A DNA stretch of 47,255 nt from Deltaproteobacteria bacterium (GTDB lineage: Bacteria; Myxococcota_A; Polyangia; JAAYKL01): contig JAUVDV010000043.1 in assembly GCA_030595125.1 (NCBI GenBank), positions 1 through 47,255 on the forward strand, read 5' to 3'. Under the pieces are notes generated by a model. It saw nothing but the letters and a program-made list of their open reading frames with translations. It searched no databases and had not been told where the DNA came from. The position numbers and the translations under genes were made by a program. Each line of letters starts with the position of its first letter. Position 1 is the stretch's first letter. Shown one piece after another: positions 1 through 47,255 of the stretch.

Positions 1-1
1 G

Positions 2-178
2 CGGGAGGCCATGGGGCGATACGACCGCACGTTCTCCACCACGGCGAATCTCATCAGCCACATGCTCAGGGCTGCCGGGGAGGTTGAACTCGCGACGCGG
101 GTCAGGCCCTCGACCCGCAAGCCCGGCCAGACCATCGAGGATTCCAAGGAAGAAACCGGCTCCGAGCCCGCCCAATAA
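2..178 (+). CDS. C-terminal end of an unrecognised protein (5' truncated by the window)
   Basis: An open frame enters from the left edge and stops at TAA 176-178, giving about 58 visible residues. The visible part has a helical stretch (NLISHMLRAAGEVELATRV) followed by a polar, charged tail. An ATG at 11 lies in the frame but has no ribosome-binding site in view, so the gene most likely starts outside the window. It converges on the topoisomerase gene at 449-2497, with the 42-bp repeat array between them. I do not recognise the family. Confidence 0.5.
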   Translation, partial: REAMGRYDRTFSTTANLISHMLRAAGEVELATRVRPSTRKPGQTIEDSKEETGSEPAQ

Positions 179-213
179 GCGCAACCCCCGATAAATACAC
201 CGGATATCGCCGT

Positions 214-438
214 TTTCTCAATGCAATTCGCGGCCGAGGCCGCTGCAAAAGCGATTTGCACTGTGCAACTCGACCGCCCGGCGCTTAAAATGAGGAATTG
301 CACTGTGCAACTCGTTCGCTATGCGCTCGGCACGAAGATTTGCACTGAGAAACTTGCTCGTTAGGCGCCCGGCACGAGGATTTGCACTGTGCAACTCGCT
401 CGCTATGCGCTCGGCACGAAGATTTGCACTGTGCAACC
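214..438. repeat. Tandem array of about six 42-bp units with a palindromic core
   Basis: The 13-base palindrome TTGCACTGTGCAA occurs at 256-268, 298-310, 382-394 and 424-436, with a degraded copy at 340-352 and a poorer one at 214-226. Spacing is exactly 42 bp each time. The rest of the unit is also conserved, for example CTCGGCACGAAGAT before several cores. The array fills the gap between two convergent genes. An open frame runs through it on the minus strand because 42 is a multiple of three, but it has no ribosome-binding site and looks incidental. Units abut directly without unique spacers, so this is not a CRISPR. Confidence 0.85.
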
Positions 439-448
439 CCATCCCGGC

Positions 449-2497
449 CTAGAACAATGATGTTTGCGTGGGCGGGCCGCCGTTGCCGTTTTTGCCGTTC
501 TTGCCGTTGCCGTTCTTGCCGTTGCCGTTTCTTTTGGGGGTCTTCGCGCCGGGAGAGGCAGCATTGTCCTGGGGTTCGCCGTCTGCAGCGTCTTTTCTTA
601 TCCGCTTGATCCGCGCCACGGGTTTGGGCGCCAGCCTTGTGCCCCTCGCGGTCACGCCGATGTATTCCAGATCGCCCAGATCGAAGCTCGCCTCGTTTAC
701 GCGCTGGCGCTTCTTGGGTACGAAGTAGAGGATGAGGTCGTCGTGGGCGTCGCCGTCGAGCAGCAAGTCGACCTTGCCCTGCTTCCCCTTGATGAACTCG
801 TACTCCTTCTCCCGGATGAACTTGAGAATATGCACTTTTTTGGCGTAGGCGATGCGCTCCTTGTCCCGGTAAACAACCGTGAAGGTCTTGCCTGCCTCCT
901 CATCGAATACGTCCCAGTACAGCACCTTGCCCGGGACCAGTATCTTGTCCACCGGGCCGACTATGCGGAAGGTTCCGTCGTTGGAGACGAAGAGCACGCG
1001 GTCGTACTCGCTCATGGTGATCTGGTAGTCGCCGTTCTTGACTTCCTGGCCGAAGAACCCGGTATCGGGATCGTAGGTAACCTTGATATTCTGCGCGGCC
1101 ACCGCCCGCCGGTCCACGGTTTCGAACTGTGCGATCTCGGAGCGCCGTGAGTATTGATCGCCGTACTTGGCCAGCAGGTCCTGCAGGTACATGATGGTGG
1201 TCTGGGTGAGGGCGGCCAGCTTGCGGTCGGTTTCCTCGATGGCAGAAAGGACATCCCTCAGTTGCTTGCGGTTCTTGTTGATGTCGTATCTGGAGATGCG
1301 TCGTATGCGGATCTCGAGCAGGCGTTGAACGTCGTCATCGGTGAGCGCCTGCGGGAACTTCTTGCGGTGCGGCTTCATCCCCTCGTGCACTTCCAGGTTC
1401 ACAACCTCCTCGGTCTTGGCCTCTTCGATACGTTTGTACACCCGCTTCTCGATGAAGATTTGTTCCAGGGTGAGCCAGTGCTGCTTGTCCCTCAGGTTTT
1501 TGAGACGCAGCTCCAGCTCCGCGCAGATTTGATCCCTGAGTCGATCAGTCAAGAAGCGCAGGATCTCGTGGGCGTTCATCTCGACGGGGTGGTTGTCGCT
1601 GATGGTTACGATGTTGGAGGTTATGGAGACCTCGCAGTCCGTGTAAGCGTATAGCTGCGGGATCACATCCTGCGCGTGAGCTCCGCGCTGGAGTATGAGC
1701 TCGATCTCCACCTTGTCGGTTGTATAGTCGCTGATGGTCGCGATCTTCACCTTGCCCTTCTGGGCGGCCGACTCGATGGACGCGATGAGGTGCTCGGTGC
1801 TTGTGGTGTACGGTATCTCGCGAATCACGATACGCTTGTCGCCGTCTGCTTCTATTCGAGCGCGGATCTTTACCTTGCCGCCCCCCTCATCGTATTCGGA
1901 AACGTCAATGATCCCGCCGGTCGGAAAATCGGGGAAGATCCGGATCGGCTCGTACTGCAGGATCTTGATCTGCGCCTCGAGAAGCTCGGGCAAGTTGTGG
2001 GGAAGAATCCTGGTGGACATGCCCACTGCGATACCACTGGTTCCGAGCATGAGGAGCACGGGCAACTTGGACGGGAGGAATATGGGCTCGTTCTTGCGGC
2101 CGTCGTAGCTGGGTCGGAACTTGGTCAGGTCCTTGTTGAACATTGTCTCCCGCGCGAGATCCGTCAGGCGACACTCGATGTACCGTGGCGCGGCGGCCGG
2201 ATGACCGGTGACGATGTTGCCGAAGTTGCCCTGCTTCTCGATGAAGTAATCCTTGTTGGCCAGCACGACGAGCGCGTCGCCGATGGAGGCGTCCCCGTGA
2301 GGGTGGAGCTTCATGGTGTCGCCGATGATGTTTGCAACCTTGTGGAACTTGCCGTCGTCGGTCTCGAACATGGTCTGGAGTATTCTTCGCTGAACCGGCT
2401 TGCAACCGTCGCGGATGTCCGGGATGGCGCGATCCACGATCACGTAGCTCGCGTACTCCAGAAAGTTTCTTTCCATCAACGGTTCGAGATTGGCCAT
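449..2497 (-). CDS. parC: DNA topoisomerase IV / gyrase-type subunit A
   Basis: This is the breakage-reunion subunit of a type IIA topoisomerase, which passes one duplex through another to relax or decatenate DNA together with an ATPase B subunit (not in the window). In the 682-residue reading, the winged-helix region contains HPHGDASIGDAL (residues 65-76) and the catalytic tyrosine is Y106 in PRYIECRLTDLA. The GMSTRILPHNLPE segment is also typical. The C-terminal domain is short and ends in a Lys-Asn-Gly low-complexity tail closed by QTSLF. The ATG at 2497 is chosen because homology starts at once; an upstream in-frame ATG at 2533 would only add 12 unlike residues. It could be annotated gyrA in some lineages; ParC is preferred because of the short C-terminal domain. 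Position 83 of E. coli GyrA corresponds to Ala70 here. Confidence 0.9.
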   Translation of the reverse strand: MANLEPLMERNFLEYASYVIVDRAIPDIRDGCKPVQRRILQTMFETDDGKFHKVANIIGDTMKLHPHGDASIGDALVVLANKDYFIEKQGNFGNIVTGHPAAAPRYIECRLTDLARETMFNKDLTKFRPSYDGRKNEPIFLPSKLPVLLMLGTSGIAVGMSTRILPHNLPELLEAQIKILQYEPIRIFPDFPTGGIIDVSEYDEGGGKVKIRARIEADGDKRIVIREIPYTTSTEHLIASIESAAQKGKVKIATISDYTTDKVEIELILQRGAHAQDVIPQLYAYTDCEVSITSNIVTISDNHPVEMNAHEILRFLTDRLRDQICAELELRLKNLRDKQHWLTLEQIFIEKRVYKRIEEAKTEEVVNLEVHEGMKPHRKKFPQALTDDDVQRLLEIRIRRISRYDINKNRKQLRDVLSAIEETDRKLAALTQTTIMYLQDLLAKYGDQYSRRSEIAQFETVDRRAVAAQNIKVTYDPDTGFFGQEVKNGDYQITMSEYDRVLFVSNDGTFRIVGPVDKILVPGKVLYWDVFDEEAGKTFTVVYRDKERIAYAKKVHILKFIREKEYEFIKGKQGKVDLLLDGDAHDDLILYFVPKKRQRVNEASFDLGDLEYIGVTARGTRLAPKPVARIKRIRKDAADGEPQDNAASPGAKTPKRNGNGKNGNGKNGKNGNGGPPTQTSLF

Positions 2498-2644
2498 GTC
2501 TTTACTTTTATCGCTCCGCAGACAACTGCTCAAATTTTCAGCACTTCAGTTGTCGAGACACTAGCAGAAGCAAATAGGCGTTTCAGCATGTTTCTGACCT
2601 ATCCGCGGATTTTGGACGGGACGACAGCTGGACGACAATATGAA

Positions 2645-2685
2645 TCGAAAATTCGGCTGTCTCCCATCTCATCTTGCGATATAAT
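2645..2685 (+). promoter_or_regulatory. Promoter of the shared TCATCTTRCGATATAAT type (copy A)
   Basis: A consensus -10 hexamer TATAAT at 2680-2685 lies inside the 17-mer TCATCTTGCGATATAAT (2669-2685), preceded by GAAAATTCGGCTGTCTCC. The same block precedes the lipoprotein gene at 5238 and the membrane-protein gene at 27172. The first base of the downstream ATG is 41 bases past the hexamer, and AGGGGG lies just before that ATG. There is no good TTGACA at -35, so the conserved upstream block may take its place. Confidence 0.7.
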
Positions 2686-2725
2686 ACCTTTTTGTGCGGG
2701 TTATTAGCGTCAGGGGGTACCAACA

Positions 2726-4345
2726 ATGAAAACACATATCATTCGAACCATGCTGTCGTTGCTTCTCATTCTTGCGGCGGCTCAGATATTGTTTGGCTCG
2801 GCCTGCTCACCGGCTGACCAATCCAGGGGATCTGACAGCGATGCCGACGGCGATACCGACGGCGATACCGACGCTGATACCGACAGCGATACCGACGGCG
2901 ATACCGACATCGACACATGCGAGGTTCCCGATGGGGAGATGAACGGATCGGTGATATCGGTAGAAGAAACCGAGACGCCCGATACTTTTAACCCGGTTAT
3001 TCAATGGAGCTGGAACGGCCTCGGGGAAGAAGTGCAGAGCATCGTAACTCCCCTGGTCGCCAATCTGACCGATGATGATGGCAGCGGCGACATTGACCTG
3101 TGCGACATTCCCGACATCGTGGTGGTTGCCGGTGGTTCCGACACCGGATACACCAACACGCCGGGACACATCTTCGTGCTGGACGGGCTCGAGGGCACTT
3201 TACACTTTCGGATCGAGACCGCCGTCGATAGCAGTGTGACCCCGGCACTGGGAGACATAGACGATGACTCAATGATAGAGATCGTCTCAGCCACGACCGC
3301 CGGCAACATGGTCGCGTTTGAACACGACGGCACTCTCAAATGGATAAGCACGGCAATTTGGAGTGGGGATTACAACACCTCGGATCACTACTCAGGGGCA
3401 GTGGCCCTGGCGGACCTCGACAACGATGGCGATGTGGAGATCGTCGCCGGCAAACACGTCTTCGATCACAACGGTGCATTGCTGTGGTCCGCGCCGGTGG
3501 AGTCCGGTAACTGGTCGGCCAGCACTGCCGCCGATCTGGACGGAGACGGTGACCTGGAAGTTATCCTGGGAAATGCTGCGTACCATCACGATGGCGGGCA
3601 GTACTATTTAAACAGCGAAATCGAAGCCGGATACCCCCAGGTGGCCAACCTGGATACCAGCACTCCGGAACCCGAGATCCTCGTCACAAATACAAACGGC
3701 ATCTCATTGCTGACCAACACGGGCAGTACTATCTACAAGGACCTGCGTCCAACAGGAGAAGGAGCCGGCGGTACCACGTGGCTCAGGCCGGCGACGATCC
3801 ACGATTTCGATGGCGATGAGCAAGCGGAATACGCGCTCTCGTCGGCCAACCAGTACACCGTCTACGAGGCGGACGGGAGCATCGTCTGGAGTGTTACGGT
3901 TTCGGATCAAAGCGGAATAGCCGCTGGAACCGCCTTTGACTTCCTGGGTATCGGCAAGGCACAGGCCATGTACGCGGATGAATTCTCCATGTTCGTCTTT
4001 GACGAGAGCGGCAATATTCTCATGCAAAACCCGCGGGCCAGCGGAACGCTCAGCGAATACCCCGTGGTGGCGGACGTGGACAACGACGGCTCGGCCGAGA
4101 TAGTCGTCGTCTCCAACAACTACATGGGCTCAGTCACTTCGCCAACCGTTCAGGTCATCGCCGACGCAGAAGACAAGTGGATTCAATCGCGTCGAATCTG
4201 GAATCAGCATACGTACCACGTCACCAACGTGGCTGAAGACGGCACCATTCCTCAGTACGAGCCGGCCAGCTGGGATTTTCTCAACACATTCCGCACCAAC
4301 GCCCAGATCGAAGACGGTATCATCGTCGAACCGGTCATCGAGTAA
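2726..4345 (+). CDS. FG-GAP/VCBS-repeat surface lipoprotein with Asp-rich linker
   Basis: This is a 539-residue predicted lipoprotein. A signal peptide ends in the lipobox FGSAC (Cys27), followed by an acidic linker of DTDGDTDADTDSDTDGD type (about residues 36-63). The rest has FG-GAP-like calcium-binding repeats: DLDNDGDVEIVAG, DLDGDGDLEVILG, DFDGDEQAEYAL and DVDNDGSAEIVVV. These repeats normally build a seven-bladed beta-propeller, so an extracellular adhesion or ligand-binding role is likely but unproven. The segment near WNQHTYHVTN close to the C-terminus is a recurring closing motif of deltaproteobacterial members. The gene has its own promoter (copy A) and converges on the lipoprotein gene at 4358-5140. 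Confidence 0.85.
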   Translation: MKTHIIRTMLSLLLILAAAQILFGSACSPADQSRGSDSDADGDTDGDTDADTDSDTDGDTDIDTCEVPDGEMNGSVISVEETETPDTFNPVIQWSWNGLGEEVQSIVTPLVANLTDDDGSGDIDLCDIPDIVVVAGGSDTGYTNTPGHIFVLDGLEGTLHFRIETAVDSSVTPALGDIDDDSMIEIVSATTAGNMVAFEHDGTLKWISTAIWSGDYNTSDHYSGAVALADLDNDGDVEIVAGKHVFDHNGALLWSAPVESGNWSASTAADLDGDGDLEVILGNAAYHHDGGQYYLNSEIEAGYPQVANLDTSTPEPEILVTNTNGISLLTNTGSTIYKDLRPTGEGAGGTTWLRPATIHDFDGDEQAEYALSSANQYTVYEADGSIVWSVTVSDQSGIAAGTAFDFLGIGKAQAMYADEFSMFVFDESGNILMQNPRASGTLSEYPVVADVDNDGSAEIVVVSNNYMGSVTSPTVQVIADAEDKWIQSRRIWNQHTYHVTNVAEDGTIPQYEPASWDFLNTFRTNAQIEDGIIVEPVIE

Positions 4346-4357
4346 ATATCCAACCGT

Positions 4358-5140
4358 TCAATTCCCCAACTCGTACGGCTCGTCAAACCATTTGCGCCAA
4401 TCGAGAAACATTCCGCAGTCCCACTGCAACGCATCCAGGTGCAGCTCCTTCTCACACTCCCATGGCTCCTTTGGATCAAAGTAAGAACACTCCACCGCCT
4501 CCGGGCCCCCTTCGCCGAACATATCCCTGAGGTCGCTGCACAGCTTTTGAAGGGCGCTCTTGACCACGCCTTTCGACGAGTGTCCAGAATGGACATCGAG
4601 CCACTGCTCATACTGGTACTCCCACTGATAACTGTCCATTCCCACGTTTTGCGCAAGGAACGCCGCCCCCAGCGCCGGGGGTATAATCACGTTCGCCCGA
4701 TCGCATCCCTCGCAGTCCACGAAGGCAAAAATCTGCGCGTACCCCCAGTTGTCGAACACCGGATCGAGCAGGGGAATCCGCAACTCACCCCGGCTGTCGG
4801 TTTTCGCCTCGTGCTCGTTACATTCCTCCACGTCGAACCCCCAGTTACCCCAGCTACCGGGCCAGACCTTACAGTGGACCCGGCCGATGAACTTGACGCT
4901 CACTTGGTCACGCGGCTGCTCCCCACACGCTGACAATGTTCGAATCACCAGATCGGCGCCCTCGATGGCCACCCGCAAATCGATGTCGTCAGGGCCCCCA
5001 TCGCAGATTTCGATGTCGCCCTGCGCTTTGTCCGTAACTTCGGCGCCGACGGTGAGAACCTCCCCGGGAGACGGCCCGGATGCCCCGCATCCAAGCAGCA
5101 TAGCCGCAACCGCGAGCAGTATTTTGTCTTTACATTTCAT
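4358..5140 (-). CDS. Lipoprotein of unknown function
   Basis: This encodes a 260-residue protein with a signal peptide ending in LLGC (Cys18), so it is probably an outer-membrane or periplasmic lipoprotein. The mature part contains several cysteines (CGEQ, HCKVW, ECNEH, DCEGC, KLCSD, ECSY, WECEK, WDCG), suggesting disulfides in an extracytoplasmic domain. A central segment (RGELRIPLLDPVFDNWGYAQIF) looks like a beta-sandwich strand pair. ATG at 5140 is preferred over the in-frame TTG just upstream; no strong ribosome-binding site is visible. It lies divergent to the lipoprotein gene at 5238. I recognise no family. Confidence 0.7.
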   Translation of the reverse strand: MKCKDKILLAVAAMLLGCGASGPSPGEVLTVGAEVTDKAQGDIEICDGGPDDIDLRVAIEGADLVIRTLSACGEQPRDQVSVKFIGRVHCKVWPGSWGNWGFDVEECNEHEAKTDSRGELRIPLLDPVFDNWGYAQIFAFVDCEGCDRANVIIPPALGAAFLAQNVGMDSYQWEYQYEQWLDVHSGHSSKGVVKSALQKLCSDLRDMFGEGGPEAVECSYFDPKEPWECEKELHLDALQWDCGMFLDWRKWFDEPYELGN

Positions 5141-5160
5141 CAATAGGCTTTTGGCTGTTT

Positions 5161-5207
5161 GAGCTGAAAAAAAATCGACTGTCTCTCACCTCATCTTACG
5201 ATATAAT
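5161..5207 (+). promoter_or_regulatory. Promoter of the shared TCATCTTRCGATATAAT type (copy B)
   Basis: TCATCTTACGATATAAT occupies 5191-5207, with TATAAT at 5202-5207. Upstream CTGTTTGAGCTGAAAA matches CTGTCTGAGCCGAAAA in copy C (27.07 kb). The start codon of the downstream lipoprotein is about 30 bases beyond the hexamer. Confidence 0.7.
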
Positions 5208-5237
5208 GCATTTAGTTGATAACCTTTGAGGGGTGCG

Positions 5238-6020
5238 ATGTTGAATACTATCAGGGTTTTCATTTTGTTCGGTTTTGTGGGTTTGTTCACTGCTGCGGTG
5301 ATCGCATCCTGCGCCGATTCGGCGTTTGTGCCAGGCTCCGGCGACTCAGACTCGGACAGCGACTCGGACAGCGACTCGGATACGGACACCGACACCGACA
5401 CCGATGGTGACACTGGCACTGATTCCGACACGGACACCGATACAGACACCGATATGGATGCAGGGCCGGACGGAAGTTCCGATACGGATACGGACACCGA
5501 TACAGATACCGATACCGACACGGGCACATCTACCGATCCGATAGTGTTTTACGACGGCTTCAACGGCTCCACGCTTTTCACCGAAACAGCTTTCCCGTTC
5601 GGCGATCCGCATGTTTGCGCCTATCCCAACAGCGTTGCTTTTTCCAACACCGGAACCGAGCACAACCTCCAGCTCGGTTGCTACGATGACGCCATACTGG
5701 AGGTGACGCTTTCGCTACCGTCCAACAACTACACCATCAATGTGAAATGGCGGTCGGGTTCGGATCCGACCTCGTACACCGATTGCAGCATGACCAACGT
5801 CGACGATCAGTACGGCGCCGGCTGTGTCATGCCGACAAGGTTGATAGTAGTGGACGGTGCGGTCATCCACGAGCACGCAGGTAGCTCCTCATCGTACAGT
5901 ACAACAACTTCCGTTCCGTATACCGGCGCTATCGGCACCCTGACCCTGGCCATGGGCACCGCGGGCAGCAGCACGGCTTACAACACATGGTATGACTTTG
6001 TGGAGATCGTTGCTCCCTGA
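5238..6020 (+). CDS. Asp-Ser/Thr-linker lipoprotein with C-terminal beta-sandwich-like domain
   Basis: This encodes 260 residues. The N-terminal signal ends in VIASC, a good lipobox. A long acidic linker of alternating Asp with Ser/Thr follows (roughly residues 33-100), then a domain of about 155 residues starting near IVFYDGFNGSTLF and ending in YDFVEIVAP. That domain is rich in Thr, Ser and Asn with predicted beta strands and a few cysteines, and resembles a jelly-roll or carbohydrate-binding fold, which is inference. ATG 5238 is chosen over an in-frame TTG at 5226 because GAGGGG sits four bases upstream. Its stop codon directly abuts the stop of the convergent gene at 6021. Confidence 0.8.
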   Translation: MLNTIRVFILFGFVGLFTAAVIASCADSAFVPGSGDSDSDSDSDSDSDTDTDTDTDGDTGTDSDTDTDTDTDMDAGPDGSSDTDTDTDTDTDTDTGTSTDPIVFYDGFNGSTLFTETAFPFGDPHVCAYPNSVAFSNTGTEHNLQLGCYDDAILEVTLSLPSNNYTINVKWRSGSDPTSYTDCSMTNVDDQYGAGCVMPTRLIVVDGAVIHEHAGSSSSYSTTTSVPYTGAIGTLTLAMGTAGSSTAYNTWYDFVEIVAP

Positions 6021-7250
6021 TCACTGCTCCAGACAGTAGATATTTCCCGACGTGACGTTGCACGGAACGACGCCCCAGTCGAAGGACTGTTCCGAGGCGC
6101 TGCAAATGCGGCCCCGGTTTCCGTTGTTTAATGAGGAGTTGGCGTTCCATGAAGCGCAATGGAGGTTGGCGTTCAGCTCGATGCCCAGGGAACCGGTCCA
6201 CACCATGGAGTTGCCCAGGTAGCCGGTGCCGTTAGCGGCGAGATTGAGGGGCGCCCACATGGGATCGCCCGCCAGCAGATCGGCCGCGGATCCGGCGAGC
6301 AGGACATCGTCGAGTCGGCTCCAGTTGCCCCCGGAGCTGCTGAAGCGAGACGCCGCGCTGGCTCCCGAGACCGCAATGAGGGCCAGGTAGGTACCCGTCA
6401 GCCCTGCGGCAGATGCGTGGGTGGAGCACAGAGCGTCCGCTCCGGCAAGCCCCGTGCCCGGCGCGAAGGAGGCCGTTGTCACGAACGCCAGCCTGCCGGT
6501 CTGGGGCACAGGGGCGACCTCTTCGTTGTTGTCCGTTCCAAAGCAGTAGAGCCTGGCCGCGCTGCCGCAAGTCAGGGTGTTCTCGGTGGTCCAGTTCACC
6601 GTTCCGTTGTCCGCACGGCCGGCCATGATTGTCCCGGTCGTCACCGTGTAGTCGGAGCAGCTTCCGGCGCTGCCGATCACACCCGTTGGCATGGTCCCCG
6701 TCACTACCGTCTGGTTGTCGGGCACCCTGGCTCCAAACTCGTCGATCATGGGCGGATAGAAGATCTCCCCGTTGACGATGTCCGACACCTCGTCGCCGAA
6801 CGGTAGCCCGTCCGGACGCACCCAGCCCCTGGCGCCCGTTGCGGTCAGCCGATCGACCATATTCTCCGTGCTGGTGGAGAGCCAGGCGATATAGTTTCCC
6901 CCAAGTCCGGCGACACCGGCCCTGGTCTGGCAAACCGTGTTCGCCCCGGCCACGCCCCCGAACGCGCCGGCTACCACATCTATGGAGGTGACGAACATGT
7001 AGTTCCCCGTGGGGGTCGTGTCTGTATCCGTGTCGGTGTCCGTGTCGGTGTCTGTGTCGGTGTCCGTGTCTGTATCCGTGTCGGTGTCCGTATCGGAATC
7101 TGTGTCCGTGTCGGAATCGGCGTCGGTATCCACATCCGTATCGGTGTCCGTATCCGAGGTGCCGGCGTCGTCGCCTCCGGCCGATGACGAATCGTTCGAG
7201 CAACCGGCAACCAGCAAGGCGAGTGTTATGATTGCGATTTCAATGCGCAT
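6021..7250 (-). CDS. Lipoprotein with Asp-Thr linker and two DUF1554-like domains
   Basis: This encodes 409 residues. The signal peptide ends in LVAGC (Cys17) and is followed by a DTDTDT/DSDTDT linker up to about residue 80. Two related domains follow. The first begins YMFVTSIDVVAGAFGG and contains GANTVCQTRAGVAGLGGNYIA. The second begins RLAFVTTASFAPGTG and contains GADALCSTHASAAGLTGTY. This spacing of Cys, Ala-Gly-Leu and Gly-x-Tyr, followed by a Trp-containing DG motif, is that of DUF1554, first described in Leptospira surface proteins and related to C-type-lectin-like collagen NC10 folds. The function is unknown; an exposed adhesin-like role is inferred. Confidence 0.8.
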   Translation of the reverse strand: MRIEIAIITLALLVAGCSNDSSSAGGDDAGTSDTDTDTDVDTDADSDTDTDSDTDTDTDTDTDTDTDTDTDTDTDTDTTPTGNYMFVTSIDVVAGAFGGVAGANTVCQTRAGVAGLGGNYIAWLSTSTENMVDRLTATGARGWVRPDGLPFGDEVSDIVNGEIFYPPMIDEFGARVPDNQTVVTGTMPTGVIGSAGSCSDYTVTTGTIMAGRADNGTVNWTTENTLTCGSAARLYCFGTDNNEEVAPVPQTGRLAFVTTASFAPGTGLAGADALCSTHASAAGLTGTYLALIAVSGASAASRFSSSGGNWSRLDDVLLAGSAADLLAGDPMWAPLNLAANGTGYLGNSMVWTGSLGIELNANLHCASWNANSSLNNGNRGRICSASEQSFDWGVVPCNVTSGNIYCLEQ

Positions 7251-7393
7251 GTTGAGAACCTCCCAGCTGTTTTTAATGATGTCGAAATTGTCTCATGGCA
7301 GACCGTTCGAAACAACTCACTCTTCCATGTAGACCCGATAATTGGTATTCAGGAGTCAGTAAAGAAAACAACTGCAATTCAAAGGAGTGAAAA

Positions 7394-8155
7394 ATGTTCA
7401 GAAGCAGGGTTCGTTCGGCAAGTGTTCTGGCGATACTGCTCGCCGTCAGCATGCTTTTCATTGGTGGAAATGCTCTGGCCCAAAAAGGGGGCAAGGGAAA
7501 AGGGAAGAAAGGCGACTCCGCCCAGGCGGACGGAGAAGGCAAGAAAGGCAAGCAGAAGGGTGAGGCCAAGGGACCCGGCGATGGCGAGGGACTCGGCAAG
7601 GGTAAGGCCAAGGGACCCGGCGATGGTGAGGGACTCGGCAAAGGTAAGGCCAAGGGACCCGGCTATGGAGAGGGGATCGGCAAGGGTAAGGGCGGGGGAC
7701 CCGGCGATGGCCAGGGGCCCGGCGAAGGCCAGGGACTCGGCAAGGGCCAGGGGCAGGGACAGGGGCAGGGACAGGGCCAGGGACAGGGACAGGGCCAGGG
7801 CCTCGGGTTAGGCAAGGACAAGGAACCGGGCCAGGGCCTCGGGTTAGGCAAGAACAAGGAACCGGGTCAGGGTCTCGGTTTGGGTCAGGGCAGGGGATTG
7901 GGTTCCGACAGGGCTTTTGGGAAGAGAAAGAGGTTCAAACCCGAGTTGAAGGCAAAGCTGCTCAAGTCAGCCAAGGTCAAGACCGGGCCCAAGGCCAAGG
8001 AGCGCCGCAAACACCTCAAGCGAATGGCAAAACTCAGGCGGCATCACGAGATGGCGGCAACCAAGGGCGACGCCGTCCTTGCGCAGCGCGTGAACAAGAT
8101 CATGGCCAAGGAACGTAAACGCCATCTGAAGGCTTACAAGAAGAACAACCTCTAA
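7394..8155 (+). CDS. Secreted, highly basic Gly/Lys/Gln repeat protein
   Basis: This encodes 253 residues. A signal peptide ends near GGNALAQ. The middle is built of repeated blocks such as KAKGPGDGEGLGKG, then a GQ dipeptide run, then two LGLGKDKEPGQG-type units. The C-terminal 80 residues are strongly basic (KERRKHLKRMAKLRRHHE and similar) and probably helical. AAGGAG sits just before the ATG. The gene forms a likely operon with the acidic lipoprotein 23 bp downstream. The sequence suggests an exported nucleic-acid-, polysaccharide- or mineral-binding protein, but no family is recognised and that role is a guess. Confidence 0.7.
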   Translation: MFRSRVRSASVLAILLAVSMLFIGGNALAQKGGKGKGKKGDSAQADGEGKKGKQKGEAKGPGDGEGLGKGKAKGPGDGEGLGKGKAKGPGYGEGIGKGKGGGPGDGQGPGEGQGLGKGQGQGQGQGQGQGQGQGQGLGLGKDKEPGQGLGLGKNKEPGQGLGLGQGRGLGSDRAFGKRKRFKPELKAKLLKSAKVKTGPKAKERRKHLKRMAKLRRHHEMAATKGDAVLAQRVNKIMAKERKRHLKAYKKNNL

Positions 8156-8178
8156 GGTGAGATGAAGGGAGTAGATCC

Positions 8179-8445
8179 ATGAGTAAAAAAACAGCGAAAC
8201 ACTTCGTCTTGGCGTTTTCGATTGTTGCAATCGCAGCGCTCTTCTGCATCGCGTGTGGTGATGAAGCGCGGACGGATGCGCCGGCGCCGGACGACACAAC
8301 GGAAGCCGTTTCCGACAATCTCACCCCGGACGAGGAGTCCGTGATCAATGAGGAGTTCGAAGCGCAAGCCGCCAAGGAGATCGTGGAAGGCAACGCCGAA
8401 GCCAAGCTCGCGGAGCTTGAAAAAGAAATCGACCAGGACCTCTAA
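8179..8445 (+). CDS. Small acidic lipoprotein
   Basis: This encodes 88 residues with a signal peptide ending in a lipobox-like FCIAC. The mature part of about 60 residues is strongly acidic and helical (PDEESVINEEFEAQAAKEI and a C-terminal KLAELEKEIDQDL). It follows the very basic secreted protein at 7394 in the same direction, so the two may interact electrostatically; this is inferred from charge and position only. AGGGAG precedes the ATG. Confidence 0.65.
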   Translation: MSKKTAKHFVLAFSIVAIAALFCIACGDEARTDAPAPDDTTEAVSDNLTPDEESVINEEFEAQAAKEIVEGNAEAKLAELEKEIDQDL

Positions 8446-8475
8446 CGACCCACCGTTTTTGATCGTCATACAAGC

Positions 8476-8555
8476 CAGCCTGAAAGGCTGAAACATACCA
8501 GCCCGGGGCAACGCCCCGGGAACAATGGATACAAAAAAGAAAAAGCCCTGCAGGG
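8476..8555. repeat. REP-like cluster of three hairpins
   Basis: Three palindromes follow each other: CAGCC/GGCTG with a TGAAA loop at 8476-8490, a perfect 8-bp stem CCCGGGGC/GCCCCGGG with a 3-base loop at 8502-8520, and CCCTGCAGGG at 8546-8555. The connecting text (GCTGAAACATACCAGCC) resembles a dispersed extragenic element I know from several environmental phyla. Between 8446 and 8780 I see no gene. This cluster, and a sequence near 8590 (GTGTCAGTGCCAGACCCC), are what the gap holds. Confidence 0.6.
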
Positions 8556-8780
8556 GCGTCACACCCCCAGCAGGAGAAAGCTATGTGTCAAGTGTCAGTG
8601 CCAGACCCCGATGCTTTTCCATAAGCCAATTATTACGGATACCGATGGGGCGGGCATAATTAACTGTTTATGACCCGGACATCTTCACTGCTCCTTACAC
8701 GCCTTTTTTTAGGGAGAAATACGCTTCTGGGGTGTGGTATTATGACGCCAAACAGTTACCTCTCGAAAAGGAGATATCCC

Positions 8781-9179
8781 ATGGGATTCTGGGGACGGAT
8801 GGTGCTCTGGTCGGCGATGGCCGGGTTCGTCGCCCTCGGGTGCGGAGGCTGCGGTGACGACGACGGCAGCGGTGGGGGCGGCGACTCGGATTCGGACAGC
8901 GACTCGGATTCGGATTCGGATACCGATTCCGATAGTGATACCGATACGGACTCGGACACTGACTCAGATACCGATACGGATCCGGCGTACGTGAGCTGCG
9001 ACGGCGAGCCGCAAGCGTGCACCGACATCGGTCCGGACGCGGATACCCAGCTCTACGGCTGCTGCTGGCAGAACGTGGTCCATCTCTGCGCCGACGGCGT
9101 GCCCGCCACGATCGATTGCAACACCAACGATACCACCTGCGGCTACAGTGATGTCATGGAGCAGATGTTCTGCCTGTAG
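8781..9179 (+). CDS. Asp-Ser-linker lipoprotein with small Cys-rich domain
   Basis: This encodes 132 residues. ATG 8781 is preferred because AAAGGAGATAT stands right before it; the frame is open further upstream but without a signal. The signal peptide ends in VALGC (Cys21). It is followed by a glycine stretch, a linker of DSDSDS/DTDSDT type and a C-terminal domain of about 65 residues with eight cysteines (for example YVSCDGEPQAC, YGCCWQ, HLCADG, IDCNTNDTTCGY), probably disulfide-bonded. The function is unknown. It is another member of the linker-lipoprotein set. Confidence 0.75.
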   Translation: MGFWGRMVLWSAMAGFVALGCGGCGDDDGSGGGGDSDSDSDSDSDSDTDSDSDTDTDSDTDSDTDTDPAYVSCDGEPQACTDIGPDADTQLYGCCWQNVVHLCADGVPATIDCNTNDTTCGYSDVMEQMFCL

Positions 9180-9230
9180 TAATGTGGCGGCCCCGATCTA
9201 AAGACTCCTCGAAAAGCCACTACTGCAAAA

Positions 9231-10445
9231 CTACTTGTCCCCCGTTGATCTGGTGGCCTTTTTGTAGGCGTCGGTGTTGGCGGCGATCCGGTATGCTTCC
9301 CGAAACGGGACCCCCCGCTTGACCAGTTCATAGGCTTTCTCGGTGGCGTAAAGCTCATCGGTCAGCGCGGCCTTGCAGGCTTCTTCGTCGATGGTCATTC
9401 CGTCGAGAACGAACGCGGTGATGTCCAGACAACTCTTGGTGGTTTCTATGGCCGTGAAGAGCGGCTCCTTGGTCAGCTGAATGTCGCGATTGTAGCCGGA
9501 GATGAGGTTTGAGATCAGGCTCTTGACCTTGAACTCCTCGCCGAGCACCACGTGGTACTTGGCGCGAATCAACTCCAGCACGTCGGGGTTTCGCTTCTGG
9601 GGCATGATGGAGCTGCCGGTGCAGATCTTGTCCGGCAGGGTGACAAGGCCGAACTCAACCATGTTGTACATGGTCAGATCGCTCGCCAGCTTGTTGAGGT
9701 CGGCCATGATCGACGTACAGGCGCCGATGATGATCGCCTCGAACTTGCCGCGACTCATCTGGGCGTACATGGGGTTCTCCATCACCCTGGCGAATCCCAG
9801 CTCCTTCGAGGTCATCTCCCGGTCCAGATCCAGCACGGGCACCCCGAACCCGGCAGCGGTCCCCAATGGGCATTGATCTATCATTTCGACCACGCTGGCG
9901 AGGAGGCGTTTGTCGTCGTTCAATGCAGCGCGGTAGCTGCCCATCCACATCTCCACGTCGGTGGGCATGGCCCTTTGCATATGGGTGTAGCCCGGCATCT
10001 CGATCTTGCCGAACCTGGCACAGACCCGGTCCAGGGATTCTCCCAGGGCGTCGAGCAGTTCTCCGATCTCCCGCATCTGCGCCTTTTCGAAGAGGCGAAT
10101 GGCCGTGAGCACCTGGTCGTTTCTCGATCTGCCAGTGTGGATCTTCTTGCCCGCGTCGCCGCACTTTTCCGTGAGGAAGTTTTCTATTGCCGTGTGACAA
10201 TCCTCGTCCTGCTCGCGGATGGTGAATTCGTCCCGCCCGTGAAGCTCGAGGATCTCGTCTATTCCGGCCATCAGGCTGGAGAGATCGTCCTCGGTTAGCA
10301 CCCCGATGGAGTTGAGCATTCGCGCGTGTGCTCTGGAAGCCTTGCAGTCGAACTCGAGCAGATCAAGGTCCAGGATGTGATCGTTGCCGACGGTAAACTT
10401 CTCGATCCTGGTATCAAGGCTGTAGTCTTTTTTCCAGAGTTTCAT
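9231..10445 (-). CDS. argH: Argininosuccinate lyase (short C-terminus)
   Basis: This enzyme cleaves argininosuccinate to arginine and fumarate, the last step of arginine synthesis, in the cytoplasm. The fumarase/aspartase-superfamily signature GSSIMPQKRNPD is present, as are HTGRSRNDQV and MPGYTHMQRAMPT. At 404 residues it is about 50 shorter than the usual 455-465. The sequence stops soon after VPFREAYRIAANT, where E. coli ArgH continues for some 55 residues. No continuation in another frame was evident downstream. It lies four bases after argG in the same direction, so the two are co-transcribed. The ATG at 10445 follows GGAAAA inside the argG end. Confidence 0.93.
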   Translation of the reverse strand: MKLWKKDYSLDTRIEKFTVGNDHILDLDLLEFDCKASRAHARMLNSIGVLTEDDLSSLMAGIDEILELHGRDEFTIREQDEDCHTAIENFLTEKCGDAGKKIHTGRSRNDQVLTAIRLFEKAQMREIGELLDALGESLDRVCARFGKIEMPGYTHMQRAMPTDVEMWMGSYRAALNDDKRLLASVVEMIDQCPLGTAAGFGVPVLDLDREMTSKELGFARVMENPMYAQMSRGKFEAIIIGACTSIMADLNKLASDLTMYNMVEFGLVTLPDKICTGSSIMPQKRNPDVLELIRAKYHVVLGEEFKVKSLISNLISGYNRDIQLTKEPLFTAIETTKSCLDITAFVLDGMTIDEEACKAALTDELYATEKAYELVKRGVPFREAYRIAANTDAYKKATRSTGDK

Positions 10446-10449
10446 GCGA

Positions 10450-11694
10450 CTATTTTCCGTTCGAGGCCCGTTTGCGCGTGATTGCGTTGTGGGCCATCAG
10501 CCTGATGGCGTTGATCTTGATAAACCCGTCCGCGTCCTTCTGATCGAAGCCGCCCTCGACGTCCATACTGGAGAGCTCCTTGTCGTACAGGGAACTCGGA
10601 CTCTGTCTTCCCGTCACGTAGACGCCCCCCTTGTAGAGCTTGAGGAATACCTGTCCGTCGATGATATCCTGGCTCTTGTCAATTGCGGACATGAGGAACT
10701 CCATTTCAGGGGAGAACCAGAAGCCGTTGTAGATGAGCTCCGAGAGTTTGGCCGACAGCATGTCCCGCAGGCGCATCACCTCCCGATCCATGGCGATACC
10801 CTCGATGTCCCGGTGAGCGTGATAGAGGATGGTCCCTCCGGGCGTTTCGTAGATGCCTCTTGATTTGACACCGACAAAACGATTTTCAACGATATCTATT
10901 CGCCCTATGCCGTTGTCCCTGCCGAGCTCGTTGAGGTAGACGAACAGCTCCAGGGGTGTCTCCTTGATTGTGCCGTCTTCTACGTTCTCGACTCTTGTGG
11001 GGACGCCGTCCTTGAACGATATTTTGATCCGGGTGACCTTGTCCGGAGCTTTTTCGGGGGACACGGTCTTGGTGTAGATGTCTTCGGGAGCCTCGTACTC
11101 GGGCGATTCGAGAACACCCGCCTCGTGGCTGATGTGGAGCAGGTTGTCATCCTCGCTGTATGGCTTGGCTGTAGTGGTCTTGACGTCGATGCCGTGCTTC
11201 TTTGCGTAGGCGATGAGGTCGGGTCTCCCCTTGAACTCGTCGAGGAACTCCTGCATCTTCCACGGCGCGATCAACTCGACCTCGGGATCGAGAGCGTAAT
11301 ATGCCAGCTCGAACCTGACCTGATCGTTCCCCTTTCCCGTGGCGCCGTGCGACACACAGTGCGTGCCCTGTTCGTGGGCGATCTCCAGGTGACGTTTTGC
11401 GATCACGGGGCGCGCTATAGCCGTGCCCAGAAGGTATTGTCCCTCGTACACCGCGTTGGCCTTGAACATGGGATATATGTAGTCGGTGACCAGTTCTTCC
11501 TGGAGGTTCTCTATGTAGACCTTGCTCGCGCCGATGGCGAGGGCCTTCTTTTCCACCGCCTCGAAATCTTCTTCCTGACCCACGTCGGCGACGTAGGCGA
11601 TGACTTCGTAGCCTTTTTCGATGAGCCATTTCAGGATGACCGAGGTGTCCAGTCCGCCGCTGTAGGCGAGCACCACTTTCTTTGTATCGTTCAT
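10450..11694 (-). CDS. argG: Argininosuccinate synthase
   Basis: This enzyme joins citrulline and aspartate with ATP to make argininosuccinate. The 414 residues start with the nucleotide-binding PP-loop [10 protein letters not shown] and contain [16 protein letters not shown] and the [18 protein letters not shown] block, all typical of the family at normal length. GGAG lies seven bases before the ATG. It is first gene of argGH and divergent from the ArgP-like regulator at 11807. Confidence 0.97.
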
Positions 11695-11764
11695 TGTATG
11701 CTCCGCTTGTGTAATGCGATTCTTCGTTTGCCGCTTGTGCCGGACAAAGCTACTCCCTTTTCGA

Positions 11765-11779
11765 AGATTTGAAAAATCT
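11765..11779. promoter_or_regulatory. Candidate LysR-type operator between argG and the regulator gene
   Basis: AGATTT-GAA-AAATCT is a perfect 6-bp inverted repeat, and a T-N11-A pattern (T11768, A11780) overlaps it. It lies 28 bases before the regulator ATG, where an autoregulatory LysR site would be expected. The assignment rests on position and symmetry only. Confidence 0.45.
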
Positions 11780-11806
11780 ATTAAAATAAGTTATCGATGA
11801 ATACAA

Positions 11807-12670
11807 ATGAGTTTGCTGCATCCCGGAATAGAGGCGTTCATGGCGGTTGTGAGGCACTCTAGCGTAAACGGAGCCGCTGCGGAGATCGGCCTTACACAGA
11901 CCGGCGTCACCCAGAGAATACGGGCTCTGGAACGATCCCTGAACACCACGCTCTTTACGAGGTCGCGCAAGGGCATGCGCCTGACGCAGGAGGGGGAGAC
12001 ACTGCACAGGTACAGCCAGCGGGTGACCGATCTCGAGGGTGAATACCTGTCGTTCCTGCGTGACGAGAATCTGGATCAGGGAATCAGGATCAACATCACC
12101 GGACCCTCCAGCATGATGCGGTCCAGGATCATTCCGGGGGCCACGCGGATACTCCAGGAGTTCGGCAATGTGACGTTCACCTTTCATCTGGATGACGACA
12201 AGCCCGGGCTGGCCTACCTGAAATCCGGCGAAGCGCAACTGGCGGTTCTCATGCGCCACGAGGTGGTAAACGAACTCGATTCAAAGTTGCTGGCGCCCGC
12301 AAGGTATATGCTGGTGGCCTCCGCGGCCTGGAAGGGAAGGAAGCTCAGGGACATCGTTTCCAACGAGCGGATCGTCGACTTCAACGAGGCGGACGACGCC
12401 ACCTTCCGTTACCTTCAGAAACACGGGCTCTTCGACCTGGCGAGGAAAGACCGGCACCTGGCCAACAACACGGACGTCCTGGCGGCGCTCGTGGCGGACG
12501 GTCGGGGATACTCGGTTTTGTCCACTGACTTTGCGAGGCCGCTGATAAAGCAGGGCGCGATAATCGAGATCAACAAGGGCAAGAGATTGGAGCTGGAGTT
12601 TGCCCTGGCATGGTACCCCCGGCACGAGATGCCCGCGTATTTCGCCGAGTTGATCAGGGAGATAAAATAA
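11807..12670 (+). CDS. LysR-family regulator, ArgP/LysG-like
   Basis: This encodes 287 residues. The N-terminal winged helix-turn-helix (about residues 3-62) contains SSVNGAAAEIGLTQTGVTQR, with LysR-type features. The remainder is the two-lobed effector-binding domain (GIRINITGPSSMMRSRIIPG onward). The early motif LHPGIEAFMAVVRHSS and the Thr-Gln-Thr-Gly-Val-Thr-Gln-Arg recognition helix recall ArgP/LysG regulators, which sense lysine or arginine. Being divergent from argGH, it probably controls arginine synthesis; that is inferred from position. A close alternative is a generic LysR protein responding to another amino acid. Confidence 0.85.
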   Translation: MSLLHPGIEAFMAVVRHSSVNGAAAEIGLTQTGVTQRIRALERSLNTTLFTRSRKGMRLTQEGETLHRYSQRVTDLEGEYLSFLRDENLDQGIRINITGPSSMMRSRIIPGATRILQEFGNVTFTFHLDDDKPGLAYLKSGEAQLAVLMRHEVVNELDSKLLAPARYMLVASAAWKGRKLRDIVSNERIVDFNEADDATFRYLQKHGLFDLARKDRHLANNTDVLAALVADGRGYSVLSTDFARPLIKQGAIIEINKGKRLELEFALAWYPRHEMPAYFAELIREIK

Positions 12671-12695
12671 GAGGGCGCGGCACGAAGGACAGCGT

Positions 12696-12956
12696 TCAGC
12701 GCGGTTCGGAAACCATCATGGGGCCCGGTATGGGTTCGATCTCCCAGCCGACGCCTTCCGTGAGCACCAGCTTGAACCGGGCGCCGCCCTCGCAGCGAAC
12801 CTCAAATCCCCGTTTGACGGGAGAGTCGGTCTCTACACCGGTAGAGATGAACAGCGATTCGGATGAAACCACCTCGTGGCGTTTCCCCTCGAAAATTACA
12901 GTTTTGGCTCGTTCAAATGCCCGATGGCCGTCGTAGGTAATGACTCTGTCGTTCAT
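12696..12956 (-). CDS. Small hypothetical protein downstream of fumarase
   Basis: This encodes 86 residues and begins 10 bases after the stop of the fumarase beta gene in the same direction, so it is probably the third gene of that operon. The sequence looks like a compact all-beta protein (RVITYDGHRAF, KTVIFEGKRHEVV, GFEVRCEGGARFKLVL). No signal peptide or membrane segment is present. ATG 12956 is preferred to the in-frame TTG three bases upstream. I do not recognise the family. Confidence 0.55.
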   Translation of the reverse strand: MNDRVITYDGHRAFERAKTVIFEGKRHEVVSSESLFISTGVETDSPVKRGFEVRCEGGARFKLVLTEGVGWEIEPIPGPMMVSEPR

Positions 12957-12966
12957 CAAGAAGAGA

Positions 12967-13545
12967 TCAGATTCCGATGATGGCGTCGCGCTTCTTTTTT
13001 GATTGGCGAAGCAGGTTGGCGTGCAGACTCTTGCCCTTGGAGTCCATGGTGACGATGCCCTTGAAGCCGTCTACCTCGAACTCCCAGAAAGCCTCGGGCA
13101 CGCCCAACTTGTCGAGCAGGTGCACCGCCTTTGTGCGGACCACGGTGTCAGCCAGCAGGGGAGCCGCCCCGCCGATTGCGTGCAGGTACACGGCTCCCAC
13201 GTCCTTGCATGCCTTGAGAGTCTTTGGGCCCATGCCGCCCTTGCCGATGATCAGACGAACCTTGTAGTGATCCATAACGGCGGCCTCGTACGGTTCCTCC
13301 CGGATTGATGTCGTGGGTCCGGCGGCCACGGCCTTCCATGACTTGCCGGTCTTCTTCATGACCGGGCCGCAGTGGTAGATAGCGCCGTTCTTGATCAGCG
13401 GTTCAACGAACTTCGGCCACTCCTCGACCATCAGTTTATGGGCGGCGTCCCTGGCGGTCACGATGGTGCCGTGCAGAGAAACCTCGTCTCCGACCTTGAG
13501 TTTACGGATGTCTTTTTCCAGGACGGGTAGATCGATGCGTATCAT
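12967..13545 (-). CDS. Class I fumarate hydratase / tartrate dehydratase, beta subunit
   Basis: This is the C-terminal subunit of an iron-sulfur hydro-lyase that interconverts fumarate and malate (or dehydrates tartrate). The 192 residues contain AAGPTTSIREEPY, LIIGKGGMG and the YLHAIGGAAPLLAD block, as in FumA C-terminal and TtdB-type domains. ATG 13545 is chosen because GGAGG stands eight bases upstream; an upstream start would overlap the alpha gene. It begins four bases after the alpha-subunit stop, so translation is likely coupled. Given the neighbouring 2-oxoglutarate-type oxidoreductase, fumarase is favoured over tartrate dehydratase. Confidence 0.9.
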   Translation of the reverse strand: MIRIDLPVLEKDIRKLKVGDEVSLHGTIVTARDAAHKLMVEEWPKFVEPLIKNGAIYHCGPVMKKTGKSWKAVAAGPTTSIREEPYEAAVMDHYKVRLIIGKGGMGPKTLKACKDVGAVYLHAIGGAAPLLADTVVRTKAVHLLDKLGVPEAFWEFEVDGFKGIVTMDSKGKSLHANLLRQSKKKRDAIIGI

Positions 13546-13549
13546 GTCA

Positions 13550-14470
13550 TTACCTCCCTTTCCGGGCGGCAACCGCCGGGAGCTTGTATTTCATGGCCTG
13601 CTGCGAGATCTGGGAGTAGGTTGCCCTGCCTCCGGCGATGGACACGCTGGCCCTTCTGGCTGCCCAGCACAGGTACGCAATTGACACGAAGAACGAGGCC
13701 GGCAGGCGATGACGCGCGCCGATCTTGACGCCCAGCACGGTGGTCGAGCCGCCGAATCCCATGGGGCCGATACCGAGTTCGTTGCATTGTGCAAGGAGCG
13801 TCTTCTCGAGCTTCGCCAGAACCGGATCGGGGTTCTTGTCGTTGACGAGCCTGAAAAGTTGTTCCTTGGCTTCTATCATGCTGGTGGCGCGGTCGCCTCC
13901 GACACCGACTCCGATGATTCCCGGGCCGCAGCCTTTTCCCTGCGCGTTGAAAACGGCATCGACAACGGAACGACGGATCCCTTCGAGATCACGCCCGGCT
14001 CCGATTGCGCCATTGGGCAGGGAATACTGAGCGGATACGTTCTCGCTTCCGCCGCCCTTTAGCATCAGGTCGGCGACAAGTGATTTTTTGGACCACTCGT
14101 GAAAATGGATGACCGGCGCGCCCGGCCCCGTGTTGTCTCCCGAGTTCTTTCCCGTGATCGAATCCACGGCGTTGGGTCGCAGATACGCCAGCTTGGTAGC
14201 CTTGCGGGTCGCTGCAATGATGTCGCGGGTCAACGCCGCCTGGCTGACCGACCTTGGATGATGGACGTACCAGATGTTGGTGCCCGTATCCTGGCAAATC
14301 GGTCTCGACGTCCGGCTGGCCAGATCGCAGTTCTCGAGAACGTCGTCGAGGGCCGAGCGGGAGGGCGATCCTTTTGCCTCTGCGTTTCTTCCCTGCTTGA
14401 TAACCCGGATCACGTCCGCCGGAAGATCGCACGACGCACGGCGTATCAGCTCCAGAAAATCTTTTTGCAT
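13550..14470 (-). CDS. Class I fumarate hydratase / tartrate dehydratase, alpha subunit
   Basis: This 306-residue subunit holds the [4Fe-4S] cluster. The likely ligand cysteines lie in RPICQDTGTN, GKGCGPGIIGVGVGG and LLAQCNELGIGPMGFGG, which match the two-subunit class I fumarases. AGGAG precedes the ATG. It heads the operon alpha-beta-small gene and is divergent from korDABC, so both modules may answer to one regulator. Oxygen-sensitive fumarases of this class suit an anaerobic or microaerobic cell. Confidence 0.92.
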   Translation of the reverse strand: MQKDFLELIRRASCDLPADVIRVIKQGRNAEAKGSPSRSALDDVLENCDLASRTSRPICQDTGTNIWYVHHPRSVSQAALTRDIIAATRKATKLAYLRPNAVDSITGKNSGDNTGPGAPVIHFHEWSKKSLVADLMLKGGGSENVSAQYSLPNGAIGAGRDLEGIRRSVVDAVFNAQGKGCGPGIIGVGVGGDRATSMIEAKEQLFRLVNDKNPDPVLAKLEKTLLAQCNELGIGPMGFGGSTTVLGVKIGARHRLPASFFVSIAYLCWAARRASVSIAGGRATYSQISQQAMKYKLPAVAARKGR

Positions 14471-14592
14471 GAGGTGCTCCTGTTCTGATTTGTATGAATG
14501 TTTTGATATATGTTGGTGAAGAATATGCTTTCAAAGACATTTGGAAAACCCCAAATTCTTTTTTCCTTTTTTTCCTTTAGTTTTTCCCCGTT

Positions 14593-14606
14593 ATGATAAA
14601 TATCAT
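14593..14606. promoter_or_regulatory. Palindromic candidate operator in the fumarase-kor divergent region
   Basis: ATGATA-AA-TATCAT is a perfect inverted repeat in an AT-rich intergenic stretch (14471-14648), 43 bases before the korD start. It could be the binding site for a regulator of both divergent operons. No cognate regulator is in view. Confidence 0.4.
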
Positions 14607-14648
14607 CTTTGAAACCCAATTTGGATCCCGACACAGGAGGAAACACGC

Positions 14649-14915
14649 ATGGGAACCGAAGCTGAAAAGGAAAGTTCGACACCCGCCAAGGGCCAGGTGT
14701 ACATCGAGGAAGATCTCTGCAAAGGATGCTCGTTCTGTGTGGCTTTCTGCCCGACCGACGTGCTCGCGATGGGCGGAAGACTCAACTACAAGGGCTATCA
14801 CTTGCCGGACATTGTCGCTCCAGAAAAATGCAACGGTTGTGACATGTGCGGCCTGTACTGTCCGGACTTTGCGATCTTTGGAGTACGTTCGAAGCGGAAG
14901 AAGAAGGGAGAATAG
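14649..14915 (+). CDS. korD: 2-oxoacid:ferredoxin oxidoreductase, ferredoxin-like delta subunit
   Basis: This 88-residue protein carries two [4Fe-4S] motifs, CKGCSFCVAFCP and CNGCDMCGLYCP, and passes electrons from the catalytic subunits to ferredoxin. The basic C-terminus (RSKRKKKGE) is unusual but harmless. AGGAGG lies nine bases before the ATG. It is the first gene of an operon in the order D-A-B-C, the order of 2-oxoglutarate:acceptor oxidoreductase (OorDABC/KorDABC). Confidence 0.9.
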   Translation: MGTEAEKESSTPAKGQVYIEEDLCKGCSFCVAFCPTDVLAMGGRLNYKGYHLPDIVAPEKCNGCDMCGLYCPDFAIFGVRSKRKKKGE

Positions 14916-14918
14916 ATC

Positions 14919-16076
14919 ATGAAGGCTGATCCAACCGCCGTTGCCAGCGGCATGCACTTCATTGATGGCAACGAGGCCTGCGGCGAAGGTGCGATCGCCG
15001 CTGGTTGCCGCTTCGTTGCCGGCTATCCAATTACACCTTCCACTGAAGTAGTGGAGCAAATCTCCAGACGTTTTCCAAAGATAGGAGGCATGTTCATCCA
15101 GATGGAGGATGAGATCGCCTCTTCTATCTGCTTCCAGGGAGCTGTCTGGGCCGGCCTCAAGGCCATGACCGTGTCATCGGGGCCGGGCATCTCGCTCATG
15201 ATGGAGCACGTGGGCCTCGCCGCGATAACCGAGTGTCCGTCCGTGTTTGTCAATGTGCAACGCGGCGGTCCTTCCACCGGGTTGCCCACTCTCCCCGCCC
15301 AGCAAGATGTAATGCAGGCGCGGTGGGGCTCGCACGGTGACTACGAGGTAATCGCAGTGGCGCCAAGCTCTCCTCAGGAGTGCTTCGATCACGTGATAAC
15401 GTGTTTCAACTTCGCCGAAAAATACAGGTGCCCGGTTTTCTTCATGATGGACGAAACCGTTGGGCACATGCTCGGCAAGGTGAAGATCCCTCCGGCCGAC
15501 GAGATCGAGCTGGTCGAACGGGTATACACCAAGCGCCCCCCCGGGGAGTATTTGCCGTACAAGATTTATGAGGGCGACCAGCCGGAGATGGTTCGCGTCG
15601 GGATGGGGCATCGCATCCACTCGACCGGGCTGACCCATGATGAGCGCGGGTACCCGGAGATGAACTGGCAGGCGCAGGACAAAATGGTCCGGCGGCTGTG
15701 CAGCAAGATCAATGATCATGTAGATGAGATCTCGATCGCCCAATCCGATGAAGTCGAGGGCTCGGACGTCACCATCGTATCCTACGGCATCACTTCCAGG
15801 GTCGTCGCCTACGCCGTGGATCTGGTCAGAAAGCAGGGCCTCAAGGTCGGGCGCGTCAGACTCGTTACCCTGTGGCCGTTCAACGAGAAATTGATTAAGG
15901 ACGTCGCGCAGAACACCAAGGCCATCATCGTCGCCGAGATGAACCTGGGGCAGATGGTGCACGAGGTAGAGCGGGTCGTCGCCGGAAAGGTGCCGGTGCA
16001 TCTCATCGACCACGCTGGTGGAGCGATGCTCGAGTTGGACACCATAATTGAAAAAATCAAGGAGGTGGCGTCATGA
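14919..16076 (+). CDS. korA: 2-oxoglutarate-type ferredoxin oxidoreductase, alpha subunit
   Basis: This encodes 385 residues. The complex oxidatively decarboxylates a 2-oxoacid with CoA to an acyl-CoA, reducing ferredoxin. The N-terminal pyrimidine-binding part contains GNEACGEGAIAAGCRFVAGY and PITPSTEVVE, with IQMEDEIASS and the NVQRGGPSTGLPT motif. The C-terminal part (VTIVSYGITSRVVAYAVDLV) is the usual transketolase-C-like domain. It starts three bases after korD and overlaps korB by four. 2-oxoglutarate is the likeliest substrate from gene order, but 2-oxoisovalerate or pyruvate cannot be excluded by eye. Confidence 0.92.
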   Translation: MKADPTAVASGMHFIDGNEACGEGAIAAGCRFVAGYPITPSTEVVEQISRRFPKIGGMFIQMEDEIASSICFQGAVWAGLKAMTVSSGPGISLMMEHVGLAAITECPSVFVNVQRGGPSTGLPTLPAQQDVMQARWGSHGDYEVIAVAPSSPQECFDHVITCFNFAEKYRCPVFFMMDETVGHMLGKVKIPPADEIELVERVYTKRPPGEYLPYKIYEGDQPEMVRVGMGHRIHSTGLTHDERGYPEMNWQAQDKMVRRLCSKINDHVDEISIAQSDEVEGSDVTIVSYGITSRVVAYAVDLVRKQGLKVGRVRLVTLWPFNEKLIKDVAQNTKAIIVAEMNLGQMVHEVERVVAGKVPVHLIDHAGGAMLELDTIIEKIKEVAS

Positions 16077-16930
16077 GCGACACCCCAGTCAATCCTGTCA
16101 ATGATCTCCTCAGATTGGAACGAATGCCGCACATCTGGTGCGGAGGCTGTGGCATCGGTACGTCGGTCAATTGCTTTGCCAGGGCAGTAGCCAAGGCCGA
16201 GATCGATCACGAACACCTGCACGTCGTGTCGGGCATCGGCTGCACGGGGAGGGTTGCGGGCTACGTTAACGTGGACTCCTTCCACACGACGCACGGCCGG
16301 GCCATTCCTTTTGCGACCGGCCTTTCTCTGTCCAGGCCCGACTCAAAGGTCGTGGTCTACTCCGGTGACGGCGATCTCACCGCCATCGGCGGCAATCACC
16401 TCATCCATGCGGCCAGGCGGAATATCGATATGACCGTCATCTGCGTGAACAACTTCACGTACGGAATGACCGGCGGTCAGGTAACACCGACCACGCCCTA
16501 CAGCGCCAAGGCCAGTACCACCCCGTACGGCAACTACGAGCACACGTTCAACCTGCCCAACCTGGCAGACGCGTGCGGCGCACAGTTCGTGGCGCGCTGG
16601 ACCGTTTACCACGTGCGGCAGCTCACTCGTTCCATGACCAAGGCGCTCAAGACCAAGGGGTTCTCTTTCATCGAGGTTATTGCGCCCTGTCCAACGCTGT
16701 ATCAGCGTCGCAACAAGCTCGGGGACGGCGTAATGGCGTTACAGTATTACAAGGACCAATCAACCATCCAGAACGGCGCCGACACGGCCGATGTGGGGCT
16801 GAGCTTCCAGAGCGACATCGTCGTCGGGGAGTTTGTCGAGCGCGATAATCTGACCTTCATGGAAGGTTACGAGAAACGGATGAAGGAAATTTTAGGTGAC
16901 GGTTTCGTCCCGTACAAGGGGGCCAAATGA
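16073..16930 (+). CDS. korB: 2-oxoglutarate-type ferredoxin oxidoreductase, beta subunit
   Basis: This 285-residue thiamine-diphosphate-binding subunit shows the TPP motif: YSGDGDLTAIGGNH followed by VNNFTYGMTGGQVTPTTP. IWCGGCGIGT and SGIGCTGR hold cysteines that usually coordinate the subunit's [4Fe-4S] cluster. It starts inside korA (ATGA overlap) and ends inside korC, so the four genes are tightly coupled. Confidence 0.93.
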   Translation: MSDTPVNPVNDLLRLERMPHIWCGGCGIGTSVNCFARAVAKAEIDHEHLHVVSGIGCTGRVAGYVNVDSFHTTHGRAIPFATGLSLSRPDSKVVVYSGDGDLTAIGGNHLIHAARRNIDMTVICVNNFTYGMTGGQVTPTTPYSAKASTTPYGNYEHTFNLPNLADACGAQFVARWTVYHVRQLTRSMTKALKTKGFSFIEVIAPCPTLYQRRNKLGDGVMALQYYKDQSTIQNGADTADVGLSFQSDIVVGEFVERDNLTFMEGYEKRMKEILGDGFVPYKGAK

Positions 16931-17481
16931 GCAAGCATGATATCAGAGTATGTGGTCTCGGAGGACAGGGCGTAATCCTTGGTGGCATGATCATCGGCAA
17001 GGCGGCCTCGATTTTTGAAGACAGGTGGGCCACGCTGGTCCAGTCGTTCGGCCCGGAGGCTCGTGGAAGCGAGTGCTCTGCCCAGGTAATGGTGGCGGAC
17101 GATCCAATCGCATTTCCCTACATCCGCGAGACCGACGTGTTTGTGGCGTTGAGCCAGTCAGCGTACGACAAATTCGTGCACGAGATGAAGGACGACGCGA
17201 TCCTGGTGTACGAAAGCGAGCTCGTGGTTGCTGACGATCGCATGCCCAAGGGGGCCAAAAAGTTTGGCTGTCCAGGTACTCGCATCGCCGATGAGGACAT
17301 CGGTCGTCGAATAGTTTTCAACCTGGTCATGCTCGGCTTTTTCTCGTCAGTCACCGATCTCATAGATTCCGACGCAATGCGCAAGGCGGTCGCCGATTCG
17401 GTTCCGGCCGGGACCGAGGAATTGAACCTCAAGGCCTTCGAGGCCGGATTCTCGTACGGCGTCGAAAAATACCCCAAATAG
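16927..17481 (+). CDS. korC: 2-oxoglutarate-type ferredoxin oxidoreductase, gamma subunit
   Basis: This encodes 184 residues with the gamma-domain hallmarks VCGLGGQGVILGGMIIGKA and SFGPEARGSECSAQVMVAD. It completes the KorDABC complex. It is the last gene of the operon and is followed by the large inverted-repeat element at 17527-17642. Confidence 0.93.
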   Translation: MSKHDIRVCGLGGQGVILGGMIIGKAASIFEDRWATLVQSFGPEARGSECSAQVMVADDPIAFPYIRETDVFVALSQSAYDKFVHEMKDDAILVYESELVVADDRMPKGAKKFGCPGTRIADEDIGRRIVFNLVMLGFFSSVTDLIDSDAMRKAVADSVPAGTEELNLKAFEAGFSYGVEKYPK

Positions 17482-17526
17482 TACCTCGTCTGCGTAACTC
17501 CATGATCTGCCGTTCCATCCTGCATG

Positions 17527-17642
17527 CCGCGCCCTGAATAGAGCGCGGTCAGGATGAGCTTGGGTCTCAGTGAAGCCCGGGAAGCCACCGCCCAAGCCCA
17601 GAGGGCTTTTCAACCCCTGACCGCGTCCTCATGAGGGCGCGG
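17527..17642. repeat. 116-bp imperfect inverted-repeat element, nested hairpins
   Basis: The two 27-base arms (17527-17553 and 17616-17642) pair over CCGCGCCCT and CGCGGTCAGG, separated by an 8-base symmetric mismatch. Inside, GCTTGGG (17558-17564) can pair with CCCAAGC (17591-17597), while AGCCC-AGA-GGGCT (17595-17607), followed by TTT, forms a competing hairpin. The element lies 45 bp after korC. It may end the kor transcript, be a structured RNA, or be a small non-autonomous repeat. The rest of 17482-17824 is AT-rich and holds no gene that I can see. Confidence 0.65.
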
Positions 17643-17824
17643 TGAACAACAATTGGTTCGTGTTTTTATGTTTTTTTTCTTCGATTTGTCGGGTTTTGGG
17701 GGTGCGAATTCGGATTTCTGAGTTATATTTATATTCATCTTCTTAATTAGGGGGAACAAGTAGTTGACGGCGGGTGTTATTTATCTCGTGACCGTGGACG
17801 CATGCGAAAAAAAGGGCTGTTTTC

Positions 17825-18064
17825 TTGGGCAAATATGGAAAACATAGATTCGACGAGCCGCCTGTCTTTTGCGAGCAATGTCCGGGGCTTGCCATGGTCG
17901 AGGTTCAGCATTGTCGTCTTTGCCTCGTGTGCGCGAGGAAGATCGTTGCCGACAAAAAAAAGGAGTGGATCAAAGCGAATACGCGACCACTCGATATCAA
18001 ACCCGCCGCCGTTTCGGAGATCACGTCATTTTCTACTGACGACGGATCAAACCAGGTAGCCTAG
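17825..18064 (+). CDS. Small Cys-rich, probably zinc-binding protein
   Basis: This encodes 79 residues if started at TTG 17825. No ATG exists in frame before the cysteines, and AGGG lies about ten bases upstream. The core FCEQCPG followed by QHCRLCLVCARKI has five cysteines and one histidine spaced like a zinc ribbon or treble clef. The C-terminal half is polar. A competing frame from ATG 17802 is Arg/Ser-rich and featureless, so it was set aside. The function is unknown. Confidence 0.5.
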   Translation: MGKYGKHRFDEPPVFCEQCPGLAMVEVQHCRLCLVCARKIVADKKKEWIKANTRPLDIKPAAVSEITSFSTDDGSNQVA

Positions 18065-18077
18065 CGCTTTCCCAATC

Positions 18078-18106
18078 TTGACATGCACATGCATGCACCT
18101 TACTTT
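18078..18106 (+). promoter_or_regulatory. Promoter of the toxin-antitoxin operon
   Basis: TTGACA (18078-18083) and TACTTT (18101-18106) are separated by 17 bases. The spacer contains the palindrome TGCATGCA within TGCACATGCATGCACC, a plausible autorepression site for the ribbon-helix-helix antitoxin. Transcription would start at or just before the antitoxin ATG at 18113, so the mRNA may be leaderless. Confidence 0.55.
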
Positions 18107-18112
18107 TACAGT

Positions 18113-18352
18113 ATGAGAACTACAATAGAGATTACAGATAATCAACGCAGTCAACTCCTGGCTATTGCGGCGAATCGCGGAATGAATGGTTTCTCAGCGA
18201 TTGTGAGGGAGGCCCTGGAGGAATACCTGAAAAAGAAAACGGGTGACCGGGAGGTCTTGAAGGCGGCACTTGAAACGCGGGGTTCGCTGACAAAAAGAGA
18301 AGCAGACGAACTCGAAACGAAGTGCATGGAATTGAGGGGGCAGTGGCGATGA
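18113..18352 (+). CDS. Ribbon-helix-helix antitoxin (VapB-type)
   Basis: This encodes 79 residues. MRTTIEITDNQRSQLLAIA followed by SAIVREALEEYLKK is the beta strand and two helices of an Arc/CopG-like dimeric DNA-binding domain. The C-terminal 35 residues are charged and would wrap the toxin. ATG 18113 is chosen because homology starts there and the promoter lies immediately upstream; the upstream in-frame extension overlaps the -35 box. It overlaps the toxin gene by ATGA, as usual for such pairs. Confidence 0.82.
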   Translation: MRTTIEITDNQRSQLLAIAANRGMNGFSAIVREALEEYLKKKTGDREVLKAALETRGSLTKREADELETKCMELRGQWR

Positions 18353-18729
18353 TTGTCGCAGACACAGATGTTCTTATTGATTTTCTGCGAGGTCATGCTG
18401 TTGTCGCCGATAGAATCGCCATGGAAATAGAGAAGGGCCTGATGACAACGGTGGTCTCGGAATTTGAACTCTGGGCTGGAGCGACAGGTTCAAAAAAAAG
18501 AGAGAAAAAACTGGAAGCGCTGCTTGGAGGTTTGACGATACTCCCCCTGGATTCTACAGGGGCAAAGATGGCAGCCGAGATACAAGACGCCGAAAAAAGA
18601 AGGGGCCGAACCATGCATGTGGCCGATTCTCTGATTGCCGGTATTTGTATCAATAATCGTGCGGTTTTACTTACTCGAAACAAGAAGCATTTCGAGGGTG
18701 TTTCTGCGCTCACGTTGGGAAACTTCTAG
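18349..18729 (+). CDS. vapC: PIN-domain ribonuclease toxin (VapC-type)
   Basis: This encodes 126 residues. PIN-domain acidic residues are visible in IVADTDVLIDFLRG (D5), SEFELWAG (E38/E40) and HVADSLIAG (D93), which form the metal site of these endoribonucleases, typically acting on tRNA or rRNA. Start at ATG 18349, overlapping the antitoxin stop, fixes the length to the family norm. VapBC-type pairs stabilise genomic regions or act in stress; nothing here tells which. Confidence 0.88.
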   Translation: MIVADTDVLIDFLRGHAVVADRIAMEIEKGLMTTVVSEFELWAGATGSKKREKKLEALLGGLTILPLDSTGAKMAAEIQDAEKRRGRTMHVADSLIAGICINNRAVLLTRNKKHFEGVSALTLGNF

Positions 18730-18847
18730 CGCCTCGTCAACTTCGCCGTCCCGGATCCCGGGGGTCACCTTTTGTGCGAAGAGAAAACCTGATATTATTC
18801 CAGCACACGTCATAAGTGTCGAATCATTAACCCAGGGGGATAACCGG

Positions 18848-19972
18848 ATGATCTCCAGAAACGCAAAGCACGTCTTTTTGTTGGTCGCCGTTTCGCTGGC
18901 GGTGTCGTTGTTCGAAATTGGTCCAGCGCACGCACAGGAAAACAGGGCCAGGGTTGAGGTTCTGGATCTGCAGAATTCAGCATCTATCAAGGACCAGGAA
19001 ATAGAGGTTCTCTCAAATGTAGTGCGTTCGGTATTCACCGAGTTGCCACGCGAGCGTTTCGTTACATCTTCGGCCAAACCCGTCGACGATCCGGATTGTG
19101 AAAACGAGTGCCAGTTGGAAGCCGGCCGGCAACGTTTGATGGATATTGTTGTACTCGGCTCGGTCAGTATCTTTGGCCAGGGATATCTGGCATCGTTACA
19201 GTTATACGACTTATCAGACGGGCAGCTACTTGCCAGTTCGACCACCGATTCCAAGGTCTCATTGGAGGAGATGATCGACGCACTGAGAACTGCGGCAATA
19301 GAGCTGCGGGAGAATCTCGAACCGGAACCGCCGCCGCAACCATCGCATCTGATCGCCCCGATCGTGAATACTCCGGAACCCCAGCCAATACTGCCGCAGC
19401 GTTCTGTGGTGCCCGTGGGCATGGCGGTTGGCAGATTGAAGGTTACGTCGTCTCCTCCTGGAGCGCGTGTTTTCATTCATAGAAAGTACTCCGGCATTAC
19501 TCCGCTAGAGATGGAACTGGCCACACTCTCATACAGATTAGTAGTCCGGATGGATGATCACAAATCAGTGCACAGGAGAGTGCGCATCGATCCCGGGAGG
19601 ACCGAAAAACTTCATTTCAACCTGCAGCGCATCTACCCGATGAACCCGTACAAGAAAGCGGGTCACGCATTTTTCTGGCCGGGAGTTGCAGCTACCGGTT
19701 TCGGTTTTTTTGCCATGATTATAGCCAAAAGCGCGGCGGACAGCTGGGCCGACTCCCTGGAAGACAGATACATAAATAGCTCACGAACCTGGACAGGTGT
19801 CATGTGGGGGAGCTTCGGTGTCGGGGCGGGGTTGATGGTAACAGGGATAATATCATGGTCGCTCTCGCCGGGGGACAAGGAACACTATCTCAGTAAACAT
19901 CCCAAAACCCAGGCCTGGATTTCCCCCGTACCGGAAGGTGGATTGACCATGTCCTACGCGAGGAGGTTCTGA
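18848..19972 (+). CDS. PEGA-domain protein with two C-terminal membrane segments
   Basis: This encodes 374 residues. The signal peptide ends near GPAHAQ. An N-terminal region with the motif CENEC, then DIVVLGSVSIFGQGYLASL, resembles the periplasmic TolB/CsgG-like sensor domain common in myxobacterial PEGA proteins. A proline-rich spacer follows. The PEGA domain is GRLKVTSSPPGARVFIHRKY through GITPLEMELATLSYRL. Two hydrophobic segments near the C-terminus (FFWPGVAATGFGFFAMIIA and WGSFGVGAGLMVTGIISW) likely anchor it. AGGGGGA precedes ATG 18848. The next gene begins two bases after its stop. It probably acts in the envelope; its ligand is unknown. Confidence 0.75.
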   Translation: MISRNAKHVFLLVAVSLAVSLFEIGPAHAQENRARVEVLDLQNSASIKDQEIEVLSNVVRSVFTELPRERFVTSSAKPVDDPDCENECQLEAGRQRLMDIVVLGSVSIFGQGYLASLQLYDLSDGQLLASSTTDSKVSLEEMIDALRTAAIELRENLEPEPPPQPSHLIAPIVNTPEPQPILPQRSVVPVGMAVGRLKVTSSPPGARVFIHRKYSGITPLEMELATLSYRLVVRMDDHKSVHRRVRIDPGRTEKLHFNLQRIYPMNPYKKAGHAFFWPGVAATGFGFFAMIIAKSAADSWADSLEDRYINSSRTWTGVMWGSFGVGAGLMVTGIISWSLSPGDKEHYLSKHPKTQAWISPVPEGGLTMSYARRF

Positions 19973-19973
19973 A

Positions 19974-20747
19974 ATGAGGTCTTATATTTCACTGATTTTC
20001 AGCGTCATGGCGATTTTTGCCGTTGGCTGCGACGTGTTCCTCGTCGATGGCATCGGTGGTGACGGCGAACCGTGCTCGGGAGATGGCAATTGCGAACCGG
20101 GTCTCGCGTGCAACTTTGGTGAATGCGGACCGCCGGTCCAGGAGGGCGAGGAGTGCAGCAGTCAATCGGCGTGCGAGAGCGACTTGTGGTGTGTTGACGG
20201 TGTGTGTGTGGAGTTGGGTGGACCGGGCCAGCTGTGCATCGACTGTGAAACCGAGTGGGGCGCTTGTGAATGCGATCAGGGCCTGCGCTGCATCGACGGG
20301 ATCTGCGAGCCTCCGACTGACACTGACGAGGTCAAACAACCCAACGCCAACCTCTACTGGCTCCGTTGCTCAGTGGGGCACTACTGGGATGGTTGGGAGT
20401 GTCTGAAAGACTCTGACTTTGACACTTCTGGATATGATGGAGAACCCGCCCAGTCCACTTGTCCGTCGGGCTACAGGCTTCCAACAAGGAGCGAGATGGT
20501 CGTCCTTCTCAGTGGATGCGATTCCTACGTGCTCGATGGCTATCATGGTTACTGCAATCCGTGCGAGGAAAGTGACAACTGCTCGGTCATGTTTGAGCAG
20601 AAGAGCGGCGAATTATGGACCTCAACCAAGATCGACGTTAGTTTCGGTTACTACTACTGGACTGTGGACTTCGGCAATGGAAAATTCGATCAAGGCTACT
20701 CCGCCCAAGAAAAGCACGGCGTTAGTTGCGTCCGGTCTGGGGGTTGA
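19974..20747 (+). CDS. Cys-rich lipoprotein with DUF1566 domain
   Basis: This encodes 257 residues. The signal peptide ends in FAVGC (Cys19). The N-terminal half holds closely spaced cysteines in EGF/dickkopf-like repeats (EPCSGDGNCEPGLACNFGEC, EECSSQSACESDLWCVDGVC). The C-terminal half is a DUF1566/Lcl-C domain, recognised by CPSGYRLPTRSEMVVLL and the end GVSCVRSGG. It is co-transcribed with the PEGA gene. The same PEGA-then-DUF1566 arrangement recurs at 43448-45610. Confidence 0.75.
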   Translation: MRSYISLIFSVMAIFAVGCDVFLVDGIGGDGEPCSGDGNCEPGLACNFGECGPPVQEGEECSSQSACESDLWCVDGVCVELGGPGQLCIDCETEWGACECDQGLRCIDGICEPPTDTDEVKQPNANLYWLRCSVGHYWDGWECLKDSDFDTSGYDGEPAQSTCPSGYRLPTRSEMVVLLSGCDSYVLDGYHGYCNPCEESDNCSVMFEQKSGELWTSTKIDVSFGYYYWTVDFGNGKFDQGYSAQEKHGVSCVRSGG

Positions 20748-20774
20748 TCCCATCCCCGTTCATTCGCTTTTTTC

Positions 20775-22370
20775 CTAGTCCGATATTCCGATGTAGCCGA
20801 GGGCGCCGAGCGCTTTTTTGAGATCCTCGTCCATCTCGATTTTCTTGTCGGGATTGTCCTCCAGGTGTTTTGCGAGGGCCGAGATCAGATCTACCGTCTG
20901 TGCTTCGGTCTTGCGTGACTCGAACAGATCTTGCAGTTCACCGGGATCGGCTTCCAGGTCGAACAGTTCGTATTTTTCCACTTCCCAGGAGACCGTCGGC
21001 AGATCCCCGGGTTTCGGCGGCACCTTGTTTGTATGGCCGAACATGTTGAGGGTCCTTGTCGCGGAAAGCGGGACCGGATGATGGTGCACGAGCTTCCATC
21101 GTCCTTCCCGGATCGCCTCGCGCCTCAGATCGTGAGCGTTGTACTGGCTGAACAGTTCTCGCTCCCTGCCGCTTTTCGGATCCTCGAGTGTTCGGGCTAT
21201 CGATTTTCCCACCAGATCGTGTGATCGCAAGTCGATGCCGACCAGATCGAGCAGGGTGGGTGCGACATCCAGGTGAGTGAACGGTCGATCATCGTAGGCC
21301 CCCTTGACGGGTAGCGCAGGAGAGGAGATCACAAACGGAACTCGCAGAACCGGTTCCCACATGTGGTAGGAGTGCATGAAGCAGTTGTGCTCACCGAATA
21401 TTTCCCCGTGATCCGCGGTGACGGCCACGGTGGTGGTCTCGAAGAGCCCGGCTTTTTTCAGATGAGCGATCAGTTTTTGCAGCTGGGCGTCGCCGTAGAG
21501 AACGTCGCCGTCGTAGGCTGCAACGGTCCAGGCCCGATCGCCGGGATCCATGCCTCCGGGGTATTCCCGGCGCGGGATCCTGATGGGCCAGCCCTTTGGT
21601 AGTCCCTCGAAGAACTTACCGAATCCCTTTGGGGGGCTGTAGGGGGAGTGGGGCGCGGTGAAGAAGACGAACAAAAAGAACGGTTGATCTCCATTCTTCT
21701 CGAGCCAGGATATTGCCCGCTTCGCCAGATCGGCATCATCGGCGAGCTTGTAGTTCTGGAGCACCTTCGCGTCCACGTAGGTATCGAAGCCCTGACCGAA
21801 CCCCCACTTTGCCTTGATGAGCGGATTGCCGACGAAGCCTGCGGTGCGGTATCCGGCCTTCTGGAACCGCTCGGCCAGGGTGGTGATATCCTCGCTCATG
21901 GGTGGGCAGTTGAGCTCCAGCTTGTGCTTCTTCTTGGGCAGGCCGGTCATGATGGTGGCCATACTCGGTCTGGTCCATGAACTGTTGGACACGTAGTTCG
22001 TGAGCACCAGGCCTTCTTGCGAAAGAGAGTCGATGCCCGGGCTCGTATCCCGTGAATATCCGTAGACCCCGAGGTGCCTGGCGTTGAGCGTGTCGAACAC
22101 CACCAGAACCACGGAACCGCCCTTCGTACGTTTCACGTTCAGGGGTTCTCCTGAGCGCGTCAGTCCGTCCAGTTCACCGAAGTATGCCTGTGGAACCGGC
22201 AACGGCGGGAGCGGCGCGATTTCGACGGGAGACTCTTTGGGAGTTTCCGTGGGCGGCGCCTGCGCCGGCGTCTGCTGCCTGTCGTTGCTGCGCGATTCAC
22301 TGGGGGAGTCGGATGAGCAGGATAGCACGAGTGTCGTGATTGCAAGTGCGATGTGAATACGAAGGATCAT
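20775..22370 (-). CDS. Sulfatase-superfamily lipoprotein
   Basis: This encodes 531 residues. The signal peptide ends in LVLSC (Cys18), followed by a Ser/Pro-rich spacer. The alkaline-phosphatase-fold hydrolase core starts at SVVLVVFDTLNARHLGVYGY; the second metal site is in VTADHGEIFGEH. Where classical sulfatases carry Cys/Ser-x-Pro-Ser-Arg, the sequence reads T133-R-P-S-M, so formylglycine formation is unlikely and Thr133 is the candidate nucleophile. A phosphatase or phosphotransferase action on envelope substrates is equally possible. It starts seven bases after the upstream sulfatase-like gene and is co-transcribed with it. Confidence 0.85.
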   Translation of the reverse strand: MILRIHIALAITTLVLSCSSDSPSESRSNDRQQTPAQAPPTETPKESPVEIAPLPPLPVPQAYFGELDGLTRSGEPLNVKRTKGGSVVLVVFDTLNARHLGVYGYSRDTSPGIDSLSQEGLVLTNYVSNSSWTRPSMATIMTGLPKKKHKLELNCPPMSEDITTLAERFQKAGYRTAGFVGNPLIKAKWGFGQGFDTYVDAKVLQNYKLADDADLAKRAISWLEKNGDQPFFLFVFFTAPHSPYSPPKGFGKFFEGLPKGWPIRIPRREYPGGMDPGDRAWTVAAYDGDVLYGDAQLQKLIAHLKKAGLFETTTVAVTADHGEIFGEHNCFMHSYHMWEPVLRVPFVISSPALPVKGAYDDRPFTHLDVAPTLLDLVGIDLRSHDLVGKSIARTLEDPKSGRERELFSQYNAHDLRREAIREGRWKLVHHHPVPLSATRTLNMFGHTNKVPPKPGDLPTVSWEVEKYELFDLEADPGELQDLFESRKTEAQTVDLISALAKHLEDNPDKKIEMDEDLKKALGALGYIGISD

Positions 22371-22377
22371 TTTCTGG

Positions 22378-24753
22378 CTAGTCCTTCACGTGAAAGCGGA
22401 TGATTCTTGTGTCGTGGATCGCACGGTAGGCGGCGGAGGTGATGCGCGCCACATAGCTCTCGCCCGCCTCGAAGGTGCTCCCGGGAACCGTCGAGAAGGT
22501 AGCCTCCCGGTCACCTGTGATCCGCTTGATCTCGGCGTGAATTCTCTTTTTGCCGGGACCGTAGATCTCCAGCTTGACCCGTGCGCCGCCGGACTTGTAC
22601 ACGCGGGCCCAGCCGCTCAACGACTGCCCGCGGGCGAGGGTCAGGTTGCCGCCGGTGATACACCCGGAGCGATTGCTCCCCGGGCATATGGCCGCGGACT
22701 CCAGGCGGACCCGGGTGCCGGCGAAGGTCTCCGTGCGTTTCTGGCGCGCGATCTTTTCGATGTCCCTTGAGGTCAGCCCGGTGGCGTCCATTCGGTCCTT
22801 GTAGATGCGCGCAACTTCGATCCTCCAGTCCTTTATGATCTTCCTGAAGGTCGCGACCTTGTCCTTGTTGTCCTTCGCGATATTTTCCTGCTCGGTCGGA
22901 TCGATCGACAGGTCGTAGAGCTCGGCCTTGCCGCTTCCCCTGTCGACGTTGAATTTGAAATTGCCGTCCCGAACGCCGAACTGACGCCTCGAATAACAGA
23001 AGATCATCGGTTCCTCGCGGTCCCTGGAAATGAGGTTTCGACCGTTGATGTCCAGGTCCGCGCTCATGCCCAGTATGTCGAGGAGTGTCGGCAAGAGATC
23101 GATGTTTGAGCCCAGACGGGGGCTCTGGAGCGGAGTGCCCAGGACCTTCCGGTTGTGCAGGAGGAGGAAGATGTGAGAGTCCTCCTCGTAACAGTACTCC
23201 GCGTGGATGTGATTTCTCGGGTGGAGATCCCCGAAGGCCTCCCCGTGATCCGGAACGACGATGAAGAGCGTATTTTCGGCCACGCCCAGCTTTTGCAGCC
23301 CCTCGTAAAACCGTTGCACCGACATGTCCGCGTAACGAAGCGAGGCTCTGAATCGGGCGCGAGGGAGGTAATCTCCCCAGTCCTCGTCGTAGAGGGCCCG
23401 GTGTTGATCAGGGACCCTGAAAGGGTGGTGCGGGTAGAGCGCGTTGTAATTGAGGTAGAACGGCTTGCCCGAATCCCTGGCGGTCTCGATCCACTTGAGG
23501 GCCTGGTCGATCATGACCTCCTCGTCCACGCCCCAGTATGCTCCCATGCCGGCGGGTCGATCCTCTGCGGGAAGGAGGTTCTTGTCCATGAAGACATCAT
23601 ATGGTCGCGTGACGATGAAGCTGTCGAGTGAATCAAACAGCGAGTCGGAGCTGGTGAAGAAGGCGGTGGCGTACCCGTCGTCATGCAGGATATCCACCAG
23701 GGTCCGGACCTCCCCCTGCGAGTACTTCACCAGGTCGCTCGTCTTGTCCATGTAAGGATAGAAACCCGTCATGGCGGAAATGAAAGAGCGTGTGCTGGCG
23801 GCGACCCCCGGGTAGTAGTTGGTGAACAGGAGGCTGTCCTTTGCGAGCTTCTTGAGAAAAGGGGTGGTGTCGTACTGGTTCGCCGGGTCAAATGAAGAAT
23901 CCCGGTACGCGGTTGATTCCATGAGATACCAGACGACGTTGAGCTTGCCGGTATGTGCCCTGATCGCGGCTCGAACGGGCGCCAGTTCGTCGGTTCCTAT
24001 CCCCGCGTCCGGCTCCGATTTCTTGACGGTCGGCGGGGTTTTTATCGGTGGAGCTGTCACAGCCTGAGCCACTTCCGCCTCTTCGGCCTGAACGTGAAGG
24101 TAGGACGATACGTAGGTTACCGGGAAGGTACGGTTCAGGTCGAGCTGCTCTGTGAACATGACCAGGCCGATGGTCACGGCGATGTATGCCGCCGCGAACA
24201 GCGCAGACCGCAGCTTGCGTCTGACCACAAAGTTTGCGAGGGCTCGGATCGGCCCGGGGCGGTAGGGCAGGGCGATCAGCGCGACACAGGCCAGCGCAAC
24301 GCCGGCTTCGATGACGAAGAAAGTGTCCAGGGAGTCTGTGATGGAACTCCAGGCGCGGGTTGCATCATGATTTTCGGCGAAGAGTACATAATCGAAGTGG
24401 GTAAAATAGTGTTTAAAGGCCGCCTGGTTGAGGGCGAGAAAGAACAGGTACATGCCCAGCATGGCGATCCAGAGTGCTCGCGGTATCAGGGTTCGCCATA
24501 GCGCGCCGAGGATCAGCGCAAAGATCATTGCGATGACCAGCTCCTCGCCGAGGATGAAGGGCAGGGAGAAGGGCGGACCCGGGAAATCAAAACTCGCGGC
24601 CCCCGTTTTTCTGAGGGTGATGAAATTGGCCACGCGCAACAAAAGGGAATAACCGAGGTACAGGACCACGAAGTACACTGCCGACAGCATCGCGCCGGAG
24701 GCGGCTGGCTCCAACAAATTCCGTCTGTTATCGTTCAAATTTCGGGGACACAT
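22378..24753 (-). CDS. Membrane-anchored sulfatase/LtaS-like phosphotransferase
   Basis: This encodes 791 residues. About five membrane helices occupy the first 200 residues (for example LSAVYFVVLYLGYSLLL and LWIAMLGMYLFFLALN), followed by a periplasmic catalytic domain. That domain has the metal-site acid in WYLMEST (E279), a candidate nucleophile in AASTRSFISAMTG (S320/T321) and VVPDHGEAFGDLHPRNHIHA. The layout is that of lipoteichoic-acid-synthase-like and opgB/mdoB-type enzymes that move phospho-groups onto glycans or lipids. A C-terminal region of about 120 residues (from FAGTRVRLESAAICPG) looks like an extra beta-sandwich. No clear ribosome-binding site precedes ATG 24753; a start at M22 is possible. 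Confidence 0.82.
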   Translation of the reverse strand: MCPRNLNDNRRNLLEPAASGAMLSAVYFVVLYLGYSLLLRVANFITLRKTGAASFDFPGPPFSLPFILGEELVIAMIFALILGALWRTLIPRALWIAMLGMYLFFLALNQAAFKHYFTHFDYVLFAENHDATRAWSSITDSLDTFFVIEAGVALACVALIALPYRPGPIRALANFVVRRKLRSALFAAAYIAVTIGLVMFTEQLDLNRTFPVTYVSSYLHVQAEEAEVAQAVTAPPIKTPPTVKKSEPDAGIGTDELAPVRAAIRAHTGKLNVVWYLMESTAYRDSSFDPANQYDTTPFLKKLAKDSLLFTNYYPGVAASTRSFISAMTGFYPYMDKTSDLVKYSQGEVRTLVDILHDDGYATAFFTSSDSLFDSLDSFIVTRPYDVFMDKNLLPAEDRPAGMGAYWGVDEEVMIDQALKWIETARDSGKPFYLNYNALYPHHPFRVPDQHRALYDEDWGDYLPRARFRASLRYADMSVQRFYEGLQKLGVAENTLFIVVPDHGEAFGDLHPRNHIHAEYCYEEDSHIFLLLHNRKVLGTPLQSPRLGSNIDLLPTLLDILGMSADLDINGRNLISRDREEPMIFCYSRRQFGVRDGNFKFNVDRGSGKAELYDLSIDPTEQENIAKDNKDKVATFRKIIKDWRIEVARIYKDRMDATGLTSRDIEKIARQKRTETFAGTRVRLESAAICPGSNRSGCITGGNLTLARGQSLSGWARVYKSGGARVKLEIYGPGKKRIHAEIKRITGDREATFSTVPGSTFEAGESYVARITSAAYRAIHDTRIIRFHVKD

Positions 24754-24803
24754 GGAATTTTATTAGGCGGTTTTCAGTCTATTGTCCATTATAAGGTAAT
24801 TCA

Positions 24804-26018
24804 ATGATTCACGTATTGTTCCTAGCTCTGGTCACATTGCCCGCTTCGCCCAAAGTTGCGTTGTTGCCCTGCGATCCACATGTGGAGGCCACCGACGACG
24901 AGGCCGAGTGGCTGGACAAAAAGCTTCAAAGAGAGCTGGGCTCCCGTGTGGATCTCGTGCCGCGTCAGGATGTCATTGACGCGATGACTGCGCAGGGCGT
25001 CGACGGCTCCCTCAACTGTGACGACGAGTGTCATACAAGGATTGGCAAGGCTCTGGGGGCCGACCGCGTGGTGAGTCAGACACTGTCTCTTCAGAAGAAG
25101 GTACAGTCCGTCGGTACCGTATGGGTCTGGGCGGTACACCAGGTGGACGTGAGCACCGGCTTGCCCTTCGGGCATTTCGAACGGGCGTGCATGTGCTCCA
25201 GGAAGACCTGGAATGTCATCGCGCGCAAGCATGCGGAGAAGCTGGTGAAGTTCGATCCGGCCAAACGTATCGAGCTGGCGAATCCGATAGAGGCCAGGCC
25301 CACAAAAGGGCCGGTGGATATTCCAGGCATGGTCTACATACCGGCCGGCGAGTTCATCATGGGCAGCGAGTGGGGTGAATTTGACGAGGAGCCGCGCCAC
25401 GATGTCTATCTCGACGCGTTTTACATCGATAAATATCAGACGACCAACGAGGAGTACGCGCGCTGTGTGGAAGCAAAAAAATGCGCTCGCCAGACGTGCT
25501 GGCATGTGAAGTCACTCATGGATCCAACCCAGCCGGTGGCCGGTGTCGGATGGTTTGATGCCCTCGCTTATTGTCGCTTCGCTGGAAAGCGGATGCCCAC
25601 GGAAGCGCAATGGGAGAAAGCGGCTCGCGGAACCGATGAGCGCAGGTATCCCTGGGGCGACGAGTGGCGTCCGCAGTGGGTGAATACGCATCACGCGGAG
25701 GATGGTTTCGAGACCACTGCGCCGGTTGGTTCTTTTCCACAGAACGTCAGTCCGTACGGGGTCTACGATATGGCGGGCAATGTATGGGAATGGACCCACG
25801 ATTTTCACAGCACCACCTATTATCGCCACAGCGAGAAGCGCAACCCCCGGGGCCCGAAGACCGGCGACAAGCACACCATGCGCGGTGGATCCTGGATGTA
25901 CGATGTTCCCTTCTTCATGACCGCAGCAAATCGCAGCGCCGGCAGGCCGCTGGTTCGCAAGAGGTATGTGGGGTTTCGGTGCGTCAAAGATGTGCCGCCC
26001 ACCGTCCCGACACAGTAA
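24804..26018 (+). CDS. FGE-sulfatase-domain protein lacking the catalytic cysteines
   Basis: This encodes 404 residues. After a short signal peptide comes an N-terminal domain (about 25-155) with the motif CDDECHTRIGKALGADRVVS. It resembles the N-terminal domain of the PEGA protein at 18848. The C-terminal 240 residues are a SUMF1/FGE fold: IPAGEFIMGSEWGEFDEEPR, RMPTEAQWEKAARG, YPWGDEW, DMAGNVWEWTHD and MRGGSWMYD. True formylglycine-generating enzymes carry two cysteines after the RGGS block; here the text reads MYDVPFFMTAANRS, without them. So it is probably a non-catalytic or differently acting family member. It is divergent from the two sulfatase-like genes, only 50 bp away. Confidence 0.85.
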   Translation: MIHVLFLALVTLPASPKVALLPCDPHVEATDDEAEWLDKKLQRELGSRVDLVPRQDVIDAMTAQGVDGSLNCDDECHTRIGKALGADRVVSQTLSLQKKVQSVGTVWVWAVHQVDVSTGLPFGHFERACMCSRKTWNVIARKHAEKLVKFDPAKRIELANPIEARPTKGPVDIPGMVYIPAGEFIMGSEWGEFDEEPRHDVYLDAFYIDKYQTTNEEYARCVEAKKCARQTCWHVKSLMDPTQPVAGVGWFDALAYCRFAGKRMPTEAQWEKAARGTDERRYPWGDEWRPQWVNTHHAEDGFETTAPVGSFPQNVSPYGVYDMAGNVWEWTHDFHSTTYYRHSEKRNPRGPKTGDKHTMRGGSWMYDVPFFMTAANRSAGRPLVRKRYVGFRCVKDVPPTVPTQ

Positions 26019-26039
26019 CCGCGAACTCGTCAATCCTGG

Positions 26040-27005
26040 TCAGAAACGCTTTACACGAGCATGACAATAGGGGCGCTTGCCACTGCGCTCGTAGTACTCC
26101 TGATGGTAATCGGGGCCTGGCCAGAACTGTTCTGCCCTGACCATCTGCGTCACAATATCGAAGCCTTTGCGCTCAAGCTCCGCCACAAGCTTGCGCGCAA
26201 TTTCCCTCTGCTCATCGTCAAGGAAGAAAACCGCCGACCGATACTGGTCTCCAATGTCCGGACCCTGCCTGTCGAGCTGGGTGGGATCGTGAATCTCAAA
26301 GAACAAACGCGCCAGTTCCTCGTAACTGGTTTTGGACACATCGAAGACAACCTCTACGGCTTCTGCGTGACCGGTTTTACCGGAACAAACCTGCTCGTAA
26401 GTGGGGTTGTCCACATGCCCGCCGATGAAGCCGGAGGTCACAGATATCACTCCAGGTTTTTCCGAGAAATAGTATTCAACTCCCCAGTAGCAGCCCCCGG
26501 CAAAAATTGCCCGGTCTGTCTGCCTTGCGTGAGTTTCCGGAGCGAAATTCAAGGAAATCGAGTTCACGCAATGGCGGAGATTCTTGTCCGTGAACCCTTC
26601 TCCTTCGAAAGTGTGTCCGAGATGGGCGTCGCAGGAACTGCAGATGATCTCTGTCCTCATTTCGTCCGGATCGGAAATCATCTTCACCGATCCTTCAATG
26701 GCATAGTCAAAACTGGGCCATCCCGACTGCGAGTCGAATTTGTCCCCCGATCTGAAAAGCTTCGCACCACACCGCTTGCAACTGTACGTTCCATCTTCCT
26801 TGTGATGAACATACTTTCCCGAAAACGGTGGCTCGGTCCCCTTGTTTTCGATGACGTTCTTTTCCTTGTTTGTCAGCATCTTCTTTCCATCGTTGCCAGG
26901 TTTCCCGGCGCTACCAGGACCAGAGGCAAGGGCAATCGCCAGTAGCAATATTCCAGCAGACCCAATGATCATCGGTTTGAGAAGGTTTTTTTGTTCTTTT
27001 GCCAT
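26040..27005 (-). CDS. msrAB: Membrane-anchored MsrB-MsrA fusion, methionine sulfoxide reductase
   Basis: This encodes 321 residues. An N-terminal anchor (PMIIGSAGILLLAIALA) suggests export to the periplasmic side. The MsrB domain comes first, with zinc cysteines 76, 79, 122 and 125 (CKRC, CSSC) and catalytic Cys146 in RHCVNSISLNF. MsrA follows with Cys172 in FAGGCYWGVEYYF and the GHAEAVEV and YHQEYYERSGKRPYC segments. Such fusions repair both R- and S-methionine sulfoxide. The order B-A is less common than A-B. It is transcribed divergently from the gene at 27172. Confidence 0.93.
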   Translation of the reverse strand: MAKEQKNLLKPMIIGSAGILLLAIALASGPGSAGKPGNDGKKMLTNKEKNVIENKGTEPPFSGKYVHHKEDGTYSCKRCGAKLFRSGDKFDSQSGWPSFDYAIEGSVKMISDPDEMRTEIICSSCDAHLGHTFEGEGFTDKNLRHCVNSISLNFAPETHARQTDRAIFAGGCYWGVEYYFSEKPGVISVTSGFIGGHVDNPTYEQVCSGKTGHAEAVEVVFDVSKTSYEELARLFFEIHDPTQLDRQGPDIGDQYRSAVFFLDDEQREIARKLVAELERKGFDIVTQMVRAEQFWPGPDYHQEYYERSGKRPYCHARVKRF

Positions 27006-27069
27006 ATTTCGACCGAAAACCTTACATTGCCTTCAAGTATAATATGTAAAAGCTCCATTTCAATCTTCA

Positions 27070-27125
27070 CTGTCTGAGCCGAAAATTCGGCTTTTTCCGA
27101 CTTCATTGTCATCTTACGATATAAT
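27070..27125 (+). promoter_or_regulatory. Promoter of the shared TCATCTTRCGATATAAT type (copy C), with upstream hairpin
   Basis: TCATCTTACGATATAAT at 27109-27125 includes TATAAT at 27120-27125. Upstream, CTGTCTGAGCCGAAAA matches copy B and GAAAATTCGGCT matches copy A. In this copy AGCCGA-AAAT-TCGGCT forms a 6-bp hairpin followed by TTTT, so it may also stop incoming transcription. It drives the membrane-protein and radical SAM genes. Confidence 0.7.
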
Positions 27126-27171
27126 ATCTGTGCGCTACATTATGATCTCGAACCAGAGACGGAGCCGAACC

Positions 27172-28032
27172 ATGACAGGACTGGCGATCAAACCCACGAT
27201 TACTCAACGAGTGAGAACCTTCCTCGATCATCAGGGGGTTCCGCTCGAGCCCTGGTCCGACCTGGACCGCACATACGCCGAGCTCTACTCGCTGCTCAAC
27301 GCCAGGCGTGACGACGCCGCGTTCTGGCCGGCCCTGAGCGAGTTGCTCGGACGTGTGCTCGAAAGCGCCGTCGGCTCAACGCAGCGGCCCGGGCCCCGGG
27401 CCGAGCTACTCTCGTCGTGGGACGTGGACGAGCTGGTGCGCGAATTGCGCGCAGCGCTGCCCGGCGATCGAGGCGAGGCCGATGCCGGAGTGTTGCGGAG
27501 GTTCTGCGCCGGACTGTCAGCGCCGGTGCTGGGAGGTTTCCTGTTGCTGGGGATCGCCACCACGGGCTGCGATCACGTGAAAGGCAACCGGGGCCTGCCG
27601 GAGGACGAGGACGCGGGCGCCGACACCGATACCGATACCGATACCGACACGGACAGCGATAGCGACACGGACAGCGATAGTGACACGGACTCGAACACCG
27701 ATCCCTGGGATGCGAACTGCGACCTCTCTGGCTCGTCGTTTCTGTGGAGTGCGATCGACGAGTCGGGATTCGACGACGGGACCAAGCATGACCTGTGCCT
27801 GTGCTTCGAGGGGCTCAACGATAGCTGGGACACCGGACTTACCGAGTTGTTCGACACCGGAACGTCAGAGCAGATCGCCGCCGCTCTCGAGGAGATGATC
27901 GAATGTTGCGCGATCGACGACGCTGCGCTCGACGGCACATTCGAGCAAGACACCCAACAGGGACTGCTCGAAGGCTGGCTCTGCGATGGGTCGGTTCCGG
28001 TGTACAAGGGCGTCGCTTTTCCCCGCGACTGA
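27172..28032 (+). CDS. Membrane protein with Asp-Thr/Ser linker and Cys-rich C-terminal domain, radical SAM partner
   Basis: This encodes 286 residues. ATG 27172 is chosen because GGAG stands seven bases upstream; the open frame reaches back across the promoter. About 110 mostly helical residues without a signal peptide come first. One membrane segment with a lipobox-like end follows (APVLGGFLLLGIATTGC, Cys133), then an alternating Asp-Thr/Asp-Ser linker (about 150-178). The last domain of about 105 residues has six cysteines (ANCDLSG, DLCLCFEG, IECCAID, GWLCDGS). The predicted topology is N-in, C-out. It is the only member of the local linker family with a large cytoplasmic N-terminal part, and the only one followed by a radical SAM gene (15 bp). 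It may be that enzyme's substrate. GC content appears higher than in neighbours. Confidence 0.75.
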   Translation: MTGLAIKPTITQRVRTFLDHQGVPLEPWSDLDRTYAELYSLLNARRDDAAFWPALSELLGRVLESAVGSTQRPGPRAELLSSWDVDELVRELRAALPGDRGEADAGVLRRFCAGLSAPVLGGFLLLGIATTGCDHVKGNRGLPEDEDAGADTDTDTDTDTDSDSDTDSDSDTDSNTDPWDANCDLSGSSFLWSAIDESGFDDGTKHDLCLCFEGLNDSWDTGLTELFDTGTSEQIAAALEEMIECCAIDDAALDGTFEQDTQQGLLEGWLCDGSVPVYKGVAFPRD

Positions 28033-28047
28033 TCGGGAGCACGACGG

Positions 28048-29109
28048 ATGACCAACCTTGCCGCGCGCGTACAGAGGATCCCGCGCGACTGTGTGTGGGA
28101 GATCACCGAGGCCTGCAACCTGCGCTGTTTACACTGTATGGTCTCGGCCGGTGAACGCGCCGCCGGTGAGTTGACCACCGCAGAGGCGCTCTCACTGGTC
28201 GACGACCTGGTCGAGGCTGGTTGTACAAGCGCCTGCCTCACCGGAGGCGAGCCGCTGGTGCGCAAGGATTGGCCGCAGATCGCCCGGCGCCTCGCGCAGG
28301 GTGGCGTCGAGACACGGATGACAACCAACGGCCTGCGCGTCGACGAGCGGCAGATCGAGATCATGCAGGAGGCAGGCCTGACCACGATCACAGTTTCGCT
28401 GGACGGACTGCGCGAGGTGCATGACGAGATCCGCGTGGCCCCGTCCGGCTCGGCCGAGTCCCGCTACGACCGGGCGATCCGCGCGATCGAGCTGCTCTGC
28501 GCGTCGTCGCTCAAGGTCAAGGTGCTGACCCAGATCCACAAGCGCAACATCGACGATCTCGATCGGATGCACGAGTTGGTGGCCGGGCTGGGAGTTGATG
28601 ATTGGCAGCTGCAGATCGCCGTGCCGGCCGGTCGGCTGCTCGATCTGCGTTACGAGTATCTTATCGAGCCCCGGCAGATACCCGCCTTGCTGGACAGGCT
28701 GGCTGCGTTCGTGGCGGCCGGGCGGGTGCGCATCGGTGTGGCCGACAACATTGGCTATTACAGCCGGCATGAGCCGATACTACGCGGCGCGCAGCGGGGC
28801 AAGTCGACCTTCTTCGCCGGGTGCATGGCCGGGGTGCGGATGGTCAACGTGACCGCGAGCGGCGACGTGCGCGGATGCCACGCACTGCCTCGTGAGTTCA
28901 TCGCGGGCAACGTGCGGGAAAAGCCGTTCGCCGAGATCTGGGCCGACCGCGCCGGGTTTGCTTACAACACGGATTGGCGTGAGGACCAGCTGACCGGCGG
29001 CTGCGCCACGTGCGATTTCCGCCGAGTCTGCAGGGCCGGCTGCACTGCGATGGCCTACCTGGTTACCGGCACCGTCCACGACAATCCCTACTGTGTTCAG
29101 CGTGTGTAG
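28048..29109 (+). CDS. Radical SAM/SPASM-domain enzyme
   Basis: This encodes 353 residues. The radical SAM cluster motif is C23-x3-C27-x2-C30 in EACNLRCLHC, with the SAM-binding CLTGGEPLV at about 63-71. The C-terminal SPASM region has the cysteine series FAGCMAG, VRGCHAL, GGCATC, RRVCRAGC and PYC, enough for two auxiliary [4Fe-4S] clusters. Such enzymes modify peptides or proteins (thioether, carbon-carbon or epimer formation) and are usually encoded next to their substrate. The upstream gene, 15 bp away in the same operon, is the obvious candidate. No RiPP transporter, protease or separate RRE protein is visible nearby. The chemistry cannot be read from the sequence. Confidence 0.92.
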   Translation: MTNLAARVQRIPRDCVWEITEACNLRCLHCMVSAGERAAGELTTAEALSLVDDLVEAGCTSACLTGGEPLVRKDWPQIARRLAQGGVETRMTTNGLRVDERQIEIMQEAGLTTITVSLDGLREVHDEIRVAPSGSAESRYDRAIRAIELLCASSLKVKVLTQIHKRNIDDLDRMHELVAGLGVDDWQLQIAVPAGRLLDLRYEYLIEPRQIPALLDRLAAFVAAGRVRIGVADNIGYYSRHEPILRGAQRGKSTFFAGCMAGVRMVNVTASGDVRGCHALPREFIAGNVREKPFAEIWADRAGFAYNTDWREDQLTGGCATCDFRRVCRAGCTAMAYLVTGTVHDNPYCVQRV

Positions 29110-29123
29110 CCGAGGGGTAAATA

Positions 29124-29771
29124 CTAGTAAAAAGCTTCTTCTTCATCCTGGGCCGCCAGGGATGCGCGCTCGCGTTTTTCCTGAATAGCTTCTCCCATGT
29201 ACGCTCCTGCCGCCACCAGGAAGAACCCAACCACAAGTCCCACAAGGAGTTCAATGATATGGATATCCACATGGTACCCGAACTTGCACCCAAGGAAACC
29301 CAGGACCTGACCAGCCGTCCCGGCAATGGCTCCTTCCAAAACTGTACGCCCCTGCGAAACAAAACCGACCACAATGCCGATAATCGGGAAAAGCAGGAAC
29401 GGCACAATCCAGAAAAGGATGCTGTGTACCAACAGGGACATGTCCTTGGTCGCTTTTTCGACGGCGGCCTTCTCCGCCAGAGGCTGATCTTCTTTTTCGA
29501 GATCGTTGATGGTCGCCACCGTTTTGAGGCCCCTCTCAGCTCCGATGATCTTTGCCTGAACCAGGATGGCTTCGTTGGTCGGTGTGACAGAAAACGCCAC
29601 CAGGGTGCCGCCAATCATAATTCCGACACCGTAGACCAGCGCGAAGACAATGCCGCCTATAACGATGATACCGGCATAAAACTTCTTGGGTGAAGGGGAA
29701 GGTTTGCTGCACTTCCCGCACTTGACGGAATTTTCCGGGTTCTTCGTTCCGCACGAACACGTCCAGTACAT
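29124..29771 (-). CDS. Zinc-ribbon integral membrane protein
   Basis: This encodes 215 residues. A four-cysteine ribbon at the N-terminus (WTCSCGTKNPENSVKCGKC) is followed by about four membrane helices (FYAGIIVIGGIVFALVYGV, LLVHSILFWIVPFLLFPII, an Ala/Gly-rich pair and ELLVGLVVGFFLVAAGAY). A charged C-terminus ends it. GAGGAG precedes the ATG. It converges on the radical SAM gene. The function is unknown; zinc-ribbon-plus-membrane proteins are common in this group of bacteria. Confidence 0.75.
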   Translation of the reverse strand: MYWTCSCGTKNPENSVKCGKCSKPSPSPKKFYAGIIVIGGIVFALVYGVGIMIGGTLVAFSVTPTNEAILVQAKIIGAERGLKTVATINDLEKEDQPLAEKAAVEKATKDMSLLVHSILFWIVPFLLFPIIGIVVGFVSQGRTVLEGAIAGTAGQVLGFLGCKFGYHVDIHIIELLVGLVVGFFLVAAGAYMGEAIQEKRERASLAAQDEEEAFY

Positions 29772-29845
29772 GTGATACTCCTCATTTGAAAGCTTGATGG
29801 TAGAGTATCGCGCTCTGGACGGATTTTCCAGTGGCTATTGTGAAA

Positions 29846-30178
29846 TCACTTGTCTGCCAGGGCCTTGTCCACCAGAGCCGCGAAGTCGGCCTTGGGGCGT
29901 GCACCGATCAGAGTGTCTTTGACCTCGCCGCCGTGATAGAGGGCGACGGTGGGAATGGAGCGGATCCCCATGGAGCCGGCGATTCCCTGTTCCTCGTCCA
30001 CATTGATTTTTACAACTTTTACCTTGTCGCCGTATTCATCGGCCAGCTCTTCGAGAACCGGCCCGACCATCCGGCAGGGACCGCACCAGGGCGCCCAGAA
30101 ATCTACGAGCACCGGCACATCACTCTTGATGACGACCTCTTCAAAGTTCGCATCGGTTCCGTCTTGTACTTTGCTCAT
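29846..30178 (-). CDS. trxA: Thioredoxin
   Basis: This encodes 110 residues with the redox motif WCGPC (Cys32, Cys35) in DFWAPWCGPCRM and the cis-proline segment SIPTVALY. It reduces protein disulfides in the cytoplasm. ATG 30178 follows AAAAGGAG. The longer open frame upstream reads through a terminator and a tRNA fragment and is not coding. Only 19 bases separate the ATG from the terminator stem, so no promoter fits between them (see findings). Confidence 0.95.
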   Translation of the reverse strand: MSKVQDGTDANFEEVVIKSDVPVLVDFWAPWCGPCRMVGPVLEELADEYGDKVKVVKINVDEEQGIAGSMGIRSIPTVALYHGGEVKDTLIGARPKADFAALVDKALADK

Positions 30179-30197
30179 TTTGTCTCCTTTTAAAAAG

Positions 30198-30229
30198 AGA
30201 AAACCCTCTGATTTCTCGGAGGGTTTTCT
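30198..30229 (-). terminator. Rho-independent terminator downstream of the ancestral tRNA-Glu end
   Basis: On the minus strand, AGAAAACCCTC pairs perfectly with GAGGGTTTTCT (11 bp, 10-base loop) and is followed by CTTTTT. It lies directly after the displaced CCA-bearing tRNA 3' end and directly before the trxA ribosome-binding site, so it can act as terminator for the tRNA unit and as attenuator for trxA. Confidence 0.75.
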
Positions 30230-30232
30230 TTG

Positions 30233-30256
30233 GTGACCCCAAGGGGAATCGAACCC
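30233..30256. repeat. attL: displaced 3' end of tRNA-Glu
   Basis: The 24 bases starting GTGACCCCAAGGGG and ending ATCGAACCC are identical to 34037-34060, inside the intact tRNA-Glu gene, in the same orientation. Just outside, this copy continues as TGG on the plus strand, that is, it encodes the 3' CCA. This is the end of the original tRNA gene left behind by integration. Confidence 0.85.
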
Positions 30257-30333
30257 AACAAGGCCGTTATAGCAAAAGCCGAGCCGGATCGCGAACTTGT
30301 ACCGCAAACCCCCGTGAACACTGGGATTGACGA

Positions 30334-30405
30334 TTCCGTTTGGTTCCGTTTCATTCCGTTCCGTTCCGCTGTTTCACCCCCAAAAGGGCAACAGAAGGGC
30401 AACAG
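30334..30405. repeat. Short direct repeats at the left end of the element
   Basis: TTCCGTT occurs at 30334, 30344 and 30354 (10-bp spacing) and again at 30359 within CCGTTCCG. Then GGGCAACAG occurs at 30386-30394 and 30397-30405 (11-bp spacing). Helically phased repeats just upstream of a recombinase gene are typical of protein-binding arrays. The interval 30257-30439 holds no other feature that I can see. Confidence 0.6.
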
Positions 30406-30439
30406 AGAGGCCTTCGCATGATCGAAAACGGACCCGATC

Positions 30440-31036
30440 ATGAGTAACAAACCAACCCGTGCAGCCCTGTACGCCAGGGTCAGCACCGACGATCAGAAAC
30501 ACGATCTCCAGCTCGACGCTTTGCGTCAGGTTGCCGCGCAGAGGGATTGGTCGGTGACCGAGTATCTGGACAAGGCATCCGGGTCCGGTGTCAAGCTAAC
30601 GGCGCGGGACCAGATGATGAAAGATGTACGCAAAGGCAAAATTGAAGTGGTTGTCGTGTGGCGGTATGACCGGTTTGCGCGGTCAGTCAAGGACTTGGTT
30701 GAGGCCCTTGATACGTTTCGCACTAACGGAGTTCAATTTGTTTCTTTGCAAGATGGCGCCGATACAACCACACTTGGCGGCGAGTTGCTATTTCATATAA
30801 TGGCTGGGATCGCCCAGTTTGAGAAACAACTGCTCAGTGAAAGAGTCAGGGCAGGTCTGGCAGCGGCCCGGAAGCGCGGCCAGGTGCTAGGCCGCCCAAA
30901 CGTCGCCGTAGACGTTCAACGGGCGCTCAGGCTACATAGCGAGGGTAGATCGTGGCGTACTGTTGCCAAGGTTCTCAACGTTGATAAGACAACTCTCCGC
31001 AGGGCGATAAGGGCTATCGAGGCGGAAACAGCCTGA
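30440..31036 (+). CDS. Serine recombinase (resolvase/invertase type)
   Basis: This encodes 198 residues. The catalytic domain has the nucleophilic serine S15 in LYARVSTDDQ, the arginines of WRYDRFARS and the segment GELLFHIMAGIAQFEKQLLSE, as in Tn3/Hin-type enzymes. A C-terminal helix-turn-helix (SWRTVAKVLNVDKTTLRRAI) binds DNA. Length is normal for small resolvases and invertases, so it may resolve or invert DNA rather than integrate it. It sits at the left end of the tRNA-bounded element. Confidence 0.92.
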   Translation: MSNKPTRAALYARVSTDDQKHDLQLDALRQVAAQRDWSVTEYLDKASGSGVKLTARDQMMKDVRKGKIEVVVVWRYDRFARSVKDLVEALDTFRTNGVQFVSLQDGADTTTLGGELLFHIMAGIAQFEKQLLSERVRAGLAAARKRGQVLGRPNVAVDVQRALRLHSEGRSWRTVAKVLNVDKTTLRRAIRAIEAETA

Positions 31037-31114
31037 CCCTCGTGTCGAGTTTCGGTGCGCCCTATTCAAATCACTGTTAGAATGCTGTTACGCGTGAATG
31101 GGAGGCCTGGAGTG

Positions 31115-32659
31115 ATGCGTTACTTGCTTTTGATGGTGCTAGTGACCGTGCTGGTGTGTGGCGGGTGCTCGAACGGCTCGTCGGGCAACGACGATGCTGG
31201 AACGACTGATTCCGACTCCGATTCTGACTCCGACTCCGATAGTGATACGGACACCGACACGGATACCGGCCCCGACTGCGTTCAAGGAGAGTACTTCGGC
31301 GATTTCGAGATCGAAACACAATTGGATATTGCAGCCTTCGCGGGATACACCTCTATATTGGGAAGCCTGAGTATCGATAGCTGCGTTACGTGCACCGACT
31401 TGAACGAGTTGATTTGCCTTACCTCGGTGGGTGCGGACTTGATTATCGCCGACAACACCTATCTCACCAACCTGGACGGGTTGAGTGCCCTCACATCGGT
31501 GGCGCGGGACTTGGGGATTGTACATAACAACGCCCTCACCAACCTGGACGGGCTGAGCAACATCACCTCGGTGGGCCGGGACGTTAATATCGAACGGAAC
31601 TACTCCCTCACCAGTCTGGACGGGCTTGGCGGCATCACCTCGGTGAGTGAGAATTTGCGGATCAACCACAACTGGGACCTCCCCAACCTGGACGGGCTGA
31701 GCGGCATCACCTCGGTGGGAGGGGACTTGTGGATCTGGGGAAGCATCGTCATCACCAATCTGAACGGGCTGAGCAACATCACCTCAGCGGGTGGGAACCT
31801 TGAAATCCACTGGAACACCGCCCTTACCAACCTGGACGGGCTGAGCAACATCACTTCGGTGGGCGGGGACTTGGAGATCGACCTCAACTACTCCCTCCCC
31901 AACCTGGACGGACTGAACGGCATCACCTCGGTGGGAGGGGACTTGTGGATTGAAGATAACAACACCCTAACGAACCTGGATGGCCTGAGTGGCGTCACTT
32001 CGGTGGGCGGGGCCATACACATCCAATGCAACCCCGCCCTCCCCAACCTGGACGGCCTGAACGCCCTCACCTCGTTGAGTGGGAATTTATCAATCCTCGA
32101 AAACGATACTCTTGCCAGCGTGGTCGGTTTGAGTGGCATCACCGGCTCGGTGGGTGGGGGCTTGGGTTTTATGGACAACGCCATCCTCACAAACCTGGAT
32201 GGGCTTAGCGGCATCACCTCGGTGGGTGGGAACTTGTACGTCGGCGGGAACGGTGCCCTGACGAACTTGAATGGCCTCAGCTCCCTCACTTCGGTGGGTC
32301 ACTTGACTATCCACGACAACGACGCCCTCACAAACCTGGACGGGCTGAGCGGGATCACCTCGATGGGCGGAACCTTGTTGATTGAGAACAACGACGCCCT
32401 CACAAACCTGGGCGGATTGAGCGCCATCACCTCATTGAGCTATCACTTGTGGATTTACGGAAACACCGTCCTCACCAGTCTGGACGGACTTGGCGCTGTT
32501 ACCCATGTGGGTGATGAGCTTAACATCTACGATAACGACATTCTTCCCGATTGTGAGGCGTGCGATCTGCTGGACCAGATCACCAGCGGTCCAACTTCGA
32601 TAGATGTCTACAACAACCTCGACGACACATGCACGCCGGTTCCTGGCAACTGTCCGTGA
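31115..32659 (+). CDS. LRR-like repeat lipoprotein, cargo of the element
   Basis: This encodes 514 residues. The signal peptide ends near LVCGGC (Cys18), followed by a Ser-Asp/Thr-Asp linker (about 32-53). Then come 15 repeats of 23-25 residues with consensus LTNLDGLSGITSVGGDLxI (residues about 117-476), resembling bacterial leucine-rich or receptor-L-type solenoids used for binding. The C-terminal cap has CEACDLLDQI. ATG 31115 is preferred over the upstream frame because it begins the signal peptide and GGAGG lies nine bases before. The Asp-Ser/Thr linker matches host lipoproteins, so this cargo is likely displayed on the same surface. Confidence 0.82.
   Translation: MRYLLLMVLVTVLVCGGCSNGSSGNDDAGTTDSDSDSDSDSDSDTDTDTDTGPDCVQGEYFGDFEIETQLDIAAFAGYTSILGSLSIDSCVTCTDLNELICLTSVGADLIIADNTYLTNLDGLSALTSVARDLGIVHNNALTNLDGLSNITSVGRDVNIERNYSLTSLDGLGGITSVSENLRINHNWDLPNLDGLSGITSVGGDLWIWGSIVITNLNGLSNITSAGGNLEIHWNTALTNLDGLSNITSVGGDLEIDLNYSLPNLDGLNGITSVGGDLWIEDNNTLTNLDGLSGVTSVGGAIHIQCNPALPNLDGLNALTSLSGNLSILENDTLASVVGLSGITGSVGGGLGFMDNAILTNLDGLSGITSVGGNLYVGGNGALTNLNGLSSLTSVGHLTIHDNDALTNLDGLSGITSMGGTLLIENNDALTNLGGLSAITSLSYHLWIYGNTVLTSLDGLGAVTHVGDELNIYDNDILPDCEACDLLDQITSGPTSIDVYNNLDDTCTPVPGNCP
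31463..32542 (+). repeat. 72-bp coding tandem repeat (15 units)
   Basis: The LRR-like units are encoded by 72-bp repeats that are highly alike in DNA (for example CTCACCAACCTGGACGGGCT recurring). Two units deviate by one codon in length. Such an array can gain or lose units by recombination or slippage. Confidence 0.8.
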
Positions 32660-32663
32660 TGAG

Positions 32664-32942
32664 ATGACACCCGAAGAAACCATCGCAGCTTACCAGGCCC
32701 AGAGTCGTTTGCGCCTCGCGTGGTTCCTGTTTGCCCTTGCCGTGGGCGTTGTAGCCGCCGTCGTCTTCCACCTCGTTAGCGACTCGGCTTTTCCTGTGGG
32801 GTCCATCGGGTTGCTCGCCTGGGGTATCGCCTTCATGCCCATGTTCCTCGTGATGGCCTTCAGCGAAAAGCTTGTGAGCATCCGTGAGGTCATGAAGGCC
32901 TGGCTGGAGTTGGCAAACCGTATCCTCTTGAACGGGAATTGA
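32664..32942 (+). CDS. Small two-helix membrane protein
   Basis: This encodes 92 residues. Two membrane segments (LAWFLFALAVGVVAAVVFHL and IGLLAWGIAFMPMFLVMAF) are separated by a short loop; the N- and C-terminal parts are charged. ATG 32664 is four bases after the stop of the LRR-like lipoprotein gene with no independent ribosome-binding site, which suggests translational coupling. The function is unknown. Confidence 0.6.
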   Translation: MTPEETIAAYQAQSRLRLAWFLFALAVGVVAAVVFHLVSDSAFPVGSIGLLAWGIAFMPMFLVMAFSEKLVSIREVMKAWLELANRILLNGN

Positions 32943-33059
32943 GTACGAATACGCAATAGACAAAATCGGAAAACTCATTGACTGATACGCCCCCGAGGAC
33001 GAGGAGTTCTGGGCCCTATTACGGTTTTCTGTGGTAGCATTCGCTACGGAAATGAACTC

Positions 33060-33656
33060 ATGAAATCAGCTTTCAAATTGTTGTTCATCGTACTGATAAC
33101 AAATCTGCTTTGTGCCGCCTGTTACAAATCACAAGAAATCACTCAAGAAGGGTTAGGTGATGAACCGGGCAGCTGCGGCGGCTTGGGCCAACAATGTTGC
33201 ACGGCAGGAGATATGTGCGAGCAGGATCTGCTGCCGGTAAATTTTTCTGAGGAAGTATGCAACTGCAGACAGGCGTGTGATTTGGCGGAATGTGGTGTAG
33301 GAAATATCAGCGGAGTTGGAATATGCTCGCCGCTGAACTTCAGCGGCTTCCTTAATCTTTCGGTATGCATCAATCGCGATGATATGGAACCAACTGGATG
33401 CATCCCGAGTTATGCAATGGTCGCATGTCCAACCCATTCGAGTTTTCCTGGAATGTGTTTATTTGATGGTGGATACGATGCGACACATTATTGCCTGACG
33501 AGGTGCAGTCTTGATTTGGATGTGCAATGCTCATCGCAAAGTTTTTGCGTTGTTCTTGAACAGGAACCACTTTTGCCGGAAGGCGTCTGTCTTCCCCTCG
33601 AATCCGGATCAATAATGAGTTCTGAAAGCATTGTTCTTCCCAAACTGGTCGAATAG
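33060..33656 (+). CDS. Cys-rich lipoprotein, cargo of the element
   Basis: This encodes 198 residues. The signal peptide ends in LCAAC (Cys21). The mature protein has about 20 cysteines (GSCGGLGQQCCTAGDMCEQD, EVCNCRQACDLAECG and others), implying many disulfides and an extracellular location. The base composition is visibly more AT-rich than the flanking chromosome, which fits recent acquisition. I recognise no family. Confidence 0.7.
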   Translation: MKSAFKLLFIVLITNLLCAACYKSQEITQEGLGDEPGSCGGLGQQCCTAGDMCEQDLLPVNFSEEVCNCRQACDLAECGVGNISGVGICSPLNFSGFLNLSVCINRDDMEPTGCIPSYAMVACPTHSSFPGMCLFDGGYDATHYCLTRCSLDLDVQCSSQSFCVVLEQEPLLPEGVCLPLESGSIMSSESIVLPKLVE

Positions 33657-33705
33657 CGTGAATTCCCCGACCTGCTATAATCGGCTCTAACCTGCCCCTT
33701 GCGGG

Positions 33706-33928
33706 TTACTTCACCGGACGCCCAGGTTTTAGCCGCAATCCTTTCCGAGCTGGGTAGGGCTCACCCCTGCGTCTCTCCAGCTTGTCCAGGGCGACGGTCA
33801 ACGCCTCCTCGATGAGTGAGGCCAAGGTCAAACCCCGGTTCGAAGTAAACGGCGTTCTTGGCCCTCTCCACGACCTCTCCGGTGATCACGACGGCCAGGC
33901 GTTGTTTCGGCACTGGCTTGTCGGTCAT
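33706..33928 (-). pseudogene. Frameshifted ribbon-helix-helix-like gene
   Basis: From ATG 33928 the reading begins MTDKPVPKQRLAVVITGEVV and reaches AVYFEPG; it must then jump by one base to continue as TLASLIEEALTVALDKLERR and KPGRPVK, ending at TAA 33706-33708. One extra A in the AAA at 33830-33832 (plus strand) explains the break. Without it the product would be about 73 residues. It resembles small strand-helix-helix proteins carried on plasmids and integrative elements. Either a true mutation or an assembly error is possible. Confidence 0.6.
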
Positions 33929-33968
33929 GTCCCCCGACGCATGGCGGGACTACGTTCAGTTGCTCGAC

Positions 33969-34008
33969 AAAAAGGGCAATGAAAGGGCAACCGGAAAGGT
34001 TGCCCTTT
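33969..34008. repeat. Direct and inverted GGGCAA repeats at the right end of the element
   Basis: GGGCAA occurs at 33974 and 33985 (11-bp spacing, as at the left end). The second copy is part of a perfect 11-bp hairpin: AAAGGGCAACC (33982-33992), GGAAA loop, GGTTGCCCTTT (33998-34008). This may be a recombination-protein binding site or a terminator. It ends 28 bp from the attachment core. Confidence 0.65.
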
Positions 34009-34036
34009 GAAGATTGCAGAATCAAACGAGAACTCA

Positions 34037-34060
34037 GTGACCCCAAGGGGAATCGAACCC
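34037..34060. repeat. attR: attachment core inside the intact tRNA-Glu
   Basis: This is the second copy of the 24-bp core, overlapping the T-arm and acceptor 3' strand of tRNA-Glu. Outside the core towards the element the sequence is CTGAG (minus strand), not CCA, as expected when integration replaces the bases following the tRNA. Confidence 0.85.
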
Positions 34061-34110
34061 CTGTTTTCGGCGTGAGAGGCCGACGTCCTGGACCGCTAGA
34101 CGATGGGGCC
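34038..34110 (-). tRNA. tRNA-Glu (anticodon CTC)
   Basis: The 73-nt cloverleaf starts GGCCCCATCGTCTAGC on the minus strand. The acceptor stem GGCCCCA pairs with TGGGGTC (one G-T pair) and the discriminator is A. The anticodon stem TCGGC/GCCGA encloses loop CTCTCAC. The T-arm is GGGGTTCGATTCCCC. CCA is not encoded. Its 3' end is the integration site of the neighbouring element. Confidence 0.95.
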
Positions 34111-34116
34111 AATATG

Positions 34117-34187
34117 CTCGGGGACTAGGATTCGAACCTAGATCAGCGGAGCCAGAACCCGCCGTCCTGCCATTAGACGATCCCCGA
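34117..34187 (-). tRNA. tRNA-Gln (anticodon CTG)
   Basis: The 71-nt cloverleaf starts TCGGGGATCGTCTAATGG on the minus strand. Acceptor TCGGGGA pairs with TCCCCGA. The anticodon stem GCGGG/TCCGC has loop TTCTGGC, and the T-arm is CTAGGTTCGAATCCTAG. CCA is not encoded. It is six bases upstream of tRNA-Glu and probably co-transcribed with it. Confidence 0.95.
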
Positions 34188-34199
34188 TCGACGGGGCGT

Positions 34200-34228
34200 T
34201 GTTTAGCCGAACCGCGCTGACCTGTCAA
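34200..34228 (-). promoter_or_regulatory. Promoter of the tRNA-Gln/tRNA-Glu unit
   Basis: On the minus strand TTGACA (34228-34223) and TAAACA (34205-34200) are 17 bases apart, 13 bases before the tRNA-Gln 5' end. Spacing and position fit a sigma-70 type tRNA promoter. Confidence 0.6.
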
Positions 34229-34266
34229 AGGGAAAATCGCGTTTAGAGCCAAAGGGAAAATAGTGT

Positions 34267-35184
34267 TCAACTTCTGCGGGTGAAACATGAACTCGATAAC
34301 CTCGCGTCCCGCCGAATGTCCACAGTCTGTTCGACGAACTTCGACGTGATCCTGTCGCGGTAACCGCTCGCCCTCATCTCGGCGTTCCAACCCAGGGTGG
34401 TGTTGAGGCGCTCCATGGCGAGTTCCCGCAGGTATTTTCCCACCATCGAGGCCACCGAAATCGGCAGGTGAATGGAGTCCCCATCGCGGATAAAGGAGAT
34501 CTCCCCGATGCCGCCCACGCGGTAGGTGCTTACCTCCCGAGATTCCCGGATCACCGCGTCGACCGACAGATTCATGTTCTCGAACCACCGCTCGTAGCGC
34601 ATGGTGGATCCGATCTTTCCACACAGGACTATCGCCTCGCCACGCCCCGAGATGGTCAGTTTCATGGCCAGTTTCATCATGAGCTCGAAGTCCAGGCGCA
34701 TCTTGTTCGAGTCGGGTTTTTGAAGCTCCAGGTTGAGCGCCCCGGGGCACGCCATGAACGATCGGACGGACCCTGGTTCGACTCCTGCCTTGTTGAAACG
34801 ATCCTTCACCGTTGCGGGGATTGTGTTCGAGTTCGGCTTTGCCCACAGGGGGAGGTCGATCCCCGCCGTCTCGCATGGTACAGGTCTGGCGCCGGCCGGA
34901 CAGGGAACTGGGAAGGGGAGGGGGAGGCAGACGTCCTCGACCAGGTCGGCGAAAGTCCCGGCCCGACAACCGAGCAGCTCGATCCAGGAGAGGATGGCGC
35001 GCTCCCCGGCGGCGGGGGATCGGCGGGAGAACAAGATCTTGGAATCGGCGGCGGGAAGATCGGGTCCCGCGAGGCGCGAGAAACGCTCGACGTCGTAGTC
35101 GTCGGATTCGAAAACGGTTCCCGTCACCACCAGCGGTCCCAGCAGCGGTCCCAGACCGTTCTCATCGATTCCAATCACCAGCAT
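34267..35184 (-). CDS. RNase HII-like protein with an altered active site
   Basis: This encodes 305 residues. The N-terminus IGIDENGLGPLLGPLVVTG parallels the RNase HII motif GIDEAGRGPLAGP (D7, E8), DSK at 47-49 parallels DSKKL, and DGDSIHLPISVASMVGKYLR (234-253) parallels the last catalytic block. The block that normally reads VLxDGN appears as IVLCGK (185-190), so the third carboxylate seems to be Cys188. A long insert sits between about 60 and 160. It may be a divergent or inactive homologue rather than the housekeeping rnhB. It begins 15 bp after the beta-helix lipoprotein gene on the same strand. Confidence 0.65.
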   Translation of the reverse strand: MLVIGIDENGLGPLLGPLVVTGTVFESDDYDVERFSRLAGPDLPAADSKILFSRRSPAAGERAILSWIELLGCRAGTFADLVEDVCLPLPFPVPCPAGARPVPCETAGIDLPLWAKPNSNTIPATVKDRFNKAGVEPGSVRSFMACPGALNLELQKPDSNKMRLDFELMMKLAMKLTISGRGEAIVLCGKIGSTMRYERWFENMNLSVDAVIRESREVSTYRVGGIGEISFIRDGDSIHLPISVASMVGKYLRELAMERLNTTLGWNAEMRASGYRDRITSKFVEQTVDIRRDARLSSSCFTRRS

Positions 35185-35199
35185 TTCAGGACCTCATCT

Positions 35200-36765
35200 C
35201 TACTGGAGCTCGAAGGACCCCGAATCACAAGGCGTGATCCGCAGCTCTCCCCGTTGATCGGTTTCCGGCGGCGGGCAATTGACGCCGAAGTCGACCGCAG
35301 GGCTCGACGGGTCGAGCGCCATCGTCGGTGTGTAGCCGCCATTATCAGTCAGAGGTTGCAGCAACGGATCGGAGAACTCGATGCCCGCCACGCACGGAGT
35401 ATCGTCGTTGCCGTTGTTCTTGATGTCGGGCCACTGCATGTTGCCGCCCTGATCGCCGAACGGCTCGTGGCAAGCCAGCGAGCTGTACTCGTTGGGGGTG
35501 GTGTTGTAGGCAAACAGGGAATTTCCAAGGGAGATTTGCGCCTCCTCGCCCTTGAAAATCGCCGGGGCGTAATCCGCGTCGTTGCCGTAGAAAACGCTGC
35601 TGATTATTTCCACCGTGCTGGCGCCGTTGAATATTGCGGCCCCCACCTCAGGGACCTGGTTACCCGAGAAGGTGCAGTTGGTCACCGTCGCCGACGAGCC
35701 CGAGCCCACGAACAACGCCGCGGCGTGCGCATCGGACCTGTTTTCAAAGAAGGTCGATGCGGTGAGCGTGAGGTGGCCCACCTGGTGGTAAAGGCCGCCG
35801 GCCCCGCCGGTGGGGCTGCCGTCAAAGTCGTTGGCGTGGAACAGGCAACGGTCGACCACCGACTGGGAACCCTCGTAGAAGTAGGAGAACATCGCGCTGC
35901 CGTGCTGGTTGGCCCGGTTGTTCTCGAACACCGTGCCGCAGAGCAATAGATCTCCGGGCACGTCGTAGTTCATCCCGTCGATGTAGATCCCGCCGCCGTT
36001 GCCGAACTGACCGCCGTCGGCCGAGCTGGTGGCCACGTTGCCCTCGAAGACGCAGTCGACGACCGTCAAGTCCGAGCCCCGGTTGAATAGCCCGCCGCCG
36101 TTGGAGGCGCTGTTGTCGATGAACTCGCAATTCGAGAATGTGGCCTGGCTCAAACCACCGGCGAATACCGCTCCGCCGCCGATCTCGCCTTCCTGGCTGG
36201 TACAGTGGTTGTTCTGGAACCGCACGTCGATCGCGGTCAGCGCGCCGTACCAGGGATGGAGGATCGCGGCGCCGGAGTCCACCGCCAGACCGTCTGCGAT
36301 GGTCAGACGTTGCACGGTGAGTTCGGTGTAGTGATCGAGCTCCAACACGCGCACCGCCTCGCCGCCGCTCAGGGTGATGGCCCCCTGACCGTCGACCATC
36401 AACGGAAAGTCCACGAACAGGGACTCGGTCAGAGTGATTACGTGCTCCTCACCACAGTCGAACGTGATCGTTCCGCCGTTCTCCACGGTTCGCAGTACCT
36501 CCACCGCATCGGTCAGGGCCTGGGCGGTGCAGCTCCCGGCCGTGCCGTCACCAACCACTTCGATCTGTCCCTGGGCTTCGAGCGGGTTGAGGACGCCCGG
36601 ACACTCCGGTGGTGGATCGCCGTCGCTGTCCGTGTCGGTGTCCACGTCCGAGTCCGTTCCACCGTCGCTGCCGCTACTACCGCTGTCACCACCACACCCA
36701 ACAATGGTCCAGACGATCACCACCGCCAGCAGCCACAGCAGGTTCGATCTTGTTTCAATGCTCAT
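35200..36765 (-). CDS. Beta-helix surface lipoprotein with Asp-rich linker
   Basis: This encodes 521 residues. ATG 36765 is chosen for its signal peptide ending TIVGC (Cys24) and GGGAG upstream. A short DVDTDTDSDGD linker follows. The rest shows right-handed parallel beta-helix rungs of the Pmp/choice-of-anchor-Q type: NCEFIDNSASNGGGLFNRG, CVFEGNVATSS, CTFSGNQVPEVGAAIFNG and the final DQRGELRITPCDSGSFELQ. These are usually surface adhesins or carbohydrate-active scaffolds. GC content is high. The gap 36766-36874 has no gene that I can support. Confidence 0.82.
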   Translation of the reverse strand: MSIETRSNLLWLLAVVIVWTIVGCGGDSGSSGSDGGTDSDVDTDTDSDGDPPPECPGVLNPLEAQGQIEVVGDGTAGSCTAQALTDAVEVLRTVENGGTITFDCGEEHVITLTESLFVDFPLMVDGQGAITLSGGEAVRVLELDHYTELTVQRLTIADGLAVDSGAAILHPWYGALTAIDVRFQNNHCTSQEGEIGGGAVFAGGLSQATFSNCEFIDNSASNGGGLFNRGSDLTVVDCVFEGNVATSSADGGQFGNGGGIYIDGMNYDVPGDLLLCGTVFENNRANQHGSAMFSYFYEGSQSVVDRCLFHANDFDGSPTGGAGGLYHQVGHLTLTASTFFENRSDAHAAALFVGSGSSATVTNCTFSGNQVPEVGAAIFNGASTVEIISSVFYGNDADYAPAIFKGEEAQISLGNSLFAYNTTPNEYSSLACHEPFGDQGGNMQWPDIKNNGNDDTPCVAGIEFSDPLLQPLTDNGGYTPTMALDPSSPAVDFGVNCPPPETDQRGELRITPCDSGSFELQ

Positions 36766-36874
36766 GCCTACTCCCGGCGATGCCAGATCACACAACGTAG
36801 GACGAATAAATCACCTCTTTCGTCCCGTCGTCAACAACTTGCCGGGATGAGCTTGATGCGCAGATCTTCGCCGT

Positions 36875-37972
36875 TCACCTCGCTTGCTTCGGTCTTTTCA
36901 GATTCATCAGCCCGATGACAACCAGGATCACCAGCCCGGCGATCACGGTGATCTTGCCCGGTAACGTGGCAGCTTTTATCAGGCTGAAGTTGTGGGCAAG
37001 GGCTGCTCCGGTGAGCATTCCGAATACGGTCAACACGGAGTCCGTGTTTCCGCTGCCGGCGAGCACCAGCTGCCGAAATGGACAGCCGCCGAGCAAGATC
37101 GCCGCCAGCCCCACCATCGCCATCCCCAGGAAGTTCCAGAGATGGGCGCTGTGTGCGACGGGTTGGTCGGCAAACCCGAGGTGGAAGTCCCCCATGACAA
37201 GATTGCCGATGAGCACGACGGCGAATATCACCAGAACGCCGGAAAGCAGATGCCAGCTGCGCATCAGGAAAATATCGCGGATGCCCCCGGCAAAGCACAG
37301 CCGCGAGCGCTGGCCGAGGAATCCGATCACCAGGCCGGCGATTAGCGAGACGGCGATCCCTGTAGCAAGCCCCACTGGCGAGCCATCACCTCCGGGATAT
37401 CCTTTGTTCATGAAGAAGATCGGACCGCCCTCGGTGAAGGACGGCCTGAGCACGAGAAACAGCAGCAGGAGCACCATAAGCGCCGGCAGCACGAGCCCTT
37501 CCGCCCGCCGCTGTCCCTTGGCGCGTGGCAATACAAAACCGAAGCGCAGCAGCCATACGCCCGCCGCGATGCCCCCGACGAACCCAAACACCGCAACCAG
37601 GGCGTTGAGATCACCGCCGGCCAGTCGCAGCACCATTCGCACCGGGCAACCCAGGAACACCAGTGCGCCGAGCATCATGAATACGCCGAGCATGAACCGC
37701 GTGACCGGCGCTGAACCGCCTCTGGGCTTGAACTCACCATGGATGACCGCCGCCGTAAATGCACCCAACGCAATCCCAATGATCTCGGGGCGAATGTATT
37801 GGATGGGCGCCGTGATGTTCCAGTTGAACAGCCCCAGAGCTCCCACGATATCGCGCTGGAAGCATGCAATGCAGAAGCCCATGTTTGCCGGGTTGCCGAG
37901 CGACATGAGGACAAGCGCAGCTATGCCCAGTGCCGCTCCAGCTATCATTACCCACAGTGTGTCCTTGCGCAT
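36875..37972 (-). CDS. yedE: YedE-type (YeeE/YedE family) membrane transporter
   Basis: This encodes 365 residues with about ten hydrophobic helices. The conserved cysteine motifs of the selenium-linked YedE group are present: MGFCIACFQRDIVGALG, FLGCPVRMVLRLAGGD, RSRLCFAGGIRDIFLMR and LGGCPFRQLVLAGSGN. YeeE relatives import thiosulfate through such cysteines; YedE is associated with selenium metabolism by co-occurrence. ATG 37972 is chosen because AAGGAG lies seven bases before. It is divergent from the HTH/PBP regulator gene across a 317-bp region. Confidence 0.88.
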   Translation of the reverse strand: MRKDTLWVMIAGAALGIAALVLMSLGNPANMGFCIACFQRDIVGALGLFNWNITAPIQYIRPEIIGIALGAFTAAVIHGEFKPRGGSAPVTRFMLGVFMMLGALVFLGCPVRMVLRLAGGDLNALVAVFGFVGGIAAGVWLLRFGFVLPRAKGQRRAEGLVLPALMVLLLLFLVLRPSFTEGGPIFFMNKGYPGGDGSPVGLATGIAVSLIAGLVIGFLGQRSRLCFAGGIRDIFLMRSWHLLSGVLVIFAVVLIGNLVMGDFHLGFADQPVAHSAHLWNFLGMAMVGLAAILLGGCPFRQLVLAGSGNTDSVLTVFGMLTGAALAHNFSLIKAATLPGKITVIAGLVILVVIGLMNLKRPKQAR

Positions 37973-38155
37973 CAACTTCTCCTTGCAGCCTGGCGGGACA
38001 GGCTCCAGGCCTCCTTGGGCTGCAGTTGTCAGTCGTGTTTGTGTATTACTAGCAACAACCAACCCGATAGATCAAACAGGAATATCCGATATGTAACCGT
38101 GCGACTATTGGTTCCGCCGTGCTGTCCGCGACAACCTGGACACCGCCTTGTCCCG

Positions 38156-38175
38156 AAAAATGACTCTGGCACCCT
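38156..38175. repeat. 20-bp direct repeat, left copy
   Basis: AAAAATGACTCTGGCACCCT here is identical to 41681-41700 in the same orientation. The two copies bracket the regulator, diheme protein and porin genes. Similar text (GACTCTGGTGCCCT) appears at 46910-46923, suggesting a dispersed REP-like motif. Confidence 0.7.
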
Positions 38176-38188
38176 TGGGAAATGAGAA

Positions 38189-38218
38189 GGTTATTTTCGG
38201 TTATTTTTGGTTATAATT
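38189..38218. promoter_or_regulatory. Three 10-bp phased repeats before the HTH/PBP regulator
   Basis: GGTTATTTTC, GGTTATTTTT and GGTTATAATT stand head to tail at exactly one helical turn. TATAAT at 38212-38217 is inside the last unit. They lie about 70-100 bases upstream of the regulator start in the region divergent from yedE. They are candidate operator sites. The rest of 37973-38289 shows no gene. Confidence 0.5.
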
Positions 38219-38289
38219 TTCTTGCACCGTCTGTTTGGTCTGTTAGTATACTTGCAAATTCGGGAGCTTACAGAAGGGGAGGGTTGACA

Positions 38290-39216
38290 GTGGAATACAT
38301 GACAACAAAGGAGATCGCCCGCTATCTGCATCTCAACGAGAAGAAGGTCTATGCGATGGTCGCGGACGGGCAGCTTCCGGCCTCGCGTATCTCCGGAAAG
38401 TGGTTGTTCCCACGCGAACTCGTGGATCGGTGGATAGAGCAGAACACGATCTATCCCGGCTCCGGCATTATCGATTCCATTCTGGAGGATATGCTTATCA
38501 TGCAGGGGAGCGACGATTGGCTGCTCTCTCGGGTGACGCAGGACTTCACACGGAAGAACAATATACCAGTGGTCACAGCGACTGTTGGAAGCATGGCGGG
38601 GTTGAAGGCAGTCAGCAGCGGCAAGGCGCACATGGCGGGCTGCCATATCGCGAGTGATCAGGCCAGGGAGTTGTCAGCGGGCTCGGGCAAGGGGTGCTAC
38701 ATGATGGACCTCTTCTCCCGCCGGCAAGGACTCATCTTCGACCGATCGAGGCATCCGGGGATCACCGGGCTTCAAAGCGTCGAGGATCTCGGGCTTTGCT
38801 TCGCGGAGCGTCAGCAACTCTCGGGCACGTTTCAACTGGTGCGTCGCCTCTTCGATGACCTGGGGGTTCCCGATCCTTCGCGCGAGACCGCAGGCGAGAG
38901 CCGGACCATGGGGCCCTGTTCTTCCCATATGGAGGTCGCGCTGGCCGTCCGGACGGGAAGGGCCGACGCCGGGGTCGGCATTCAGGTCGCAGCGGACCTG
39001 TGCGGTCTAGATTTCATCCCACTTCACACCGAGCCCTACCGGATAGCAATTCCCACCCAGTTCTTTTCCCGTCCGCACATGGTGGGTTTCCTGGACTTCA
39101 TCCTTGGCGAGTTGAAGTCCGTGTCCGCCTCGGGTGCGGCCGGATATGAGTTTGATGATCTGGGACGAATCGACGTTCCAAAAACAATTGAGAAGGAGGA
39201 AATTTCCAATGCGTAA
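38290..39216 (+). CDS. HTH (excisionase-type) regulator with periplasmic-binding-protein-like domain
   Basis: This encodes 308 residues. An N-terminal MerR/Xis-type helix-turn-helix is seen (MTTKEIARYLHLNEKKVYAM, SGKWLFPRELVDRWI). The C-terminal PBP-like domain (from VVTATVGSMAGLKAVSSGKA; AHMAGCHIA; VALAVRTGRADAGVG) resembles those sensing molybdate, tungstate or other oxyanions. GTG 38290 is preferred because GGGGAGGG lies six bases before; ATG 38299 is the alternative. Its stop overlaps the start of the diheme gene, so it is co-transcribed with the genes it probably controls. Confidence 0.82.
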   Translation: MEYMTTKEIARYLHLNEKKVYAMVADGQLPASRISGKWLFPRELVDRWIEQNTIYPGSGIIDSILEDMLIMQGSDDWLLSRVTQDFTRKNNIPVVTATVGSMAGLKAVSSGKAHMAGCHIASDQARELSAGSGKGCYMMDLFSRRQGLIFDRSRHPGITGLQSVEDLGLCFAERQQLSGTFQLVRRLFDDLGVPDPSRETAGESRTMGPCSSHMEVALAVRTGRADAGVGIQVAADLCGLDFIPLHTEPYRIAIPTQFFSRPHMVGFLDFILGELKSVSASGAAGYEFDDLGRIDVPKTIEKEEISNA

Positions 39217-40438
39217 CATCGAAACTAAAACAATCTTTTGGACCATATTGATGCTGATCGGCATCTGGACGGTGGGTGTGGTGTCGTGTTCATCCGACAG
39301 TGATGATCAAGACCTGATTTCGTCGAATTCATACAAGGGACATGAGAACGATCTCGACGCCAACAACTTCGTGTCGGTCTACCCGAATACCCTGGGAACC
39401 AGGCTCGACGATTGCCAGACGTGTCACAAGGGGGGGACCTTCTCCTACGAGTCTTACGACGGGATAAAGACCGCGTTCAAGAACTCCTGTGACTTTTGTC
39501 ATCTGATCATCCATCCATCCGAGGATTTCATCGAGGCTCAACCGATAACGTATGCGGAGACCCTCAACCCGTACGGCGCGGCGTACATGGCGGCCGGAAG
39601 GACCAGGGATGCGCTCAACAGTATCACCGCTGACGACAGCGACAGCGACAGTTTTTCCAACAAGGAGGAGATAGCTGATCTCAAGTATCCGGGCGATCCC
39701 GCCAGCCAACCCGGGCAGGAGGTTGCGCCCATGATCACGTTCACAAAGGCCCAGCTCGAGGGCCTGGCCTCTCATGAGCAGTTCATGCTGGCGAACTCTC
39801 ACAAACAGGAGTTCGACAACTATGTCTCGTATGTCGGCGTGACCGTGGAGATCCTTCTGGTGGAAGCGGGCGTGGATATCACGGACTCGGCCATTCAGGG
39901 GATCACGGTCATCGCTCCCGACGGCTACATGAAGGATTTCACCACCGAACAGATTCAAAAGACCTACCCGACCGGGCTCTATTACTCGGGGCTGGACACG
40001 GCCACCCTCGGAACCGAGTGCGGGTTTGTCATGTACCCCGACAACCTGCCTTCGGATCTGACCGGCGACGGTGATATTGCAGGGGATCAGCTTCTCATTC
40101 TGGCCTACGAGCGGGACGGACTCCCCCTCGATCCGAGCAGCCTCGATATAACGGAGGGCACAATCGACGGCGAGGGCCCCTTCCGGGTAGTGCTTCCCCA
40201 GTCGGTTCCCGACGAGCCGGATCGGGGCTCCATGTTTTCCCCTACCGACTGCAACGATGGGTACGATTACGATGACAGCAAGGATCATAACGCCGGAGAT
40301 ATGGTGCGTGGCGTGATAGCAATTCGGGTAAACCCCCTGCCCGAGGGATACGAGGACTTCGATCATTACAACGGTGGCTGGTCGTACATTGAAAGTGAAT
40401 CCATCATTATATACGGGCACGGAATCGATGCCGACTGA
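39209..40438 (+). CDS. Diheme c-type cytochrome lipoprotein, GEGP-motif type
   Basis: This encodes 409 residues. The signal peptide ends in VGVVSC (Cys27). Two heme-binding motifs, CQTCH (69-73) and CDFCH (94-98), precede a larger domain holding the phrase GEGPFRVVLPQ, which is typical of GEGP-motif diheme proteins. It probably carries electrons in the periplasm or at the outer membrane; the acceptor is unknown. AAGGAGG precedes ATG 39209, which overlaps the regulator gene by eight bases. The porin gene overlaps its end by 11 bases, so the three are tightly coupled. Confidence 0.85.
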   Translation: MRNIETKTIFWTILMLIGIWTVGVVSCSSDSDDQDLISSNSYKGHENDLDANNFVSVYPNTLGTRLDDCQTCHKGGTFSYESYDGIKTAFKNSCDFCHLIIHPSEDFIEAQPITYAETLNPYGAAYMAAGRTRDALNSITADDSDSDSFSNKEEIADLKYPGDPASQPGQEVAPMITFTKAQLEGLASHEQFMLANSHKQEFDNYVSYVGVTVEILLVEAGVDITDSAIQGITVIAPDGYMKDFTTEQIQKTYPTGLYYSGLDTATLGTECGFVMYPDNLPSDLTGDGDIAGDQLLILAYERDGLPLDPSSLDITEGTIDGEGPFRVVLPQSVPDEPDRGSMFSPTDCNDGYDYDDSKDHNAGDMVRGVIAIRVNPLPEGYEDFDHYNGGWSYIESESIIIYGHGIDAD

Positions 40439-41666
40439 TACGGGCGGTCGCCCATTCTCGCGACTCGCTCCTGTTTTACTCGCGGTCCTCGCGGCGGTGT
40501 TGCTCACCTTCATGGATGAGCCGGCGTCTGCCTACGAGGTCAACGATCACCTGCAGGTGACCGGCCTCGCCCAGATGTGGATCACCCTCTATGAGCAGAT
40601 GGAGGAGGCGGAAGGGCTGCACCAGCATCCCAGCGGGGACGAGGCGACGAACGCTACCAGCGGTTTCAGCCTTCACCGGGCGAGGATCGGCGCGTATACT
40701 TTCTGGTTCGATCGGCATGTTGAGATCTCCGCCCAGATGAGACTCGAGCGAAACCCGGGCCTTCTGGATGTCTACGCCGGACTCCATCCGGCCCGGTGGC
40801 TGTCAATTTATTTCGGCCAGTTCAAGATCCCGAGTTCGTACGAGGCCATGGTCAACGCCCAGGATCTGGACTTCATCCTGCGCACAAACATCGCCCGCGA
40901 TCTGGCCGACTATTCCCTGTCCAGGACAACTTACCGATCATCGCTCTTCTACGGGGTCAATTCCTACTACAGGGATATGGGCCTGGGTTTGAAGGGGGAC
41001 ATCGATACGGGCTTCTGTGCCCTGCGCTACTTTTTGATGGTGGGCAACGGGCTCGGGGCAAACCTGTTCATCAGCGGCGCTGCGAGGAGAGAGTATATCG
41101 TTACCAACAAGGGTCAGTTCTTCTACGGGGCGCGCCTGGAGATCGCCGAAATCCTGGACACGGTGTCAGTGGGCGGACACTTCAACTACAACAAGCACGA
41201 CAACATCGTCTTCAACAGCGGGCGTGTGGTCTACGATCTCGATCGGCTGAGCTATTCGGGGGATCTCGAGATCGACGTGTCGCTGATCGGCCTGAGAGCG
41301 GTGGGGATGTACGGCGCCGGCCTCATTGACGACGACTACGACGATGACGGCAGAACAGATCTTTTGTATTTCGGATGGGAGTCCCGTTTGCTGTGGACGT
41401 TGAATCCTCTCATCTCCGTATTCGCGGATTCGGCTTTCTGGGAGAGGCATTTCTTCGAGATCGGCGCTCGTTTCGACAGATCTGTTGGTGATTGGAACGA
41501 AACCGGCGCCGAGGTTACTCAAAACAACTGGACCTTCGCGGTGAGCTATCTCTTCGAGGATCTCCTGAAAGTACAGCTGGAATACATGCGCAAACTGACG
41601 GACGATCCATCCATGCCCGAGCTGGACGACGATATCCTTTTCATTCAGATCCAGGGAGCGCTCTGA
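40428..41666 (+). CDS. Outer-membrane porin (beta-barrel)
   Basis: This encodes 412 residues. The signal peptide ends around EPASA. The mature protein has alternating amphipathic strands with aromatic girdles (LHRARIGAYTFWFDRHVEIS, RWLSIYFGQFKIPSSYEA, FAVSYLFEDLLKVQLEYMRK) and resembles phosphate-selective porin O/P-type barrels. The start ATG 40428 lies inside the diheme gene. Being coupled to a heme lipoprotein, it could form a conduit or a substrate channel for the respiratory function of the operon; this is inference. Confidence 0.8.
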   Translation: MPTDTGGRPFSRLAPVLLAVLAAVLLTFMDEPASAYEVNDHLQVTGLAQMWITLYEQMEEAEGLHQHPSGDEATNATSGFSLHRARIGAYTFWFDRHVEISAQMRLERNPGLLDVYAGLHPARWLSIYFGQFKIPSSYEAMVNAQDLDFILRTNIARDLADYSLSRTTYRSSLFYGVNSYYRDMGLGLKGDIDTGFCALRYFLMVGNGLGANLFISGAARREYIVTNKGQFFYGARLEIAEILDTVSVGGHFNYNKHDNIVFNSGRVVYDLDRLSYSGDLEIDVSLIGLRAVGMYGAGLIDDDYDDDGRTDLLYFGWESRLLWTLNPLISVFADSAFWERHFFEIGARFDRSVGDWNETGAEVTQNNWTFAVSYLFEDLLKVQLEYMRKLTDDPSMPELDDDILFIQIQGAL

Positions 41667-41680
41667 TCTTGAAATGAGCC

Positions 41681-41700
41681 AAAAATGACTCTGGCACCCT
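41681..41700. repeat. 20-bp direct repeat, right copy
   Basis: This copy is identical to 38156-38175. It lies 14 bases after the porin stop codon. Confidence 0.7.
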
Positions 41701-41722
41701 CCTTCGGGTAACGGTATAACTA

Positions 41723-42331
41723 GTGCTCGGGGGTAAGGCCTTGGACAGATACAACCTGCTTTCAACGATGGAAGACGCCATCAACTTCATGGGCCCCAGG
41801 GCCTTTGCAGGCCGGTACGCCGGATTCTATCTGCTGGGCGAAGTACCGGACGCGAACGAAGACGACTTCGTCACCGGTGTGATAACCATCGGGAAGCTTG
41901 CGGAGATGAAGCGCAGGGGAAAGGCCTCCATACCGCCTCTTGATTACGCCGGGGACGAGTTGATCATCGAGTCGAAAGTACTCGAGGTCGGACGGTTCGT
42001 CGTGGAGTTGAAGAAGCACACAAACAACGCATGGGCCGACTGGATAAGCATCGGCCGCGCCGCCAACAACGACCTCGCCATCAAACACACTACTATCTCC
42101 AAGCTCCACGCGAGGATCCAGGTGGAGCAGATCACTGACGGAGCGGAAACTATCACCCGACACTGGTTGACCGACACCGACTCCACCGTGGGAACCGTCG
42201 TTAACAGGGAGCGGCTGGGGAATTCGACGCCACACATCATCGAAGTGGGGGACCGCATCGGTTTCGGCGATGTCGAGTGTGTTTTCGTAGACGCGCCGAG
42301 GCTATTCGAGGAGTTGGCGAAACTGTCCTGA
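41723..42331 (+). CDS. FHA-domain protein
   Basis: This encodes 202 residues from GTG 41723; TTG 41741, after GGGGGTAAGG, is an equally good start. The C-terminal half is a forkhead-associated domain that reads phosphothreonine: ISIGRAANNDLAIKHTTISK followed by LHARI has the Arg, Ser and His of the binding site, and DTDSTVGTVVN closes it. The N-terminal 100 residues are unfamiliar. It converges on the SrkA-like kinase gene at 42346, with only 14 bp between them, but nothing shows they act together. Confidence 0.8.
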   Translation: MLGGKALDRYNLLSTMEDAINFMGPRAFAGRYAGFYLLGEVPDANEDDFVTGVITIGKLAEMKRRGKASIPPLDYAGDELIIESKVLEVGRFVVELKKHTNNAWADWISIGRAANNDLAIKHTTISKLHARIQVEQITDGAETITRHWLTDTDSTVGTVVNRERLGNSTPHIIEVGDRIGFGDVECVFVDAPRLFEELAKLS

Positions 42332-42345
42332 GCGCCCTTGCTGAT

Positions 42346-43341
42346 TCAGTACCCGTAGCCGGTCTGGTCCATCCGCGCGATCTGCTCGCGCAGGTCCAGG
42401 GTCTCCTTTTGCCAGTACTGGAGCGTCCCGAAGTAGTTGAAGGTTTTTTGGAAGATGGGATCGTACCAGCGCCTGGCGACCCAGGTGGAGTAATGGATGA
42501 ACCGAAGCGCCCGCAGGGGCTCGACCAGACGCAGCCACGCAGGCTCGAAGCGCCTGAATTCCTCGTAGGCTTCGAGCAGGAGATCCCTCTGGCGCTGTCC
42601 GTAGTCGTCGAAGCTGGGCACCAGCATCCAGATGTCCTGCACCGCCGGGGCGATCACCATGTCGTCGAAATCGAGGAAGGTGTAGCCGTCGCGTGTCTCG
42701 ATGAGGTTCGCCAGGTGACAATCGCCGTGGATCCGATGGGTGGGGACTCCCTTGAAGAGAGGCTCCATCCGGTCCAGCAGGATCCGGGCCGTCTGCACGT
42801 AGTTCTCCCTCGCCTCCTCGGGAATTGCCTCGGCCTCCTCAAGGTACTCCAGGTTGCGCGTTCCGTAGGTTTCGGGAGTGAGCGCGATACGATTGGGCGC
42901 GTCGTTCCTGGCACCCACGTTGTGAATGCGGGCGATCAGGCGGCCGGTGATCTTTACCTGCTCGTCGGTCATCTCCTGGGGGGAGCGTCCACCGATTCGC
43001 GGGAAGAGGGAGTACATGATGCCGTCCACCACACCGATCGTCTCTCCCTCCGATAGCTCGACAGGGCACGCCACCGGGATCTCCTCCGCCTTAAGTTCGG
43101 CCAGGAACCGGTGCTCGTCGAGGATCGTCTCCTTCGACCACCTCCCGGGACGGTAGAACTTGCCCACCACCCAGGTTTCGTCGTCCATCTCCAGCTGGTA
43201 GACCCGGTTCTCGTAACTGTTGAGAACAATGAACCGGCCCGTACACCTGCTGCCACCCTTTTCCACTGCGTCCAGGATGTGATCGGGAGAGAGATCCTTG
43301 AAGCGCTCGGAGAGGGGATGATTCTTGATATCGGCGGTCAT
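42346..43341 (-). CDS. srkA: SrkA/RdoA-like Ser/Thr protein kinase
   Basis: This encodes 331 residues of the aminoglycoside-phosphotransferase-like kinase fold. HGDCHLANLI is the catalytic loop, FLDFDD the metal-binding loop, and VVGKFYRPGRWSKETILDEH supplies the nucleotide-binding lysine. E. coli SrkA (YihE) protects against stress-induced death by an unsettled phosphorylation role. ATG 43341 is chosen because AAAGGAA precedes it and homology begins there. The length matches the family. Confidence 0.9.
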   Translation of the reverse strand: MTADIKNHPLSERFKDLSPDHILDAVEKGGSRCTGRFIVLNSYENRVYQLEMDDETWVVGKFYRPGRWSKETILDEHRFLAELKAEEIPVACPVELSEGETIGVVDGIMYSLFPRIGGRSPQEMTDEQVKITGRLIARIHNVGARNDAPNRIALTPETYGTRNLEYLEEAEAIPEEARENYVQTARILLDRMEPLFKGVPTHRIHGDCHLANLIETRDGYTFLDFDDMVIAPAVQDIWMLVPSFDDYGQRQRDLLLEAYEEFRRFEPAWLRLVEPLRALRFIHYSTWVARRWYDPIFQKTFNYFGTLQYWQKETLDLREQIARMDQTGYGY

Positions 43342-43447
43342 ACGATTCCTTTTGAATCCTGAAACGAAGCACCTGTGTATATTCCCCGCACGCGGACCGG
43401 TCAAATTGAGGCGGCCTCGGTAGGTTCGGAGATTCCGGATCCCCGAT

Positions 43448-44599
43448 TCAGGGTCCGCCACGGACGCAGCGCCAACCAAGCAGCGTGCTTTTCGGAGCGG
43501 CATTCACACAACCATAACTGAAATCAACGCCATACGCATTGGATTCGAATGACAATCCTGGCAAAGAGGTCGATGTCCAAAATCCACCACCACCCTCCAT
43601 TTCTGGGAAGCTCGAGGCAGGTTCAGTGAAATCCATATCCAACAAGCCGCGCAACTCGTTCACGTTGGGCAGGCGCCAATCGTCATGACCGCCGTAGTCG
43701 AGCCCTTCGCATCTGTGTATGGCGCTCGCCCATGCTCTTATGGCTTGTAGTTCTTTTTGCCACTCCAGCCCTGTGGCCTGGTCCAGCACCATTTCTTGAC
43801 TTGCATTTATGATAGTCTTGAAACGAGCTGTTGAATTTACGTGGTGGTTTTGACCGCGTACGCACCTTGCAGTGGCTTTCAGTGCGTTGTCTTCTTTGCA
43901 GGCCCAACCATAGTTGAAATTAATCGCCCATGCTTCGTCTGGGCAATAATCATTGTATGTGGAAGAAAAGAAATCATCTATCGTTGCAGTTGATTCCGGT
44001 GTTCCCGGGAATGCAACAGTGTCGATCGCCGGTGAATGCTGGCCGAAATCGACAATTCCGGACAGCTCGTGGAACGAAGGCAAGCGCCAGTCGTCGTGGT
44101 CGCCGTAGTCGAGATCTTCGCAATAGTCGATCGCTTCCTGCCAGTTCAGATTTGTCCCCCACGTTCGCTGCCACTCGAGCCCGGTGAGCGAGTCGACTAC
44201 CGTTTCGTCCTCGTCGGCCGCTCCGTCGCATGGAACCTGGGGCGCTCCTTCCCCGTCGTAGCAGGAAAACGTTCGCGTATTGTCCGGGTACTGGGCGTCC
44301 TGACCGCAGAAGTCCGGTGATCCGTCTGCGTTGCACGGAAACGACGTGCAGGTTATCTCCGCCGTCTCATCGTAGCAGAGAGTCTGGTTTGTGGGCTCCG
44401 TTTGCCAGCAGTCGTGTACGTCGCAGTAAGGGGCGGTGTCGCTGTCGGTGTCCGTATCAGTGTTGGTATCTGTGCTCCCTCCGTCGCCGATGCTGAGGTC
44501 CGTCTTCATGAGGGAACAACCACAAATGAGAATCGTCAGGAGTGTATTCAACTTCGCCAAACATACGACGCGAGTTATTGTTCTTGCCTTCAAAGTCAT
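43448..44599 (-). CDS. Asp-Thr-linker lipoprotein with two DUF1566 domains
   Basis: This encodes 383 residues. The signal peptide ends near LICGC, followed by a short DTNTDTDTDSDT linker and a Cys-rich stretch. Two DUF1566/Lcl-C domains follow, each with the pattern TGLEWQ, then CEDLDYGDHDDWRLPSFHEL or CEGLDYGGHDDWRLPNVNEL, ending ATARCVRG and GWRCVRGG. These occur in surface lipoproteins of unknown function. GGAGG precedes the ATG, which directly follows the stop of the PEGA gene upstream. Confidence 0.85.
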   Translation of the reverse strand: MTLKARTITRVVCLAKLNTLLTILICGCSLMKTDLSIGDGGSTDTNTDTDTDSDTAPYCDVHDCWQTEPTNQTLCYDETAEITCTSFPCNADGSPDFCGQDAQYPDNTRTFSCYDGEGAPQVPCDGAADEDETVVDSLTGLEWQRTWGTNLNWQEAIDYCEDLDYGDHDDWRLPSFHELSGIVDFGQHSPAIDTVAFPGTPESTATIDDFFSSTYNDYCPDEAWAINFNYGWACKEDNALKATARCVRGQNHHVNSTARFKTIINASQEMVLDQATGLEWQKELQAIRAWASAIHRCEGLDYGGHDDWRLPNVNELRGLLDMDFTEPASSFPEMEGGGGFWTSTSLPGLSFESNAYGVDFSYGCVNAAPKSTLLGWRCVRGGP

Positions 44600-45610
44600 C
44601 TAAAACCTCCCTCTCAAGGCGGCGCCAACAAATCCCGGACCGGCCGATGGTGAGAAAGCGACGTCTCCGGCATCTTCTTTTTCGCCATTCTTCGCCCCGA
44701 CAACGACCATTATCACACCGGCGATAACCGCCGCTCCGCCGACGGCGTAGAGGATGTCAGCCGTCAAGGCGAGGTTATCGCGTTTATCGATGGCATCCTG
44801 ATCTTGAGGGTCGCAAACATCGTCGTCGCACTTCTTCACCAGGTCGCTGTCCGACGAAAGCATTGCCCCTCCGACTATCCCGCCGCCTATCAGTACCGCG
44901 CCGCCTACCGCAGTTACGGCCCAACCGGCCTTCCACAGATTTGAACGTTCCTTGGATGGCTCTTCGTCCGAAGGACCGGCCTCTTCCGGTTCCTCGACAG
45001 GTTCCTCTTCGGGTACTTCTGGTGGTGCCACTTCGGTTTCGTCGGGAGCAGGCTCGACTGGAGGTTTGTCTTTTGCCTCAATGGTCGTCTTCTGGCCGCC
45101 GCTTACAAGAACTATCCTGTCCACGAGGATCTCATCGACCTTCTTTACGACCACCCTGTGTTCAACACCGGCGGATATCATCAAGGAGCCGGAAAGAGGC
45201 GCGTGTCCCCTCTCAACATCGTCGATTATGATCAAGCATCCGCCGGGTACGATGACTTCCACCGATCCCACCATTCGGCGTAGCTTGTCTACCTCGTCGA
45301 GAATTTCTTTCTGTCGTTCGCCCTGAATATCATCGCCACCTCTGGCAAGGTACCTCTCGAAGGCCTCCAGCGCCAATCCATAACGCTTTGCCGCAGCCTC
45401 GCTCTGGCCGATGTTGTAGAGCAGCTTCCAGCTTGGGGAGAGATTGTAGGCCAGGCGGAAGGCATCGGCCGCGTCTTTGAATTCGCTCGCCTTGAACAGA
45501 TCTCTACCCTCCGAGAAAGCCACCTTTGCTTTTTCGGATGCTTCGTCTGCTGAGGCTGTGCCGGTGATAAGGATTGGCAGCACCAGCACAATTATCATGG
45601 TCCATCTCAT
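44600..45610 (-). CDS. TPR and PEGA-domain protein with two C-terminal membrane segments
   Basis: This encodes 336 residues. The signal peptide ends around GTASA. A TPR-like helical region (SEGRDLFKASEFKDAADAFR, NIGQSEAAAKRYGLALEAFE) is followed by a PEGA-type domain (VGSVEVIVPGGCLIIIDDVE, then ISAGVEHRVVV). An acidic Pro/Glu spacer comes next, then two hydrophobic helices (AVTAVGGAVLIGGGIVGGAM and ILYAVGGAAVIAGVIMVVVG). The overall plan is that of the protein at 18848, again followed directly by a DUF1566 lipoprotein. ATG 45610 begins the signal peptide. Confidence 0.78.
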   Translation of the reverse strand: MRWTMIIVLVLPILITGTASADEASEKAKVAFSEGRDLFKASEFKDAADAFRLAYNLSPSWKLLYNIGQSEAAAKRYGLALEAFERYLARGGDDIQGERQKEILDEVDKLRRMVGSVEVIVPGGCLIIIDDVERGHAPLSGSLMISAGVEHRVVVKKVDEILVDRIVLVSGGQKTTIEAKDKPPVEPAPDETEVAPPEVPEEEPVEEPEEAGPSDEEPSKERSNLWKAGWAVTAVGGAVLIGGGIVGGAMLSSDSDLVKKCDDDVCDPQDQDAIDKRDNLALTADILYAVGGAAVIAGVIMVVVGAKNGEKEDAGDVAFSPSAGPGFVGAALRGRF

Positions 45611-45729
45611 GACTACTCCATCGCCTGCTCGCGCATGCGCATCATGACGGGAAGGCCAAGGCCTGCCGTCAGCTATCCAAAACAACTTTGCCGCTTTGAG
45701 TGGCAGTATATCGCAGAAAACGGCACTTC

Positions 45730-45761
45730 GAAACCTCCTTTGGGTGAAACCTCCTTTGGGT
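45730..45761. repeat. 16-bp tandem duplication
   Basis: GAAACCTCCTTTGGGT is present twice in direct succession (45730-45745, 45746-45761), followed by GCCAGG. It lies in the 412-bp gene-free stretch 45611-46022. Confidence 0.75.
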
Positions 45762-45802
45762 GCCAGGACTCATCTGGAGGAGGACACATTTGTAGGTCCC
45801 GT

Positions 45803-46025
45803 AAAAGTGGTTTCATCGCTTTTTCGGGAGGCCGAGGGCTTCGGAAAGTGGTTCGATCGCTTTATTTCCGGGGTGATGCATACCACTACTATACAAATGA
45901 GCAGGCAAATCGCTCCGGGGGGCTTGGGAAAAGTGGTTTTATCGCTTTTTCGAGGAGGTCGAGGTTTCTGGAAAGTGGTTTTATCGCTTTTTGATGATGG
46001 CGGCCGGCTTTGAGAAGTGGTTTTA
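45803..46025. repeat. Second repeat array with 41-42-bp period
   Basis: AAAGTGGTTTTATCGCTTTTT and close variants recur with anchors at 45806, 45847, 45932, 45974 and 46016. The spacings are 41, 85 (two units), 42 and 42. Intervening text (CGAGGAGGTCGAGG and similar) is also partly conserved. The last copy runs into the stop codon of the gene at 46023-46802. This is the only recognisable content of the interval besides the 16-bp duplication. Confidence 0.75.
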
Positions 46026-46802
46026 CTCGGCGGGTTGGGGCGCGGCGGCTTCGATATCCACCTTGGAGGGCTTCTTTTTGGACGCGCTGCGGGCGTAGAG
46101 GCTGGGATAGCGCTCCAGGGATTCGCTGTCGTTGCGGAAGATATAGGCGGCGGCGTCGCGAATGTCGTCCACGGCGCGGCGCAGGTACTCACCGGCTCTG
46201 TCGCGGGTATCCTTGAGTTGGGTGATTTCGCTCGCCGGCACGGCGGTCATGGCGTCAATCAACCTGGCGCTCAAGTCCCTGGCCGCGGCCAGATCTTCTT
46301 TGACCACGTTGCAGTTGCCGTCCGCCTGCGTCCAGTGCTCCTCGAACAGGGCCGCGTAGCGGGTCAGGTCGCCCGCCTTGTCCATGTGGCCGCCGCCCGC
46401 GCGGATGTCCGCGACGATCGGGCCCAACTCCTCGTCATTGCCCCATACGTAGACCGCCGCCTTGCCGAACTTGACGTGAAGAGGGACGATCTCGGTCAGG
46501 ATTCCGTCCACGTCACCCTTGGGATCGACGGCCTGCTTGAGTTGCGTGTCCAGGTGCCAGAGCGCTCCCACACGTTCGGGGAAGTCCTTGTAATCGGAAG
46601 GATTGAATGCCTTCGTGCTGAATGTTTCCGGGAATTTCCCCTCGTCCGTCCTGTACGCTTTCCATATCCGCATCGCCGTAGATATCACCGTCGGCACGCT
46701 CAAATTGAACTGCCTGATCTCCTCGGGCCGAAGTTTCTCCAGCTGCGGCACGATCTTCTTCAAGTTCTCCACGGTCCCCTGAAATCCGCTCGCATTCGTC
46801 AT
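46023..46802 (-). CDS. Hypothetical cytoplasmic helical protein
   Basis: This encodes 259 residues, mostly helical, with no signal peptide or membrane segment (for example TVENLKKIVPQLEKLRPEEI, AGEYLRRAVDDIRDAAAYIF). AAGGAG lies six bases before ATG 46802. The C-terminus is basic then Ala/Pro-rich (SASKKKPSKVDIEAAAPQ), and its last codons overlap a copy of the 42-bp-period repeat. It may be a structural or accessory protein; no family is recognised. Confidence 0.7.
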   Translation of the reverse strand: MTNASGFQGTVENLKKIVPQLEKLRPEEIRQFNLSVPTVISTAMRIWKAYRTDEGKFPETFSTKAFNPSDYKDFPERVGALWHLDTQLKQAVDPKGDVDGILTEIVPLHVKFGKAAVYVWGNDEELGPIVADIRAGGGHMDKAGDLTRYAALFEEHWTQADGNCNVVKEDLAAARDLSARLIDAMTAVPASEITQLKDTRDRAGEYLRRAVDDIRDAAAYIFRNDSESLERYPSLYARSASKKKPSKVDIEAAAPQPAE

Positions 46803-46946
46803 CACGTACTCCTTGTTGTTTTTGTCCCCGCGAAAGAGCCTTAGATCATCCGAGCAAAAAACGTCAACTGAATTTTTTGCCTTGCCTATAAACTCACCGA
46901 GCCGGGTGCGACTCTGGTGCCCTCGATCGCCAGACGAAATCGTTGC

Positions 46947-47255
46947 TTACGGTTTGGGCTTGTCGCAGACGACGGAATCCACTGACAGGCTGGCGTCCGG
47001 GTCGCCGGATTCGAGTGCGCCGGAAAACCGAAGCCATGGACGCTCTTTCAGGAGATGCCGGTCGGTTCGTACAAGGTAGATGAAGGTTTCCCGGTTTCCT
47101 TTCGGGCCGAGGATGCGGGAGTCGGTTCGGCCCGCGAGGTGATAGCCGATCTCTGTGGCATGCGCGACAACCGAGGCGACGGTTTCCTCCCGGACGTCCG
47201 CATCGCGTACGACGCCGCCTTTCCCGACCTTTTCCTTCCCCGCCTCGAACTGGGG
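46947..47255 (-). CDS. tlyA: TlyA-type rRNA 2'-O-methyltransferase, C-terminal part (5' truncated by the window)
   Basis: The frame enters from the right edge and ends at TAA 46947-46949, giving 102 residues. It begins PQFEAGKEKVGKGGVVRD, the hallmark near the end of TlyA/FtsJ-like rRNA cytidine 2'-O-methyltransferases (often annotated as hemolysin A), and continues with ILGPKGNRETFIYLV. The S4 domain and most of the methyltransferase lie outside the window. The end is about 40 residues longer than I would expect for the family. Confidence 0.85.
   Translation of the reverse strand, partial: PQFEAGKEKVGKGGVVRDADVREETVASVVAHATEIGYHLAGRTDSRILGPKGNRETFIYLVRTDRHLLKERPWLRFSGALESGDPDASLSVDSVVCDKPKP

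Follow-up and report, generated by a model that had tools for sequence, protein, structure and literature searches.

The window analysed here, a stretch of 47,255 nucleotides from a deltaproteobacterium, contains an operon that we read, with a probability of roughly 0.55, as a molybdate- or tungstate-controlled module in which a secreted diheme protein with a pterin-type cofactor or ligand is encoded beside an anion porin. In the proposed mechanism, the PBP domain of the regulator encoded by the first gene would bind molybdate or tungstate, its HTH would bind three 10-bp repeats head to tail just upstream of the -35 element, and the regulator would set the transcription of its own gene, the diheme gene and the porin gene. 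The diheme protein would be secreted, and most members of the family are probably lipoproteins; its hemes, each with a probable pair of histidine ligands (those of the CxxCH motifs together with H45 and H360), would exchange electrons in either direction with the pterin-type cofactor or ligand in a domain of the sulfite-oxidase/PruR fold. The porin would pass small anions, either the substrate or the metal oxyanion, across the outer membrane. The diheme family (NF041762) has already been named, with no stated function, and we propose here its fold, regulon and operator.

Organization of the locus

All four genes of the preliminary description were confirmed at the positions given there, and the overlapping three-gene operon divergent from yedE was borne out by family and domain scores. 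The operon is encoded on the plus strand in the order regulator, diheme and porin. The regulator occupies an open frame at 38182-39216, with a likely start at GTG 38290 or ATG 38299 (HTH_17, 55.8 bits; PBP_like, 129.8 bits), and shares an 8 bp overlap with the diheme gene (39209..40438, start ATG), which in turn overlaps by 11 bp with the porin gene (40428..41666, start ATG; Porin_O_P PF07396, 30.0 bits against a cut-off of 20.9). The yedE gene is found on the minus strand at 36875-38062, with a likely start at ATG 37972 (36875..37972), and the far-side neighbour in the window encodes an FHA-domain protein. Since a porin homologue adjoins the diheme gene in 25 of the 45 named homologous loci (none was found in 20), the diheme-porin pair is conserved. 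Relatives of the diheme protein were absent among the plasmid records searched. A direct repeat, AAAAATGACTCTGGCACCCT, flanks the operon at 38156 and 41681. Its interpretation as a transposition footprint was set aside, because five copies are present in the genome and degenerate copies precede the operon in sister species, which gives it the appearance of a short repeat dispersed through the genome.

The barrel protein models as a 16-strand outer-membrane porin (AlphaFold2, pLDDT 80.9), OprP/OprO-like in Pfam, and the Foldseek matches of the model were chitoporin, Omp32, OprP and OprO; a search of NCBIfam with this protein gave no match. The side-by-side encoding of a heme lipoprotein and a barrel would be compatible with an outer-membrane electron conduit in which the diheme protein sits inside the barrel. 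We regard this as extremely improbable, because the protein has just two hemes and the barrel resembles diffusion porins; to our knowledge, a single domain carrying two hemes cannot bridge a membrane barrel of the MtrAB type.

Fold and hemes of the diheme protein

The diheme protein (409 aa) is a full-length member of NF041762 (diheme_GEGP; 456.6 bits, cut-off 300) and has a signal peptide with Cys27 at the lipobox position. Its CxxCH hemes are located at residues 69-73 and 94-98, and two CxxCH motifs are likewise present in all 43 homologues parsed. Four histidines are invariant in the family, namely those of both CxxCH motifs, H45 and H360; the last two may be cofactor ligands instead of heme ligands, and in the VIA comparison the N-terminal stretch around H45 aligns beside residues 140-141 of chicken sulfite oxidase. 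Sequences with masked letters (L050), with the diheme and porin genes in one frame (L075) or with truncation (L079 and L081) were left out of the alignment (A3).

In the AlphaFold2 model (pLDDT 89.6, pTM 0.84), the C-terminal domain, approximately residues 172-377, has the sulfite-oxidase/PruR pterin-binding fold without the Mo-ligating cysteine. The best Foldseek match was PruR (7kos_B, E 5.6e-4), the sole match below 1e-3, with sulfite oxidases ranking after it (6y0k, E 1.5e-3), and VIA aligned 132 residues with sulfite oxidase 3hbg (Z 12.9, 2.9 A) and 122 residues with PruR 7kom (Z 12.4, 2.3 A). At the sequence level, a profile-profile match to 26 sulfite-oxidase-family proteins had a probability of 95.4 and a pairwise E of 1.9e-8, and PF00174 was weakly matched in 20 of 42 family members (best E 8.8e-4). 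Since a PF00174 search of the window's own genome gave no matches, this model alone would miss the domain. In the literature searched, the GEGP diheme family has no described fold, regulon or operator and there was no match for "GEGP motif", and the family was not found in the available portions of papers on TupA, diheme proteins, tungstate or sulfite oxidase.

The preliminary description saw no catalytic reductase in the operon; this statement needs amendment, since a sulfite-oxidase-fold domain is present, albeit one that lacks the metal-ligating cysteine. The interpretation as a canonical Moco enzyme is weakened by the absent ligand: aligned residues 188-205 contain no cysteine, except at position 195 in two of 42 members. 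Holo-molybdoenzymes are normally exported by Tat, whereas the 42 N-termini of the family that were inspected showed no Tat-like motif, so that a classical Moco enzyme is unlikely.

Two other interpretations of this domain have been considered. One is that the protein is a periplasmic redox-gated pterin receptor and not an enzyme, in which the hemes would report redox and the pterin would report Moco or pterin status. PruR is the top match in Foldseek and also, though weakly, in the PDB sequence search (7kom, E 0.082), and it is reported likewise to lack the Mo cysteine in a sulfite-oxidase-type fold, to be periplasmic and to bind reduced pterin (PMC13259868). However, no DcpA-type or kinase partner adjoins the gene in the window, where the far-side neighbour is the FHA-domain protein, the diheme protein is far longer than PruR (approximately 170 aa) and has two hemes, and a free-pterin sensor would not be expected with tungstate transport; we therefore consider such a receptor possible but unlikely. 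The other, which seems to us rather unlikely, is a new class of secreted diheme Mo- or W-pterin oxidoreductase built on the sulfite-oxidase fold, whose metal would be held without a cysteine (by the invariant N196, by another residue or by no protein ligand) and whose operon would come under tungstate or molybdate control, exerted by the regulator bound head to tail to the three repeats. Since the hemes are of c-type and no Tat-like signal was found, the cofactor of such an enzyme would be loaded outside the cytoplasm.

Regulator and triple direct repeat

The regulator, to which we return for the preferred reading of a molybdate- or tungstate-controlled module, is composed of excisionase/HTH_17 (PF12728) and PBP_like (PF12727) domains, both over cut-offs. 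In its C-terminal part there is a match to the PBP portion of the molybdopterin biosynthesis protein NF011068 (119.9 bits, below the cut-off of 534), and the MoeA-PBP fusion encoded beside the diheme gene in a homologous locus (L070) has a PBP part with 30% identity to the regulator. The PBP domain that is fused to MoeA has been suggested to function with tungsten, and TupA is present alongside it in 86% of cases (PMC11733289). Neither a search of PDB sequences with the regulator nor a literature search on HTH/PBP molybdate-responsive regulators gave a match. We predict that the protein is a one-component molybdate or tungstate sensor, with the metal deduced from gene neighbourhoods, and the earlier statement that its PBP domain probably senses an oxyanion is upheld as a probable, predicted function.

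Upstream of the operon, an element of 35 bp on the plus strand (38190..38224) contains three 10-bp direct repeats, GTTATTTTCG, GTTATTTTTG and GTTATAATTTTCTTG, with a 10-bp period, and abuts a -35-like TTGCAC (TTGCA). Neither this element nor the sulfite-oxidase-like domain had been visible in the preliminary description. The triple repeat is also present in 9 of the 45 homologous loci, with leave-one-out scores of 35.2-46.8 bits against a control maximum of 17.7-18.9 bits (80 stretches, 1.0 Mb). It precedes an HTH-PBP gene in seven cases, the window included, and directly precedes the diheme gene in three, which lack an adjacent regulator gene (L040, L041 and L043); it is absent from 36 loci, among them L044 and two in which the HTH-PBP gene is downstream of the porin gene (L042 and L048). 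We predict that this element is the operator or activator site of the regulator.

Molybdenum and tungsten genes in the neighbourhoods

Tungstate-transport, molybdenum-cofactor or HTH-PBP/MoeA-PBP genes were found in 23 of the 45 homologous loci and in one of 80 stretches taken as controls from the same genomes; these controls begin at contig ends, and many contigs are short. The 45 loci cannot be counted as independent, since L071-L074, L076 and L077 belong to a single clade. No such gene was seen in the remaining 22 loci within the DNA examined, some of which ends at a contig edge. In this union, 14 loci have Tup/Moa/Moe genes at E <= 1e-15 (11 when the TupA and TupB queries, taken from the case locus L077, are omitted) and 10 have PBP-domain genes (nine HTH-PBP and one MoeA-PBP). 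With the threshold relaxed to E <= 1e-5, core Mo/W genes were counted in 17 of 45 loci and in 2 of 80 controls, a tally that includes generic radical-SAM matches (L037, L043) and an ABC permease (L060) that were removed at 1e-15. Examples of the arrangements are TupABC-MoeA-MoaC-MOSC-MoaA-MoaB divergent from the diheme gene (L077), a ModE-type HTH with MoaC/MoaB upstream (L009 and L010, which carry the same genes) and TupA downstream (L045 and L046, likewise a pair with the same genes). The protein tree places the linked loci in regions well apart from one another.

At the genome level, a TupA-like protein, below the NCBI TupA cut-off in every genome, was found in 34 of 46 diheme-carrying genomes and in 42 of 188 sampled from the window's phylum, a comparison across different phyla, and the MoaA domain was over its cut-off in 34 of 40 and 5 of 6 diheme genomes. 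Since no TupA-like protein was found in the window genome or its two congeners, it is the regulator by itself that carries the link to molybdenum or tungsten there. Taken as a whole, the neighbourhood evidence points to molybdate or tungstate and not to selenium or sulfur.

The same neighbourhoods bear on metal acquisition, in which the diheme protein and the porin, induced by shortage, would capture molybdate, tungstate or their thio-forms at the outer membrane, or mobilise them there by reduction, and so supply TupABC or ModABC. The Tup genes, the OprP/OprO-like anion porin and the PBP-domain regulator are consistent with this role, but Moco biosynthesis genes are as frequent as transport genes, the Tup-linked clade noted above has no porin homologue, and the sulfite-oxidase fold is a cofactor-site fold. 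We judge it decidedly doubtful.

The yedE gene

A module for a selenium or sulfur oxyanion had been proposed from the divergent yedE, which is a true member of TIGR04112 (YedE putative selenium transporter; 424.4 bits, cut-off 200). The co-occurrence of yedE and the operon as one block failed on inspection: TIGR04112 was over cut-off in 9 of 46 diheme-carrying genomes, and yedE was found neither in the two sister species nor in the available flanks of the 45 homologous loci. Two loci (L006 and L007) match each other upstream of the regulator, where L007 has a different lipoprotein gene, whereas no alignment with them was obtained on the yedE side of the window. A formate dehydrogenase-like gene on another contig of the genome, whose in-frame TGA lies in a context resembling that of selenocysteine codons, is a likelier client for yedE, which looks like a chance neighbour outside the module. 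A selenium or sulfur function is thus very improbable, and the hypothesis is redirected to molybdenum and tungsten.

Comparison with known systems

A widespread family, named but functionless, acquires a fold prediction together with a probable regulon and a candidate operator, and provides a case of the sulfite-oxidase fold joined to hemes with the metal-binding cysteine lost. If pterin or metal-pterin is bound, loading must occur in the periplasm, an unusual route for molybdoenzymes.

Conduits of the MtrAB type have a multiheme chain through a large barrel, whereas the window has two CxxCH motifs and a 16-strand porin model. The phosphate and pyrophosphate porins OprP and OprO have a PF07396 match and a 16-strand model in common with the window porin, although its match is just 30 bits and general porins score equally well. 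PF12727 connects the regulator with other HTH and PBP_like regulators and with the MoeA-PBP fusion of L070, while the metal of the window regulator is a prediction. Direct repeats of 9 bp are bound head to tail by BldC, a wHTH protein of the MerR-like type (PMC5859096). BldC resembles the regulator in its small excisionase/MerR-like HTH and in a repeat length close to one helical turn (9 bp, against 10 bp in the window), but has no ligand-binding domain, and binding by our regulator is predicted. The sulfite oxidase family (SUOX, SorT, SoxC and MsrP/YedY) shares the fold of residues 172-377, and the diheme protein differs from it by the absence of a conserved ligand cysteine, by its N-terminally fused hemes and by the lack of a detectable Tat-like signal. 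PruR is like the diheme domain in having this fold without the cysteine, but is a stand-alone protein encoded beside a DcpA or DTB partner gene, whereas the diheme protein has no such partner in the window, carries two c-type hemes in its 409 residues, and has relatives that sit in Moco and tungstate neighbourhoods.

Gene set and operon structure

All four genes named in the preliminary description were found, and its family names agree with the library families TIGR04112 (yedE, 36875-37972, minus strand), HTH_17 plus PBP_like (regulator, 38290-39216), NF041762 (GEGP diheme protein, 39209-40438) and Porin_O_P (porin, 40428-41666), the last three lying on the plus strand and divergent from yedE. 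Because the regulator and diheme genes overlap by 8 bp and the diheme and porin genes by 11 bp, these three very probably form a single operon. At locus L075 of another genome (9920-11944, plus strand), the diheme and porin open frames are continuous in a single frame of 674 aa, which is either a fusion or an assembly error. An exact 20-bp direct repeat, AAAAATGACTCTGGCACCCT, flanks the operon (38156-38175 and 41681-41700); its 18-bp core has five copies in the own genome and degenerate copies upstream of the operon in the sister species, and it looks like a dispersed short repeat.

Elsewhere in the window, a ribonuclease HII-like protein of 305 aa (34267-35184, minus strand) matches its family below the NCBIfam cut-off and in two stretches, the split suggesting a long insertion. 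Other observations are a radical SAM/SPASM protein (28048-29109, plus strand), to which peptide-maturase models are nearest, all under cut-off, a serine recombinase-like protein of 198 aa (30440-31036, plus strand), and a pair of adjoining sulfatase-superfamily proteins (20775-24753, minus strand).

Genomic neighborhood

A scan of GTDB species genomes, using a diheme-protein alignment as query, gave 45 loci from Myxococcota, Eisenbacteria, Krumholzibacteriota, Acidobacteria/Aminicenantes, Planctomycetota, Poribacteria and others. The proposed selenium or sulfur module with YedE was not upheld, since yedE and the operon rarely co-occur: no YedE relative was found in the 45 loci (flanks up to 10 kb each side, shorter at contig ends) or in the two sister-species genomes (86% and 95% complete), and only 9 of 46 genomes carrying the diheme gene have YedE above the family cut-off. 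Upstream of the regulator in one sister species (L007) lies another lipoprotein gene, and the locus of the other (L006) matches it. Thus yedE is a neighbor of the operon and no part of the module. A formate dehydrogenase-like molybdopterin gene on another contig of the own genome (L218 1752, contig G000:C92) contains an in-frame TGA whose context resembles that of a selenocysteine codon, at the position where Cys or Sec is expected in other sequences; the gene is matched in both congeners, each with one TGA. This TGA is probably read as selenocysteine, and therefore selenium use by the genome needs no link to the operon.

Gene content instead points to a molybdenum/tungsten neighborhood. At L077 the diheme gene is divergent from a run including TupABC-like transport, MoeA, MoaC, a MOSC-type protein, MoaA and MoaB/MogA; L009/L010 have a ModE-type HTH (TIGR00637, 86.0 bits, slightly below the cut-off of 98.5) and MoaC/MoaB upstream; L070 has a MoeA-PBP fusion immediately upstream and another MoeA close by; and TupA is present in L051, L052 and L056. 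An HTH-PBP regulator of the window's kind occurs in nine of the 45 loci. The regulator at L044 (8190-9734, minus strand), divergent from the diheme gene, joins HTH_17 and PBP_like to a DUF2478 nucleotide-binding domain in one protein. Mo/W or HTH-PBP/MoeA-PBP genes were found in 23/45 loci versus 1/80 control stretches drawn from 40 of the same genomes (Fisher p 1e-11, ignoring relatedness), and the Mo/W-linked loci are spread over several well separated clades of the protein tree. The other 22 loci, with no Mo/W gene seen in flanking DNA, count against the association. TupA-like proteins (E <= 0.001, every one below the curated TupA cut-off) occur in 34/46 diheme genomes versus 42/188 genomes sampled from the window's phylum. 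None was found in the window genome or its two congeners, and therefore the Mo/W link in this genus rests on the regulator, MoaA and molybdopterin enzymes; MoaA was not found in one congener (G012, 86% complete). Metal uptake by the operon is a rival explanation, which we consider less likely than electron exchange with a pterin-type ligand.

Promoter element

A triple direct repeat, GTTATTTTCG GTTATTTTTG GTTATAATTTTCTTG, with a 10-bp period lies upstream of the regulator (38190-38224), abutting TTGCAC; TATACT follows about 19 bases downstream (read by eye), and a consensus promoter scan found none. The element was first recognized by eye in several loci and then matrix-scored. It reaches at least 36 bits with the full matrix in the window and 9/45 diheme loci, and leave-one-out scores are 35.2-46.8 bits versus control maxima of 17.7-18.9. 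Two loci outside the matrix, L047 and L078, carry it at 36.6 and 36.8 bits; in L040, L041 and L043 it directly precedes the diheme gene, and it was absent from the five other own-genome stretches examined. The regulator's HTH domain would be a fitting reader, with binding predicted, because the related small wHTH domain of BldC binds direct repeats of 9 bp in a head-to-tail manner (PMC5859096).

Diheme protein and porin

The AlphaFold2 model of the diheme protein (42-sequence alignment; mean pLDDT 89.6, pTM 0.84) gave PruR first in Foldseek (E 5.6e-4), followed by sulfite oxidases. By VIA, residues 172-377 match sulfite oxidase 3hbg (Z 12.9, 132 residues, 2.9 A) and PruR 7kom (Z 12.4, 122 residues, 2.3 A), and these model-based matches are tied. 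Profile comparison of the family with 26 sulfite-oxidase-family proteins gave a probability of 95.4, and 89.7 and 85.5 with two subsets of them. PF00174 matches weakly in 20/42 members (best E 8.8e-4), not including the window's own protein. A sulfite-oxidase-type domain is thus predicted. The Mo-ligating cysteine is not conserved: among residues 188-205, Cys appears only at 195, in 2/42, and residues 194 and 196 are Leu and Asn in 42/42. A PruR-like sensor, in line with the first Foldseek match, is a rival reading, which appears less probable than electron exchange with a pterin-type ligand. Exactly four histidines are invariant, one in each of the two CxxCH motifs plus H45 and H360, and all would be taken up if each of two hemes uses two. 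Cys 271 and Cys 348 are found together in 27/42 members, and the remaining 15 have neither; this pattern suggests a disulfide. The lipobox column has Cys in 32/42 (19/42 by a stricter pattern), and no Tat-like motif was found in the 42 members.

The porin model has 16 strands (pLDDT 80.9) and matches chitoporin, Omp32, OprP and OprO in Foldseek; its Pfam match, at 30 bits, is likewise to the OprP/OprO family. The barrel is, as modeled, an anion or general porin, and the suggested outer-membrane electron conduit was rejected, these being diffusion-type porins and not a conduit barrel. A porin homolog adjoins the diheme gene in 25/45 loci.

Proposed working and comparison with known systems

In the most likely working order, the PBP domain would read the molybdate or tungstate level, and the regulator, on the triple repeat, would set operon transcription. 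The diheme protein would be exported, then fitted with two hemes, and electrons would be exchanged between it and a predicted pterin-type ligand in its sulfite-oxidase-fold domain, while the porin would admit a small anion. The fold, Mo/W association and promoter element of this family were not found described in a literature search. The family NF041762 is already named in NCBIfam, and its domain is a variant of a known fold and not a new kind of system.
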